64,000 bases of DNA from the NCBI GenBank assembly GCA_950295325.1, contig OX485806.1, positions 9,550,001-9,614,000 on the forward strand, written 5' to 3'. Shown here one piece after another: positions 1 to 64,000 of the stretch. Numbering within the stretch: position 1 is the stretch's first letter; each line of letters begins with the position of its first letter. This stretch comes from Polytrichum commune. Taxonomy: Eukaryota > Streptophyta > Polytrichopsida > Polytrichales > Polytrichaceae. The notes under the pieces were generated by a model that made no database searches, had not been told where the DNA came from, and saw nothing but the letters and a program-made list of their open reading frames with translations. Both the position numbers and the translations under genes were made by a program.

Positions 1-347
1 ACCATGCAACAACCTCCATACCTAGGTCAAATCATCCTTATATTGATACGGTTAAGAATGAAATCAGCCCAAATAACAGCTTGGGTATACGTCAAAGATT
101 CTCTCATCTTGACATACCCACCAATATCAATATTTGACTGCTATTATAATTTGATACCCACAGGTAAGTTCTTTGATAGCATTGTAGATATTGTATTGAT
201 GTGATGCATCGACCTAATATTTGCCAGTCCAACACGGGTACGTTTCATACTCTTCAAATGTAGGTTTATAATATTGGGTTGTCACCCAAACTCTCGACAA
301 GGCCTGTGCAGATGACCCGCAAGAATGCACGCATGTTGACTCATCTC

Positions 348-574
348 CAATGTCCGGGGCGATTTCTGTACATCATTGGTCAAGATCCTCGTGTTCCCGG
401 GTCCAACTGGCTACATGTTGTGATCTTTCGGATTTTCTTTATGAATTTGAGGTGTATTCCATAGATTCCTCTAAAATGATTGCTAAATTTCCTGCAGTCA
501 TGAACTTCAACCAATTACTTCTCAAACTAAACCGGTTCATCTGTAACTAAGGGGTTGGTTCTCCCTGTTCATTG
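348..574 (+). mobile_element. hAT-type MITE, family A
   Basis: A 227-bp copy of the most abundant family here. It starts CAATGTCCGGGG and ends CCCTGTTCATTG, so the termini are inverted (CARTG...). The flanks are CTCATCTC and CTCATCTG, an 8-bp duplication with one difference. The body carries the family landmarks: AACCGGTT-like motifs, ACATGTTG..ATCTTTCGG, and TCCTCTAAAATGAT. An 8-bp duplication plus CANTG-type ends is the hallmark of the hAT superfamily. Confidence 0.8.
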
Positions 575-1021
575 CTCATCTGCAGACCACAAGCAAGCTC
601 TTACGCCTGCTCGATGGACATGGTCGTCACACTTCCAAAGGAAGATAAGATAAAGCATGCATATCAGAAAAATAAACTAAAAAAAATAGCTTAGATTTTG
701 AGTTTTTTGATTTTGTATCCTCTTATTTGAAGAAGCAACATCCTTAAAAACAAATAGAGCAGATGGTCCAACTAGTGACCTTTTTCGTTTCATGGAAGTC
801 GTGCATTCTGGCTTGATTTTTGAAGAGTACGGAGTAGACTGGCTCGATTTATATTATTTGTTTAAAAAGAAATAAAACTCCTCCAGGTTTTGACTGGCAT
901 TTGGGGTCCTCTTTCCACAAGGTGCTTCCATCTCCGACTAAAGAGAGCTTAACTTCTTCGTCGTTGTCGTCGTCATCATTCATCAGCAGTTTGGAAGACG
1001 AGGGACCCAACAGGTAACCAG

Positions 1022-1391
1022 AGGTTATTCTTCAATCCAATCGTGTTCTGGTTGGGAGTTGGTTGTTTTGCATAAAATACCTTGAATCATGTTCGGTAAG
1101 ATTTCGGTACATGCTTGGACTCAGTGTGAAGGTTTGATCGAAGATTCAAGAACTTTTTTCTAAATCGGACCTCGGTTCATTGGGAGATAAACTCAATTTG
1201 GCATGCCAAGAGGTGCTTAAATGAGTTTGCACCCAATGAAACTGATATGGAGAGTTCTTTGGTCAAACCTCCCTACCGACTCCAAGCGTGCATGATGCAC
1301 CAAAATCTTCCCACCAAAGACGGTCCAAAGAATTTTATGCAAAACAACCAACTCCCGACCAACACACGGTTGGATTGAAGGATATTAACTC
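1022..1391. repeat. foldback element, about 165-bp arms, copy 1
   Basis: The left arm (AGAGGTTATTCTTCAATCCAA, then GGGAGTTGGTTGTTTTGCAT) is repeated in reverse complement at the right end (ATGCAAAACAACCAACTCCC...TTGGATTGAAGGATATTAACT). The arms meet around 1200 with ATTGGG/CCCAAT near the centre. The arms are well matched but not perfect, as in an old foldback MITE; a transcript would make a long hairpin. Confidence 0.7.
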
Positions 1392-1819
1392 TGATATATA
1401 TACTTGAGCTCAAGTCGCTCATTTTGGATCAACTAGTACACTTGCTTCCAATTCGTAAAACGCGTTGAAGAGAATGCACACACATGTCGGGATATTTGCA
1501 ATGGAATGCCAATCGCCGAAAGCACCTAGTCAAAGATCTCCCCGGATGCTGGTTGATAATGAAGAAGTAAGGATAGCGACTGAGTTGGCTCAAATTTCTC
1601 TCCATTCACTGGGACGAAGCCCTGCACTTAATTAGGAAAGTGGTAATGTGGTGGATAGAATGAATTGCCATGGCAGATCATAGTGCAGTAGACCCCTAAT
1701 TAATTACTGGGATGGCCATTTTAGCTTGCTGCTTCGAATAGCAAAGACAAAGAGCAAGACATGGATGACGCATGCATGTGATGGGAGGACTGAAGCAAGA
1801 GACGAGTAATGAGGTCCTC

Positions 1820-2292
1820 GAGATTTTTGGTCATAACTGGTTGAGATCTTAGTGTTTCCTAAGTCCCACCAGTGACATGTTCACATCTTTCGGGTTTTCT
1901 TTCATTTTTTTGAGGTATATTCTTTAAATTCCTCTAAAATGATGGGTAATTTTCCTGAATTTTTGAACTTCAACCAGTTAATTTCTCAAACTTAACCGGT
2001 TCATCTCTAAACTAGTGGTCAGTTCTCCCCATTCATTGCTCAATTGCCTCTTCCATCTCCACTTCAGTGCAGTGAGATTTTTGGTCATAACTGGTTAAGA
2101 TCCTAGTGATTCCTAAGTCCCACCAGTGACATGTTCACATCTTTCAGGTATCCTTTCATTTTTTTGAGGTATATTCTTTAAATTCCTCTAAAATGATGGG
2201 TAATTTTCCTGAAGTCTTGAACTTCAACCGCTTATTTCTCAATCTCAACCGGTTCATCTCTAAACTAGCGGTCAGTTCTCCGCATTCATTGC
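1820..2292 (+). repeat. head-to-tail dimer of family A elements, copy 1
   Basis: Two family A bodies, beginning GAGATTTTTGGTCATAACTGG at 1820 and 2074, follow each other with about 254-bp spacing, separated by a shared 'CTCTTCCATCTCCACTTCAGTGCA' type linker. The terminal CARTG is degraded, so this is a tandemised relic, not two independent insertions. Confidence 0.65.
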
Positions 2293-3659
2293 TTGAATGC
2301 CTCTTCCATCTCCACTTCAGTGCAGTGCAAAATGTAGGGATGCTAGCCAACAGTGGATGATCATCTGGTAGACCATTTGATACCGCAACAAATGGAATTG
2401 CCGGTCTGCAAGGAAGAAGGCTTCAGAGGCAAATGGACACTCATAAGATATACATATATACACTCGAAATAAATCACGTGCTGTTGCATACTCAGCATAG
2501 TTGGTTGCTCATCAATTATGTATTCCTTTCTTTCAACATATGCATGGTCGAGCACATTACAAATTGTTAGCAAAGTGCGAGATGAATCCTCGGGAGGTGG
2601 ACTCTTCATACCACATTCAAACTAATGTGAGTATAAGAAGGGGTATTATGTGAGGCATTAGCGTACATAGTATACATAAGGGAGAGGTATTTTTTTTTTT
2701 CCTAGTGTGTGCATCTAAAAAGGCTAGTAATTTTCTTTGAAGTAAAGGTTGACGTACAAAGAGGGCTCTAAAGTTCAAAGAAAACAATTGACACTAGGTG
2801 TGTTGGTTTTATCCGATTCGCGTTTTCATCCATTGTTGTCATATGGTCGTAGTCCTTGATGGCTACCATGCATGTTCTTGTCATGGTTTGCATTTGGTTC
2901 TAGGTTTTGAAAGGCTCTTGGAGCCCTCATGGGCTTCCTTGAGGTTTGTTTTCCAGATCGTGGCTAAGTGGTTGTGCTCTTGGATTTATTTGTTTGATAT
3001 AAGTGTCGAGTTACATGTTATGAATGAAAAACATTCAATGTATTTCTTGTTGGAAAGTGAAAATGATTTTAATGTGTAATAAAGGCCTATTTAATTCTCG
3101 GTGTTATATTTTGTATATGTATTGGAGGCATTTATCCCAATCATACTGGAAAGCTTAGTATAAATACATGAGTCCATTTTCTAACATGTTGTTAGTATTT
3201 CTTTTGAAATACAAGATCAACTTTAATCATTCGGCGCAGGTGTGTTGGACTAGCTATCTACCTACGGTATTCTAGGTTCAATAGTCAACATGATTGGAGA
3301 GACCCTATATGACCATGCAATGAGCGTGAACCTTCACTTTGATAGTGAAGATATTTATATGAGCTCAAAAAAATATGAGAAAAGTGGCCACATCCTCGAT
3401 TTGGATTCTCTAACCATCTCGTACTGATCGTGTGATTCATATTTTAAGAGATGTGGGCTAGTCGGTAAATGTAACCATTTGAGACCTTACATGCCACACA
3501 CATGTGTTCCCTATCACCACAAATTGTAGCCACCACAGGTCCTCCCACATCATATATAAGTAAGTGAATGTGTTTTTCCCTGGCATCTCACATTGGGACA
3601 ATTCTTGTAATAATCTCACTCTTTACAGCCAGCCAGCTGCCCACTTCAAGGGGGTTCAA

Positions 3660-4375
3660 TGATCAGGGAGAACCGACTGCTAGTCACAGATGAATGAACA
3701 GGTTGAGTTTGAGAAATAATCGACTGAAGTTCACGAGTTCAGAAAAACTACTGATCACCTTTGAGGAATCTATGGAATAAACCTCAAATTAATGAAAGAA
3801 ATCCTGAAACATCACAACATGAAACTGGTTGGAACACTAGGATTTTGACTGATTATGCCCAATAATCTCCCTGAACACTGAGGGGTTTTTCAGCAGGTTG
3901 AGTTTGAGAAATAATTGACTGAAGTTCACGACTTCAGAAAAATTACTGATCACCTTCGAGGAATCTATGGAATCTACCTCAAATTAATAAAGAAAACCTG
4001 AAACATCACAACATGTAACCGGTTGGAACACTAGGATTTTGATCGATTATGCCCAATAATCTCCCCGAACACTGAGGGTTTTTTTCAACAACAGGTTGAG
4101 TTTGAGAAATAATCGACTGAAGTTCACGACTTCAGAAAAATTACTGATTACCTTCAAGGAATCTATGAAATATACCTCAAATTAATAAAAGAAATCCTGA
4201 AACATCACAACATGAAACCGGTTGGAACGCTAGGATCTTGACCGATTATGCCCAATAATCTCCCTGAACACTGAGGGGTTTGTCAACAACAGGTTGACTT
4301 TGAGAAATAATCAACTGAAGTTTACGACTTCAGAAAAATTACTGATCATCTTCAAGGAATCTATAGAATCTACCT
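3660..4375 (-). repeat. family A-derived satellite array 1 (~197-bp unit)
   Basis: Units beginning CAGGTTGAGTTTGAGAAATA occur near 3702, 3897, 4095 and 4292 (spacing 195-198 bp). Each unit is most of a reverse-oriented family A element plus a TTTTTCAACAACA joiner. The last unit is cut short where the next 3.6 kb copy begins. The MITE has become a small satellite. Confidence 0.75.
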
Positions 4376-4643
4376 CAAATAGAGCAGATGGTCCAACTAG
4401 TGACCTTTTTCGTTTCATGGAAGTCGTGCATTCTGGCTTGATTTTTGAAGAGTATGGAGTAGACTGGCTCGATTTTTATTATTTATTTAAAAAGAAATAA
4501 AATCCTCCAGGTTTTGACTGGCATTTGGGGTCCTCTCTCCACAAGGCGCTTCCAGCTCCGACTAAAGAGAGCTTAACTTCTTCGTCGTTGTCGTCATCAT
4601 CATTCATCAGCAGTTTGGAAGACGAGGGGCCCAACAGGTAACC

Positions 4644-5014
4644 AGAGGTTATTCTTCAATCCAATCGTGTTCTGGTTGGGAGTTGGTTGTTTTGCATAAA
4701 ATACCTTGAACCATGTTCGGTAAGATTTCGATACATGCTTGGAGTCAGTGTGAAGGTTTGATCGAAGATTCAAGAACTTTCTTCTAAATCGGACCTCGGT
4801 TCATTGGGAGATAAACTCAATTTGGCATGCCAAGAGGTGCTTAAATGAGTTTGCACCCAATGAAACTGATATGGAGAGTTCTTTGGTCAAACCTCCCTAC
4901 CGACTCCAAGCATGCACGATGCACCAAAATCTTCCCACCAAACACGGTCCAAAGAATTTTATGCAAAACAACCAACTCCCGACCAACACACGGTTGGATT
5001 GAAGGATATTAACT
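4644..5014. repeat. foldback element, copy 2
   Basis: Same foldback as at 1022-1391, carried along by the 3.6 kb duplication. The arms retain their complementarity with only a few private substitutions. Confidence 0.7.
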
Positions 5015-5440
5015 CTGATATACTTGAGCTCAAGTCGCTCCTTTTGCATCAACTAGTACACTTGCTTCCAATTCGTAAAACGCGTTGAAGAGAATGCACA
5101 CACATTTCGGGATATTTGCAATGGAGTGCCAATCGCCGAAAACACCTAGTCAAAGATCTCCCCGGATGCTGGTTGATAATGAAGAAGTAAGGATAGCGAC
5201 TGAGTTGGCTCAAATTTCTCTCCATTCACTGGGACGAAGATCTGCACTTAATTAGGAAAGTGGTAATGTGGTGGATAGAATGAATTGCCATGGCAGATCA
5301 TAGTGCAGTAGATCCTCTAATTAATTACTGGGATGGCCATTTTAGCTTGCTGCTTCAAATAGCAATGACAAAGAGCAAGACATGGATGACGCATGCATGT
5401 GATGGGAGGACTGAAGCAAGAGACGAGTACTGAGGTCCTC

Positions 5441-5912
5441 GAGATTTTTGGTCATAACTGGTTGAGATCCTAGTGTTTCCTAAGTCCCACCAGTGACATG
5501 TTCACATCTTTCGGGTTTTCTTTAGTTTTATTGAGGTATATTCTTTAAATTCCTCTAAAATGATGGGTAATTTTCCTGAAATCTTGAACTTCAACCAGTT
5601 AATTTCTCAAACTCAACTGGTTCATCTCTAAACTAGCAGTCAGTTCTCCCCATTCATTGCTCAAATGCCTCTTCCATCTCCACTTCAGTGCAGTGAGATT
5701 TTTGGTCATAACTGGTTAAGATCCTAGTGTTTCCTAAGTCCCACCAGTGACATGTTCACATCTTTCGGGTTTTCTTTCGTTTTTTTGAGGTATATTCTTT
5801 AAATTCCTCTAAAATGATGGGTAATTTTCCTGAAGTCTTGAACTTCAACCACTTATTTCTCAAACTCAACCGGTTCATCTCTAAACTAGCAATCAGTTCT
5901 CCCCATTCATTG
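5441..5912 (+). repeat. head-to-tail dimer of family A elements, copy 2
   Basis: Duplicate of the dimer at 1820-2292 inside the second 3.6 kb unit. Same linker, same order, slightly different substitutions. Confidence 0.65.
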
Positions 5913-7279
5913 CTTGAATGCCTCTTCCATCTCCACTTCAGTGCAGTGCAAAATGTAGGGATGCTAGTCAACAGTGGATGGTCATCTGGTAGACCATTCG
6001 ATACTGCAACAAATGGAATTGCCGGTCTGCAAGGAAGAAGGCTTCAGAGGCAAATGGACACTCATAAGATACACATATATACACTCGAAATAAATCACGT
6101 GCTGTTGCATACTCAGCATAGTTGGTTGCTCATCAATTATGTATTCCTTTCTTTCAACATATGCATGGCCGAGCACATTACGAATTGTTAGCAAAGTGCG
6201 AGATGAATCCTCGGGAGGTGGACTCTTCATACCACATTCGAACTAATGTGAGTGTAAGAAGGGGTATTATGTGAGGCATTAGCGTACATAGTATACATAA
6301 GGGAGAGGTATTTTTTTGTCTTTCTAGTGTGTGCATCTAAAAAGGCTAGCAATTTTCTTTGAAGTAAAGGTTGACATACAAAAGAGGGCTCTAAAGTTCA
6401 AAGAAAAAAATTGACACTAGGTGTGTTAGTTTTATCCGATTCGCGTTTTCATCCATTGTTGTCATATGGTCGTAGTCCTTGATGGCTACCATGCATGTTC
6501 TTGTCATGGTTTGCATTTGGTTCTAGGTTTTGAAAGGCTCTTGGAGCGCTCATGGGCTTCCTTGAGGTTTGTTTTCCAGATCGTGGCTAAGTGGTTGTGC
6601 TCTTGGATTTATTTGTTTGATATAAGTGTCGAGTTACATGTTATGAATGAAAAACATTCAATGAATTTCTTGTTGGAAAGTGAAATTTATTTTAATGTGT
6701 AATAAAGGCCTATTTAATTCTCGGTTTTATATTTTGTATATGTAACTGGAGACATTTATCCCAATCATACTGGAAAGCTTAGTATAAATACATGAGTCCA
6801 TTTTCTAACATGTTGTTAGTATTTCTTTTGAGATACAAGATCAACTTTAATCATTCAGCACAGGTGTGTTGGACTAGCTATCTACCTACGGTATTCTAGG
6901 TTCAATAGTCAACATGATTGCAGGAACCCTATGTGACCATGTAATGAGCGTGAACCTTCACTTTAATAGTGAAGATATTTATATGAGCTCAAAAAAATAT
7001 GAGAAAAGTGGCCACATCCTCAATTTGGATTCTCTAACCATCTCGTACTAATCGCGTGTTTCATATCCTAAGAGAAGTGGGCTAGTCGGAAAATGTAACC
7101 ATTTGAGACCTTACATGCCACACACATGTGTTCTCTATCACCACAAATTGTAGTCACCACAGGTCCTCCCGCATCATATATAAGTAAGTGAATGTGTTTT
7201 TCCCTGGCATCTCACATTGGGACGATTCTCGTAATAATCTCACTCTTTACAGCCAGCTGCCCACTTCAAGGGGGTTCAA

Positions 7280-8092
7280 TGATCGGGAGAACCGACCGCT
7301 AGTTACAGATAAATGAACAGGTTTAATTTGAGAAATAATCGACTGAAGTTCACGACTTCAGAAAAATTACTGATCATCTTCGAGGAATCTATGGAATAAA
7401 CCTCAAATTAATAAAGAAAACCTGAAACATCACAACATGTAACCGGTTGGAACACTGGGATCTTGACTGATTATGCCCAATAATCTCTCCGAACACTGAG
7501 GGGTTTTTCAACAACAGGTTGAGTTTGAGAAATAATCGACTGAAGTTCACAACTTCAGAAAAATTACTGATCACCTTCGAGGAATCTATGGAATCTACCT
7601 CAAATTAATAAAAGGAATCCTGAAACCTCACAACATGTAACCGGTTGGAACACTAGGATTTTGACTGATTATACCCAATAATCTCCCCGAACACTGAGGG
7701 ATTTTTCAACAACAGGGTGAGTTTGAGAATTAATCGACTGAAGTTCAGAAAAATTACTGATCACCTTCAAGGAATTTATGGAATCTACCTCAAATTAATA
7801 AAAGAAATCCTGAAACCTCACAACATGTAACCAGTTGGAACACTAGGATTTTGACTGATTATGCCCAATAATCTCCCCGAACACTGAGGGATTTTTCAAC
7901 AACAGGGTGAGTTTGAGAATTAATCGACTGAAGTTCAGAAAAATTACTGATCACCTTCGAGGAATCTATGGAATCTACCTCAAATTAATAAAAGAAATCC
8001 TGAAACCTCACAACATGTAACCGGTTGGAACACTAGGAGTTTGACCGATTTTGCCCAATAATCTCCCCAAACACTGAGGGGGTTTTTCAACT
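7280..8092 (-). repeat. family A-derived satellite array 2 (~195-bp unit)
   Basis: Four units start near 7319, 7517, 7715 and 7905. The last two share a small deletion after CTGAAGTTCAG, so they arose by a local duplication after the 3.6 kb copying. Orientation is reverse relative to the forward A dimers of the same block. Confidence 0.75.
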
Positions 8093-8305
8093 TTCGTGTA
8101 AACGATGGTTGGAGTGTGTGAGGCACTTTGGCTCCACTTTGCCACCCATGAGAGCCTTCAAAGCTGTTTCACAGTGACCAGTGTCCATCAGGCAATCAAT
8201 GACAGGCCTTCGAATCCTTGAAGCACCCTCGTTACGACTAGTGTCATGAAACCCAACAATCTCCCACCATGCATCCGATGAGATATCTTCAACTCCATTG
8301 TCCAG
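8087..8305 (-). other. unrecognised coding-like segment
   Basis: A 72-codon open frame on minus with no ATG at its start. It reads LDNGVEDISSDAWWEIVGF onward and ends before TGA at 8087. Local GC is higher than in the flanks. I do not recognise a family. It could be an exon piece captured by a transposon or chance. On plus, AAAAGGAG|GTAAGT near 8390-8405 is a good splice-donor sequence next to it, on the opposite strand. 8306-8600 otherwise shows nothing but a short GAGC/GA-rich run at 8555-8590. Confidence 0.25.
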
Positions 8306-8599
8306 CTACTCCATGTGCACGGGTACATGTCACATGTCCACCTGTCACGCCAGCTTGGCTCGGGAGCCGTGTTTTACGCAAAGCTGGAAAAGGAGGTAAG
8401 TCTTTTTGGTTGCGTCACATTTGACATGTGTCACCTAGTACCCATCCAAAATATCTCACTTTGTGTCTAATGTTTATCACATCGATCATTGTGATGCAAA
8501 GTGTTATGTTTTTGACATGACAATGGGTCAATTGAGTTGTGTTGAAAAGACTCCGTCCGAGCGAGCGAGCGAGAGTGAGAGAGAGAGATTAGAGTTATC

Positions 8600-8990
8600 C
8601 TTTAATCCAACCAAAGTTTGCAGGAAAATTCAAGATTGCAGTTGAAGTTCAAGATTGTAGTTGAAGTTCAAGATTGCAGGAAAATTACTGATCATTTTAG
8701 AGGATTTTGTAGAATATACTCCAATTTCATAAGGGTAAACCGAAGGATGTCAACATGTAACCGGTTGAACTTGCAAACACTAGGATCTCAACCGATTATG
8801 CCCAAAAATCTCCCCGATCACTGCAACCGGTTACATGTTGACATCTTTCTGTTTTCCTTTATTTAATTTGAGATATATTCTACAAAAAGGATGTGTGATT
8901 CTCCTGAAGTCTTGAACCTCAACCAGTGATTCTCAAACTCAACTGGTGCATCAATTACTAGTCTTTGGTTCTCCCTGTTTATTGATCCTC
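8600..8990. repeat. head-to-head pair of family A elements
   Basis: A reverse-oriented A copy ends with CCCCGATCACTG at about 8823. A forward copy lacking its first ~60 bp follows immediately from AACCGGTTACATGTTGACAT. A three-fold CAAGATTG(C/T)AGTTGAAGTT repeat sits at the outer end of the first copy. Likely produced by aberrant hAT excision or recombination. Confidence 0.65.
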
Positions 8991-9270
8991 GTCAACCACA
9001 CATTTAGGGTGGAATTCTCAGAGAGACTTTCAAAAGTACCTTGCATTCAAACAAATCGACTCCAGTAGGAGGTCGGTTTCAATGTGAGAATTGGAGGAAT
9101 AAACTTGAATCTTTTTATTGAGTTTGGATCGGTCCATTTAACCCTGTGAACCATGGGAGCACAAGCACAGAAGTGGGAGATACATGACACGATCATCTAA
9201 ATACAAAATGATCAAGATGGCAGGTGGAGGTGTCGTTTTGATCATTTTTGTGTTAGATCAATATACCACT

Positions 9271-9596
9271 TTTGCACTAGACTAAATAGGATGTTTAGTG
9301 TTTGATAATATTTAATGTTGGTACCACTTTACCCTGTTCAACACTAATTTTCAATTTTTTGATAATTGGTGTAAGAAGATATGCTAGAAAATATGTTGGA
9401 ATTCTCCTTTTATCAGTTTATTTTTTATTGTATCCTTACTAACACTAATTTCAAACATGTAACTTTCACATATTACCATAGTTGATATTTATTGTTTGAG
9501 TTTACATTTAATGTTACTTACTTTCATAGGGTTATTGATATTTAGTGTATGCGTTCGTATTTAGTGTATCAAACACTAAATATCATATTTAGTGTA
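9271..9596 (+). mobile_element. TA-flanked MITE, family B, copy 1
   Basis: About 325 bp ending ACACTAAATATCATATTTAGTGTA. It matches 24347-24652 along its length, including the CAAACATGTAACTTTCACATATTA and GTTACTTACTTTCATAGGGTTA blocks. The TTTAGTGT/ACACTAAA termini are self-complementary. The 54.8-kb member of related family C shows a clear TA duplication, pointing to Tc1/mariner-type mobilisation. Confidence 0.6.
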
Positions 9597-9666
9597 GTGG
9601 TGGAGGAAGCACCGATTGAAACAGATAGTTGGATAGTTGCCCATAGCAAGCACTACAACCACATGT

Positions 9667-9803
9667 GTCCTAGACAATTAACTTGCATCATTGGAAACTT
9701 GTCCTGCAACACTAGAAAATGTACAATTTCATCATGATATTAGATTTGTATTATATTTTCACCGATGTAAGACAATTGCCTAGGACTCATATGCTAGAAA
9801 TGG
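9667..9803 (+). repeat. dispersed repeat, family I, copy 1
   Basis: About 135 bp (ACAATTAACTTGCATCATTGG ... GCCTAGGACTCATATGCTAG) matching 35891-36023. At the second site it interrupts a family A MITE, so it is mobile or was mobile. Termini are not resolved. Confidence 0.5.
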
Positions 9804-12064
9804 AGCAAGGAAGAATGTAAGTCACCGCAACACATACACTTCACTTTTGTCACGATGCAGATCCCTTCTATTCCCTTTCTATTGTTAAACATTTGGTGTG
9901 GGAGAGCTCACAGGACATATGTTCATTAATTACTCAGCCATGGCTATGGGTTCGAGGGTTTGAAAATATTTACAAAATGCTACTAAGTTCATTCTTCCAT
10001 GATGTTGTGAGAAGCCGTATTCAATATTGGAAGTCACAAGTGGGATGTTAATCATAACACGCATCTAAACATCACCCAACATTGATTTCACAATTGGTAT
10101 TCTCGCCTAAATGAGGAAAGAGAAATCAACAACATCCTTTAGTAGTAATGTTGTGAAGATTAGTGTTGACCCGCGTAGTTCACTTAGTGCATTTTAAAAA
10201 TGACGTGCAGCATAACATAGGGAGGATTAAAATTGTCTGACATAATCTATATAAGAATTCCAAATAATGAAGTGTTTAATAGAAGTAGACAATTCCATTA
10301 CAAGTAAGGTAGATAGGTTTAATATGTGGGCCATTCTTTTTTTGTAAAAATAATATAGGGGCTGAAATAAGGATCCTACAATGTATGTTTAGTGGGATCA
10401 ATTTTGTGCACATGCCTCACGAGGGATGGATGAAAAATGGTTCATCGTTTGCCCCATAATGGATGAAAATCGTGGCACCCATTACTGCCATTTGTAAAAA
10501 ACACCCACGGTTTTGTTTCTTCCTTGAGTTTGCTATTTTGGGCAGTTTTTTTTGTTGAAGCTCCTTCTTGTCGAAGCTTATAATAACAAAGTCCAACAAG
10601 TATGTTTTGTTGTAGTTGGTTTAGGATCTCCTTTGTAGAGTTTCCTTTGTAGTTGTTTTAAGATCAGGGGCGGCCATGAAGTTCCATATAGGGTTTCGAT
10701 TTTCTTGGCTGAAGGTCTTACGGTTGTTTTGGAGGCGGTTTAGGGTTTAGAGTTCCCATACACAACTTGTGATTTATTGTTCCACTTCTGCTTGGGCGGT
10801 TGTGTTGGTGTTTACAAATGGCAACTAAAGTGATTCTAATGTGCTGCATCAATAAAGCAAGTTGATGGTTTTTGAGGAAGAAACATACGCCTCACTCAAG
10901 GTTCGTTTGGAAGAGAAAACAACGTTAGAGTGGTCGTTTGAGTTTTGGGACAGTGAAGATAAATGTAGGATTCAACTAAAGATAGAGGTTTGAACGACGT
11001 AGGAGGGTTTGAACTAAGGTATGGAACAAGGTTACATAGGTTTATTTTGTTTTGCATACCCTAAACCCACCTACACAGACTTGTAGGGAACCACATGACT
11101 TTTGCATAGGTGGAATGGTTGCAGGTTTTTTGTGTGGTTGAGTTAGACTTTTATGAAGCAGGTGTTGTGTTTATAAACACGCGCTCATTCTTGTTGTGTT
11201 TCCTCCCTAAGCCTTCTTTTTTTATGCATGAAGGTTATGTTTTATGGGCTGTAAAACTGCAGATTTTAAAGCAAAATTTAAACTACATTATGCTTAAGTA
11301 TATTTGTGTTCTTCATCACTTGCAATCGTATGATATCATTCAAGTTATGGTCTTGGAATGATATGCATCATCTTCTCACATTTTTTCTTATGTGATGTGG
11401 TTAATGATACACATATTTTGCACAAGTCTTTCACCTATATATTAAGTTCTTGCACTTAGTTTTTGCAATGATATGTATGTTTTATACCTTTTTTTTGCCA
11501 TTTTTTTTGCACCACAGCTTTTGCATTGCATACATTTTTCAATTATTATTTTTAAATTAAAAGGAATGTAGACTACAAAAAATTGCAATGACATGGGCAA
11601 CATAAGTAATGGTAGAGTGCAAAAAAAAGGCCATTTTAGAGAATTAAGTAATTATAGGGAGCTTTTAATTCATGCCTTGGAGGTAAATAGCCCTTAAACA
11701 AATACCCCTATGCCGCATTTGGTGCACAAAAATCTTATGGAGTGACCTACCCAAGCATGTTGAATGCTATTGTAAGATCCTATGATAGGATTGCGTGGGA
11801 GGATCATTCAATACAACATGCAAAATTGATTATAACAATATCGTAGCAAATTTTTTTATTATAGTTTCATTATTCAACATATAATAATACTAATTCAAAA
11901 TAACTAAATAACTAAATATTATTTTTCCATCATATTTTAATGGCACAAAATTCAAGTAATCACTAAGGATCACATAACTCCCAAGAAATTTAAGTATTTT
12001 AGAAACATTTCAACAAATCCGCTCAAAGAATTGAAGCAACTCGGATATTCAATCAACGAACAAG
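9804..12064. other. no gene recognised
   Basis: AT-rich sequence with T/A runs (around 11480-11600). Short ORFs such as 10417-10599 and 11110-11361 show no motif, no splice structure and no codon signal I can support. No repeat shared with the rest of the window was noticed. Confidence 0.6.
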
Positions 12065-12068
12065 GTTG

Positions 12069-12437
12069 CATACAAAAACTTTTACATATTTATGTTCAAT
12101 TGTTGCACCTTCTTTGAGAAAATCAGATTCTCATATGCGATCTTGTATTCTAGTAGAGACACGTGTAGCTATAGTACTAGGTCAATTAGAAAGTAATAAT
12201 ATATTACAAATGTGTAGTGAGGTCTTTGAAGTAGGAGAATGTACAACTTCTATCAAAGTTAAGAGATTTTTGTGCATCCATTAGAAAATATTTAAAGCCT
12301 TTAGTATTTGAAATTTCTAATAGTCAAAGTATAAAATGAATGGCAGTAGAATTTGAAGCATTGCAAGGAATTCCATATGTTATTTGAGTTATAAATGGCA
12401 ACCACATACCTATAATTGCTCCTAAACTTGATTCAAC
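12069..12437 (+). pseudogene. PIF/Harbinger (HARBI1-like) transposase, N-terminal and first catalytic part, broken
   Basis: DDE nuclease that would excise and integrate a PIF/Harbinger element. The frame reads TFTYLCSIVAPSLRKSDSHM, then ETRVAIVLGQL and EVFEVGECTT, as in the helix-turn-helix leader of HARBI1-like proteins. After a stop it reads AVEFEALQGIPYVI*VINGNHIPIIAPKLD. The last block is the first catalytic motif (usually VIGAIDGTHIPI), with the catalytic Asp replaced by Asn and the Gly before it by a stop. The frame is cut at 12437 by an insertion and resumes at 15573. The codon at 12066 is TTG, so no native start is visible. Confidence 0.8.
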
Positions 12438-15400
12438 TGTACACCGCTATGAGCCCAAAATGGTTGCTCATATTTGTTTTATGTTTAGAATTTACTTAGA
12501 ATTACATTTGAAGTCATTATTGTAACCTCAAAAAGGATTAAAAAGAGTGAGGCTTGGTGTGGATTTATGTTTTAGGCCTTAGGCTTATTTAGTGTGGTTA
12601 ATTAAAGGATTAGTGTAAGTAGGGGTTGAAATTTAGAACATAGTGGTTGTGGGTTAAAGTAAGGGAAGGGACCTCGGGGTTTAAGTGTTTGAATTGGGAC
12701 CTATCGTGTTGGTTTTAGGGGGTGAGGGTTTAGTGGATAGGATGAGGTTCTATTATGTAGGAGAGGGGTAAGGGGTTAAGCTCTCTCGGGTTTTGTGTGT
12801 GGCTCTCTCTTCTAGTTGAGCGGGGAGGAGCTCAAGGAGCTCGGAGGTCGGCATGAATGAGCTGCTGGTTTGAGGTTTGAGCTCGGGAGAGCTGTTGGGT
12901 TGAGGCTTGAGCTCGGAAGAACTGCTGGGTTGAGGCTTGAGCTCGGAAGAATTGCTGGGTTGAGGCTTTCAGCTCGGAATGAGCTGTTGGTTTGAGGCTT
13001 GAGCTCGGAATGAGCTGCTGGTTTGAGGTTTGAGCTCAGGAGAGTTGCTGGTTTGAAGCTTGAGCTCGGAATAGCTGCTGGTTTGAGGCTTTGAGCTCGG
13101 AATGAGCTGCTGGGTTGAGGCTTTGAGCTCGGAATGAGCTGCCGGTTTGAGGCTTGAGCTCGGAATGAGCTGCTGGTTTGAGGCTTGAGCTCGGAATAGC
13201 TACTGGTTTGAGGTTTGAGCTCGGGAGAGCTGCTGGGTTGAGGCTTGACCTCGAAAGAACTGCTGGTTTGAGGTTTGAGCTCGGGAGAGCTGCTGGGTTG
13301 AGGCTTGAGCTCGGAAGAACTGTTGGGTTGAGGCTTGAGCTCGGAAGAACTGCTGGGTTGAGGCTTGAGCTCGGAATAGCTGCTGGGTTGAGGCTTGAGC
13401 TCGGAAAAACTGTTGGTTTGAGGCTTTGAGCTCGGAATGAGCTGTTGGTTTGAGGCTTTGAGCTCTTATATGGTGGGCTAGCTAATTAGGAAAAGGGGGG
13501 AAGATTAAACTAGGAATTTAACTCATTAGTGAATTAGGGGGGGGGTGGCCTAAAGTGCAAGAGGGTGGCATAAGGGAATGAGCTTTGAGTAGGGATTTGA
13601 GGGTTGGTTTGTAAATTAGTGTAGGAAGAAGGGAATAAATAGAGAAGAGCATTTTTCAATGCTTGTACTCGTATTATGGAATAAACTGGTGTGCAAGAGT
13701 TGATGGGAAATGTAATGGATTTTAATGACGTTGGGAAGAGGGAGTTATGTGAACATGAATGTGATCCCCATGCCCTCACCCGGACTACGACGCATAAGGA
13801 TGGGTGGTTTGGCCTCACAACCGCCAAGAGGAGCATCAGAGACGATGAGAACCGCAAGGACGAGCATCGGAGGGGAGACAAGGCCGAGTGAATGAGAGAG
13901 AGGGAGAGAGCCGAGGGGCGAAGAGGCTACGTGGAGACCATGGGAGCAAACCCAAATCATCAAAGCCCGGACAGGCGGGTAAAGATAAAGGACCGGTTGA
14001 AGACCCAGCAGGGCCGGGTACTTAAGGACAGGGGGAAGCCGGCCGAAGGAGACCGAGAGGCGGCTTCGAAGTGAACAATTAGGTTAGGGCTTAAGCATAG
14101 GGAACGAGTTTAAGCCATCGGAACGGACATGGACAATAGTAGAATAGGATAGTAGGAACTAGTAAATACGTAGTGTCTTTTGGAAGAGTAGACGAAAGGA
14201 CATGCCCAAGGAATGATAATTCCCTTGGATGAACACAAACTACTTCAACCACCGTAAATGAATGTATGCATTTTGGAATGGATGGAGTACACGGATGTAG
14301 CCGAATCCCCCTAGCACATCTGGGAAAGCAAAGAATTACACCAAATGCACTCCACAAGTACATCCAATTATAAACGTGATCATTACTGTAAATAGATCCA
14401 CCTGGTGTAAATTTGACTGCAGCTACATTCAGGGATAAAAATAGCCGATTCATACATATGGCATTAGGGGAATGAGACCTAACCGCCATATCAATTAATT
14501 GGTAGATATTAGAACTTATTTAAGGAGGCACAAAGGAGACCTATAGGAGCTCATTTTCATCGATCAAATCCACGTGAGCGCTGCGAAGCTTATCGGGAGC
14601 GAACGACCGCTGCAAAGCATTTCGGGAGCGCATGATTGCCGCAAGACTTTTCAAGAGAACAAAGCTTGGACTTCAAGAAGATAAAGATTTTCGCCGAAAT
14701 CCGAGAAGACTTGAAGACAAAGAAAATTGAAGAAAATAGTTAAAGAGGATTTCGAAGGCTAAACGAGTTGAAGACAAGAAGACTAAGGATTCTCACGAAC
14801 CTTCGAAGATGAAGGATTGAAGAACATCGGAAGACTAAGGGTTTTCACAAACCTTAGAAGATTTAAGTTCTCTCCTAACCTTTTGAAGACCCGGAAACTT
14901 TAGGAAGAGGAGATTTGAGATCTCTAACACTTGAATTCCTCAAGAGAAACGAGTGGATCAAAGTGACAAGAAAAGTTGGAATCGGAGTTACAAATTCATC
15001 AAGTATCATCCAACTAAGTTTAAAACTAAAAACTCAACATTCTCACCATTGTCTAGACGGAATCTTTGGATAAGTATTGAGAGATATCGAATGTACGGGA
15101 AGATGAGAACATATCCGGAATATTGTTCAAACACTTTGATATAAAGAGATTGATGTTACATTGAGAAATTAATGCATGAATGAGAAACTCTTTTACTTGA
15201 ATATTCTCTAAGTGAGTAAACTTACATTAGTGAAGGAGTATGCTTGAAATCCATAACTCTCTTAGTGAAACATTCTTGGAATATTGAATGGAATAAGACT
15301 AATTATAAGTCATTCAAACCATGAAAGAGTTTGGAATAAGTCTCCTAGATAGTATACATAAGAATGGTGTTCTTCTAAGAACACTTAACCTTGACATTAG

Positions 15401-15566
15401 GGTTTTGGGGAACATTAACTTGAAAACCTAGGGCACCTACTCCTCGGAGATTCACTCAACGAGAATATTGAATCAGTATGCATTAGTCCACCTTCAGAAT
15501 GGAAACCTAAAGAGTGCTAATTTGGATAGGAGTAATGTTTGTGTAAACCGGTCAGCAGCAGTCACC
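12438..15566. mobile_element. 3.13-kb insertion splitting the Harbinger transposase
   Basis: TTCAAC stands at 12432-12437 and again at 15567-15572, exactly where homology to the transposase stops and restarts. The simplest reading is an insertion with a 6-bp (or 5-bp) target duplication. It begins TGTACACC and ends AGCAGTCACC. I see no long terminal direct repeats, no reverse transcriptase and no clear inverted termini. It contains the GAGCTC minisatellite (12823-13462), a GC-richer stretch at 13690-14060, and purine-rich GAAGA sequence at 14640-14900. The element class is unresolved; a non-coding retroelement derivative is possible. Confidence 0.55.
12823..13462 (+). repeat. GAGCTC-centred minisatellite, ~31-34 bp unit, about 19 copies
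   Basis: Units follow GAGCTCGGAAGAACTGCTGG then GTTGAGGCTT, alternating GGAAGAA, GGAATGA, GGAATA and GGGAGA after the GAGCTC palindrome. Indels of one or two bases between units break any single reading frame. The run of LRLELGRTAG repeats in one frame is therefore an artefact of the 33-bp units, not a protein. Confidence 0.85.
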
Positions 15567-15572
15567 TTCAAC

Positions 15573-16025
15573 CCTTACTACTATCGTAAAGGATTTTATT
15601 TAGTTTTACTCCAAAGAATAGTAAATTCAAAATGTAAATTTTAGGACTATAATTTTAGATGGACAGAACGTTGTTATGATTGGATATTATTTTAACAAAC
15701 TAAAATTTTAAAAATAAAGTAATGAGAGATGGAATTTTACCTTAGAAATTGATTGGAGATTCAACCTATCCCATAAGACCCCGATTTTATCCTATATTAA
15801 AAGGCAAGAATGATGGTCTATCAAGACCAAAAGCTCATTCAAATTCATTCAATCTAGTACAATAATGGCAGTTAAAAGAGCATTTGGAATATTAAAAAGA
15901 CGATAAAAATTTATACTGAAAAGACTAGATATGTGACTGAGGCATGTACCGGACTTGGTCATTATTTTATTGTCTCTATACAATGTATGCATAATACATG
16001 AAGATGCATTCAATATGGACTAGAT
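15573..16025 (+). pseudogene. PIF/Harbinger (HARBI1-like) transposase, C-terminal part, broken
   Basis: Continues the fragment ending at 12437. Successive blocks are YYYRKGFYLVLLQRIVNSKC, DYNFRWTERCYDW (second catalytic Asp kept), LIGDSTYPIRPRFYP, LSRPKAHSNSF and VKRAFGILKRR. The catalytic Glu of the usual VERAFG is Lys here. The end reads KRLDM*LRHVPDLV then IIHEDAFNMD. In-frame stops at about three places and two lost catalytic residues (counting the Asn at the first site) show it cannot be active. Order and spacing match plant HARBI1-like proteins (DDE_Tnp_4). Confidence 0.85.
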
Positions 16026-16420
16026 TAAAAATAAACCAATGAAATGATGCAAAATAAAGCAAACAACACCTTTGAAAATTTGAAAGCTATTGATATATTT
16101 AATGTGGCTGAAAGTGCAACATCTTGATATTACTCCAAAATTGGAGACAAGTTTTAATTAAAAAACCAATACGGATGACGAAGAATTGAAGATAGAATAA
16201 ATTTTTTTATTGCAAGACTAAAATAATTATGTTTCTACAAGATAGAGTAGAATATTAAAAAATTAATTTTAAAAAAACTATTATAAAAAAAATTACTACA
16301 AGAAGCCACTTGAGCTCATTAATTATTTGCAAAAATATTTTATGTAGCAAAGTTGAGGAAATAAGATAAGGTTGTCTTTCCTAATACATCATATTTAGAT
16401 AGTGATTGACTAAATTGATA

Positions 16421-17657
16421 TTATAGTTTATTTATGAGTCTATCCATTTGACGATCAATTCTCTCTAATAAAGCATTGGTTTTTTCAAAACATTTAACCA
16501 TACTACCACTATTTTCAACCATCTTGGAGAACATACATATGACTTGATCATGGAATGACTTCTTATCACTCTTCAAAGCAGATTGTGAGGTTGGTTCCAA
16601 TGTAGGTTTAGTGTCCAAAGAATCCATGTTTTCTTCTTGTATAGTTGAAGTGGTTGGTTGGTCAGAAAATTCATTTGCAAATTCTATAACATACTTCATA
16701 ATTGGTCTAGTTTGATGCCATCATTTATCAATTGAATTTTAATATTTTCCTTCATGTTTGTTTATCTAGAAACTACATTAGCCATTTTATCACATTTGTG
16801 TTGCTTGAATAATATATTGAACTTCTTCTTACAAACCTTTGATGATTTTATAAACCTTGAAATTGTTGCAATCATCCTAGCATGTAGCTTTAATCATATA
16901 TCAATTATTGTACCAATATAGAGGCTAATTCATGAGATAAATGATAACAAACAAAGATTGATTTTGGACCCTAAATCTTAACCGTAGAAAAAAAAATTAG
17001 CATTGTTGTAAAATAAAATATGAAAAATGAAGTAATTATTCACTTGATACAATGATGACTTGTTGGTTAGCGTGGTATCTCTCCCCCCAAGAGAGTTGGG
17101 TACAATCCACCGTGATAACACCACCACATAGCGATGTTGAAGTCACACCACACACTTGCAATGGGGGGAAGGGGGGCAAACTGGCAAGGCCAAGGCCTAA
17201 TTGGCCCAATTTGTATTTAAATTGTTTTTTCATTTATTACGGTTTCATTCTATGGGCTTTTGCAAATATGAAGCATTAAAACATAAACAAATTACAGAGA
17301 ATTACCTTGTTTCTTCACATTCTTCACAAAATCTGGTTCTATTTCACCTCGCAAATCAATTAATGCTTCCACATCAAAATTTCTCCAATTCTTTGAAACT
17401 CCAAATTCTCCATCTTCTTCATGCTCCTCTTTCGATGTTGTTTTTTTGGGGTTTTGTTGTTTTTGTTGCAACCTTCGTACGTGGAGCTTGTTTTCTTTTT
17501 ATTGAAGGTCCCCTATAAACAATCTGGACGTCTACATCATCATCTAGGATTTCTATGGCTATGATCTCTACACATGGCATTTTCCTTTTGCATTGCAACT
17601 TTTCATCAACCTCTATAGGTTCAGTGATCGCATTGAGCTTATCATGAATGTTTGATA
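16421..17657 (-). pseudogene. Harbinger ORF1 (Myb/SANT-like DNA-binding protein), broken
   Basis: The accessory protein that PIF/Harbinger elements need alongside the transposase. An exon at 17657-17306 is preceded by a good acceptor (TTTGTCTTTTTCAG) and ends at a donor (ACAAG|GTAATT). After a one-base frame slip it reads SKNWRNFDVEALIDLRGEIE, a SANT/trihelix-like helix. A second piece, from about 16890, reads IATISRF then SKVCKKKFNILFKQHKCDKM, then a stop. The tail at 16699-16421 ends FEKTNALLERIDRQMDRLIN, a likely coiled coil. It converges tail-to-tail with the transposase. The intron's second boundary is not resolved. Confidence 0.7.
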
Positions 17658-17670
17658 CTGAAAAAGACAA

Positions 17671-18960
17671 ATATGATCTTCTTCCTATAATAGGGCGGAA
17701 TGATTAAAATGCATAAGATCCTACACTAGACATGCCTCTCTTTTGCAAATCGGGTGACCTATCAATGATCCTTGCGGCATATTGCGATGAGCTATCGAAT
17801 CTACAAACAAGCAATCACACACGGATAAAGCAAGAGCAAGAAACAAGAAGTGAAGAAGAAAATGATGAGTAAAGATCAGAAGTGTGAAGGGTTTAGGTTT
17901 GGAGTTAGCATTTGTTTGATCCAATGGTGGAGATTAAGTGCAAAAAATCATATTCTATTTGACTACTCGTTGGCCCCAAGGCCCTTTGTTGGCCCCCCAA
18001 TCCATGAGGGTTCCTTTTGTGGCTTGGGGGCCATCCCAAGGCCAACATTTTATAGATTAAAACATTCAATTAATTGTTGGCCTTGACTCCTAGTCTAAAG
18101 CTCTTCGGGTTGGCGTTAAGCTCTCAACCAATAGGATCGTGAAATTTACCTTGAGCAGCCCTTGTCCTCGACTCCTAGTGTAAAGTGGGCCTTAGTGAAT
18201 TCCATTACATAGTGAACATACTAAACTAAATATCATATTTAGTGTCACCAATTCTAATTGTCTTGCTCGATACTAATTGTAAACCGCAGTATAGTGTCAC
18301 CAACACTAAATGTTAACCCAACATTATTTGTCATTCCTTGTAAATTTTTTGGGGGATTATAGATTTACAGCGTTGCAAACACTGTAACTTAATGAGAATT
18401 TTTCCATCCAAATTTCAAATCATCCACGACAATATTTCATCATAAGTTGTTGACAAGAGAAGACAGGGTTTTGGCCAATGGATCATCCATTACAATATTT
18501 GTTCACTTATTCATGAGAAGTGTCATCTAAAGAGTTACCATATTGAGAAAAGATATCATATTTAGTATAGTTATTTTGTCCCTTGAGCAAGATACAACTT
18601 AGCCATAACATAGTAGTTCTATAACATTGTGAAGTCATTGATTGCACTTACCTTGGTGCATAGGCTAATCATAGTAAATTACTAAGACCTTTTTTATTGT
18701 ACTTGCTCTTGAGGTATAACCTATCCCATAACATTATTCAACATTATTCATACGGTTTGCCAAATAGCTACAGTAGACCCTGCCAACACAGTATCTACTA
18801 CATTCAAATTAAATGTGGTCATTATTCAGGTTTCGTTCCCACTAAATAAGGGCCTCACTAAACAACTTGCAGTATCTAAATAATGTTATGCTCAATTTGT
18901 GGCATGTTCACATGTTTTGTTTTTTTTTATTGGACCGGTGAGGTTCCCTTGAAAAGGCAA
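17671..18960. other. no intact gene; probable end of the Harbinger element and unclassified sequence
   Basis: 17940-18080 has several GGCC-rich blocks (TTGGCCCCAAGGCC, TTGGCCCCCCAATCC), reminiscent of the GGCC-type ends of Harbinger elements, but I could not pair a terminus with the other side. 18225-18310 carries CACTAAATATCATATTTAGTGT, a fragment of families B/C. No coding signal. Confidence 0.4.
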
Positions 18961-18980
18961 GAGGGAATCATTGCATACTA

Positions 18981-19193
18981 CACTAAGCATTGTATATAGT
19001 GCCACTTACTATTCGGAGTTACAAAATGCTATATCATTTTATTCTTAATGTAATTTTCACCAAGATCTTAATTTTCTATAATGTCCAAACAACCAGTTTG
19101 ACCTTTGTCGGCAAAAAATGAGATAAATGCTCTACAATAAATAGTAATAATATTACATCATTCCAAATAGTAGGTGATACTAAATACATTGTG
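18981..19193 (+). mobile_element. TA-flanked MITE, family C, copy 1
   Basis: About 213 bp with inverted ends: CACTAAGCATTGTATATAGTG and ACTTACTATTCGGAGTTAC on the left, their diverged complement (CCAAATAGTAGGTGATACTAAATACATTGTG) on the right. Matches the members at 24960 and 54808. Confidence 0.6.
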
Positions 19194-20858
19194 GTATATG
19201 CTTATTCATCCAACAAAAATGTTGTGAATTAGTAGTATTTAGGTTGGAGGGTTACTTTTTAAAGATAACTAGACATGTTTAGAGACCTTAATTTAGTGTA
19301 GTCGTACACATTTAACATGAACCAACAACATGTAGGGTACAAGGTTTTTACATCAATTCCCTCTTGCCCCTTCAAATTAGATCTCAATTGTGGGATAAAC
19401 AACAATCGCCAAGCACATTTGATGAAGCATGACTCAACATCGGTTGCACTTGCTTGTGAAATTGGATGTGTCATTAGAAGGCGAGAGAGAATTGTTGCAT
19501 GTGAACGTACCTCTCATTCATTCACATTAAAAACATGCCACCATACGTTTGTGGTTAACTCATCTCGTTTGTCATAGATTGGACTTGACACTTGTCAATG
19601 GGGTCGTGTCTTAATGATCACCCGTGTCAAATGGGAAGTGTGTAATGAGCCCCACAATCCTGGTAGTTCTCTCACCTCGATAGAATCGCATGGTTGTAGA
19701 ATGACATCTAGAAAGAATGCAAACCCAAAGAATTTTATTTGGAATTTGCATTCACATTCAATATATAGAATTGTGTTGCCCATCCACAATCTGCTACTCA
19801 ATTGAACAAATTTAGTCACATTGAATCTTGGTATGTTGTTGAAGCAAAATGAAGAAAGGGCAAGGAATGGGCTTGGCCTCAAGAATTAAAATGCCTTGAG
19901 TTATGAGAGAGAGAGTTGGGCATTTCTTGAATAGATCTATTCTTACTTTCAAGCTTAGTCATTTCTTAAAACACCGTCTTGTTCAAAGGCCAACCCATTC
20001 TGTTACATATCTATGTACCTTTTGAAACCCGGGAGGGTGGGTGGGACCATCCCTCATGGCCATATCTTTGTATAACTATCTCCACTCTTTTGTAATTGTC
20101 TCATCTCGGTATGCCTCTAAACAAGTTAAGACCTTAGTCACTCAAACGATTAAGGTCTCATCCATTGAACCCTTAAGTAGAGTGTTGCATTCCATATCCA
20201 AAGTTGACAAAGTGAAGTTCAAAATATTATATAAGACATGTCCAGAAATACTTCAAAGTGCTATCACAAATCAAAATTGCTTTGTATTCCACACCATCTT
20301 GTAGGAAATCAAAGCTACATGCACATATTAATTATGAAAGAAGATGATATACCAAACCTAAAGGAGCCGTCAATTTTGTGAAAGGTTTGCCTCCCATGTG
20401 CCCATGCCATCAACCAAACCCAAAGAGAGGGTTAGTAACGTACACGAGGTGAATAATAGTAGAACCCAATTGTTGTCTATGTCAAACAATCATGTACGGC
20501 ATAATCATACATTTTGTATCATTGAATACACATACTGCCAATGAGTATTCTACATGTTCCTTAGCCATTTGAACATGTGCGGTCAAAATTTGAGGCAGGT
20601 TATACACACCTCCCACTTGAATTAGTCCACACCACTTACACTAATCCTAGATATTACTTAGGGTAAACTGCCACTGCGGCTTAACCTTTGAAAGGAGGTT
20701 TGTGTGCCTCCTTTCACTCAATATAAAATTAGATAAGAATTCTTGGCCATAGATGCATAGAACCAGATCTATGGTAAATATTTGTTCCGTAAAGCTCACC
20801 TAACCCTAAAGTCATTTTCCCTTAGGGTTATATTTTTACCAGGCAATTCATTTATGCT
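19194..20858. other. no gene recognised
   Basis: AT-rich, non-repetitive within this window. ORFs such as 19259-19474, 19595-19882 and 20041-20304 overlap each other on opposite strands and show no recognisable domain. 20660-20710 contains a short hairpin (GAAAGGAGG..CCTCCTTTC). Confidence 0.5.
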
Positions 20859-20883
20859 GAGAGAGAGAGAGAGAGAGAGAGAG
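20859..20883 (+). repeat. (GA)n microsatellite
   Basis: About 25 bp of uninterrupted GA, some 340 bp downstream of the F-box stop codon. No gene is associated with it. Confidence 0.85.
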
Positions 20884-21226
20884 CCCAGCCTAACAAACAA
20901 AGAGCACATTTTGCGTGCAAGTGAAATTGGTTGTCAAATGGAAGCTCTGCTGATCGATTGACTTCATTTATGTCTTCATAAGAAAAAGATAGGCCACTAC
21001 ATTTATGGCCGCTACTTTGAAATTTTGTGTACAAGATCTAAATATTCCGGATCAGTTGCTCTGTTCTAAACATTGTGACACTCTTCATGCTCTGGTCTGT
21101 ATATGCGCAGCAGGCAATCACAGAAGCAGAAATTTATCCACTTGCTTGTCATAATTCAGTGTTCCAGTACAAATTTGGGTGACATCTATTTTCTAATGAG
21201 GCACATTATTCTTCGGCCCCGTACTG

Positions 21227-22366
21227 TTATTGGCTAAATTGTTGAGACCTCATCATCGACAGAATTTGCACGGAGACAACATTGCCGTCGTGCACGGGAA
21301 TATCAAAAATCTTTGGAACTTCGGAAGCGACGTCAACAACACGCAGCAAACTCCCCTCTCTATACACATTGCGGTCTGTTACAATGCCAACTATCTTTCC
21401 CGTCGTCCCCACAGAAATCTCCAAGTTCTGCAACCTGGAGTCAACAAGCGCTACGTCCCATTCATCAGTTTCCGGAACATACACTTTCAACCTGCCCATG
21501 GAGCCAGCTTCTAGCATGTACATTCTCCCGTCCACAGCTACACAAGATTCTTTCCAGCCTCCTTTTAAACCCGGGGGCATATCTGTCCATGAGCCTTTAG
21601 CAATATCGTACACAGCCCCTTCCTTCGCAAACACACCTCGTCCACTCACGAAACATAGCTTGTCGCCAACTGTTACCGCGTGCATAGCCTCACCACTGAA
21701 CTTCGACGATGACAAGCTTTCTAACGCTTGCCAGCTGTCTTTGTCTAAATCATAGACCTCGACTGACTTAGACAAGTCTCTGTTCCAATCCTTTCCAGAG
21801 CCGCTGGCAACATACACCTTCTCGTCGGCTACTCCACACACGCACCATTTTCGAGGCACTCTGAACGGAGCGCCTCTCTTCCACATGCTCGTGCCTGTGT
21901 CGAAGATGAAAGGATGATCGAGGGCGGGTTCTAAAGTTACCCGGGCTTGTCCATCGTTCCGCACCTTCATACCGGCTAACATGACAAGCCTGTTTCGTGT
22001 GCTCACACATTGGACGGTATAGAATACTCCAATACAGCCAGGATTTGACAGCTGAAACTCCATAGGGTGCGGTGCAGGAGGGAGTTCGTGCCATCGAGAA
22101 GAGAGAGGATCGTACGCTCTCCACTTAAAGCTCATATCCTTCGTCTGTACTAGAGTGTAAATCCACTTGAGCTCCGGACTTCCAACTTGAGTCCTGAGAC
22201 TTTGGAAGTAAGAATCGTAGATTAATTTCTGCCATGCCTTGCTCGCACCTTGCAGAGTGGCAAGAGGTACTCTCGCCAGGCACTCCATCGCTAAGTGCTC
22301 TGGTAATCCGGGAAGTAGCTGGCTCGAGCTCTCCGCCACTTCTGCTACCTTCTGCGTTACCTCCAT
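21227..22366 (-). CDS. F-box/kelch-repeat protein, SKIP25/KUF1-like
   Basis: Predicted substrate-recognition subunit of an SCF (SKP1-CUL1-F-box) E3 ubiquitin ligase, acting in nucleus or cytoplasm; target unknown. The uninterrupted frame encodes 379 aa. An F-box lies at about residues 17-60 (LLPGLPEHLAMECLARVPL onward). It is followed by a kelch-type beta-propeller, with blades recognisable near 152-190 (FIFDTGTSMWKRG), 201-245 (VEVYDLDKDSWQAL), 250-288 (GAVYDIAKGSWTDMP) and 293-335 (LKVYVPETDEWDV). Length and the F-box wording fit the plant SKIP25/KUF1 group. I start at the ATG at 22366 because its context is strong (A at -3, G at +4). The frame stays open to 22402, but that upstream codon is TTG. 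Stop is TAA. No introns are apparent. KUF1 in Arabidopsis is karrikin-responsive; that role is not shown here. The exact orthologue is uncertain. Confidence 0.93.
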   Translation of the reverse strand: MEVTQKVAEVAESSSQLLPGLPEHLAMECLARVPLATLQGASKAWQKLIYDSYFQSLRTQVGSPELKWIYTLVQTKDMSFKWRAYDPLSSRWHELPPAPHPMEFQLSNPGCIGVFYTVQCVSTRNRLVMLAGMKVRNDGQARVTLEPALDHPFIFDTGTSMWKRGAPFRVPRKWCVCGVADEKVYVASGSGKDWNRDLSKSVEVYDLDKDSWQALESLSSSKFSGEAMHAVTVGDKLCFVSGRGVFAKEGAVYDIAKGSWTDMPPGLKGGWKESCVAVDGRMYMLEAGSMGRLKVYVPETDEWDVALVDSRLQNLEISVGTTGKIVGIVTDRNVYREGSLLRVVDVASEVPKIFDIPVHDGNVVSVQILSMMRSQQFSQ

Positions 22367-22448
22367 TGTCACCTCCTCCTGCGGTGACAACCCCGCGAGC
22401 AAGCTCGCAAGCGCAGTTACCTCGCAATCCAGAACGACGATCCTGTAT

Positions 22449-22540
22449 TCACTTGTCGCCCATCCTTTCCATTAATTCCACTCCTCTCCTCCCTACCACA
22501 AGTCAACTCGTTCGCTCAATCCACGCATTACAACGGCCAT
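22449..22540 (-). promoter_or_regulatory. two short upstream ORFs in the probable 5' leader of the F-box gene
   Basis: On the gene strand, ATG at 22472 opens a 7-codon frame (MERMGDK) stopping at 22449. ATG at 22540 opens a 15-codon frame (MAVVMRGLSERVDLW) stopping at 22493. Both end upstream of the main ATG at 22366. If the transcript starts upstream of 22540 they would be translated uORFs and could damp translation. The transcription start is not visible, so this is conditional. Confidence 0.4.
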
Positions 22541-22545
22541 CTACG

Positions 22546-22574
22546 TCTCTCACTCTCTCTCTCTCTCTCTCTCT
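22546..22574. repeat. CT/GA dinucleotide tract upstream of the F-box gene
   Basis: About 29 bp of nearly pure CT on plus (GA on the gene strand), 180-210 bp upstream of the main start codon. Such tracts are common in plant core promoters and 5' leaders and bind GAGA-type (BPC) factors. That role is inferred from position only. Confidence 0.6.
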
Positions 22575-22792
22575 GCAATTCGCTTCGTTTAGGTTTCGGA
22601 TTCCAGCTCCCGCAATTTCCAACACACCATTAACCTCCACAGAATGCGCAGAAACATGCACGGTTAACGCTCCATCTCTTCAAGGATAGAGATTTCCCAT
22701 TAGTCACCTTGCCTCGCTCGCACTACCAAATGTCACCTTCACATGAGAAAATTTCCACAAACAGAAACTACAACCGCTCCCGCACTTGCCAG

Positions 22793-23930
22793 CCACACCC
22801 CCGTCTCTTTCTTTCGTTCTTTCCCCCCATTCACTCGCGCTAAGTCATCTGCGAGGTTGCGTCAACACTAAACTACTACTACCATAGCCGCAGCACCAAT
22901 CCGAAACAGTCTAGCTTCCGAGTCACAAAGTACTGCCCTCGCTTTGTCCACACATGTCTTTAGGAGCAACTGGATGTGAGCAGCGGTTCCTCCTAACCGT
23001 AGCAAGGACTACCGCAAGTGCAAAGGAAGGCGGCGAACGAGGGGGGAAATGCGAGTGACTGTTGGATCAGTAGATAGGTACGCCAATTGAAACCTTGAGT
23101 AACGCTGGTGCACCATCACAAGCTGAAGCGTAATTCACCTCCACGCAGAAATGCACACGACCACAACCCTCTCTCTCTCTGTCTCTGTCTCTCTCTCGTT
23201 TTTCCCTTCCCGATTCACTCGCGCTAAGTTATCTACGAGGTTGTTCACCACTACACTACTACGACAACGGCAGCACCAATCCAAAGCATTTCGTGCCGTC
23301 GCCCTCCCTCGTCAGCGTTTTGTCCACACATGTCTGTAAGAGCAGCTGGTTGTGAGCAGCGATTCCTCCTAACCGCGGCAGGGAGCACCGTAAGCGCGAA
23401 GGCGACGAACGAGGTGCAAAAGGCACTCGAGTGGCTGTTGGATCACTGGACTAAATAAATACACCAATTGAAACGAATGGAAGGTCGAAAAATCAGGAAG
23501 AAGGATCGCAGTGGATGATCGCAGTGCTAGGCTAGGCAGACAAATGCACACAACCACACCCACACCCACACCAACTCCCCCACCCCTCTCCCGCCCGCCC
23601 TCCCTCCCCTCCTCGTCTTCACTCAGTCTCGACGAGATTGTTCACTACACCACTGCTCTCCGACACAGAGCTTCCGAGTCACTGCTCTTCTTCCCATCCA
23701 CCGTCGTCAGCCCGCACTTTGTCCACAGATGTCTGTAATAAGTCATCAAGAGCAGGCAGCCGCTTGGTTCCGATGAATGAGTAACACCACCTGGAGACCC
23801 GGAGCGACTCCGCGGCAAGGAGCTTCTCAGCACCACAAGTTCAAAAGGCGGCGAACATCGGAACAAGGCGAGGCTGGCAGCGCAGGACGAAAAGGCAAGT
23901 GTTGGATCTGTAGATTATGTGCGCGCGCGC
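22793..23930 (+). repeat. three diverged tandem ~300-390 bp repeats upstream of the F-box gene
   Basis: Copies at about 22793-23100, 23144-23490 and 23534-23930 share ordered blocks: a pyrimidine-rich start, TTCACTCGCGCTAAGT, a GCAGCACCAATCC block, TTGTCCACACATGTCT, AGCAGC..TTCCTCCTAACC, GGCG(A)CGAAC and GTTGGATC. Copy 3 is the most diverged. The blocks are much more GC-rich than the flanks and lie 0.4-1.6 kb upstream of the F-box start, so they may be promoter or leader sequence duplicated in situ. The small ORFs through them are frame noise. Confidence 0.65.
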
Positions 23931-24037
23931 GCACACACACACACTCACCGATTGATGGAAGCGCTCGTCGTATGCAGGCTCGTAAAGGCGAAGCACGAGA
24001 AGGTAAATTAAGCAGGCAGGCAGGCAGGCAGGCAGGC
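23924..24037 (+). repeat. microsatellites: (GC)n(AC)n and (CAGG)n
   Basis: A GCGC run passes directly into an ACAC run at 23924-23946. A CAGG tetranucleotide repeat of about 27 bp follows at 24011-24037 and runs into GCGATCGC. Simple-sequence DNA at the distal edge of the F-box upstream region. Confidence 0.8.
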
Positions 24038-24079
24038 GATCGCCACAGGTGCACGATCGCCGCAGCTGGAGCGTGAAAA

Positions 24080-24340
24080 GGTCCCTAGTGTGGTAAACAC
24101 TAACTAAGTTAGGGGGCCCCTACTAGGCTACAATCCTATAAGGTCGGGGATTTGGTGCACACCCACTAGCTGGCTAGCTCCGATTCGATTTCCCTCGGGA
24201 ACATGCACGCCGGGCGGATGACGCATTGCAAGGGAAAGGCCACCTATGGCGCCACTAGGGTCACACCTATGGCTTAAGAAGTCCTCATTGTCATTGCCCA
24301 CGCTTACAAACTCCCTTTTAACATATGAAATGGGTGTCCA
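24080..24340. other. unclassified GC-moderate segment
   Basis: No ORF or RNA is supported. It contains a CTAGCTGGCTAGC palindromic stretch and TCCGATTCGATTTCC, which slightly resembles a pol III B-box, but no tRNA fold or spaced A-box accompanies it. Confidence 0.3.
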
Positions 24341-24346
24341 ACTATA

Positions 24347-24652
24347 CAAAATATGATATTTTAGTGTTTGAGTATATTTAGTGTTGTTACCACCCCTACC
24401 ATGCTCAACACTATCTAATTTTCAATTCTTTTACAATTTAGTGTTAGACATAACTGTGCCGCTACCTTCCCTACTGCCACCTCCCTTATTATATTCTTTT
24501 TCTTTCATATCCTTACTAACACTAAATTCAAACATGTAACTTTCACATATTATCATAGTTGATATTTAGTGTTTCAGTTTACATTCAATGTTACTTACTT
24601 TCATAGGGTTACTGGTATTTAGTGTATCAAACACTAAATATCATATTTTGTG
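24347..24652 (+). mobile_element. TA-flanked MITE, family B, copy 2
   Basis: Flanked by TA on both sides, with inverted ends CAAAATATGATATTTTAGTG and its complement (CACTAAATATCATATTTTG). The body matches 9271-9596 almost throughout. Confidence 0.65.
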
Positions 24653-24959
24653 TAGCAATATGACGTATATTAGATCACAAGAATTACACAAGTATGATGG
24701 TTGGCGAACAGGGAATACAAAGCATTCAAAGTTGTGGTTGTTGTATTATTGGTTTTGTTGATGTCGTTTGATGCTTTTGCCCCCACAAATGCACATCCCT
24801 TTTTGGACAAGTGATTTGTCCATATATGCTTAAATGTCAAGGTTACCAATCTTAATGATAGAATAATTTCACTTGAAGTTAACATGAACTTGCCATTTCA
24901 TCACACATGTAGGCAACTTTACCAAAGATGTCGCCTATCTAGAGTGGGTTACTGCACTA

Positions 24960-25172
24960 CATGTGATATTTGGTGTCATTTACTATTTGGATTTCCGCAA
25001 TGCTATATATTTTTTACTATATATCTCGTATTTTACCAACAAATGCTTAATTGGTTGTTTGGACATTATAGAACATCAACAACTTTACTTGGTAAAAATT
25101 TACATCAATATTAAAAAGATGTAGCATTGTGTAAATCCACATAGTAAGTGACACCAAATATCATATTTAGTG
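24960..25172 (+). mobile_element. TA-flanked MITE, family C, copy 2
   Basis: Begins CATGTGATATTTGGTGTCAT after TA and ends ATATTTAGTG before TA. Subterminal TTTACTATTTGGATT and its complement give long inverted repeats. The interior has TTGGTTGTTTGGACATTATAG, shared with the copy at 54808. Confidence 0.65.
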
Positions 25173-26059
25173 TACTTTTCACATATGGCCATCGTTAAAC
25201 TCACCTTGCTTGCCCCATGTCATCACGTCAACATTGTGGTCACTAGCCACTACCATTGTCTTTAAATTTAGCTAACCATTGTAGTACGCATGTGGTAAGT
25301 TGTCACCGAGGTTCGGCGCTAATTGTGTTGTTAAGTTATAGTTATGCGGTAATCTAACCTAATGATGGTAACTTAATGTATAATGTAACTTAAAAACATG
25401 CCAAGTTTGCATGTAAGGTAGATGCGGCTAATGTGGACTCCTCCAACTTTGTGGAATCATCTAGCTGATGGACTTGAGCATTAGGAGCTTGAGCATGTTA
25501 GCAATTGCGAATCGTAATCAAAGAATTTGAAAAAAAAAAAATGAAATCGGAGTTGAGGGAGGTGTTGATCTAGGCTCCGAGATCAAAGATTCTATGTTTC
25601 CCAATTTGGTGTTATAGAGGGTAACTCTTTATATCGATTAGTGTTGTGTAAGTGGACAACATCATTAGCAAATTCTACATGGGTGATTTGCCAATGAAAA
25701 TCAAGTTCAATGCCAATATTGGTTGTGTCATGTCTCTAAAGTGGTCACATGTAAGATCAAATGTTTCATAATTGGATTTTCATTACAAAATACTCACAAT
25801 ACAAGTTGGTCGGCACCTCACAACCACATGTCGCCTCCTAATTTGCCCACCTCGGACACAAAAATCAAGTGTGTCATAGCTTGGTGGATAGCACTCCTAC
25901 CTACGGAGGATGGTGGGTGTAGTTTGATTGTTGCACATGTGATTAACCCAAACATCATCAAGGTGGCACCTAAATCACCATGTACTATTCCCCCACCGAA
26001 TTAGAGCAACCATAATGCCGATTAAGAACCAAAACTAGGTGTTCGATTCATATGGAGGC
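25173..26059. other. no gene recognised
   Basis: No coding or repeat signal I can support; an 11-A run lies at about 25530. Confidence 0.5.
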
Positions 26060-26202
26060 CACACCGGGGGTCCTGCCGAGGCTCTTTGGGACATTGTCCC
26101 ATCTCGCTTGGATAGGCAACCCCAACTGCGCCGGGGGGGGGGGGGATCCCGCACCATCCGGGCCGGTTGGGCCCCGGCTGATACCCCCCTCCCCCCGGTG
26201 TG
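26060..26202. mobile_element. possible short GC-rich inverted-repeat element
   Basis: A perfect 11-bp inverted repeat (CACACCGGGGG / CCCCCGGTGTG) bounds 143 bp of unusually GC-rich sequence with a 14-G run at about 26131-26144. No clear target duplication. It could be a MITE or a degraded SINE. Confidence 0.35.
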
Positions 26203-28680
26203 TCTGGGGTATCAGGAAACTAACCAAACTAGCCTCATCTACCTTAGTAAAAAATAAACCACAATGTTAAGATACAATACCTATGGGTGTGAACCATGCC
26301 TTGGTAGGTGTTTGAGTAGGCTTCTTCGAAGGTGTGTATGTATGTAGGCAGGTATGTGTGTATGTTACATAGTAGTAGTTTGCATAGGTAGGTGTGTAGG
26401 TAGGGTTGCCTTTTGGGAGGCCTTTTTGCATCTGCCTCATCCTCATTGGAGTTATTTCGGGGGAGGGGGGAGAATTTACGAAACCAATACTAGCTAGTAC
26501 TCTAGTATTGAATGTTGGGTTTTTATATTGTATATGATATGCTTTGATAGTTATAAGGCTAATGATTCCGAGTGAGACCTGGAATAATTCCAATGTTTCA
26601 TTGAGGCAACGACGTGTACTATATTGTGAATCTCGAATCATTGTTATGGGGTATTATTGTGTTCATGGAACGTCAATCGGACCTTGATTTCATTTGACGG
26701 AACCTCGGGCCCTACTAGAATAGAGATTGTGAATATGTCACCTCCAAGGGAGTGAGTCTTAGGTTGAGTACTAAGTAAGGTAGATCACGGGCCTTAAATG
26801 GTTACTTTTTTCCTGCCTAGCCCACTTCTCCTAGGCTATGAACCATGCGATTAGCACAATCCCAATCGAGGCCGTTGACACTTTCCTCATAACTTGCGGA
26901 GCTCGTTAGAATATCTTATTCATTATCAAAGTAAAGATCCGCGTGCTCATCGAATGGTCATATTGGTCCCTTCAATTATGTTGAGTATTGAGCACATAGT
27001 GGTTATTGTGTTTTGGGCAGGTAATCCAATCTTGTTTACACATGTGTCATTTTGGTATCCATTGTTGGAGCCACATTAAAGCACATTCCGCTCAAATATA
27101 GGTGTCTTAATAAGAGGAGTAACTGAATAATGGTAGTCTACCTTAGCAAATTTGTTGTTCTTCTAATGAGTGCACTGTTAATGCCAACTTGCCACATGTC
27201 AATATGTTATTAATTTACCATAATGGTGATCCGAGTTGGAGAGAAGGAATTGTTGCAAAACTTGACCAAGACATGCACAATGATGATCAACATCTAAGTG
27301 TCGAGTTTCATATTATATGTAATCATGCTCTATTGTGCATAATTTTGATTTTTAGTAATACATGATAAATCATTTTTGAGGACACTATAAGGCACAAGCC
27401 ACATGTTAATTTTCCTTTGATTTATGGATGTCATGAAGGCTTGGCCACAGCATAAGTTACTTAAGAAGTGACCTTTTGCCATATTGTTTCCATATTGCAT
27501 ATGTGTTTATATAGCACTAATTGGATGAAAAATAGACTACAAGTTGCACGTAGATTTCCAACACATTTGTGATCTTTATGTATCTAAAAAGCATAAGTGC
27601 ACTACACACGTAATTCTTGCTTCAAACATTACTAATGAATGGCTACATTTGTCGCGTATTGCACATAAGTATTTGAACCAAAATGACTTCATTTGCATCC
27701 CTATCTTCCAGAAGATGCTTCTTGGACTTACCAAAGCTCCTCTAAATGTCTCCAAATATTTTTCAACTCCTTCTAGGAAGTTTGCAAATTATGAATTGAT
27801 GCTTGAGACACTCCTCAACACAAAACCACGATTCAAAAGATTTGTCATTGTGTCCCCATGCATTCACTCAAAACCACCAATTTTGAGGCCTTGCTAGTAG
27901 AAGGAGTTGAGCACAATGTTAAATATTATCAAAAGAATTAGGTTCCCTTTCAACTAACAAGATACTTCAACCTCAAAGAGCACTTTGCAAGATTCCATCT
28001 CGAGATTTTTAAATGGACCCAACTACCAAATAGTGTTGGCATTGTCATTGCAGATGACTTTGATAAAGTTTTCTTGACAATCGGTTTGTCATTGGTCAAT
28101 CTTAATAGCTCACGCCGTCTTCAAATTAAAGCAAGAAATATTTTGAGATCTCCCAAACTTTCTAGCGATGAGTTTCGGCCTGCTTTCATTTTGGATGTAC
28201 TCATGACCCATTGATAGGATAGGAAAGAAAAGAAAAGAAAAAGGAACGTCAACGTGTTTTACATTGACATGTGATGTGTGTTCACTATCTCATGATCCAA
28301 TGAGTGGTTTGGAGCTTGAAGATCCTAGTCATTGAGCTAGTGTCTAAGTCCTCTACGACCATCCAATCACCCCCCTTATGTGAGCAAGGAATTCTAAAGC
28401 ACCATTCATTGGGAATGTCATTGATTACCTCTCCCTTTCCTTATTTACTGCAGAGAGGCCTTTGTTTCGACAAAAATACTTATTTTCCCCTTAAACTTTG
28501 CCACATGTCAATTAAATGTTGGTTCGGTCACCCATGATTCACGAGAAATCTACATTCTAACACTAGTAAAGATGAAATAGAGCACCCTCTACAATATTCT
28601 AGTACCCACTACTTCAATAAATCTTTTGAAGCCTTTCCACCTTTGGACAAGCCTCACCTTATGGACACCAAACAAGCCCA
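26203..28680. other. mostly featureless; contains dispersed repeat J (26761-27075)
   Basis: 26761-27075 (AAGGTAGAT..CCTCAAATGGTTACTTTT ... CTTATTCATTATCAA) matches 55315-55545 in the same orientation. 26285-26410 is rich in GTATGT and GTAGG. An open frame at 27544-27894 (opening codon TTG) shows a run STPSRKFANYELMLETLLNT that vaguely recalls hAT transposases, but nothing conserved follows. No gene called. Confidence 0.4.
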
Positions 28681-28690
28681 AGGTCCTCTC

Positions 28691-29040
28691 CTCGGGGGGG
28701 GGGGGGGGGGGTAGTCATTGGTTGGAGTAGCAATATACGTGCGAACAAATGATAGGGTATTTTAAAAACATGGGGGCTAAAAATTATAAATGGACTTAAG
28801 AGTAATATAGGGTATCAAAAATGGCACTAGACATCTTTAAAGTACTATAGGGTATGGAATAATAGGAAATTTGGAATTATAAGTAATGCAAGCCATTTTT
28901 CTATTAACCCAAAGTAGAAATTTACATAATGATAGCATGTGAAAAAAGAAGAGAATTGAAAGTAATACCCCCCTATAAAATAGTGGTTGTTCGCACCTAT
29001 ATCCTTAACTTTTTAACACACTGCCCCCCCCCCCCCCCCG
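28691..29040. mobile_element. G-run-terminated inverted-repeat element with 10-bp target duplication
   Basis: AGGTCCTCTC lies at 28681-28690 and again at 29041-29050. Between them is a 350-bp element that begins CTC plus about 18 G and ends with about 18 C plus G. Inside the runs the arms are imperfectly inverted, for example GTGCGAACAAATGATAGGG on the left against the complement of ATAGTGGTTGTTCGCAC on the right. A 9-11 bp duplication is typical of Mutator-like elements, so a MULE-type MITE is the best guess. Confidence 0.6.
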
Positions 29041-29050
29041 AGGTCCTCTC

Positions 29051-32000
29051 CCGATCCTCTTCCCGATGTAAAAGGTGTGAGTGTGTTGGGTTTAAATATG
29101 CTTTATGTATCTAAAGGAAGAATAAATAAAGTGGGTGAGAGAGGATGTCTAAATAGGAGAAGTTTTCTCATTTCTTAGAGGTAGAGATTGGTCTCAACCG
29201 CAAATTATTGGTCAACCATTCTTTCTGAATCTTCAACCTTTGATGCCTTCATCTTTTTCATGTGGATGTTTCCAAGGCAATCAACCACCTTATATATATA
29301 TATATGAATGAATTAAACAATGCTTTAGGGGGCTCATTCCCTTGTGTGTAGTGGGAACACGTGAGAACACTTGAGAACACAAGGTATTTTAGGGGGGTAT
29401 TCTTTTGGAGAAGGTGAATTTTGTGGACCCTACTATTATGTAATTTTCTAATATTTATTAGTTTTTAGGACATTATGGGTAGCTTAACTTGGTACATATT
29501 CTTCTTTTACATGGACATATAGTAGTTATAAATCATAGTTTTTGCTGATGTCATGTAAAATCTAACACATACACATATAAGATCAAAATTTACACATCAA
29601 CACAACACACAATTTAGCTTCCTAGTATGCACTCTATTCATTCAGAACATACATATATGGAATTGGTGATAAAAATGCTTGTTTTAAAAACATGTGCAAA
29701 TGCTTCCAAAAGGTGTGTTCAAAAACACAATTGCATACATACATGTAAATTAGCTAAGACCAATCTTAGTGTTTGTTTAGGGTAACTTACACATTTAGAT
29801 ATGAAGCAATTTTGTCATTGTTCAAGTTTAATACACAACATCCAACTTTCTATGCTCAATACAGAAAGTCAAAGACCTAACTCTAAACGCAACGCTCCAA
29901 ACTATAGATCTACCAAAAACATTGCTACAACCTTTGTGTAAAATCCTACCAAAAACAATTCAAGAAGCAACTAGAGGTTTGTACTCCTACATTTCCTCAG
30001 ACAAAATGATTATGCAATTCACCTCCACATCATAGTAATAACCACATAGGGCATTCTTGAGAACCTTCAACTCAATGACACTCAACTAAGCTAATGGCTT
30101 AGACAACAACCACAAATTTGAGTTGCTTTGATAAGTAACGGCTCTTCTTGAACCAACCCACAGTTTGCACATACAAATTGCTGACGTGCTCACTTGTTGT
30201 CACTCACAATGCCCCTTGACTGTTTGTCAGATCCCCAACAAGACTTGACTTCCTTCAATTTAAGATTCCCAACTAGAGCAAATGGTTTTTTTCACATCGG
30301 CAGTAATTTCATTCATCGTAGTTAGTATCTAAATGCCTTTAACGACTAGTGCTTGATGGTCAGATGCGGTCAAGACAACAGGGCTCCCTTTAGAGGCTTG
30401 TGATTGGGGATGATCACTAAAACAGACTCCCTTCCTTTGGCACTAATTTTGAATATGCATATTAGATATGGGGTGATTTTTACCCCAAACAAATTGGCAA
30501 AAAGGTTGTGGATTGTGTTCTCGGACGGAATTCAAGTGGTGAATCCAAACTCTATACAACACTCCACATAGTGTACCTTTACTATACCCATAGAATTCTA
30601 ATCTGAAGACCTCAAGTGCCATTGGTGATCCTTTAGGGTTAATAGTTTCAAATTTATCCTAAGTTCTTCTTTGGCTAGCACGTGTCTAGGCCATAACCTC
30701 AGCACTCACCAATGTGGACTTCAAATTAGGTGCCACATGGTCAGTGCTCTCAACACTAAGAGAGAGAAGAAACGCTGACCCTTGATAGGATCAGCGTGAT
30801 TGAAATACCCGTTCGACCCACTTTCAACACTAACTTTATAACCAACAAGTGGAGGCCATGGTTGGTTAGAGTCATCAAGAGGGTAAGCTCTTGGATTTCA
30901 GTCTACTCTACTATGCACTCTAGAGTTGGTTGGGAGTCGGAAACAAAATCTAGGTCAACCATACGCATGCGCTTTCTAGATTCAAGGTTGGGATCAACTA
31001 GTGATGGGACATATACATCCGAAGGTACTCTATTCAGCCCCTCAAGCTTGCATTAATCTTGCATCTGCTCTCAATATCTAAGAATTGAAAGGGTCAACCT
31101 ACGATATGAATACCTTCAAGTAGTGGTATGAGTTTGCATATGTGTCACCCTCAACACACTCGCAAAATCTAATAAGTTATGGACTAAAGTAGGCATCAAC
31201 AAGTGAGAACAATTTCAACTTCAAAGACATTGCAAACTTGGTTTGTGACTAGAAACCTCACTAGAACCGAATACCTCGAGTCACAGTTGGTATCACTCGT
31301 ACAAACACCTCATGTTGATGTCGCCCCTTCCCTCTACATCGACAATTCTCCCAAAAAAATGTGAAAAATCACAATAAGAATTCAAAACCCTGAACCTTAC
31401 CCATATACCAAGTGAGCAAAAATTTGAAAGTAGGAAATTGCCCACTTGAGGAGTGCAACTGTGCATGTGCACCTACTATCAAACCTTCAATAATCAACCA
31501 TGACCAACATTTGCCAAGTTTGCAAGATGGTGGGAGTTTGCACATACATGAAAACTTCGAAGAGCTCTCACTAACCCTAACTAAGAACTCACAAAGTCAA
31601 ACAAATTGTGCAAACTTGTCAAGAGCCCTTCACACATCTAACCCGCCGACATATTACATTCAACTGCCAAGAAACATCCATGAGATGTAATCCAATGATG
31701 CTCATTCGTAGTGTGGGACCCTAATATATATTATTTTAACTTCCCACCCTACTGAACCCTATGTTTTGTTAGTTTTTAAACTTCTCTAACAAGATCAATT
31801 TGTAAATACCTTTATTTATTTACACCATAAAGTTCAATAAATAACTTGAGCTTTGTTACATGTACGGGTATTATAATTTGTAGATCACAACTATCAAGTG
31901 GACCTTATATTTGATCTCACATAGTTTTCTAAAATACGGGAGTGAACCTCCCCCCCCCCCTTCCCCCAGGACAATGCTTAACCTTGTGTAACTGATTAGG

Positions 32001-32139
32001 TGAGCTAAAAATCTCATTATAGGTGCAATTGGTGGACCATTGGTTCGTACCTTGCACCAATAGTGTGCATAAAGAACCCCTACTTAATTTACTCATTGAC
32101 CACATGAATTATTTCCCTCCATTGTACTTTCAAAAGATT
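29051..32139. other. no gene recognised
   Basis: Long AT-rich stretch. ORFs at 30796-31056 and 31412-31690 have no recognisable motif. A (TA)n run sits at 29290-29306 and a C-run at 31950-31962. No element boundary found. Confidence 0.5.
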
Positions 32140-32690
32140 ATATTCCTCCCCACACGAGTATGACACACTACACATATGTCTCAAGGTCTCAACGATAAGA
32201 CTTCTTTATATGAGTAGTTAATTGAAGAGGTTGAGACGGTGAGACTCCAAAGTGGGTAAAGGTGTCTTGAAAAATTATACTAGAAAGCCATTAAGACTTG
32301 GAGCTTTGCTAAGATGAAGCATCTTCATGGCATTTTCGATCCTAACAAGAGTAAGGAATTTTGTGAGATCCTCATGAGCTTTTTGCCTAGTTACCTTAAC
32401 TAAGGACCATATCATTTGTTATTTGCAACCTAGCCTGCATACTTAAACAATTTCAGATGTAAATACTTTCTTATACAATCTATATACTTTCTAGAGCAAG
32501 GATACCTTCCGTGTTAGTGAACTCGTCACCACCTTCATTCATGATAGCTTCGAAAGGAGTTTTAGTTTGGGCCTCTGTCATTCCCTCATAGAAACCGTTA
32601 TCCATTTCATCACCGATTTGAGCCCATCTACCCGAAGTTCTAGTGATGTTAGAGTTTTCCGTAAAGTCCCTCAAAGAGGAATGGAATCAT
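32140..32690 (-). pseudogene. LINE (L1-type) reverse-transcriptase region, broken
   Basis: On minus, 32674-32480 reads TSGRWAQIGDEMDNGFYEGM, resembling the linker just before the RT domain of plant LINEs (GRWxxxGDxxxxxFY). After disruptions it reads IENAMKMLHLSKAPSLNGF near 32345-32280, then V*FFKT. This matches the KAPGxDGFxxEFYK motif of L1 RT with the central Gly and Asp changed to Ser and Asn. Stops and shifts make it a relic. No endonuclease, FADD/YxDD box or poly-A tail is visible, so it is a fragment. Confidence 0.5.
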
Positions 32691-33285
32691 GGGTTTGATT
32701 CTTCTTTTGAGAAAATTGTCTATTAAGAGCATGTTAGCTCATCGTGTATCGGAGTCATTTTGGAAGTTGGGTGAATTTTTTGGGACTTCCTCTTACCACC
32801 TTAGAAACTTTGACAAACTTTTTCAAAATCTAAAATAAGGTATGCGCATGGGATTCACTATCTTAAATCTTGGATCATCCTATGCAAGGTTAGCTTGGCT
32901 CACCCATCTTAACAAGACAAGCTAGGAAGTTGATTTTTGATACACCAACCCCACTTTTATGTTTGGTAATTGAAGCACTGAGAAAACTTGGGTGACTTTG
33001 TGATTATCTTTATAAACTCATGGTATGGGACTAAGTCCATGATTTCATTTGCTTTACTTTATAGATAACTCTATTCCAATTCAACTACTTGGAAATCAAC
33101 GTCTTTGAGTTGACTTGTGGACTCTTTGTTACAATCCAAAAGGAAGGGATCCCTCATTACTCACAATATTGAATACTTGTATTTATTTCAATATTGAAGA
33201 GGGAGGGAATTGTATATTTGGTTCATACAACTGCCACATGTATGCCAAATACCTTAACTTCTCAATTTAAGGTGCACCTACCTTA
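32691..33285. other. no gene recognised; possibly upstream LINE remnant
   Basis: Sequence continuous with the LINE relic on its 5' side (minus orientation). No confident protein blocks. Confidence 0.3.
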
Positions 33286-33748
33286 GGGCCACTTCACACA
33301 CAAGACTGAGAGCCCGTGACCATTACACTTCAAGCACTCTCATTGGTAGAAAAGGTGGAGCCGGTCCAAGTTCGCTTCACACTACGCTTGAGGGACCAAC
33401 GGAGTATGTGAATGCAAGATGGAGGTAAAATCTACACAAATTCCTACATGGCATCAAATAGATCATCTTTCATGATCACTTGGATTATTTTCAAAAACCA
33501 CTTCTTGGAGGTAAGCCTAACACAAAACCGAGAGACCATGGCACTCTGAACGCTCACAACCGTTGGTTTATTCTATTATATCATGTACAAGGACCCGCAT
33601 GAAGAGAAATTCATTGAAATAACATTCGGTTAAGGGCCTGGGCACATATGACAACACACTACATAACTTTGGAGGTGTGTTCGGACCCTTTCTTTTGGGC
33701 TCTCACGATTCTATAGTCACGGCTCTCGGCTCATGTGTGAAGTGGCCC
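33286..33748 (+). mobile_element. GGGCC-ended MITE, family H, copy 1
   Basis: Inverted termini of nearly 40 bp: GGGCCACTTCACACACAAGA on the left, and the complement of TCTCGGCTCATGTGTGAAGT then GGCCC on the right. Two further copies lie in reverse orientation (34226, 37157). GGGCC ends suggest PIF/Harbinger, but a clean 3-bp duplication is not seen. Confidence 0.6.
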
Positions 33749-34225
33749 TTCCCTTAGATATCTCTCCTTAGATTTGCAAGGGCTCCTTGTGAGTCGCGTT
33801 CCCCTCATAGCTCAACACCTGCTAGCTTAACATGGTAATATGTCATCTCCTTACATTGCATGCTCATTCATCAAGACTTGGACTGCAAGCGAAGATACTG
33901 TAGATGCACCCAAAGAGGCAAGATGTGTTGGCCTTGTTCTAAGGTTTTTTCACGACATTGTCAAGTGTATAGTACAAAGGCTACTACTTATTAAAAGGTG
34001 CGCAATATCTACAATCCACTGATTTTCGGGGGAAAAAAATCGCACCCCCTTTAGGTGCAACTTTTAGCTTACATACTTTATTGAAGCGCTTGAATAATGT
34101 TGGCCCTACACCACCAATTGTAATCGATGTACCTACCTACATGTATGTTTGACAAATACAGTGCTGATTGGGACTCCAAATTGGGGCCGACTCAAGTCCA
34201 CAGATCCACATCTGATTAATGCAAA

Positions 34226-34730
34226 GGACCACTTCACACATGAGCCAAGAGCTGTGACCATGAAATTGTGAGAGCCCAAAAGAACGTGTCCAAAGGCCGT
34301 CCCAACACACCTCCAAAATCATGTAGTACTGTGGTCATGGACCCTCAAGTGTAGTGTGAAGTCGTATGTGACCATGCCCTCAACCAAATGCTATTTCAAT
34401 GAATTTCTATTCATGTGGGCCTTCACAAATGATAAAATAGAATAAATCGACGGTTGTGAGCATTTAGAGTGCCATGATCTCCTGGTTTTGTGTTAGGCCT
34501 ACCTCCAAGAGATGGTTTTTAAAAATAATCCAAGTGACCATGAAACATGATCCATTTGATGCCATGTAAGAATCCATGTAGACTTTACATCCATCTTGCA
34601 TTCTCGTACTCCGTTGGTCCCTCAAGCGTAGTGTGAAGTAGCGAACTTGGACCGGCTCCGCCTTTTCCACCAATGAGAGTGCTTGAAGCGTAAGGGTCAC
34701 GGGCTCACTATCTCGTGTGTGAAGTGGCCC
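34226..34730 (-). mobile_element. GGGCC-ended MITE, family H, copy 2 (inverted)
   Basis: Same family as 33286-33748, reverse complement, about 480 bp away. The two could pair as a long inverted repeat. It supplies the uninterrupted sequence AAATGATAAAATAGAATAAA for comparison with the pogo-interrupted copy 3. Confidence 0.6.
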
Positions 34731-35187
34731 TAGGTCATGTCCATTCCGTACAAGCCCGTGGTGATTGTGATTTGCAACCGACTGACTCATCCATAGAGAA
34801 GCCTAAGATGCCACAAAAGTGTCCGAACATAGAACGCAAGTATCTCTCAAAGGGTATAGTGATGTTGTGTGGGTGGTAACTCGGATTTACCCCGGACATT
34901 GGCTAGGGTACATGTGCATGGGCATGAAACATGGCTAGGGGATTCGTGGTGTCTACGTAAACTCATCCGTTCCGATAGCAAGGTGAAAACACAACGAACA
35001 ACTTTTATATAGTATGAAAATAACTAGTTTCTACTATCATTTGATTGTGGAAACTACATCAAAGAGTCCAATTAGTCTAGTGGACTTCAGATGGAATGAA
35101 TTGGTTCTCTATCTTGTAGGGAACTTGTTTTTATTTGAGCCTCTTCATCGATGATGGATAAGTTTATGAAGACACCACAACCCCAAG
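34731..35187. other. no gene recognised
   Basis: Unique-looking sequence between a family H MITE and a large palindrome. No coding signal. Confidence 0.4.
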
Positions 35188-35668
35188 CCATAAAATATCC
35201 TACCCACATGGTTTCACATCTTTCTATACCAATGTTGATGACAACCTGATAGTTTGACATATAAGTGCAAAAGTCCATGCTATAGCCTCTAAATCCTTGG
35301 ACAATTTACACATATTTTCCATATCACATGACCTGCCATGTATTCAAGTTTGTTGTTGTTGTTGTCGTGTGTTTTTTCTATACCCATATCCATTGGTAAA
35401 TGAAAAAAAAGTTTGCCCCACAACATTGGTACATTCATATTGTACCAGTGTTGTATGGACATCGTTTTTCCATTTACCATTGGGTGAGGATGTTGAAGAG
35501 AACTTAGACACTGATACCGAACGGATCATGGGAATTGAAAATATGTGTAAATTGTCCAAGGATGTAGAGGTTATAACATGCACTTTTACATTGACATATG
35601 TCAAAACATCAGGCGTTCATCAATATTGGTATTGTAGGATGTTGGGTTGGATATTTTTTGTTATCCCC
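35188..35668. repeat. 480-bp near-palindrome (foldback)
   Basis: Arms are complementary from AAAATATCC..ACCC on the left to GGGTTGGATATTTT on the right. They pass through TCCTTGGACAATTTACACAT / ATGTGTAAATTGTCCAAGGA and reach an inner stem CATTGGTAAATG...CATTTACCATTGG around a TTGGTAC..GTACCA core near 35431-35445. A spacer difference near 35345/35510 is the main interruption. ORFs appear on both strands only because the arms mirror each other. Confidence 0.75.
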
Positions 35669-35755
35669 GTGTACATATTACCCTAATTGGTACCGAGGTT
35701 GAACACGAGTTACCACCTTCACAACGTTGGTACGTACCAATGAATGGGATTTGGG

Positions 35756-35830
35756 TAAACCAACCCATACACTCGTTCCTTGTTGGATGCCTAACCCTTG
35801 CCTCCAAGGAGCCAGTGTATGGGTTGGTTC
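35756..35830. repeat. 75-bp miniature inverted repeat
   Basis: AACCAACCCATACACT..TCCTTG is mirrored by CCAAGGA..AGTGTATGGGTTGGTT with a short loop. It abuts the family A copy that starts at 35840. Confidence 0.6.
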
Positions 35831-35839
35831 GCCCCAGCC

Positions 35840-36177
35840 CAATGAACAGGGAGAACCGGCCATTAGTTACGCATGAAATGGTTTACTACAGGGCAATTGA
35901 CTTGCGTCAATGGAAACTAGTCCTGTGTCATTTCAAATTTTGTAAATCTACCACCATGATAAAAACTTGTATTTTTTTTTCATCGACGTAAGACCGATTG
36001 CCTAGGATTCATATGCTAGTAGTGGTCGAGTTTGAAAAATAATTGGTTGAAGTTCAAGCCCTCAAGAGAATTACCGATCATTTTAGAGGAATTCATAGAA
36101 TATACCTCAAGTTAATAAAGAAAAACTGAAAGACGTTGACATGTAACCGGTTCGACTTGGACACACTAGGATCTCGA
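35840..36177 (-). mobile_element. family A MITE interrupted by a family I insertion
   Basis: Starts CAATGAACAGGGAGAACCGG and resumes GAGTTTGAAAAATAATTGG after about 140 bp of family I sequence (roughly 35885-36024). The family I ends read ACTACAGGG and CTAGTAGT, hinting at short inverted ACTAC termini. The distal end of A is truncated at about 36177. Confidence 0.6.
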
Positions 36178-36189
36178 GTGAGGGGTTGT

Positions 36190-36385
36190 TGACATCATGG
36201 ACCTTCAAGTTATCCCATGTCAAAGGCCATTTTTCCATGGTCACACTTCCATGGTCCAGTTTCTAAAAAACGCATGTTTAAAGCCTTTGGGCCCTTAACT
36301 AGGTGTAAACCCAATGTGGACCAAGAAAAGCAACCATGCACCAAAAAGTGGATGTGTTGATTTTTCTTTTTTAAAATTACGTCCA
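36190..36385 (+). repeat. dispersed repeat, family G, copy 1
   Basis: GGTTGTTGACATCATGGACC ... GTGTAAACCCAATGTGGACC ... GTTGATTTTTC matches 39235-39425 in reverse complement. The partner's end GGTCCATGGTGTAAACCGG suggests a terminal GGTTTACACCATGGACC. A partial third end lies at 38475. Confidence 0.5.
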
Positions 36386-37156
36386 AAAAGGATAGTTTTG
36401 GGAATATTCTTCATGTTTGATCTTCTCCCCTTCTTCTTCCTCCATTATTTTCATGTAACTAGGGGTTGGGGGGGCGATTTAAAATTTTAAAACGACGTTT
36501 CTTTGCCACGGTCCCCCGACATTCGCAAGGACCTCTTTTGCCCCTCCCACTGCAAAACCTGCTGGACAATGACAACGGATAATGAAGGCCTGGGACAAAA
36601 AACCTTTTGAAGACCTCAAGTTCTATGGTCACTCCTACAATGCTTTTCCTAATGATGTAAACTGAAGTGGTCCCAGGATAAGTTCAATGGCCAATCACAT
36701 CTTCAAGAGGAGGAAGGGTTCATGATACTTCACGGTACATGATGTAAAGTAAACAGCCCCTGATTATGTCTCAATTAAGCTCTCTCCGGACACTGGTACA
36801 TGTGCCCCCACCACACAACACACATGACTACTAACTGTCAACACCCGACTCATCGGACTCAAGCCACATAGAATAGAATAGAATATATTCAAACAACTTC
36901 ATAGAGGCTATGTATATATAGCTGTATCCCTCCATTCATTTGGATGTCACATAGAATATTATAATGTTCAAAACCCACCTCCCTTGGAGCTATGTAGTTG
37001 CCGAAGTCGGTTGGGTTTACTATCATCATGGGGGCCAACAACCAACTTAATTATTATGAAGTTGCTTGGCAACCATGTGGCAAGCCAAGCCAAGTGGGCC
37101 AAGTAAGTTAGCTAGCTAGTGGCTCGCACTATGGGGTTTGGCATGCCCTCCTCACG
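36386..37156. other. no gene recognised
   Basis: Non-coding. Contains a GAATAGAATAGAATATA run near 36862 and no dispersed repeat I could pair. Confidence 0.4.
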
Positions 37157-37354
37157 GACACGAGCCAAGAGCCGTGACCATGAAATTGTGAGAGCCCAAA
37201 AGAACGTGTGCAAAAGCCGTCCGAACCCACCTCCAAAGTTATGTAGTGTGGTCACGGGCCCTCAAGTGTAATAGTGGGTTGGCATATGTGCCCGGGCCCT
37301 CAACCGGATGCTATTTCAATGAATTTCTGATCATGTGGATCCTCGCACATGATA

Positions 37355-37949
37355 CAATAATCTCCCGCTTAAGTACGCACCTGTTTAAATACGCATCCCG
37401 GTTAAGTGCACAATTTTTTTGACAAAAAGTAGGGTTCATACTTTATTGTTTGAACATGTCATGCAAAGTCATTTGCCACGAATGCATAAAATTTTGAGCT
37501 TGACATTAAATGTTTGTTTCTTGACATCTCGCTGAAACGCCTCAAACGATCGGAGCAAAGCAATTGTCGTCGATGTCGAGGACAATGTTGTGTAGAGCTT
37601 CAAAGCCTTTGAACTCGGTAGCACTTTCAGATTCAACAAATGTCTTGATAGGTTGGATTTCGTTGCAACATGTTCTCCCGATTATCCCAGACTTTCAGGA
37701 TGGTGCCTTCGTTGACTTCATACCCCCGCCCCAATGCATGTTTGCTCGGCGCGTTTGGCTTGCTCAACTTTGCAATGATTTCACATTGTTGGGCTTCGGT
37801 CAAGCAGGTTGCCTCAAGTTTCATCCGTTTCCCATTGTGATTCATCGAATTACATGGTCTAGAAAGCGATATGAGTAAAGTACGCACCTACCAACTAAGT
37901 GCGCACCAACGCTCCAGCTCAAAGTGCATACTTAAGCGAGAGATTACTG
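37355..37949. mobile_element. pogo/Tigger-like non-autonomous element
   Basis: Inverted ends CAATAATCTCCCGCTTAAGT and CAGTAATCTCTCGCTTAAGT, flanked by TA on each side. The empty site in sibling family H copies reads ...GATATAATAG or similar, confirming a TA duplication. The ends resemble the CAGTA...CGCTTA termini of pogo-like Tc1/mariner elements. Inside, minus strand, is a fragment of the DNA-binding region. The catalytic domain is missing. Confidence 0.8.
37640..37880 (-). pseudogene. CENP-B/pogo-type helix-turn-helix fragment of transposase
   Basis: The minus frame reads RMKLEATCLTEAQQCEIIAK, then SKHALGREYEV-like residues (here ALGRGYEVNEGTILKVWDNR). This is the N-terminal HTH of Tigger/pogo/CENP-B-like proteins that binds the element ends. 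It has no DDE domain. Residual peptide-like sequence continues towards 37565. It lies wholly inside the TA-flanked element. Confidence 0.65.
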
Positions 37950-38259
37950 TATAATAGATAATAGAATAAACCAACGGTTGTGAGCGTTCGGAGTGCCATG
38001 GTCTCCCAATGGTTTTGTGTTAGGCCTACCTCCAAGAGGTGGTTTTTGAAAATAATCCGAGTGACCATGAAACATGATCCATTGGATGCCATGCAGGAAT
38101 CCACGTAAACTTTCACATCCATCTTGCATTCACATACTCCGTTGGTGCCCTCAAGCCTAGTGTGAAGTAGCGAACTTGGACCGGCTCCGCCTTTCCCACC
38201 AATGAGCGTGCTTGGTGTGTAATGGTCACGGGCTCTCAGTCTCGTGTGTGAAGTGGCCC

Positions 38260-39234
38260 TCAATCCCAACTTCCCAAGAGTGCACATGTGCATGCTTTCT
38301 ATGGGAACTCTTCCTCGGCTGGGTTCATTGATTAGCTTCTAATATATAACATGCCTCCAATCAAGTGTTTTCTGCAGTCCATTGACTTATTAGTAATGGA
38401 CCGTAGTCACCGGCCTCATGAGCGGTGGAGTACATTAGTACTACACCCCACTACACCGTTTGTGGGGTCAATAGCTAGCGAAGGGTTGTTTACACCATGG
38501 ACCACGAAGTCATCCCAGGGCGATGTAAGAGCGTTGATTGGTTGTTGAAGTCGTCCGGGACCACTTCGGTTTACACTTAGGAAAAAATGGCAAAGTGACC
38601 ATGGAGGTCAAGGTCCTTAAAAGACTTAGTGTAAGCCCTAAATAGTCCACTGACATGGTCCTCCGCGTGTTGCGGTGAGAGAGGCAAGAGAGGTGGTGTG
38701 GTAGGAAAAAGCAAGGGGCCATGGCAAGGAAATGCCGTTATATTACATTTTGAATGAGATCTTTTTAGGGGGATGTATATACAACTCTTCCCACTAGGTA
38801 AGGCTCACAAGGCACACTTTTCAACATGTGTGTGTTGTAATGAATCTTGAGAAGCAAGTCTACCCTCTATGTGCCTAGACCATATCATAGCCCATGAGAC
38901 ATACCATTTCTTGCCTGCACTAACCCCTTGAACCCGCTCCCACATGTTTCACCAAACAATGTGGGACATCTAGAACTCAAGAATTTGAGTACACATGGTG
39001 AGGTAGGTTGCAAATAATGCTCAATGTACAACACAAGGTACATGTCACATGTAAATTACATTGAACATGTACAAATCAAATCGCTCGTTTTTTTTGTGAA
39101 AATTGTTGTGAGAAGATTTGCAAGCCACATCTTCGACACATTTAACAAGAAGTGAACAAGTGAAGACCAAGAGAAGACTAGACAATGGTCAAACTTGATA
39201 AAAAAAATTCAAATTTTCCTTTTTAAGGCATATA
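38260..39234. other. no gene recognised
   Basis: A partial family G end at about 38475 (TTGTTTACACCATGGACC) and an AT-rich remainder. No supported coding frame. Confidence 0.4.
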
Positions 39235-39425
39235 TATATTTTTAAATCAACACATTCACTTTGTGGTGCATGGTCATTCTTCTTGGTCCACATTTTGGTT
39301 TACGCCTAGTGAGGGGCCCAAAGGCTTTGTACATTTATTTTTTAAGAAATCGGACCATGGAAAAAGGCCATCTTCCATGGTCCAACTTCATGGTCCATGG
39401 TGTAAACCGGCCCTTAGTGTCACGG
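39235..39425 (-). repeat. dispersed repeat, family G, copy 2
   Basis: Reverse complement of 36190-36385; ends GGTCCATGGTGTAAACCGGC. Short frames through it are shared with copy 1 only by homology. Confidence 0.5.
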
Positions 39426-39429
39426 ACGT

Positions 39430-39740
39430 TGTTTGCAAAGGGCATGAACTAGATGCCTAGAGGTCTCAAAGTGCCACGCCTGCTAATTGGCAATGTAATT
39501 CCGATTCGTCAAAATGAGTGATTTGTGTAAGTGGAAACACTATCTACATTATGACATTTAAAGTAGCACATTGAGAGATGTTAGATGAGAGTGTTGTGTT
39601 TTAGTATGCAAGTGGAAGATCTTTTTGAGGGGACTCATGGTAAGTGTCATTTGTTTACATTTTAGTATGTAGGAGGGAGATATTCTTAAGCATACTAACG
39701 GCAAGTGTCATTTGTGTACACTTTAGTCAACTTATGGAAC
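39430..39740 (+). repeat. dispersed repeat, family F, copy 1
   Basis: GATGCCTAGAGGTCTCAAAGTG near 39450 recurs at 62480. The TTAGTATGCAAG..GAAGATCT and AAGTGTCATTTGTGTACAC blocks (39600-39725) recur in reverse complement at 61990-62115. Boundaries unclear. Confidence 0.45.
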
Positions 39741-40000
39741 ATTGTGTAACATAGGCATGCAGCTCATAACACTATTGAACATGCTCATGCGAAGATGATA
39801 GTAAGCGCACTTGAATGCCAAGTGTCACGAGGTGACAATTATGATGAAGTTGCTACTCATCAATGTAACCTAGCAACACTCCTCAAAATAGGGTAAGTGA
39901 GACTATTTATGCATGTGACACTAAATACCATAGACGGTGTATCTATTTAGTATCAGATGATATTTTACGGCATTGTGGTAACTTTTCTAATGATACTCGA

Positions 40001-40235
40001 CAAACGAGGAGAACCGGTTGCTAGTTACTTACAAATGAATCGGTTGAATTTGAGAAATATCCAATTGAAGTTCAAGACTTCAGTAAAATTCCTCATCATT
40101 TAAGAGAAATTTATAGAATATACCCCAGTTCAATAAAGAAAAACCAAAAAATGTTAGCATGTAACCGGTTGGACTTGGAAACACTAGGATTATGACCGAT
40201 GATGCACTAAAATCTCCTTGGACACTGAGGACGCT
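40001..40235 (-). mobile_element. family A MITE, reverse orientation
   Basis: Runs from CAAACGAGGAGAACCGG to CTCCTTGGACACTG with all family landmarks, including AACCGGTTGGACTTGGAAAC. No 8-bp duplication is recognisable, so the flanks have decayed or recombined. Confidence 0.65.
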
Positions 40236-42030
40236 TCTTATGAATAAGATTACAAGCACCATCATCCCAACTTACTTTTAGTTCATCCACTTTTCATCCA
40301 TGTTTAGTTTGGTAAATTCTGCAGCTAAACAATTCTTAATGAAAAATAATGCCCAGATTTTTTTACGAGGCTTGATAACTAATGTTTAAAGACTTATTTA
40401 GTGTTAGTGACACTACACGGGCATTATACAAATAGTAGTATATATGGAGCAGGACAAATAGAATTGGTGACACTAAATACGAGATTCAATGCCGTACTCT
40501 ATGAAAAGTGATAAGCTTCTTCCCATGAGTAATGGATGCCTTAATGCTCCATTTGGGGTCATAATCATGTTGGAAAGCTCCGTACATACTTTAGAAGTTG
40601 AATCTAGCCACCATCAATGTGAGAGGCAAGGGGCAATAAGGGATATGGAAGCCATGGATAAGGTCCAAAGAATTGAAGTAGGGACCGTTTAGGAGTCACA
40701 AGCGTATTCATTGGATAATCACGACCATTTAGACTAAATTGAATAATGCATTGGACAATCAAGGTCATTAATGTAGTTTTTTTTTGGTGTAAACTAGATG
40801 TATGGCAGGTGGCCCTATTTTTGGTGTTTCCAAGTTTTGCCTTCACGCAGAGTCCGGGGAGTTCTGTAGAGAAAACGGCTAATTGCCGAGCTTTCTGGAG
40901 GTGGCTCGGATTTTTCAATTTTTACCCGGAAGTGGGCCTAGAGAGTGCAAAATTTATCAGTTGATAGCCCCCATTTCCTAATGTATTTAGGCAATTAGCC
41001 GACATTTTTTTTTTCATTTATGCAACTTCCGAAAGGTCTAAAGTGGGGCCGGTTTTATATTTTGGAGGTGGATGTGTCATTGTCATTTAGTCTTTCTTTT
41101 TTTTCAAGTGTTTAGGATTAAATAATGTGGGCATTCACTCTCCAATTTTTTTCGTCTAAATAGTATCCTTAGCAGAAGTTGAACCTGGCAAAGCCCTACC
41201 ATATTAGTCTCAATATGTTTGTCTCACTGTAAGTACAGTACCTCACAGTTTCGCATATCTCCTCACAGTTTCGCAGAGCAACAACAATGAAAACCTCTTG
41301 AAGCTATTGTCACTCAACAATCCAGCAATTCTAGAACTCAAAAACTCATAATGCAAACGAAAATGCAAGCTCCACTGCTACAAAATGGAAGTTGTGGCGG
41401 GAAGCAAGTAACCCTAAACCACAAGCCACACTAACCCTAAACCACAAGCCAACAAGGCATAGTCTCCAACTATGCATAGTATTGAAAAAATTACCTAAAA
41501 TATTTATATTTGGTCGGTTGCCCGCCGTGAAAATAAATTTTCAATCGGTAATTAGCCGTGGATACCGTAACACAATAGTTGGTTCGTCCCCTGGCGAACG
41601 AATATTTATTTATTTTGAAAAAATAAGGTTCGCCTCTCAAAAAACTGAATTTCTCAATTTTCATTTTTAGCAAAAAAATCAGTAAAAATGACCTTAAATG
41701 GCTTAGAAACACCAAAAGATTGCAAAAATTAATTTATTTTATTTTCGTTTTTCTGTCTTCATAATTTCATAATTTTTACGTTTTTTATTTTTAGAATTAT
41801 TTTTGAACGAACCAGCTATGGTACTACGGTACTCTAGGGCAGCTTGCCTTAATGCCGGCATTTTTTTTGTTCTAATTGGCCCATTTCCGTAATCCTTGAT
41901 TTCTTCCGGAACCCCTTCCTAAACTTTCCAATTGCATTCGGAAATTCTCAAAATCAACCGCCTAGCTTGTAACTAACTGCCGGCACTACCCGTTCATTGC
42001 CTCCACGTACAATCGTGACCTTTGCAAGCT
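40236..42030. other. no gene recognised
   Basis: 40380-40490 carries TTTAGTGTTAGTGACACT and GGTGACACTAAATAC, pieces of families B/C. 40780-41830 is T-rich with repeated AATTAGCCG words (CTAATTGCCGAG, GCAATTAGCCGACA, GTAATTAGCCGTGG). 41400-41460 repeats ACTAACCCTAAACCACAAGCC. No gene. Confidence 0.4.
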
Positions 42031-42037
42031 AGTATAA

Positions 42038-43900
42038 TCATCTCATATAGTACGCAACTAGTTTGACATGTGACTTCCCGTGCACACTTTTAAGACTTTT
42101 TGAAAAAAATCCACTTTGTTGCAAAAGGGCCTCAAGATATACAATGTTTTTTGTATGAAAATCAACACTATTATCCATATGGGGTACTACGACATTGTTC
42201 GAAGCAATAGCACGGGAGAGCATATGCGAGAAAATGAACACATGTTCTCCAACATATGGTCTTGAGAGGATGTGAACCTCCAACACTAGATGGGAGTATT
42301 TTGTCAAGATCATACATGCGTCATTACATAAACCATGTCTTGGAGCCAAATTCGTGATATAAAAATTAAAGGACACCCAATTTTGAGGTCCACTTTGGCC
42401 AATGATAACCCAAAATTGTCGAGGTTTTTTAAATATTCATGGGGGACAAGTAGCACGCGTGTTCAATCTGATTGGAATTTGTGTCAAAGAAACTCAACAT
42501 AGGGCCATGTAATCTTCTCAATACCTCTATATTAAGGCTATTGATGCTAGCATTACATGGATGTAAAGTAAAGGGATCTCTCAAAATCTAGAATGTGACA
42601 ATCAAAACATCATACATATTGGTGTGGATGTGGTCTATAAGTGCATCAAAAGAGGCATTTTGTCACTACATCAATGTAGTGCTACGGAATGTTGTCATTG
42701 TCAATATTAAAGCCATTACCGACTTCCAAAAGTTAGGCAACAAAATGTGTGTGTTGAGAGTAACATCCTGCAAACACGTATTTATTCGTAATTCTTAATT
42801 TGTATATGACCCACAAAGAAGATCTTCATATGCATATTCCTACTATTTGTGCCCTCCTCCCTGTGCCAAAAATCAATTTGTCAAAAATCACTACCAAACA
42901 TGGATATGGCACCTCTTAAGGGGGTGTGCACGTCACAAATGTCTCTCAATGACAATGTTAGACGTGTATTTTTTCCGGAATGATCAAGTCCATGCACGCA
43001 ACATAAGGGCATATTCAAGTCCTTATTTATCCTGCAATTTGAGGCATGATTCACTCCAAAGGGTATGCTAAACATAAAATGAACGGTGTGGCCTCCGTCA
43101 AGATTTGGAGTAGCTATTCCAAAAGAACCGACAAAAATTTCAATTTTTCTTCTCACTGTGCAGCTTGGCAAAGAGCATGTTGTAGAGAAAGACCTTGCTT
43201 GTGCTACCACGACCGTTAACAAAAAGAAGAAGAAGTCCATGTTGCACCATATGTAGCGTGTTGATCAACATCAAAAGAGGCTCGTTGTCTTTCACAAGAG
43301 TGCAAAGCCGATCTTGGTTCTAGTCCAATTGTTCACTAATAAAACAATTACCATGTGATGGTTCCAATCAAGGTGTGGCAAAGGCATCGGGTGAAACTTA
43401 GAGAGGTCTTTGCTAGATTGTTAGCGTAGCATTTCAGTGATGAGGAACCAACCAATATCATACATATGATCAATAGAAGGATCATTGATGGCATGTTAAT
43501 CTTGCAATCAATGCCTAATTCGTCACGCAAACTATTATGAAATTAATCTCATTATGTTACAATACAAGTGTGTTAAAAATTTACAGAATAAGTGGGTTGA
43601 CAATCCTTGAAATCGACGCAAGTAGATTGCATAGCGTGGATGCCATGCACATGATAGAAACTTTTTCCAACCATTGCACCAACTCTCCATCAGACTCTGA
43701 CAAGCCCATGGACATGCACATACCTTTGAAAGTGGGACACAATACACCATGCGCCGTGTGAAGATTTTGGAAAGAAAGGAGGCATATCACAATTGTCATA
43801 ATCAACTAAAAGTAGAGGTATCCTCCAGAATGGTTGGCAATGTATGATCTCCCAATGAAACATTAAAAGTTTGTGACACGAACATGCGCAACGCATATGC
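42038..43900 (-). pseudogene. Helitron PIF1-like helicase region, broken
   Basis: Helicase domain of a rolling-circle transposon protein. On minus, in order but across several frames: HTAHGVLCPTFKGMCMSMGL and LVQWLEKVSIMCMASTL (pre-helicase block, 43805-43590); VNGRGSTSKVFLYNMLFAKL (Walker A, normally GPGGTGKTF, near 43220); FGIATPNLDGGHTVHFMFSI and LTLSLRDICDVHTPL (43120-42900); SFDALIDHIHTNM (~42640); and NLAPRHGLCNDACMILTKYS (42350-42290). The last is the LxPxxGLCNGTR motif near the C-terminus. Walker A keeps the Lys but is otherwise degraded. The Rep (HUH) domain and Helitron ends are not identified. Confidence 0.85.
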
Positions 43901-46028
43901 TAAACCACGATAATTGATGCATGTGGCAATTTTTGGCAACTTGTGCATTGGCAATATTAAAATCAAGAGCTTTGAATATGCTTGAACATGTCTTTAGCAA
44001 GCTTGGCATATGGTTTATGGCAAATATGACACACATCTATCTGCTCTAACAAACATGTTGATGAAAAGAAATTTTGGTTAAGTGCCCTCCAACTTGGAGA
44101 GCTCTCAAGTTGTTTCAAACTGTTGTATTAAGTAAGCATCTTGTCAAGTTTACATAGTTATTAGTAAATTTCATATATAGCATAACTTTGCTTCAAAGTT
44201 CAATTTGGGTGATATTTTTGAGATAATTTTGTTTTTACTCTCAATTTCAAGATTGGCATGCATTTGTGTGTAGATTTCAATCTAAAAGAAGCATTTTTTG
44301 TCATGGAGTTTTGGTTGTAATTTAAATTAGTTCCAACAATTCAAGATCAAGGAAGTGGGTGACCATGTGGAGGATAATGTAGGCAACTTGAACAAATTGA
44401 TCCCAAATTTGTAGGAGATTTAGAAGCTAGACGTGCAACCAAAAAATATCATGATGATAGTTGTTACATTGGTGATGGGGACAATTTTACAATTATGATG
44501 GATTCGATGCAAGGTTGGGGGTTGCTTCGTTGAATTGGGTCAACATCCTTAAGGACCCCTATTCAATTGAACTATGGCTTATTGGCTTCGAGTGGGCATT
44601 ATAGTAGATGTGAGGGAGGCAAAGGCTCGTCGTGTAGTTGTTGGTCCAAACTATGATTGTAGTTGTTGTTGTGAATTGTGTTCTTCCCAAGCCAACAATC
44701 GTGTAATTGCTACAACTCCAAACAAAGCCAACACATGGCGGCATGGTGTTGGGTGTAGCCATCTCAAGATGTTGGAGCAAGAGACAAAGTGTTTGGATCC
44801 ATCGTAGATGAATTGTTTATAGTTTTAAATGTTGCATCAACAAGGGCAACTCATTCACAAAGTTTACAGGACAACCAAACACAATGTCCCTCCCATCTAG
44901 GACACATTGATAGATTCAAGCAGTGTAACCCTTCACTTATTTTAGATAGACTTGACTAACATTGAAGGAGGCGATTTTGAGATTATATCACTAGGTAGGC
45001 GTAAAAATATATATGCACATGGTTCAATGAGTAAATGGATGCAATTTATCAAGATGTGGATGACACGGCATTAAGACTAGTTCAACTAACATTAGTGGCA
45101 ACATGGGACAACAACTAGTTCATTAACATACAATGTTATTGAAAGAACGTTGAGTGGGAGGAGGAACAAACATGAATTTTTTTTCATGAAGGAAAAGGCG
45201 GTTCTTGTTGTGCAACCAACTAGGATTATTCCCATAAAAAGATAACATAATTTGCTCACTTAATACGTTATGTAGCTTTGCAATTAATGTGTGAGCAACA
45301 ATGAAATGAAATGGATAAAACATTGATGATGTTATTGAGTGCCATAACAATGTTTTCTTTCAAAATACAGTTGTGCACAAGCATGTGAAAATTTATAAGA
45401 AAAAAATGACAAACTATATGCATCTATCCCACTCCCAACCATCAATAACCTTCTTGGCTTACAACTTGGCTCACCTTGCCAAAGCCATACAAGGTGCAAC
45501 TCTACTATGATGGTGTCCTCGTCGTGGACACTTGTCTTTACTCAAATATAACATGTGTGTGACAAAATATGTCAACTACTTTGTTGCATACATGGCTATG
45601 TCGGCATTGTGCAATTTCCAACCCATTGCTAATTTTAGTGATAGATTGTTGGCCCAATCAGTTGCACATGGAGGTCATTGGAGACGTGACATTAAAACTT
45701 GACCTTAATGAAGGATTGGACCGTGCACCCGATTGGACTTGGAAACGCTAGGAACTTGACCGAATTAAGCCCAAAAAATCTCCCTAGGCAACTGGACAAT
45801 AATGAATCACATACAGTATTGGAATATGTTAGTTATGATATCCATAAGGATGCTGAGGTCAGGGTGTCCCATCCTCTAGAACTAACTAATAATACGTCAG
45901 CAAGGTGCACTAGAAGATTGGACACCAATAATTAATCCGGGCTTAATTAAGCTGAGTTAGTAGTTTAAATAATTAATTAGTTTGATAAGTATGGTGGGAT
46001 GCATGGAGCAACTTGAACCGTAGGGCAG
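43901..46028. other. no intact gene; possible upstream Helitron remnant and a family A fragment
   Basis: Upstream (on minus) of the helicase relic I expected a Rep domain but found no HUH motif. 45715-45790 is a reverse family A fragment (GATTGGACTTGGAAACGCTA ... AAAAATCTCCC). The ORF at 44574-44804 has no recognisable domain. Confidence 0.4.
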
Positions 46029-46031
46029 TTA

Positions 46032-46425
46032 GAGCATCCTCAGTCGGTCTAGGTAAAGCTCACTGCAAACCAAGACCTATCTTGCTTAAAATTGCTCAAA
46101 ATTTAGAGGGAGTGCACCAAATCTTGCTTAAAATGGACAGATCCTCCCACACTCCCTCTAAATGTCAAAAATTTGGAGGGAGTGTGGGAGGATCTTTCCA
46201 TTTTAAAGCAAGATTTGGTGCACTCCCTCTAAATTTTGAAAATGTGGTGTTTTCAATGAGGGATTTCACCTACGTCAAATTTTTACAATTCTTTTTTCTT
46301 GAGAAATATCTCACGTTTATTTAGGTGTGCTTCTAATGATGGTAATTTCAGTTTCTAATTTTAGGTCAGTCAAAAGATAGGTTTTGGTTTGCAGTGAGCT
46401 TTACCTAGACCGACTGAGGATGCTC
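46032..46425. mobile_element. PIF/Harbinger-type (Tourist-like) MITE with 50-bp terminal inverted repeats
   Basis: 394 bp flanked by TTA on both sides (46029-46031, 46426-46428). The terminal repeats 46032-46081 and 46376-46425 match at 49 of 50 positions and start GAGCATCCTCAGTCGGTCTA. A TTA/TAA target and GAGCATC-type ends are typical of Harbinger MITEs. The high arm identity implies recent insertion. It contains an internal hairpin (next entry). Confidence 0.85.
46098..46237. repeat. internal 66-bp-arm hairpin, miRNA-precursor-like
   Basis: Arms 46098-46163 and 46171-46237 pair with two mismatches and one single-base bulge around a 7-nt loop (GTCAAAA). Each arm also carries AGAGGGAGTG and CACTCCCTCT, so a smaller alternative fold is possible. 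It sits between the MITE's own terminal repeats, giving a hairpin within a hairpin. A transcript through it would be an efficient Dicer-like substrate. No miRNA is asserted. Confidence 0.7.
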
Positions 46426-46635
46426 TTAGTTAAGGGACGGTTCACATGGGGTCTCAAGTCCCACTCATGTTGGTTCTTGATTATTTTATGCATACATGTT
46501 CACTGGGCTCATGTTGAGAGTTGGGTCTGGTTTTTTGCTTGGCCAAACTCTCAACAAAAGTTTCAAGTCTCACCTTCACAAAGTGTTGCCATGCAGGCAT
46601 CCATGTCATATTTGAGACCTTCTTTGAAGTGCTAA

Positions 46636-47049
46636 GGCCCATGCCACATGAACGGCAACGGCAATCAACCCGCTACCGTGATTGGCCGGCCGACTCCGTG
46701 GCTTACCACACGGGCGGTACCGGCAGCTCCAATTCGGTGAGGTGGCTGCCAGGCTGGGGCAGCCACAGTACCAGGCACTTGCGCCTGGTAACCCTAGGTT
46801 TCCGGAGCCTAACGAGCCACATCAGCTTTCCCCGCCCTCACAGAGAGCATCCTCCCTCCCTCCGACCTGCTCTGAACTCTGCTGGACTCTGTTGTTTCCC
46901 GGCACCTTCTTCCCGGAAGCTCTGCTGCCACTTGGCAGCTACCTCCCGTGTGGTGAGGGCGACCGGCAGCCTCTGAGCTGGCTGTGGCAGGCCTATGCTG
47001 AAGCCTAGCCAGCAGCACTGTACTGGCTGCCGGTCGTGTGGCTGCGGCC
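46636..47049. mobile_element. GC-rich PIF/Harbinger-type MITE
   Basis: Flanked by TAA at 46633-46635 and 47050-47052. Imperfect inverted ends GGCCCATGCCACATGAACGG and GGCCGCAGCCACACGACCGG. The 414-bp body is far more GC-rich than anything else in the window except the F-box region. Overlapping ORFs on both strands come from the high GC and show no domain. Confidence 0.7.
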
Positions 47050-47367
47050 TAAGTCCTAACTTCCATGCTCTCAAATATCCAAATACAAAAAAAAACAATT
47101 TACATAGTAGAAAACAATCAACGAACAAAGATGTGTTCTGAGCTCCTAGAGTCATGTGCTCTTTTGAAAATATGTGACAAGTTTGAGGATGTCAGTAAAC
47201 TTATCATTCTATTTCATTTCATCTCTTCCACATGTGCATGCAACTTACTCCAGTTATTGTGGTGAAAATCGTGAATTAGGGTTTCAATTTTACAGCGTGA
47301 AATGAATTCAAGTCAGATTCACCGCTCTCGCAATTCTTTCTTCCAAACTCTCCATGGCATCTAACCT

Positions 47368-47379
47368 GCTCTGATACCA
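47368..47379 (-). other. primer binding site, initiator tRNA-Met type
   Basis: The minus strand reads TGGTATCAGAGC, the standard plant LTR-retrotransposon primer binding site, three nucleotides inside the LTR end TGTAACA. Just downstream on minus, ATGGAGAGTTTGGAAGAAAG (MESLEERIARA) at about 47354 could be the start of a gag frame, but it soon reaches a stop. Confidence 0.75.
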
Positions 47380-47382
47380 ATT

Positions 47383-48190
47383 TGTTACAAACCTCTCACC
47401 GGTTGGTAGTTGGTTTCATGACAACAATATCTCAAAGTAAAGAATTGAAACAAACACAATTTATTTCTTCCTTTAAGTACAATCCGAGACCAAGTAAGTT
47501 TTGGTCAAAGAAGCTCTACCACCCGACCATAGGAGAGAGAGCTAACAATCAAAAAGCCCCTCTCTCCTCCCCCGAGCTTCCTCTTATGCCAAAGGCACTA
47601 CTTTTACTTTCTATCTTTACATATAGTAAAAGTATTCTATTCATAGCTCTATCTTCTAGTTCTATTATGAATCTTTTATCTTTGGTTCTTCTCCAACCTT
47701 CTTCAAGTTGGAACTGTTCAACTCCAATTTAGTTTATCCATTCCATCTTCTAGTTGAAACTGTCTAATTCCAACTAGTTCATCCATTCATTCTTTTAGTT
47801 GGAATTGTCTAGTTCCAACTAATTCATTCATTCATCTTCCAGTTGGAACTATCTAATTCCAACTAGCTTTATCTAATCATTGAGAGTTGTCTAACTCCAA
47901 TGAATAACATTCATCTTTCCAAATATGGAGTGGTCTAACTCCGTGCACCTCATCGAGAGTTGTCTAACTCACGTGCACATGTTATCAATTGGAATAGTCT
48001 AATTCCAATGCACTAAATGCGGAGCTGTCTAACTCCAGTGCACATGTTGTCAATCTGGAGTTGTCTTACTCCTATCCATTCATCTTCAACTGAGAGTTGT
48101 CTAGCTCTCATCTTTCTCTGCTTACACACTGGCACATGTAGTTAATTAGAATATTCCTTAATAATTCTAGTTACATTACAGGTTGCTACA
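47383..48190 (-). mobile_element. LTR of a retrotransposon, interior truncated
   Basis: On minus it runs TGTAGCAACC ... GGTTTGTAACA (about 808 bp) and is followed by the primer binding site, so this is a 5' LTR on minus. Only about 330 bp of interior remain before a MITE at 47049. There is no gag-pol and no second LTR in the window. Copia versus gypsy cannot be decided. It contains the eleven-hairpin array at 47708-48110. Confidence 0.7.
47708..48110. repeat. array of eleven short hairpins with a conserved 8-nt loop
   Basis: Stem-loops at 47708-47727, 47750-47777, 47796-47821, 47841-47864, 47877-47903, 47927-47942, 47957-47970, 47988-48009, 48021-48036, 48057-48072 and 48091-48110. Loops on plus are CTGTTCAA, CTGTCTAA, TTGTCTAG, CTATCTAA, TTGTCTAA, TGGTCTAA, TTGTCTAA, TAGTCTAA, CTGTCTAA, TTGTCTTA and TTGTCTAG. 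Stems differ (TAGTTGGAA/TTCCAACTA, ATTGGAA/TTCCAAT, GGAG/CTCC, TGAGAG/CTCTCA) but stay complementary, perfectly or with one mismatch. Spacers are T/CATT-rich or GTGCAC-containing. Function unknown. Confidence 0.75.
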
Positions 48191-48814
48191 ATGCTAAATT
48201 GGGAAAGGGGGGGGGGGGTTTAAAAAGAGGATGTTTGCTAGCCCCGCACGTCTCCCCTTGACGATATCCCTACAACACTAAACCCAATAGCAAGGATCTC
48301 CTTTACAACCATGCATATCTTAAATCAACGGTTGTCTCCTTTGACATCTATTATGTCTGAGCATGAAGTTAATCCAAGGAATGACGACACATACAAGGTT
48401 TCATTGCATCGCTGTGTGGGATTACCGGGTTAAGAACATTGTATACGAACATGTACCAACCAAAAACCACAATATTAGTGTTTTTGTTGTATGATATATA
48501 AAGGGACCATTGGAGATGACTTTTGTCTTCAATTGCACCATGAGAGTGTACTAAAAATGACAACATTGATATGTGCAATTAGGTTGCCCATGTTGATTTA
48601 TCGACATTCCACATGATTTTGAATATTCTTTACGAAAGTGATCAAATTTGACAATGGTTGATACATGGATGAACAAAAAAGGTTGTCATTTAATTTTCTT
48701 CTAAACCCTAGGTACTTTTTTGCATGGATAAAGAGCCCAACCTATTTTTGAAGGCAACATAATTGCACATATCAGCATAGACAATGGAGAGTGGATGACA
48801 AACTGTGGAAGCGT
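48191..48814. other. no gene recognised
   Basis: A 13-G run at 48208-48220 next to the LTR end; otherwise non-coding and non-repetitive within the window. Confidence 0.4.
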
Positions 48815-49361
48815 CGAGTCATCCAATTGCTTGAGCTAGTTATCGATCATAACCAATGATCAACACATAGACATAACATGGGGGAATTATGGATGATATC
48901 TTACCTCTATGTACAAATACTTGTGACGAGTTTTAATAACCATTGCGCTCTTGGATGAGGGTTCGGAAAATGTCACATAGTATCCATCAAGGACCAAAAA
49001 GTCAAAGTCATCCACATGCTTGAACTAGTTATCGACCATAATCGATGATCAACGCATAGACATAACATGGGAATTGTAGACGATATCTTACCTCTAAGAC
49101 ATAACATGGGAATTGTGGACGATAACTTACCTCTACGGACGATTACTTGTGATGAGTTTCAATAACCACAACGCTCTTGGATGAGTGTTCGGAAAGCGTC
49201 ACATAACATTTTCTACTCATGTCAAAAAAGAGAGTCAAAGTCATCCACATGCTTGAGCTAGTTATCGATCATAAACGATGATCAACGCATAGACATAACA
49301 TGAGAATCATGGACGATGCCTCACATCTATAGATGAAAACTTGTGATGAGTTCTAATCACC
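48815..49361 (+). repeat. tandem repeat, ~190-230 bp, about 2.7 copies
   Basis: Units marked by GCTTGA(G/A)CTAGTTATCGA near 48829, 49017 and 49249, each followed by GACATAACATG, CTTGTGA(C/T)GAGTT and GCTCTTGGATGAG. The middle unit has an internal 40-bp duplication (ACATAACATGGGAATTGT twice). The third unit is interrupted at about 49361 and appears to resume at 49750 (TAATACATTATGCTCATGG). Confidence 0.7.
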
Positions 49362-49632
49362 GTAACCGGTTGGCCGCTTTGTTTCGCCAAGGTGGCACTA
49401 CATGATTGGCTCTGAGCACACAGGTTTGCAGACGATAACCTCGACATCCCAACCGGTTATGATCTAAATCGGATATAGACAAATTACATAATCACTTAAA
49501 GCCGGTTATAAGCAATTTGAAACGAATATGAGAACTATTCCGACACGTGGCATTTTAAGGATGCTCAAATTTCAACAGGTGACCCACTGTTTAGGTCACC
49601 TGCGCGGCTCAACAAAGCGGCCAACCGGTTAC
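49362..49632. mobile_element. 271-bp element with 22-bp terminal inverted repeats
   Basis: Begins GTAACCGGTTGGCCGCTTTG and ends with its complement (AACAAAGCGGCCAACCGGTTAC). Interior hairpin CAGGTGACC..GGTCACCTG at 49577-49603. No clear duplication of flanks. It sits in the ~200-bp tandem array. Superfamily unresolved. Confidence 0.65.
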
Positions 49633-49636
49633 GTCC

Positions 49637-49749
49637 GGTAATCGTTTTATTGGAACCGGTCATCAGTGCAGAACAGGTTCTGTCCAGCTGGCTCGCCACC
49701 TTGACAGAACCGGTTCTGCACCGATAACCTTTCCAGTAAAACGATTACC
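49637..49749. repeat. 113-bp palindromic element
   Basis: GGTAATCGTTTTATTGGAA..CAGTGCAGAAC..GGTTCTGTC on the left is mirrored by GACAGAACCGGTTCTGCAC..CAGTAAAACGATTACC on the right, with a ~20-nt loop. It is directly next to the previous inverted-repeat element, five bases away. Confidence 0.7.
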
Positions 49750-50165
49750 TAATACATTATGCTCATGGAAATGTGGCATAGTATTCTACTCAGGACAGGC
49801 AAGTCGAAAAGACATTCCATATATGCCACCACCACGAGTCCATTTGGTTGTTATTAATTTAGTATGTACACTGCATGTTAATATACATACAGGAGCACAG
49901 AATAAGATACTGTCCATGTGTGTGTGAGTGTGTGTGTATAATAAAGAAGAGGAGATCGGAATTGATCTGAGTCGCAAAAGCTGCAACAAAAGGCCAAGCT
50001 AGGAAATGATAAGAAAGGAAAGCCAGCACGTGGCCTGGATCCTATTTTGGGTCAATTAATGGCCAAAAGTGGCCTTTCCACAAGTGGAGATACATCCATG
50101 AAAGCACTTTACAGGAACGACTTTTCTCAGCGCTCCCCTCGCAGGCTTTTCGAGGCCCTGCCAAT

Positions 50166-51739
50166 CAGTGCCCGGCCAGATTTTTGGGCATAATCGATCG
50201 ATATTTACCTTGTCATAGACGGCAGACTGCCCACGTTGACACCTTTCGGTACACTCTAAACTCCCAAGTTATTAGTATCACACCTGTGGCAACCAAAGTG
50301 CACGTGATATTACGGAGTTTTGTAGCGTGAACGTGGATGCGTGATAAAAAAAAACTAGTCAACAAATCGCCACTCCAGACTCTGAATTGAGCACAACTAC
50401 TTTCTCTTCACATGTACATTGTAAACCCTGTAGTTTGTATCACACCTGTGGCAACCACAATGCATGTGATATTACGGAGTTTTGTAGCGTGAACGTGGAT
50501 GCATGATACTAGAGAATCAGTGTAGCATGTGACATTATGGAATAACACAAAGGAGATGTCAAATATAGAAGAAAACCAGTCAACAAACTGCCACTTCAGA
50601 CTTTGAATTGAGCACAACCACTTTCTCTTCACATGTACACTCTGAACTCCGTAGTTTGTATCACACTTGTGGCAACCAAAGTGCACGTGATATTCCGGAG
50701 TTTTGTAGTGTTAACATGGATGTGTGATACTATAGAATTGGTGTAGCATGTGACACTATGGAATAACACAAAGTGCAACACTTTAATGATGTGGTGTGGT
50801 CCACTCCACTTGGCCTTCCCGGGCGATGTGGCATATGCATGCACCAACATTCAACAAGTGGCATCAGAAGAAGAAGAAGAAGAAGAAAAATAAGAAGGTG
50901 ACACATGACATATGGACACATGACACGATGTGAGGGTGTGGGTTGACTTCTTGGGTGGTTTGCATTAATGACAAAGTTCGTGATATAAGGGAGAGAAATT
51001 TGACAATAAGGAGTGAGATTCGAACTACGAACATCTGTTCCCTAGGGTTTCAGGATATTAGAGAGTGAGTGACATTATGGAGGTTGATATTATGGAGTTT
51101 AAGGTGTGTTTCCTTTACTGCATTGGGGAGAACATTCTCTAAATTCCTCTAAACCGGCTAGGAATATTTCTTGAAGTCTCGAACCTCAACCAATTGTTTT
51201 TTGGAACTTTGCAGGGTTCATTTGTAACTACTAGCCGGTTCTCCTTGTTCATTGTTTTGTGCATAAACAATGCTTGAGCCATTCACACTCTAAACGCAGT
51301 AATATCACACTTGTTAACGTGATAAAAGATAATTAGTGTCGCATGTGACATTATAGAATAATGGACAGTCAACATTGCAATAATGAGAATAATGAGAATG
51401 ATGACAACATGATGTGTGCGAATGTGTGGATTGAATATTTGCGGGTGGTTTCTTTTAATGTCAAAACGCATGATGTATGGGAGGAACACATGATAACAAG
51501 GAACGAGGTTTAAGTTGTAAACATCCGTTCCCTAGGGTTTCGGGATATAAGAAAAGGAGTGACATTAAGGAGGTTGATAACACAGAGTTTAGAATGTACA
51601 TGTTGACATGGTTTGAGGTGCATTCTTTGAATTCCTCTGAAAGGATCAGTAATTTTCTCGAAGTCTCGAACTTTGACTGGTTATTTCTCAAGCTTAACTG
51701 GTTCACCTGTATCTCGAGGTCCGTTCTCCCCATTTATTG
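50166..51739 (+). mobile_element. family A hAT MITE with a large nested insertion
   Basis: The left end CAGTGCCCGGCCAGATTTTT is preceded by CTGCCAAT; the right end CCCCATTTATTG is followed by CTACCAAT (7 of 8 identical). Family A is interrupted at about 50247 (after CTTTCGG) and resumes at about 51603. A second family A right half lies inside at 51115-51260. Inserted family E begins TACACTCTAAACTCC and ends GAGTTTAGAATGTA. Confidence 0.65.
50247..51602. repeat. family E repeats: tandem ~165-215 bp units and a duplicated end
   Basis: Units marked GTATCACACCTGTGGCAACCA start near 50277, 50437 and 50656; each continues CACGTGATATT.CGGAGTTTTG. Two outer ends (GAGGTTGATATTATGGAGTTTA near 51080; GAGGTTGATAACACAGAGTTTA near 51570) mirror the starts. 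Each is followed by a family A right half, so the block [E end + A half] has been duplicated. Confidence 0.6.
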
Positions 51740-52058
51740 CTACCAATTGCAACTTGGCCGTTAGCTGATGGATGATTCAATCCTAGCAAAATCGTCACAG
51801 AGAAAGCTGCTGCAAAAATGATCATTTCCAAACCGAGGTAAATGTATGTGTACTTTGAAACTTGCTTATTAATAAGTACCCATGCCAAGGAATTTTCGCA
51901 TATGAGCATCAATCCCTCCTCTTATTCATCCACCAGAAAAGCTCCAATTTAGTATGCAACCCGGAGGGTATACTTTTTAGTCGATTTGACACCGGAATTA
52001 GTTCTAAAGACCCCGATTTAGTCTAGTCCAAGTCAATTGAGATGAATCGACCACAAAC

Positions 52059-52284
52059 CAGTGATCGGGAAGATTTTTGGGCATAACCGGTTGAGATCCT
52101 AGTGTTTGCAAGTCCCACCGGTTACATGTTGACATCCTCTGGTCTTCCTTTATTAATTTGGGGTATATTCTATAGATTTCTCTAGAGTGATTGGCCATTT
52201 TCATGCAGTCTTGAACTTCAACCGGTTATTTTTCAAACTCAACCGGTTCATTTGTAACTAGCCGCTGGTTCTCCCCGATCATTG
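52059..52284 (+). mobile_element. hAT MITE, family A, full length with perfect 8-bp duplication
   Basis: 226 bp, CAGTGATCGGGAAGA ... GATCATTG, flanked on both sides by CCACAAAC (52051-52058 and 52285-52292). The right end in reverse complement is CAATGATCGGGGAGAACC. This is one of two copies that define the family. It has no coding capacity, so a hAT transposase elsewhere must have moved it. Confidence 0.9.
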
Positions 52285-52292
52285 CCACAAAC

Positions 52293-53207
52293 TTATAGTG
52301 GGTCAAGGTTTTTATGTTAGACAGATGAGAGGTACGTTTGTATGCGATGATTCCCTCTCTCCATGCTTGGATATTTATACAACTCTTGAATTGGATCCCT
52401 TCCAGAAGAGGGGATTACCGCATGATAACATAGCTCTCACTCATCCAACATAAAAGCCTTGACATGGTACCCTTTTTTTTTAATTGATTTGACAATAGAG
52501 TTAGCTTAAACGACCATGAATTCATCTCGCCAAGGTCATTCGAGATGAATTGGAAACATCCCTATAGGGGGTCAAGTTTTTATGTTGGATGGATGAGGGA
52601 TATGCTCATATGTGATAATTCCCTCTCTCTCTCCGCCCCTTTTTGTTGAAGTTCTACACAAAACTACACTCAACATACAATTTATTATGGTCCACACTGA
52701 TTATCTTGTAATCACTAGGTGGCAACTAGAGAGGGTGTCACATGTCAAGTCACGAAGACCACTTTGATTGGCATGGCAAACCATTTGTAAATCAAAATTT
52801 CAATGTACTTGAGGGATTGTGGAAACCCGTAGGCCCGTCAAAGGTTCAAAAAGATTGGGAAATGTAATGGGGTTGGGAGGGATGAAAATGTTAACCACCG
52901 ATGGGTGTATCTACCTTACAAGTTGTTTTTAATATGAGAAATAAATTTGAAAACTTAATCTAATTCTTCATCCACAAAGCCCAAGAGGAAATTCCTTCAT
53001 TTCCACCCTTTTGCAGTTCACCGGGAACTCATCCATAAATCCTCTACTTTGTAAACTTGTGTAAAAACAATCTAACAGAATTACATTGCAACCATAGAGT
53101 TGTAAGCGCATAGTAATTATGAACTAACTCTTAAAAAATGAACCTTTCAAGTATAAAAAATAGTGAAATTATATTATATGGAATTGTGGATTTTGAACGT
53201 GATAGCT
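52293..53207. other. no gene recognised
   Basis: Two similar ~230-bp stretches (52295-52410 and 52570-52640 share GGTCAAG.TTTTTATGTT and TGATAATTCCCTCTCTC words), so a diverged local duplication is likely. No coding signal. Confidence 0.4.
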
Positions 53208-53356
53208 CACCCATACTTACTGGTGCGGGCCACCAGTAAACGGTTCCTACCAGCACTGGTTACATGCAGTGGCTCTCACTAGCTAAACATACTCTAAAAG
53301 TGGCCCTTGCTTGTAGGAACCGTTCACTAGTGGCCTGCACAAGTAATTGTGGGTGG
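53208..53356. mobile_element. 149-bp foldback MITE
   Basis: ACTTACTGGTGCGGGCCACC..AAACGGTTCCTACCAGCA on the left mirrors the right half (CTTGTAGGAACCGTTCACTAGTGGCCTGCACAAGTAAT). Arms are about 47 bp and imperfect. The terminal trinucleotide is not certain. Confidence 0.65.
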
Positions 53357-54764
53357 ACTATGAAACTCTACAACTAGTCTTTTAGGGTTTTGACCACAAA
53401 AAGTGATGAATTGCATGTCAAATTAAAACAATGTGAGGGGATTTTTTGCAATGTGCTAAAAGGCACATTAACACAACTTTGCAAAAGAGTTCAATAATTT
53501 TAGATGAATCATATTCCTTGAGCCAATTTGATGTGTAATTCCGATCTTGAAAACAAAAAACCCCTTACAAATTATACATTTTTGTCTTGGAAGGTTTGAC
53601 TTTGAAACTAAACTCATGGACCCCAAATTATTTGAGTATGTTGTCTTTACAATGACTCATAGTCTATCCATTATCCTATTTGATATGATTATTCAAGACA
53701 TACATTACTTGACATTCAACATCTCCATAGATCTATATTCAAAATTCATGAAACCAAGCCGGTGCACTTGTTCTCTCCGAGGGCTCTCCAATGGCACCAA
53801 ACACTCCCCCCACTTAGGCGCCATGGTTTAGTTTTGTGAAAAGTCCACGTCACAAAACTAACTAACTAATTAACTATATAGATGGTGTCCACATGTTAGG
53901 ATGAAGTGAGATCATTTTCAATTACCAACAAAAACCATATGAGTGGTGTAGGTTGGGTTTGCATCTAAGAATGGACACCAGAAAGACATTTGTTGAAAAG
54001 AGATTGGATTCCGTGAAAATTTGTTAATCGCTTAAGACGCAACAGTCAACATAATTGGGGAATACCTATATCATCATCTTATAACTAAGAGAATTGTCAC
54101 TTTGACAATGAATAGGTTGTTCATACGAGCTTTGAAAACTATGAGAAAAGTGACTATGGACACATTTGGATTTGCTAATGACATAACATCACACAACTCC
54201 TTGGTTGCAGTCCATGAATGAAGTATCACATGAGCATAATTCTCCTTTAATTCAGGGATTCCTCGTTTATGGGGAGCACTCAAGTTGCATACAATGAACA
54301 TTTTCACAAGCAACCGTAATGTATGAGAGCTTTTTTTTTTAACCGCAACCTCTTTCTTCAAAGACTAAACCATGATATATAGTTTTGCTTAGTAATGCTA
54401 TGCATATCGCACTAGTTGCGTATTTCATATCCTAATAGATACATGTGCATAGAGAAAAATTCTTTGTTTAAAACATGTTAAACCCACTTACCTTATGTAA
54501 AGCCTATGATGATTCACCTTGATGACAACATGATGACAATATCATTTTAATTCAAAATTTTCTCTCTTCTTTTGCACACCACTCGCATATACATAGACAC
54601 ATGGCCTCCAAAGCGTATGGACATGATGTTTTATGGATACGGCCAAAACGTTGACAAAAGAGCGATAGCAAATCCTCATCAAATCCTCATTATTGACGGA
54701 AATGCAAGCCAGTCATGTAGCAAAAATCCTTGACTTTGCAAGGTGGCTATAACTTTAGACATTA
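53357..54764. other. no gene recognised
   Basis: The ORF at 53547-53831 and the minus ORF at 54074-54361 show no domain. No shared repeat detected. Confidence 0.4.
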
Positions 54765-55212
54765 GAGAGACTGACAAGCATCCGGGGCATAATCGGTTGA
54801 GATGCTACACAAAACATGATATTTAGTGTGGCTTAGCTTACTATTTGGAATTATGCAATGCTATAAATGTCTACTGTGCATCTCATTTCTTTACCAACCA
54901 TGGTCAAATTGGTTGTTTGGACACTATAGAACATTAACACATTTATTTGGTAAAAAAATACATTAATAGTAACAATATATAGGAACATGTAACTCCGAAC
55001 AGGAAGTCACACTAAATAACATATTTTGTGTAGTGTTTGCAAGATTAACTGGTTACATGTTGAAATCTTTCGGTCTTCTTCATTAAATTGAAGAATATTA
55101 TGTAAACTCTTCTTTATGGATTGGTAATTTTCCTGAAGTCTTGAATGTGAGCCAATTTTTCTCAAACGTAACGGGTTCATATGTAACTAGCGGTCGGTTC
55201 TCCTATTCATTG
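54765..55212 (+). mobile_element. family A MITE containing a family C insertion
   Basis: Family A landmarks GGGGCATAATCGGTTGAGAT at 54784 and TTTGCAAG..AACTGGTTACATG from 55035. The two parts are separated by family C (54808-55030). The right end is TTCTCCTATTCATTG; the left end is degraded. Confidence 0.65.
54808..55030 (+). mobile_element. TA-flanked MITE, family C, copy 3 (with empty-site proof)
   Basis: Family A normally reads GAGATCCTAGTGTTTGCAAG. Here it reads GAGATGCTA, then the element, then TAGTGTTTGCAAG, so TA was duplicated. The ends are CACAAAACATGATATTTAGT and CACAAAATATGTTATTTAGT. A two-base TA duplication indicates Tc1/mariner-type transposition. Confidence 0.8.
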
Positions 55213-55226
55213 ATTGTGACTCTCAA

Positions 55227-55227
<1 letters not shown>

Positions 55228-55263
<36 letters not shown>
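55228..55263 (+). repeat. (TG)n microsatellite
   Basis: About 36 bp of TG directly downstream of the family A copy. A shorter TG run lies at 49917-49938. Confidence 0.85.
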
Positions 55264-55266
<3 letters not shown>

Positions 55267-55314
55267 AAGCATCCGAAGCATGGCCAGGCTTGGCTAATCA
55301 TGCCGAAAACACAC

Positions 55315-55542
55315 TAAGGTAGATGGACCTCAAATGGTTACTTTTCCGTACTAGTTCACTTCAAGTTCTCCTAGGATACGAAACACACGATTAGTATGAG
55401 ATGGGAAGCAAAAATCCAAGTTGAGGCCATAGCCACTTTCCTCATAACTTTTGGAGCTCATGTGAACATCTTATTCATTATCAATGTGAAGATTCTTGTG
55501 TTCATTAAATGCTCATATATGTCCTCCCAATCGTGTTGACTA
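55315..55542 (+). repeat. dispersed repeat, family J, copy 2
   Basis: Matches 26761-27075 in the same orientation (CAAATGGTTACTTTT, CTTTCCTCATAACTT..GGAGCTC, ATCTTATTCATTATCAA). It ends where a pogo-like element begins. Confidence 0.5.
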
Positions 55543-55846
55543 CAATGTTCTCCCGCTTAAGTATGCACCTGTTAAAGTACGCAACCTGGTTAAGTGCCGA
55601 ATTGTTTTGACAAAAATTAGGGTTTATATATTATTGTTTGAACATGTCGTGCAAAGTCATTTGCCATGAATGCATGAATTCTTTATGCTTGACATTCAAC
55701 GTTAGTTTGTCAACGTTTCGATGAAACGTCTCAAACAATCGTCGCAGTTCATCATACATATGTCCAGCTTCCGTTTGAACATCGGAGCAAAGCAATTGGT
55801 TGTTGATGTCGAGGACAATGTTGCGTAGAGCTTCAAAGCTTCTTGG
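55543..55846. mobile_element. pogo-like element, one end plus partial interior
   Basis: Begins CAATGTTCTCCCGCTTAAGT after TA, matching the element at 37355, and continues through the GAACATGTCGTGCAAAGTCAT block to GTTGCGTAGAGCTTCAAAG. It carries about 70 bp (near 55725-55790) that are deleted in the 37-kb copy. The other end is missing; a different repeat follows at about 55847. Confidence 0.65.
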
Positions 55847-56073
55847 ATGTGGACCCTAATGTAAACCCTCCCTTAATACATATGCACCCTTGGTTTGAGA
55901 AACCAATATACACACTCGGGTCCAAAAGTGTAGTCCATTATATAGGGTGTTTTGGACCCCAAGTTTCTTGGACCCAAACCTTGATGTAAACCCACCCTCA
56001 ATACATCTACACCCTTAAGTTTAAGAAACCAATCTTCATGCTTGGGTCCAAAAGTGTAGTCCATTATATAGGG
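55847..56073 (+). repeat. ~125-bp tandem repeat, first part
   Basis: Two units of TTCTTGGA..TGGACCC..ATGTAAACCC..CC..AATACAT..GGGTCCAAAAGTGTAGTCCA. The array is split at ATATAGGG by a hAT element and resumes at 57014. Confidence 0.7.
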
Positions 56074-57013
56074 CAGTGGTGATTTTTCACAAGGTCCCTA
56101 ACATGTCCAGGGACATGTTCATAAAAAAAAAACATTTCTAGTGGACGGGTTCTTAGAAAATGAACCGGTTTTGGGGCGTGTCAAATTCACTTTGGACGGG
56201 TTTTTAAAATAGCATTTTTTGATTAAAAATTTTCCCAAAAAATGGTACAAATATCAATTACATTATGTCATATATGACATGTGAATATAAGCATAATGCA
56301 ATCAAACCACTAATACCCAATCAAAATATCAATCTTGAAGAGCTTGATTCACCTGCATACATTAATTCATCAACTACAAAATTTAGAACCTTTTTAACAT
56401 AATGTCAAAGATTATAATTGAAGGTAAAATTAGTAATTGAATATGAATTAGTATGTTTATTGAAGGTGAAACAACCAGGGGAAAGGATGAACTTAAAGAT
56501 CATGCAAAAAGTGCAACTTAGGGAAGAAAAAAAAGAAAGGAAACGACACTCATCACCGCAGCCGGTTCAAACCGCGACATGGAAAGAAGAATTGGAAGAT
56601 ATGATTGGTATCTTCGGAAGCAGATACAATCCCGAGAGAAAAGGATGAAGGAGACAACAAGCTGTTGTGAAGGATCTGAGTCTGGTTCTCTGAACTAGTC
56701 TATGTGGACGAAATGGGGCAGGTGGCAGCTAAAATAGATAAAGCAAAATTGAAGGAAGATACTATTGTTTCCAAGTGCAACCAATCACATGCCAACATCT
56801 TTCGGGTTATCTTTATCATTTTTTTTTAACCTTTTCATGGACGGGTTGGTTTAGAAATTACCGGTTTTGGGATGGGTTGTTTTTTCTTTAACCTTTCCAT
56901 GGACGGGTTGGTTATGAAATTACCGGTTTTGGGATGGGTTGCAATTTTTTTTGCCTTTCAATTCGAGGTTTTTGGACGTGGACAGGTAAAAACTTTGTGA
57001 AAAAACACCCCTG
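56074..57013 (+). mobile_element. hAT element, family D, copy 1 (940 bp) with perfect 8-bp duplication
   Basis: Flanked by ATATAGGG at 56066-56073 and 57014-57021. The ends are CAGTGGTGATTTTTCACAA and CAGGGGTGTTTTTTCACAA in inverted orientation. Subterminal repeats of GGACGGGTTGG..ACCGGTTTTGGGA (56835-56945) are the kind of motif cluster hAT transposases bind. It lacks a transposase and includes a family A-like fragment (CTATTGTTTCCAAGTGCAACC) at about 56765. Confidence 0.88.
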
Positions 57014-57240
57014 ATATAGGGTGTTTCGGACCCCAAGTTTCTTGGACCCGGACCCTAATGTAAACCCAGCCTCAGTACATGTACACTCTTAATTTAAGAA
57101 TCCAATCTTCACACTTGAGTCCAAACATCTTGCGTCCAAAAATAAAGTCCATCATATGGGGTGTTTCGGACCCCAAGTTTCATGGACCCGGACCCGAATG
57201 GAAGCCCTCCCTTAGTACATCTGCACCTGCCGACGAACTT
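57014..57240 (+). repeat. ~125-bp tandem repeat, second part
   Basis: Two further units (GGTGTTTCGGACCCCAAGTT) continuing the array broken by the family D insertion. 57241-57430 is non-coding with nothing recognised. Confidence 0.65.
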
Positions 57241-57430
57241 GAGGAAAAGGGCAAAAGGCAACATCGAACAGCCTGAGGGCTGAAAGGTGAGATCCAGATA
57301 CAGAGGACCACTAAGAAGTGGTGATCGATGCTCCCCTTTTCTGGCTTCACACGTGATCGGTTCATCATACACTTGTCTTTTGACATTGAATATAAAGGTT
57401 CAGTTATACGTTCCAAACTTGAATCATCAC

Positions 57431-58548
57431 CAAGGCTGATTTTTCACAAAGTTTTTGCCTGTCCACATCCAAAAACCTTGAATTGAAAGGCAAAAAAAAT
57501 TGCAACCCGTCCCAAAACCGGTAGTTTCTAAACCAACCCGTCCATGAAAAGGTTAAAGAAAAAACAACCCGTCCCAAAACCGGTTTGGAAATGAAAATAC
57601 CCGTCCCGCAATACGTATAAATAAGTCTCTTACAATGTTGGTAAAAAATTTTAAAAACAAAAAAACAAAAAAACCAAAAGATGTTGACATGTGACTGTTT
57701 GCACTTGGAAATAATAGGATCTTCACAAATTATGCCTTCAATGCCTGTTAGTTATATGTCTTTTGTTGTTGATTCTTATCTTTCCAGGCAACCCCATTCT
57801 AATTTCCTCTGCCACCATCATTTCTTTTTAATTCTTGTCCTTCAATCTCCCATTTCTATCCCCACACTCTATCCTCAAGGTGTTTCCATCACCCGTCATT
57901 GCCCGTCCGTCACCACCCGCATTCCCTCCACAAGAGGGGTTTTTCTAGACAAAACCTAATCAAAAGTCATCTACGTGCTAGTTTAAAGTTAAAGACTTTA
58001 GATGCTTTGATGCGCATTCCATGTGCAGATATTTTAGTTGAAAACATCAATTGGAATGCAATGATGCTTGTTTGGAGAAACATGAAGGATAGGAGAATTC
58101 ATCCACTTCTTTGAAGGGCGAGTAGCTCTTTATTTTTAAAAAATTGAACATGTTTATATATATACTAATTCTTATTCAATTGCTAAGTTTACCTTCAATT
58201 ATAATCTTTGACATTATGTTAAAAAGGTTCTAAATTTTTTTGGTTGATGAATTAATGTATGCAAGTGAATCAAGCACTTCAAGATGAATATTTTGATTGG
58301 GTATTAGTGGTTTGATTGCATTATGCTTATATTCACATGTCATATATGACATAATGTAACTGATATTTGTACCAATTATTTTTTCTAGAAAAAATTATCA
58401 AAAAAGTTGTTATTTTAAAAACCCATCCAAAGTGAATTTGACACGTCCAAAAACCGGTTCATTTTCTAAGAACCCGTCCACTGGAAAGGTTTTTTGTTCA
58501 TGAACATGTCCTTGGACATGTTGGGGACCTTGTGAAAAATCACCACTG
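57431..58548 (-). mobile_element. hAT element, family D, copy 2 (1118 bp, reverse orientation)
   Basis: Ends CAAGGCTGATTTTTCACAAA and CAGTGGTGATTTTTCACAA. Flanks differ: ATCATCAC on the left, TCCACAAG on the right. It has an interior region missing from copy 1, including a weak coding-like frame (CADILVENINWNAMMLVW) ending at 58112, perhaps a scrap of hAT dimerisation domain. See the inversion finding. Confidence 0.75.
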
Positions 58549-58722
58549 TCCACAAGCACACATACACTGTATATATACCTTCGTTCGTAGCAGAGTAGTA
58601 TTTGTATCCCACAGCTCATTGGTTGTGCGTGGATTTCTCTCCATCCTTTTGCCGATTTCAATGTCATTAAGCAAAAGCAAGCCTCATTTGAGCATGTCGA
58701 ATCTGTTCGCTACTGATTGAGG

Positions 58723-58952
58723 CAGTGATTGGGGAGATTTTTGGGCATAATCGGTTGAGAACCTAGTGTTTGCAAGTCCAACCGGTTACATGTTGACATC
58801 CTTTGGTTTTCCTACATTAAATTGGGGTATATTCTACAATAACTTCCTCTAAAAAGATCGGTAAATTTTCCTACATTCTTGAAATCCAACCAGTTATTTC
58901 TCAAACTCAACCGGTTCATTTGTAACGAACTACCGGTTCTCCATGACCATTG
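58723..58952 (+). mobile_element. hAT MITE, family A, full length with perfect 8-bp duplication
   Basis: 230 bp, CAGTGATTGGGGAGA ... GACCATTG, flanked by GATTGAGG at 58715-58722 and 58953-58960. Clean second proof of the family's termini. Confidence 0.9.
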
Positions 58953-58977
58953 GATTGAGGGTTAGGGTGTGGGGGAG

Positions 58978-59563
58978 ATTTTTGGGCATTATCTAAAACC
59001 CCTCTTGTGGAGGGAATGCGGGTGGTGACGGACGGGCGATGACGGGTGATGGAAACACCTTGAGGATAGAGTGTGGGGATAGAAATGGGAGATTGAAGGA
59101 CAAGAAATAAAAAGAAATGATGGTGGCAGAGGAAATTAGAATGGGGTGTACTGGAAAGATGAGAATCGACAACAAAAGACAGATAACTGACGGGCATTGA
59201 AGGCATAATTTGTGAAGATTCCTATTGTTTCCAAGTGCAAACAGTCACATGTCAACATCTTTTGGTTTTTTTATTTAAAAAAAAAAATTACCAACATTGT
59301 AAGAGACTTATTTATACGTATTGCGGGACGGGTATTTTCATTTCCAAACCGGTTTTGGGACGGTTTGTTCTTTCTTTAACCTTTCCATGGACGGGTTGGT
59401 TTAGAAACTACCGGTTTTGGGATGGGTTGTTTTTTCCTTAACCTTTCCATGGACGGGTTGGTTTAAAAACTACCGGTTTTGGGACGGGTTGCAATTTCTT
59501 TTGCCTTTCAATTCAAGGTTTTTGGACGTGGACGGGCAAAAACTTTGTGAAAAATCAGCCCTG
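58978..59563 (+). mobile_element. hAT element, family D, copy 3 (truncated, forward)
   Basis: Matches the reverse complement of copy 2 from AACCCCTCTTGTGGAGGG to the CAGGGCTGATTTTTCACAA end, here on the right. It is followed by CTTGTGGA, the exact reverse complement of the flank of copy 2. It contains an A-like fragment (CCTATTGTTTCCAAGTGC) at 59220. Confidence 0.75.
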
Positions 59564-59835
59564 CTTGTGGATACTATATAAAGGCCGCAACACCGCTTTG
59601 CCCAAAAGGCATGATGAACTTATAGGGGACCAAAAAGCTTGGTGTAATAGGGTAATTACTACACAGCTGACAAGTGTGGAGCCTAGAGCCACAGCATCCC
59701 TTTTGGTGCTGTCTGTGGTCATGGATTTGTGAGAGTCAAAAGCTGCTCACATTGATTCCTGGGTGTCACACAATCCGCAGACCAGAGGGCCCAACATAGA
59801 ATTGGTGCATATAATTAAGCGAACTGCATCGTTCG

Positions 59836-61386
59836 TGGTATTTAGTGTCACATGCATAATAGTGTCACCTCCTAAGAGCAAGCCTAGTCGTTCCTGGATC
59901 TGCATCTGTATCCAGGAATGAAAAGTGGCCTCCACCCAGAATGCAGATGCAGACCCAGGCAAAACTGCCACTCATTCTACCTTACTACCTCAGGATTTCC
60001 TCTAAACTGATTTGTAGTTTTCTGCGGCCCTACCATATTGAGCTGTCTTTAGTTAAAAGCCACCATGAAGTTGTTTGTCCTTAGCTGATAGCAGGCTCCC
60101 TGCATATCTCGTCGAAATGCAGGGAGTTCTACACTTCCTGTATTATTTTACATCCACTTTTAGGGTAGAGCAGGGTGACTGGGCCAGTATCCTGCATTTG
60201 CATCTACGTTGCGGATGAGAAAGCGCAAATACAGATGCAGGTGTAGGGTCACTGGGCTTGCCCTAAGAGTTTAGTATACTTGCATGTTTCACAATTCCTC
60301 TAGAATGTTGCGTTCGTATACTATGAGTGTTTCTTGTGAATCTTTCACAAGATGGAGGAATTTGCAGATAGTTCAGAGGTGGGTATGGTAAGGAAAACCG
60401 CTTGATTCTTGCTCATTGCATTGCACACTCTGCATCGGTCATGGTATTTAGTGTCACATGCATAATAGTGTCACCTCCTAAGAGTTTAGTATACTTGCAT
60501 GTTTCACAAATCCTCTAGAATGTTGCGTTTGTACACTATGAGTGTTTCTTGTGAATTTTTTCACAAGATGGAGGAATCTACAGATAGTTCAGAGGTGGGT
60601 ATGGTAAGGAAAACCGCTCGATTCTTGCTCATTGCATTGCACACTCTGCATCGGTCATGGTATTTAGTGTCACATGCATAATAGTGTCACCTCCTAATTG
60701 ATACGTGGTTTAGTAGACTTGCATGTTTCACAAATCCTCTTGAATGTTGCATTCGTATCCTTTGAGCGTCTCTTGTGAATCTACACAAGATGGAAGAATC
60801 GTTAGATAGTTCATAGGTGGTTATGGTAAGGAATACCGCTCAATTCTTGCTCATTGCATTGCAAACTCTCGAGTTTCTCAACGTAGCCTAGCTAACCACG
60901 TGCAAGGAAAGAAACCACCCTATGTATTATCTACTCACGAAAATTGCATATTCGGAATCCCCTAGATTGATGCATTCGTATATGAAAATGTCTCCTAAAC
61001 GCTCTTAAACTCGGTGAGAACTAGTACATCATGGTATTTAGTGTCACATGCATAATAATGTCACCTCCTAATTGTTACGCGGTTTAGTATACTTACATGT
61101 TTCACAAATCCTCTAGAATGTTGCGTTCATATCCTCTAAGTGTCTCTTGTGAATCTATACAAGATGGAAGAATCGGCAAATAATTCAGAGGTGGTTATGG
61201 TAAGGAATACCGTTCAATTGCAGACTCTCGAGTCTCTCAACGCAACCTAGCTAATCATGTGCAAGGAAAGAAACACCCTACGTATTATCTACTCACTGAC
61301 ATTGCATACTCAAAATCCTCTAGATTGATGCATTCGTATATGAAAATGTATCCTGAAAGCTCTTAAACTCGATGAGAATTAGTACA
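59836..61386 (+). repeat. tandem array, ~200-240 bp units, with higher-order units
   Basis: Units open with GGTATTTAGTGTCACATGCA and contain GTATACTTGCATGTTTCACA, TGTTGCGTTCGTA and CAAGATGGAGGAAT; starts lie near 59838, 60447, 60660 and 61031. The last two carry a longer tail (CTCTCAACG.A.CCTAGCTAA ... CTTAAACTCG) so they form a ~370-bp higher-order unit. The first unit is split by a Harbinger-type MITE. Confidence 0.75.
59876..60263. mobile_element. PIF/Harbinger-type MITE inside the tandem array
   Basis: 388 bp flanked by TAA (59873-59875, 60264-60266). Ends GAGCAAGCCTAGTCG and GGGCAAGCCCAGTGA. The uninterrupted array sequence CTCCTAAGAGTTTAGTATAC at 60474 shows exactly what was there before, so the insertion is proven by an empty site in the neighbouring unit. 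Confidence 0.8.
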
Positions 61387-62762
61387 CGTTTGTATTGGCC
61401 CCTTGTGTCTACACAAAATCGAAAGTGGTAGATTTTGAGGTGGTTATAACTAGAGTACAAATCTGCAACTCATTTCTAGCCCTATGGATGCTATTTGTGC
61501 ACTCCAAATTAGCTAGACACATTCTTAGTCCAAGTTTGTCGCAAGTCATGAAATACGATTGCGAATGTGGAGAGCAAGAGGTGAGAGTCGACTAGCTTTG
61601 AATTCCAATCAAAACCTTCTAGAAATTTTCCATGTCGCCCATGCAAATCAACATATCATAACCACCCTTACGAACCACACCCCATGCTCACAAATCAACC
61701 ACCCAAAGATGGATTTGGAGCAATCACAAATAAACAACTTCACTAATGCATACTTCAATTTCCAATGACCGTGCTCACCCATTTTCAATACAAGCATTTT
61801 CAACCATGCTAGATGCATGAGGTGTCAACTTAACAAGAGGTTACCATATTTGTTTACCACACATTGTCAAATTCGATCAATGATTTGTGTCAAGGTGCAT
61901 GGGGATAGACCACCCTTTGCAAAAATCCAAGGGGGTTGATCGAGAATGAGTCATTTGCCTTAATAAGCCTATGTTACCAAACCGTCTAAAAGTTGACTCA
62001 AGTGTACACAAAACGACACTTGGCATTAGTATGCTCGAGAATATCTTCCTCTTGCATATTAGAATGTAAACACATGACACTTGTCTTTAGTATGCTTAAT
62101 AATATCTTCCCCTTGCATACTAGAACACAAAACTTCCATCTCAAGCATCCCAATGTGCTTACACTTGATGTCATAAATATCCAATTCATAGGTTTATCAA
62201 AGAGAATCGACACCTTATATGGTAGATCTAACCATACAAATGGAAGCTTTGTATTTGTCACACTTAGATTCAACCGTCCACGTGTCCAAACATAGGAAAG
62301 ATATAACGTCACTGATAAACGCGTGTACGTTGATATGGTTGGACCCCAAAAATTGCCGAGATAATAACGTTTGCCACGACCTCAAGGAATTACCCTAACA
62401 TGGGTGAATGAGAGGTACACTGCTTATAGTACTTAGTGTCATGCACAATATTTGCACAGGGCCTAAACAAGATGCCTAGAGGTTTCAAAGTGTCATGTCC
62501 GTTATAATCAATATGAAACTATTCGTCAACATAAGTGCTCTTTTAAGTGAATTGTTTTAGGCGATTTGGAGAGGAGGGTGGCATTGGAAAAGCTCATGCA
62601 ACCCTACTTCAACATGGATTCTTGTTTGCTCGCTCTACACTATGGCGGCTTCAGCCTGGTGGTCGAAATAAATATTAGGGGTTAAGGTGCTTAGTCCTTG
62701 TGACCACCCACCACTTGCAATAGAAACCCAAGGTGATAGCAATACCTTGCCCAACTCTTATA
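61387..62762. other. no gene; contains dispersed repeat F (61985-62540)
   Basis: 61985-62115 (reverse complement) and 62465-62540 (direct) match parts of 39430-39740. Within 61985-62115 the block TTTAGTATGCTTAATAATATCTT occurs twice in diverged form. No coding signal. Confidence 0.4.
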
Positions 62763-63230
62763 CCGTAGCTCTCTAGCAGCTTGGGCACCTCTGCCTAATA
62801 ATTGATTAAAAGTGCAAAAGTAAGTTAGGCAGCGCATAAAATAACATTCTAAAATTGGGCATATTCAGAAAGTAATTTAGATTAAGTTAGACATTGGATG
62901 CATTCATCCAAGTCATTTCAATAATTCATGAATGGTTTTCCTAGTTTCATCTATGACATCTATGATTAACCTAAAAATTTCACTTAACCAACATACCTCA
63001 TCCTAAAGTTTGTCATTTACTTGTATGTCAAGGTTTTGCTTGGCAACCTATTTTGCTTTGATTTGATGTTGCTTTGTTGGATTTCAGCGAATGTCACCTG
63101 CATTATTGTGATTTTAGGCACTCTTTGAATGTTATTTCTTTTTTCATAGACACTCAACGAAATTAATTTCCGAAAATTTAGGCACCTTTAAAATTAATTA
63201 ATTTCTGCCCAAGTTGCTAGAGAGCTATGG
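62763..63230. mobile_element. TA-flanked MITE, 468 bp
   Basis: Inverted ends CCGTAGCTCTCTAGCAGCTT and CCATAGCTCTCTAGCAACTT then GGGCA, with TA outside each end. Subterminal AATTGATTAAAAG / AAATTAATTAATTT extends the pairing. Probably a Tc1/mariner-type MITE, though the TA flank could also be part of the terminus. Confidence 0.6.
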
Positions 63231-63804
63231 TAAACACCAAATCAAGAGCCCTTCACCCCAAAGGTCATGGAAAAGGCTCTACATTTACGCTTGCTTCCCA
63301 GGAAGTCGACTTGACGATTTAATCTATCTAATTATTCACCTATCAACTGATGTCAACATGGACGAGTTTGCTTGAAACCACGATGTTTTAGCTAACCTCA
63401 TGCAAATATGTATAAGGTAGGTGTACTTATTTATGTTTTGTGATCTATTGTGGATACCCAATTCCAAGGGTATAGTGGACAAAAACCATGTGTTACATGG
63501 TTCCCCAAAAACCAAAAACCAAGTGGAGGTATAGCATAACCTATGTGTACACTAGGCAATTCCATCATGTAACACACTGGGACATAAATCAATGAGTGGC
63601 GGCTTCGACATAGGGTCGTAGATTTGCCTATTTTACACCTTAACCCCCAAATTAAGCCAGCCTTATTACCGTTGAGCTTAACGAGAAAGCTAGGGACGTA
63701 ATATTGTGGTGAGGCACACAATGGTCCCCACACAAAAGTTGTCTTGGTGTGCCCACACCAAAACACACGTGCTATATCACAACCAAATGTCTGGATGAAA
63801 AAAA
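63231..63804. other. no gene recognised
   Basis: The long minus frame 63431-63847 (138 codons) has no domain, no supported start context and runs into the SINE-like segment, so I do not call it. Confidence 0.4.
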
Positions 63805-63805
63805 A

Positions 63806-64000
63806 AGGCGACATGCTTAGTGGTAAGAGCCTGCCCAAGACTTCCATTGACCCGATCTGGGTCGCATGGGAAGTTAGTGGCTATTGAACTACACATGAGG
63901 TATTCTGAGCAAGTGTAATACATCACTCATGGCCCCTACGTCTCACAATTATGAGATTTTTTGACAAGTTCGTAGTAAGTTATATGAGAAGCACGTTATT
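63806..64000 (+). mobile_element. possible tRNA-derived SINE, runs off the window
   Basis: After an A-run, ATGCTTAGTGGTAAGAGC looks like a pol III A-box and GATCTGGGTCGCATGGG like a degraded B-box about 35 nt further on, the spacing found in tRNA-derived SINEs. The 3' end is beyond the window. Confidence 0.3.

What the first reader, a model, noticed from the sequence alone, without database searches (positions are those of the whole stretch)
47708..48110. Eleven hairpins with a constant 8-nt loop and covarying stems inside an LTR
Seen directly: eleven inverted repeats in 400 bp, each with an 8-nt loop close to YTGTCTAR (minus strand YTAGACAR). The stems are not copies of one sequence: TAGTTGGAA, ATTGGAA, GGAG and TGAGAG are each answered by their complement. 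Changes on one arm matched by changes on the other while the loop stays fixed is the classic sign of selection on structure, at RNA level or as DNA cruciforms. In LTR coordinates they fall in the first 480 bp on the sense strand, where U3 or the transcript start would be. I know of no described plant LTR feature of this kind. A protein binding site, an RNA packaging or dimerisation signal, or a transposase-independent amplifier of the repeat are all possible.
Basis: partly seen in the sequence, partly recalled or inferred. Interest (0 to 1): 0.8.

Follow-up and report, generated by a model that had tools for sequence, protein, structure and literature searches.

The report
Hairpin-repeat array in a retrotransposon LTR
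A family of plant jumping genes with very recent copies carries about eleven short mirror-image (hairpin-forming) repeats just upstream of its likely promoter; such arrays were described before in another class of plant jumping genes, so this looks like a second case of a known kind rather than something wholly new.

Summary
Eleven inverted repeats lie in the upstream (U3-like) part of a 798-bp LTR (window 47383-48180, minus strand) of a Ty3/gypsy chromovirus (gag, protease, integrase and chromodomain pieces in relatives). The unit is better described as an AGAC centre with arms (core GGARTTAGACARYTCC). The core occurs 1278 times in the 408-Mb genome, against 3 for the reversed control. Arms match their own partner better than other units' arms in the window copy, in a very young copy, and among 14 non-redundant unit types (0 of 20,000 permutations), so covariation between unit types is supported. 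Ongoing selection on stems is not shown: in 30 sister LTRs, 78 stem changes were unmatched and 1 matched, and arms vary about as much as spacers and loops. No consistent RNA-strand signal was found. A very young LTR also has 11 units. The closest precedent is the palindromic repeated motifs upstream of the TATA box in Sirevirus (Ty1/copia) LTRs; here the CGG-CCG core, CpG island and repeated PPTs were tested and not found. Most likely a dyad-symmetric cis-regulatory array, a new variant of a known kind. Its function is inferred.

The parts
47383..48180 (-). LTR (798 bp, TGTAATG...TGTAACA), 5' LTR of a mostly deleted chromovirus copy
   Evidence: shared ends among genome copies; three 3'-LTR loci (L012, L013, L019) are preceded by PPT AGGGGGAG-AT
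47368..47379 (-). primer binding site TGGTATCAGAGC just after the LTR
   Evidence: sequence; same in L008 and L018. Only about 60 bp of internal sequence match L008 and L018 in this copy
48091..48110 (-). hairpin 1 TGAGAGCT-AGAC-AACTCTCA
48057..48072 (-). hairpin 2 GGAGTA-AGAC-AACTCC
48021..48036 (-). hairpin 3 GGAGTT-AGAC-AGCTCC
47988..48009 (-). hairpin 4 ATTGGAATT-AGAC-TATTCCAAT
47954..47973 (-). hairpin 5 CGTGAGTT-AGAC-AACTCTCG (one mismatch)
47927..47942 (-). hairpin 6 GGAGTT-AGAC-CACTCC
47877..47903 (-). hairpin 7 TCATTGGAGTT-AGAC-AACTCTCAATGA (1-nt bulge)
47841..47864 (-). hairpin 8 AGTTGGAATT-AGAT-AGTTCCAACT
47795..47822 (-). hairpin 9 TTAGTTGGAACT-AGAC-AATTCCAACTAA
47750..47777 (-). 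hairpin 10 CTAGTTGGAATT-AGAC-AGTTTCAACTAG (one mismatch)
47706..47727 (-). hairpin 11 TTGGAGTT-GAAC-AGTTCCAACT (diverged centre)
47620..47626 (-). TATA-like CTATATG, 94 bp downstream of the centre of hairpin 11; inferred promoter, so that the array would lie in U3
   Evidence: position and presence in other copies; the promoter role is inferred

Best explanation
The eleven units are a cis-regulatory array in the U3 of a Ty3/gypsy chromovirus LTR. Each unit is a dyad-symmetric motif (core GGARTT-AGAC-ARYTCC) repeated every 29-46 bp upstream of a TATA-like box. It is probably read as double-stranded DNA by a host DNA-binding factor that drives or tunes transcription of the element. The array grows and shrinks by gain and loss of whole units. 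The matched outer arms come from inheritance of old, individually symmetric unit types; what keeps them symmetric (structure or arm copying) is not settled. Shown: the position in the LTR, the element type, the repeated core, arm matching between unit types, unit gain and loss, and very recent copies with the array present. Inferred: the promoter position, the binding factor, and the effect on transcription.
For: Core found 1278 times in the genome against 3 for the reversed pattern. Array located at about 9-60% of the LTR, 94-120 bp upstream of a TATA-like box in the eight loci whose printed match lay in the LTR. Five LTR pairs at a fixed distance have 0, 0, 1, 0, 0 mismatches over 803-806 bp; one LTR of each pair shows the same ten units by one search expression, and an eleventh is seen in the one (L051) scanned with a broader expression. 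Unit gain or loss in L005, L014, L021, L023, L024, L025 and L029 of the 30 aligned copies. Inner arm positions carry more information than outer ones in 20 unit clusters, although many loci were picked by the core motif. Precedent: palindromic motifs clustered upstream of the TATA box in Sireviruses (PMC2829016), and Tnt1 BII boxes, said to bind defence-induced factors (PMC3316501, passages).
Against: A site for a DNA-binding dimer does not need matched arms 5-10 bp out, yet outer arms match (pairs 5-10 of L051, 46 of 66 against 35.6 swapped, 4 of 20,000; with 7 distinct units 361 of 20,000). The A/G variant at pair 3 goes with its T/C partner in 1210 of 1278 units, whereas free mixing would be expected if each half-site were read alone, although shared descent can explain it. 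No transcription, binding or methylation data are available here.
Confidence: 0.5

Rival explanations
1. The hairpins work as RNA near the 3' end of the element's transcript (U3 of the 3' LTR), for example in 3'-end processing, packaging or protection from decay. Selection acts on pairing, with the AGAC loop recognised.
For: Arms covary: on 20 unit clusters the covariation score is 0.330 against 0.191 in shuffles (0 of 500) and 0.08-0.20 in slid versions. RNA folding z = -7.5 on the sense strand. At pair 9, G.T (37) exceeds A.C (10), p = 1e-4, as a sense-strand RNA would allow, though the 37 are not independent events.
Against: In one search the number of pairs changed on both sides (8 of 10) is reached by 34 of 500 shuffles and by one slid version. 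At pair 3 there is no G.T excess (29 against 39 A.C, p = 0.27); in 30 sister copies G.T 28 against A.C 34; in C1 units with at least 4 of 6 pairs, 24 against 26. The antisense strand folds as well as the sense strand. Matched double changes are nearly absent among sister copies (1 against 78), and 0 of 528 units in the AGTTGG context carry the double change at pair 3.
Confidence: 0.17
2. The symmetry is a mutational by-product. Palindromic units duplicate by slippage or recombination, and template switching between arms during reverse transcription or replication copies one arm onto the other, so stems stay matched without selection.
For: Arrays vary in unit number between copies. Matched changes sit between unit types, not in scattered recent changes. 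Arms match beyond a plausible binding site. That template switching occurs at such arms is from general knowledge, not from a call.
Against: The core is shared by unit types whose outer arms differ widely, and very young copies keep the array, which neutral turnover alone does not predict. No direct footprint of arm copying was found beyond one candidate (L017, unit 9).
Confidence: 0.2
3. The array matters mainly to the host. Transcribed palindromes seed hairpin-derived small RNAs that guide silencing of the family, as proposed for maize Sireviruses.
For: Neighbouring units are inverted copies of each other and can pair over about 25 nt (I1 and I2; fold). PMC10760457 (passages) reports more small RNAs in such regions of maize Copia elements and cites a Sirevirus study for it.
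Against: No small-RNA data here. [quoted passage not shown] It would not explain why the element keeps the array.
Confidence: 0.1

Closest known systems
Palindromic repeated motifs (RM) of Sirevirus (Ty1/copia) LTRs, PMC2829016
   Same: Many copies of a short dyad-symmetric motif with a short centre, clustered over a few hundred bp in the upper half of the LTR, upstream of a TATA box.
   Different: Host element is a Ty3/gypsy chromovirus, not copia; no CGG-CCG signature; CpG-poor (observed/expected 0.29 in the array) rather than a CpG island; one PPT-like tract in the 1.5 kb before the 3' LTR in 3 of 3 loci looked at, rather than several. The paper calls the RM Sirevirus-specific against 'classic' copia elements; gypsy elements were not part of the passages I read.
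Maize Sirevirus LTR palindromes as small-RNA hotspots (cited as Bousios et al. 2016 in PMC10760457)
   Same: Palindrome cluster in an LTR, able to form hairpins (passages).
   Different: The 2016 paper is not held and was not read. The motif there (CACCGGACNNNGTCCGGTG) is different. Small RNAs were not tested here.
Tnt1 U3 boxes (box I, BII boxes)
   Same: Symmetric or protein-binding motifs in a plant LTR promoter (PMC2829016 and PMC3316501, passages).
   Different: Tnt1 is a copia element (general knowledge); no sequence comparison with its boxes was made.
[quoted passage not shown]
   Same: The sentence says such arrays recur in different TE families and organisms.
   Different: The five cited papers were not looked up, so whether one concerns a Ty3/gypsy LTR is not known to me.
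LORE1 (Reina-clade chromovirus of Lotus), PMC2832683
   Same: Chromovirus with an active LTR and U3 methylation (passages).
   Different: The words 'palindrom' and 'tandem' do not occur in its main text; no sequence comparison made.

Membership tests
Ty3/gypsy chromovirus | Chromodomain at the C-terminal end of integrase, next to the 3' LTR | tested here: met
   PF24626 (SH3_Tf2-1) then PF00385 Chromo (E 3.9e-7) in a piece of L019; Integrase_H2C2 E 3.8e-20 in a piece upstream of it
Ty3/gypsy chromovirus | Ty3-type gag and protease | tested here: met
   Ty3_capsid E 3.9e-13, Retrotrans_gag E 5.9e-11, RVP_2 E 2.9e-13 in pieces of L018
Ty3/gypsy chromovirus | Placement in the chromovirus clade by reverse transcriptase tree, and subclade | not tested
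   Reverse transcriptase was not looked at; I had no reference set of named elements
Sirevirus | Ty1/copia gene order and proteins | tested here: not met
   Integrase and chromodomain lie last, before the 3' LTR; Ty3-type gag
Sirevirus | Several identical PPTs AGGGGGAG upstream of the 3' LTR | tested here: not met
   One GGGG[AG] tract in the 1.5 kb before the 3' LTR in 3 of 3 loci (L012, L013, L019). The PPT and the AT/TG junction themselves are the same
Sirevirus RM | Eight or more palindromic motifs in the LTR, upstream of the TATA box | tested here: met
   11 units in the window LTR and in the young LTR L051, upstream of CTATATG; that CTATATG is a TATA box is inferred
Sirevirus RM | CGG-CCG core and CpG island | tested here: not met
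   Core is GGARTT-AGAC-ARYTCC; CpG observed/expected 0.29 in the array of the window copy and 0.19 in L051
Structured RNA under selection | Covariation between arms beyond descent | tested here: inconclusive
   Strong between unit types, 1 matched against 78 unmatched changes among sister copies, none at pair 3 in one unit class
Known RNA family | Rfam match at gathering score | tested here: not met
   6 matches at E <= 1 in the LTR, none reaching its gathering score
Tnt1 BII-type enhancer | Binding of host factors and stress-responsive transcription | not testable with these tools
   Needs binding and reporter assays

The most novel reading that the evidence does not exclude
A chromovirus lineage has independently evolved a constant-centre hairpin array in U3 in which the pairing itself, as extruded DNA or as RNA, is the recognised feature. 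If so, palindromic U3 arrays would be a convergent solution in the two great LTR superfamilies of plants, read by a structure-specific host or element protein.
Probability: 0.22. Interest if true: 0.7.

Novelty: new variant of a known kind. Interest (0 to 1): 0.45.

Why it matters
Palindrome-rich LTR regions have been discussed as a place where plant retrotransposons and host silencing meet, but the worked-out cases in the papers I looked at are Ty1/copia. A clear case in a Ty3/gypsy chromovirus with very recent copies, many unit types sharing a core, and matched arms would give a second system. It could help separate three ideas that are confounded in Sireviruses: protein site, structure, and small-RNA source. 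Here the array is CpG-poor, which takes the CpG-island explanation away. The family has copies with identical LTRs, so promoter and activity tests should be feasible.

Tried and rejected
Sirevirus membership was the first idea after the literature search and was rejected when the flanking protein pieces proved to be Ty3-type gag and protease and integrase with chromodomain. A miRNA or other known RNA: Rfam gave only sub-threshold matches. Sense-strand RNA signature (G.T over A.C mismatches): positive at pair 9 only, absent at pair 3, among sister copies and in the C1 units, so not used as support. Recurrent compensation at pair 3 within one unit class: 0 of 528; the one double change seen (L017) has another inner letter and so falls outside that pattern. 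Plain hairpin density as evidence: two other places in the window score the same. With only 7 distinct units of one young LTR the swap test is not significant for pairs 1-8 (1445 of 20,000) and modest for pairs 3-8 (348) and 5-10 (361 of 20,000). Paper searches on palindromes or hairpins in such LTRs: (listings and starts of abstracts; one search found no paper; several listed papers, such as PMC6911290 and PMC3601003, were not opened). None of the listed titles or abstract starts reports hairpin arrays in chromovirus LTRs, but most subscription papers are not held. Searches (Tnt1; template switching) served other questions. PMC11656987 was searched for six words and did not help. Other plant species were not looked at: G000 has no relatives here, and I did not scan viral contigs, genome contigs or metagenome contigs.

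Choices made before counts. The LTR search scored only 40 of 701 candidates, so 46 matches is a lower bound. The 20 loci L031-L050 were picked by eye from the first 100 listed places (all on C1) of the 1278 motif hits, so each holds at least one canonical core; their units were then selected on YTAGAY only, with the right arm free (130 units). For the clusters, 398 units from L001-L050 were used; for those, 499 units from L001-L060. Units 2 and 11 of the window copy do not fit that expression; all eleven window centres were placed with hand-picked strings. In one search only pairs whose commonest state was Watson-Crick were counted. In one search all 20 clusters of two or more members were used, including at least two that do not form hairpins. 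The G-C count of 456 at pair 3 is by subtraction (1278 - 754 - 29 - 39). The G-C count of about 500 at pair 9 is an estimate: 528 less the units changed at pair 3, which are 5 of the 100 listed there.

Full report
What was checked. The window stretch 47698-48120 was read and scanned for inverted repeats. The units are centred on AGAC (AGAT in unit 8, GAAC in unit 11). The arm positions nearest the centre are TT/AA-like and pair only in some units; further out the arms pair to different lengths. Perfect 8-nt-loop stems of 5 bp or more number 5 in the array, against a mean of 0.46 and a maximum of 4 in 1000 dinucleotide shuffles; loop 10 gives the same number. Folding is far below shuffles on both strands (z -7.5 and -8.4 as RNA; -8.1 as DNA, sense strand).

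What the element is. The genome search with the LTR gave 46 matches in 407.8 Mb (40 of 701 candidates scored, so a lower bound), of which 30 were cut out. In L012, L013 and L019 the LTR is preceded by AGGGGGAG-AT, and in L001, L008 and L018 it is followed by the primer binding site. Stop-free pieces of the flanks match Ty3_capsid, Retrotrans_gag and RVP_2 after the 5' LTR (L018), and Integrase_H2C2, SH3_Tf2-1 and Chromo before the 3' LTR (L019). This is a Ty3/gypsy chromovirus; its subclade was not tested. The window copy keeps its 5' LTR and about 60 bp of internal sequence that match L008 and L018.

It is recent. In the list (100 of 107 hits shown) ten pairs of hits lie 5301-5303 bp apart in the same orientation. 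Five of these ten pairs were fetched: their LTRs are identical over 803, 804, 804 and 806 bp in four pairs, with one mismatch in 806 bp in the fifth. One LTR of each of the five pairs (L051, L053, L055, L057, L059) was scanned with the YTAGAY expression, and each shows the same ten units in the same order, apart from a few single-letter differences. A broader scan of L051 finds an eleventh unit of the TAAGAC form, with spacings 36, 36, 30, 35, 30, 32, 36, 46, 46, 46.

The motif genome-wide. GGARTTAGACARYTCC occurs 1278 times; the same pattern read backwards occurs 3 times. At the third pair from the centre the counts are A-T 754, G-C 456 (by subtraction), G.T 29, A.C 39. The association is extreme (odds ratio 304), but it may largely reflect inheritance of unit classes: within the AGTTGG context the double change is found 0 times among 528 units. 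At the ninth pair A-T is found 107 times, G.T 37 and A.C 10, against an estimated 500 G-C.

Do the arms match beyond relatedness? In the window copy own arms form 69 of 88 Watson-Crick pairs, against 58.8 when arms are swapped between units (p = 0.0048). In 130 units from 20 loci, chosen without looking at the right arm, own arms give 556 of 780, against 430 (swapped among all) or 447 (swapped within a locus), 0 of 5000 in each; these units include orthologous copies, so the excess is overstated. After collapsing 398 units from 50 loci to 14 clusters at 75% identity (two members or more), own arms give 4.21 of 6 against 2.77, 0 of 20,000; the other thresholds agree (at most 2 of 20,000). In one young LTR the 11 units give 57 of 66 against 45.1 for pairs 3-8 (14 of 20,000), and 69 of 88 against 59.1 for pairs 1-8 (200 of 20,000). 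With 7 distinct units the counts are 348 (pairs 3-8), 361 (pairs 5-10) and 1445 of 20,000 (pairs 1-8, not significant). On 20 unit clusters the named 10-pair hairpin has a covariation score of 0.330, against 0.191 in shuffles (0 of 500) and at most 0.197 in slid versions; 8 of 10 pairs change on both sides, but 34 of 500 shuffles and one slid version reach that number too, and the tool warns that related sequences can exceed shuffles without structure. Taken together, the arms do covary between unit types.

Results against a strong structural reading. Among the 30 aligned LTRs, at pairs whose commonest state is Watson-Crick, 1964 cells are unchanged, 28 are G.T, 34 A.C, 16 other mismatches, and 1 is a matched double change (L017, unit 9). 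Diversity is 0.042 in arm positions 3-6, 0.049 in 7-8, 0.063 in the inner two positions and in the centre, and 0.059 in spacers, with errors that overlap; it is 0.035 in the LTR upstream of the array and 0.089 downstream of the TATA-like box. Copies that decay after insertion are expected to look like this whether or not the active lineage is constrained, so this is no disproof; but it is not support. Mismatch types give no consistent strand signal. The young copies themselves carry mismatched inner pairs and some broken outer pairs.

Spread of the LTR family. In the 20 C1 loci the array part of the window LTR finds a match in 20 of 20 (they were chosen by the motif), and the part downstream of the array in 14 of 20 (75-86% identity); the 6 others may be truncated or more diverged.

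Most likely mechanism. The array lies 94-120 bp upstream of a TATA-like CTATAT in the eight loci whose printed match lay in the LTR. The expression ACTATAWRT was found in 36 of 60 loci, a rough count: some loci are short, and in L008 the first match lay outside the LTR. Inner arm positions are more conserved than outer ones in the 20 clusters, with the caveat that many loci were picked by the core. Unit number varies between copies. I take the array to be a cis-regulatory cluster of dyad-symmetric sites acting in U3, probably through a host DNA-binding factor. The factor, the promoter and the effect are inferred. The matched outer arms are the part this explanation leaves open: structure (as DNA or RNA) or arm copying during replication would each account for them.

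Comparison with the known. PMC2829016 (sections 6 and 9 read, other passages searched; [quoted passage not shown] the LTR copies cluster upstream of a TATA box. They have a CGG-CCG core in all but one element (Tnd-1) and coincide with CpG islands, and the motif is called absent from classic copia elements. PMC10760457 (passages; [quoted passage not shown] it cites a 2016 Sirevirus palindrome study that is not held, and in one sentence five further papers on arrays of sometimes palindromic repeats in cis-regions of various transposable elements, which I did not look up. The present array resembles the Sirevirus motifs in position, number and symmetry, but the element fails Sirevirus membership: wrong superfamily, single PPT, CpG-poor, different core. 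I saw no report of such an array in a chromovirus in searches (listings and starts of abstracts, an open-access library only).

Noticed in passing
L007 (G000:C3:57205090-57205359, minus) beside the LTR at C3:57205362-57206171: A 270-bp inverted piece of the hairpin array lies directly next to an LTR copy, a natural inverted repeat of array sequence that might act as a hairpin-RNA source.
   Followed up: no
L012, L013, L019, just before the 3' LTR: The PPT and attachment junction AGGGGGAG-AT/TG of this chromovirus is letter for letter the one that PMC2829016 describes as typical of Sireviruses.
   Followed up: partly
L010 and L016 (G000:C5:52369928-52370731 minus and 52376875-52377682 plus): Two LTR copies about 6 kb apart in opposite orientation.
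   Followed up: no
window 46096-46239: A 144-bp self-complementary stretch (92% identity to its own reverse complement), possibly a small terminal-inverted-repeat element.
   Followed up: no
window 751-7985: Two tandem blocks of about 3.6 kb, 95% identical, each with internal repeats.
   Followed up: no
window 12855-13465: Tandem array with self-matches at steps of about 30 bp.
   Followed up: no
L005, L014, L021, L023, L024, L025, L029: Gain or loss of whole hairpin units between copies; in L014, L021 and L023 the deletion joins sit inside the shared core.
   Followed up: partly
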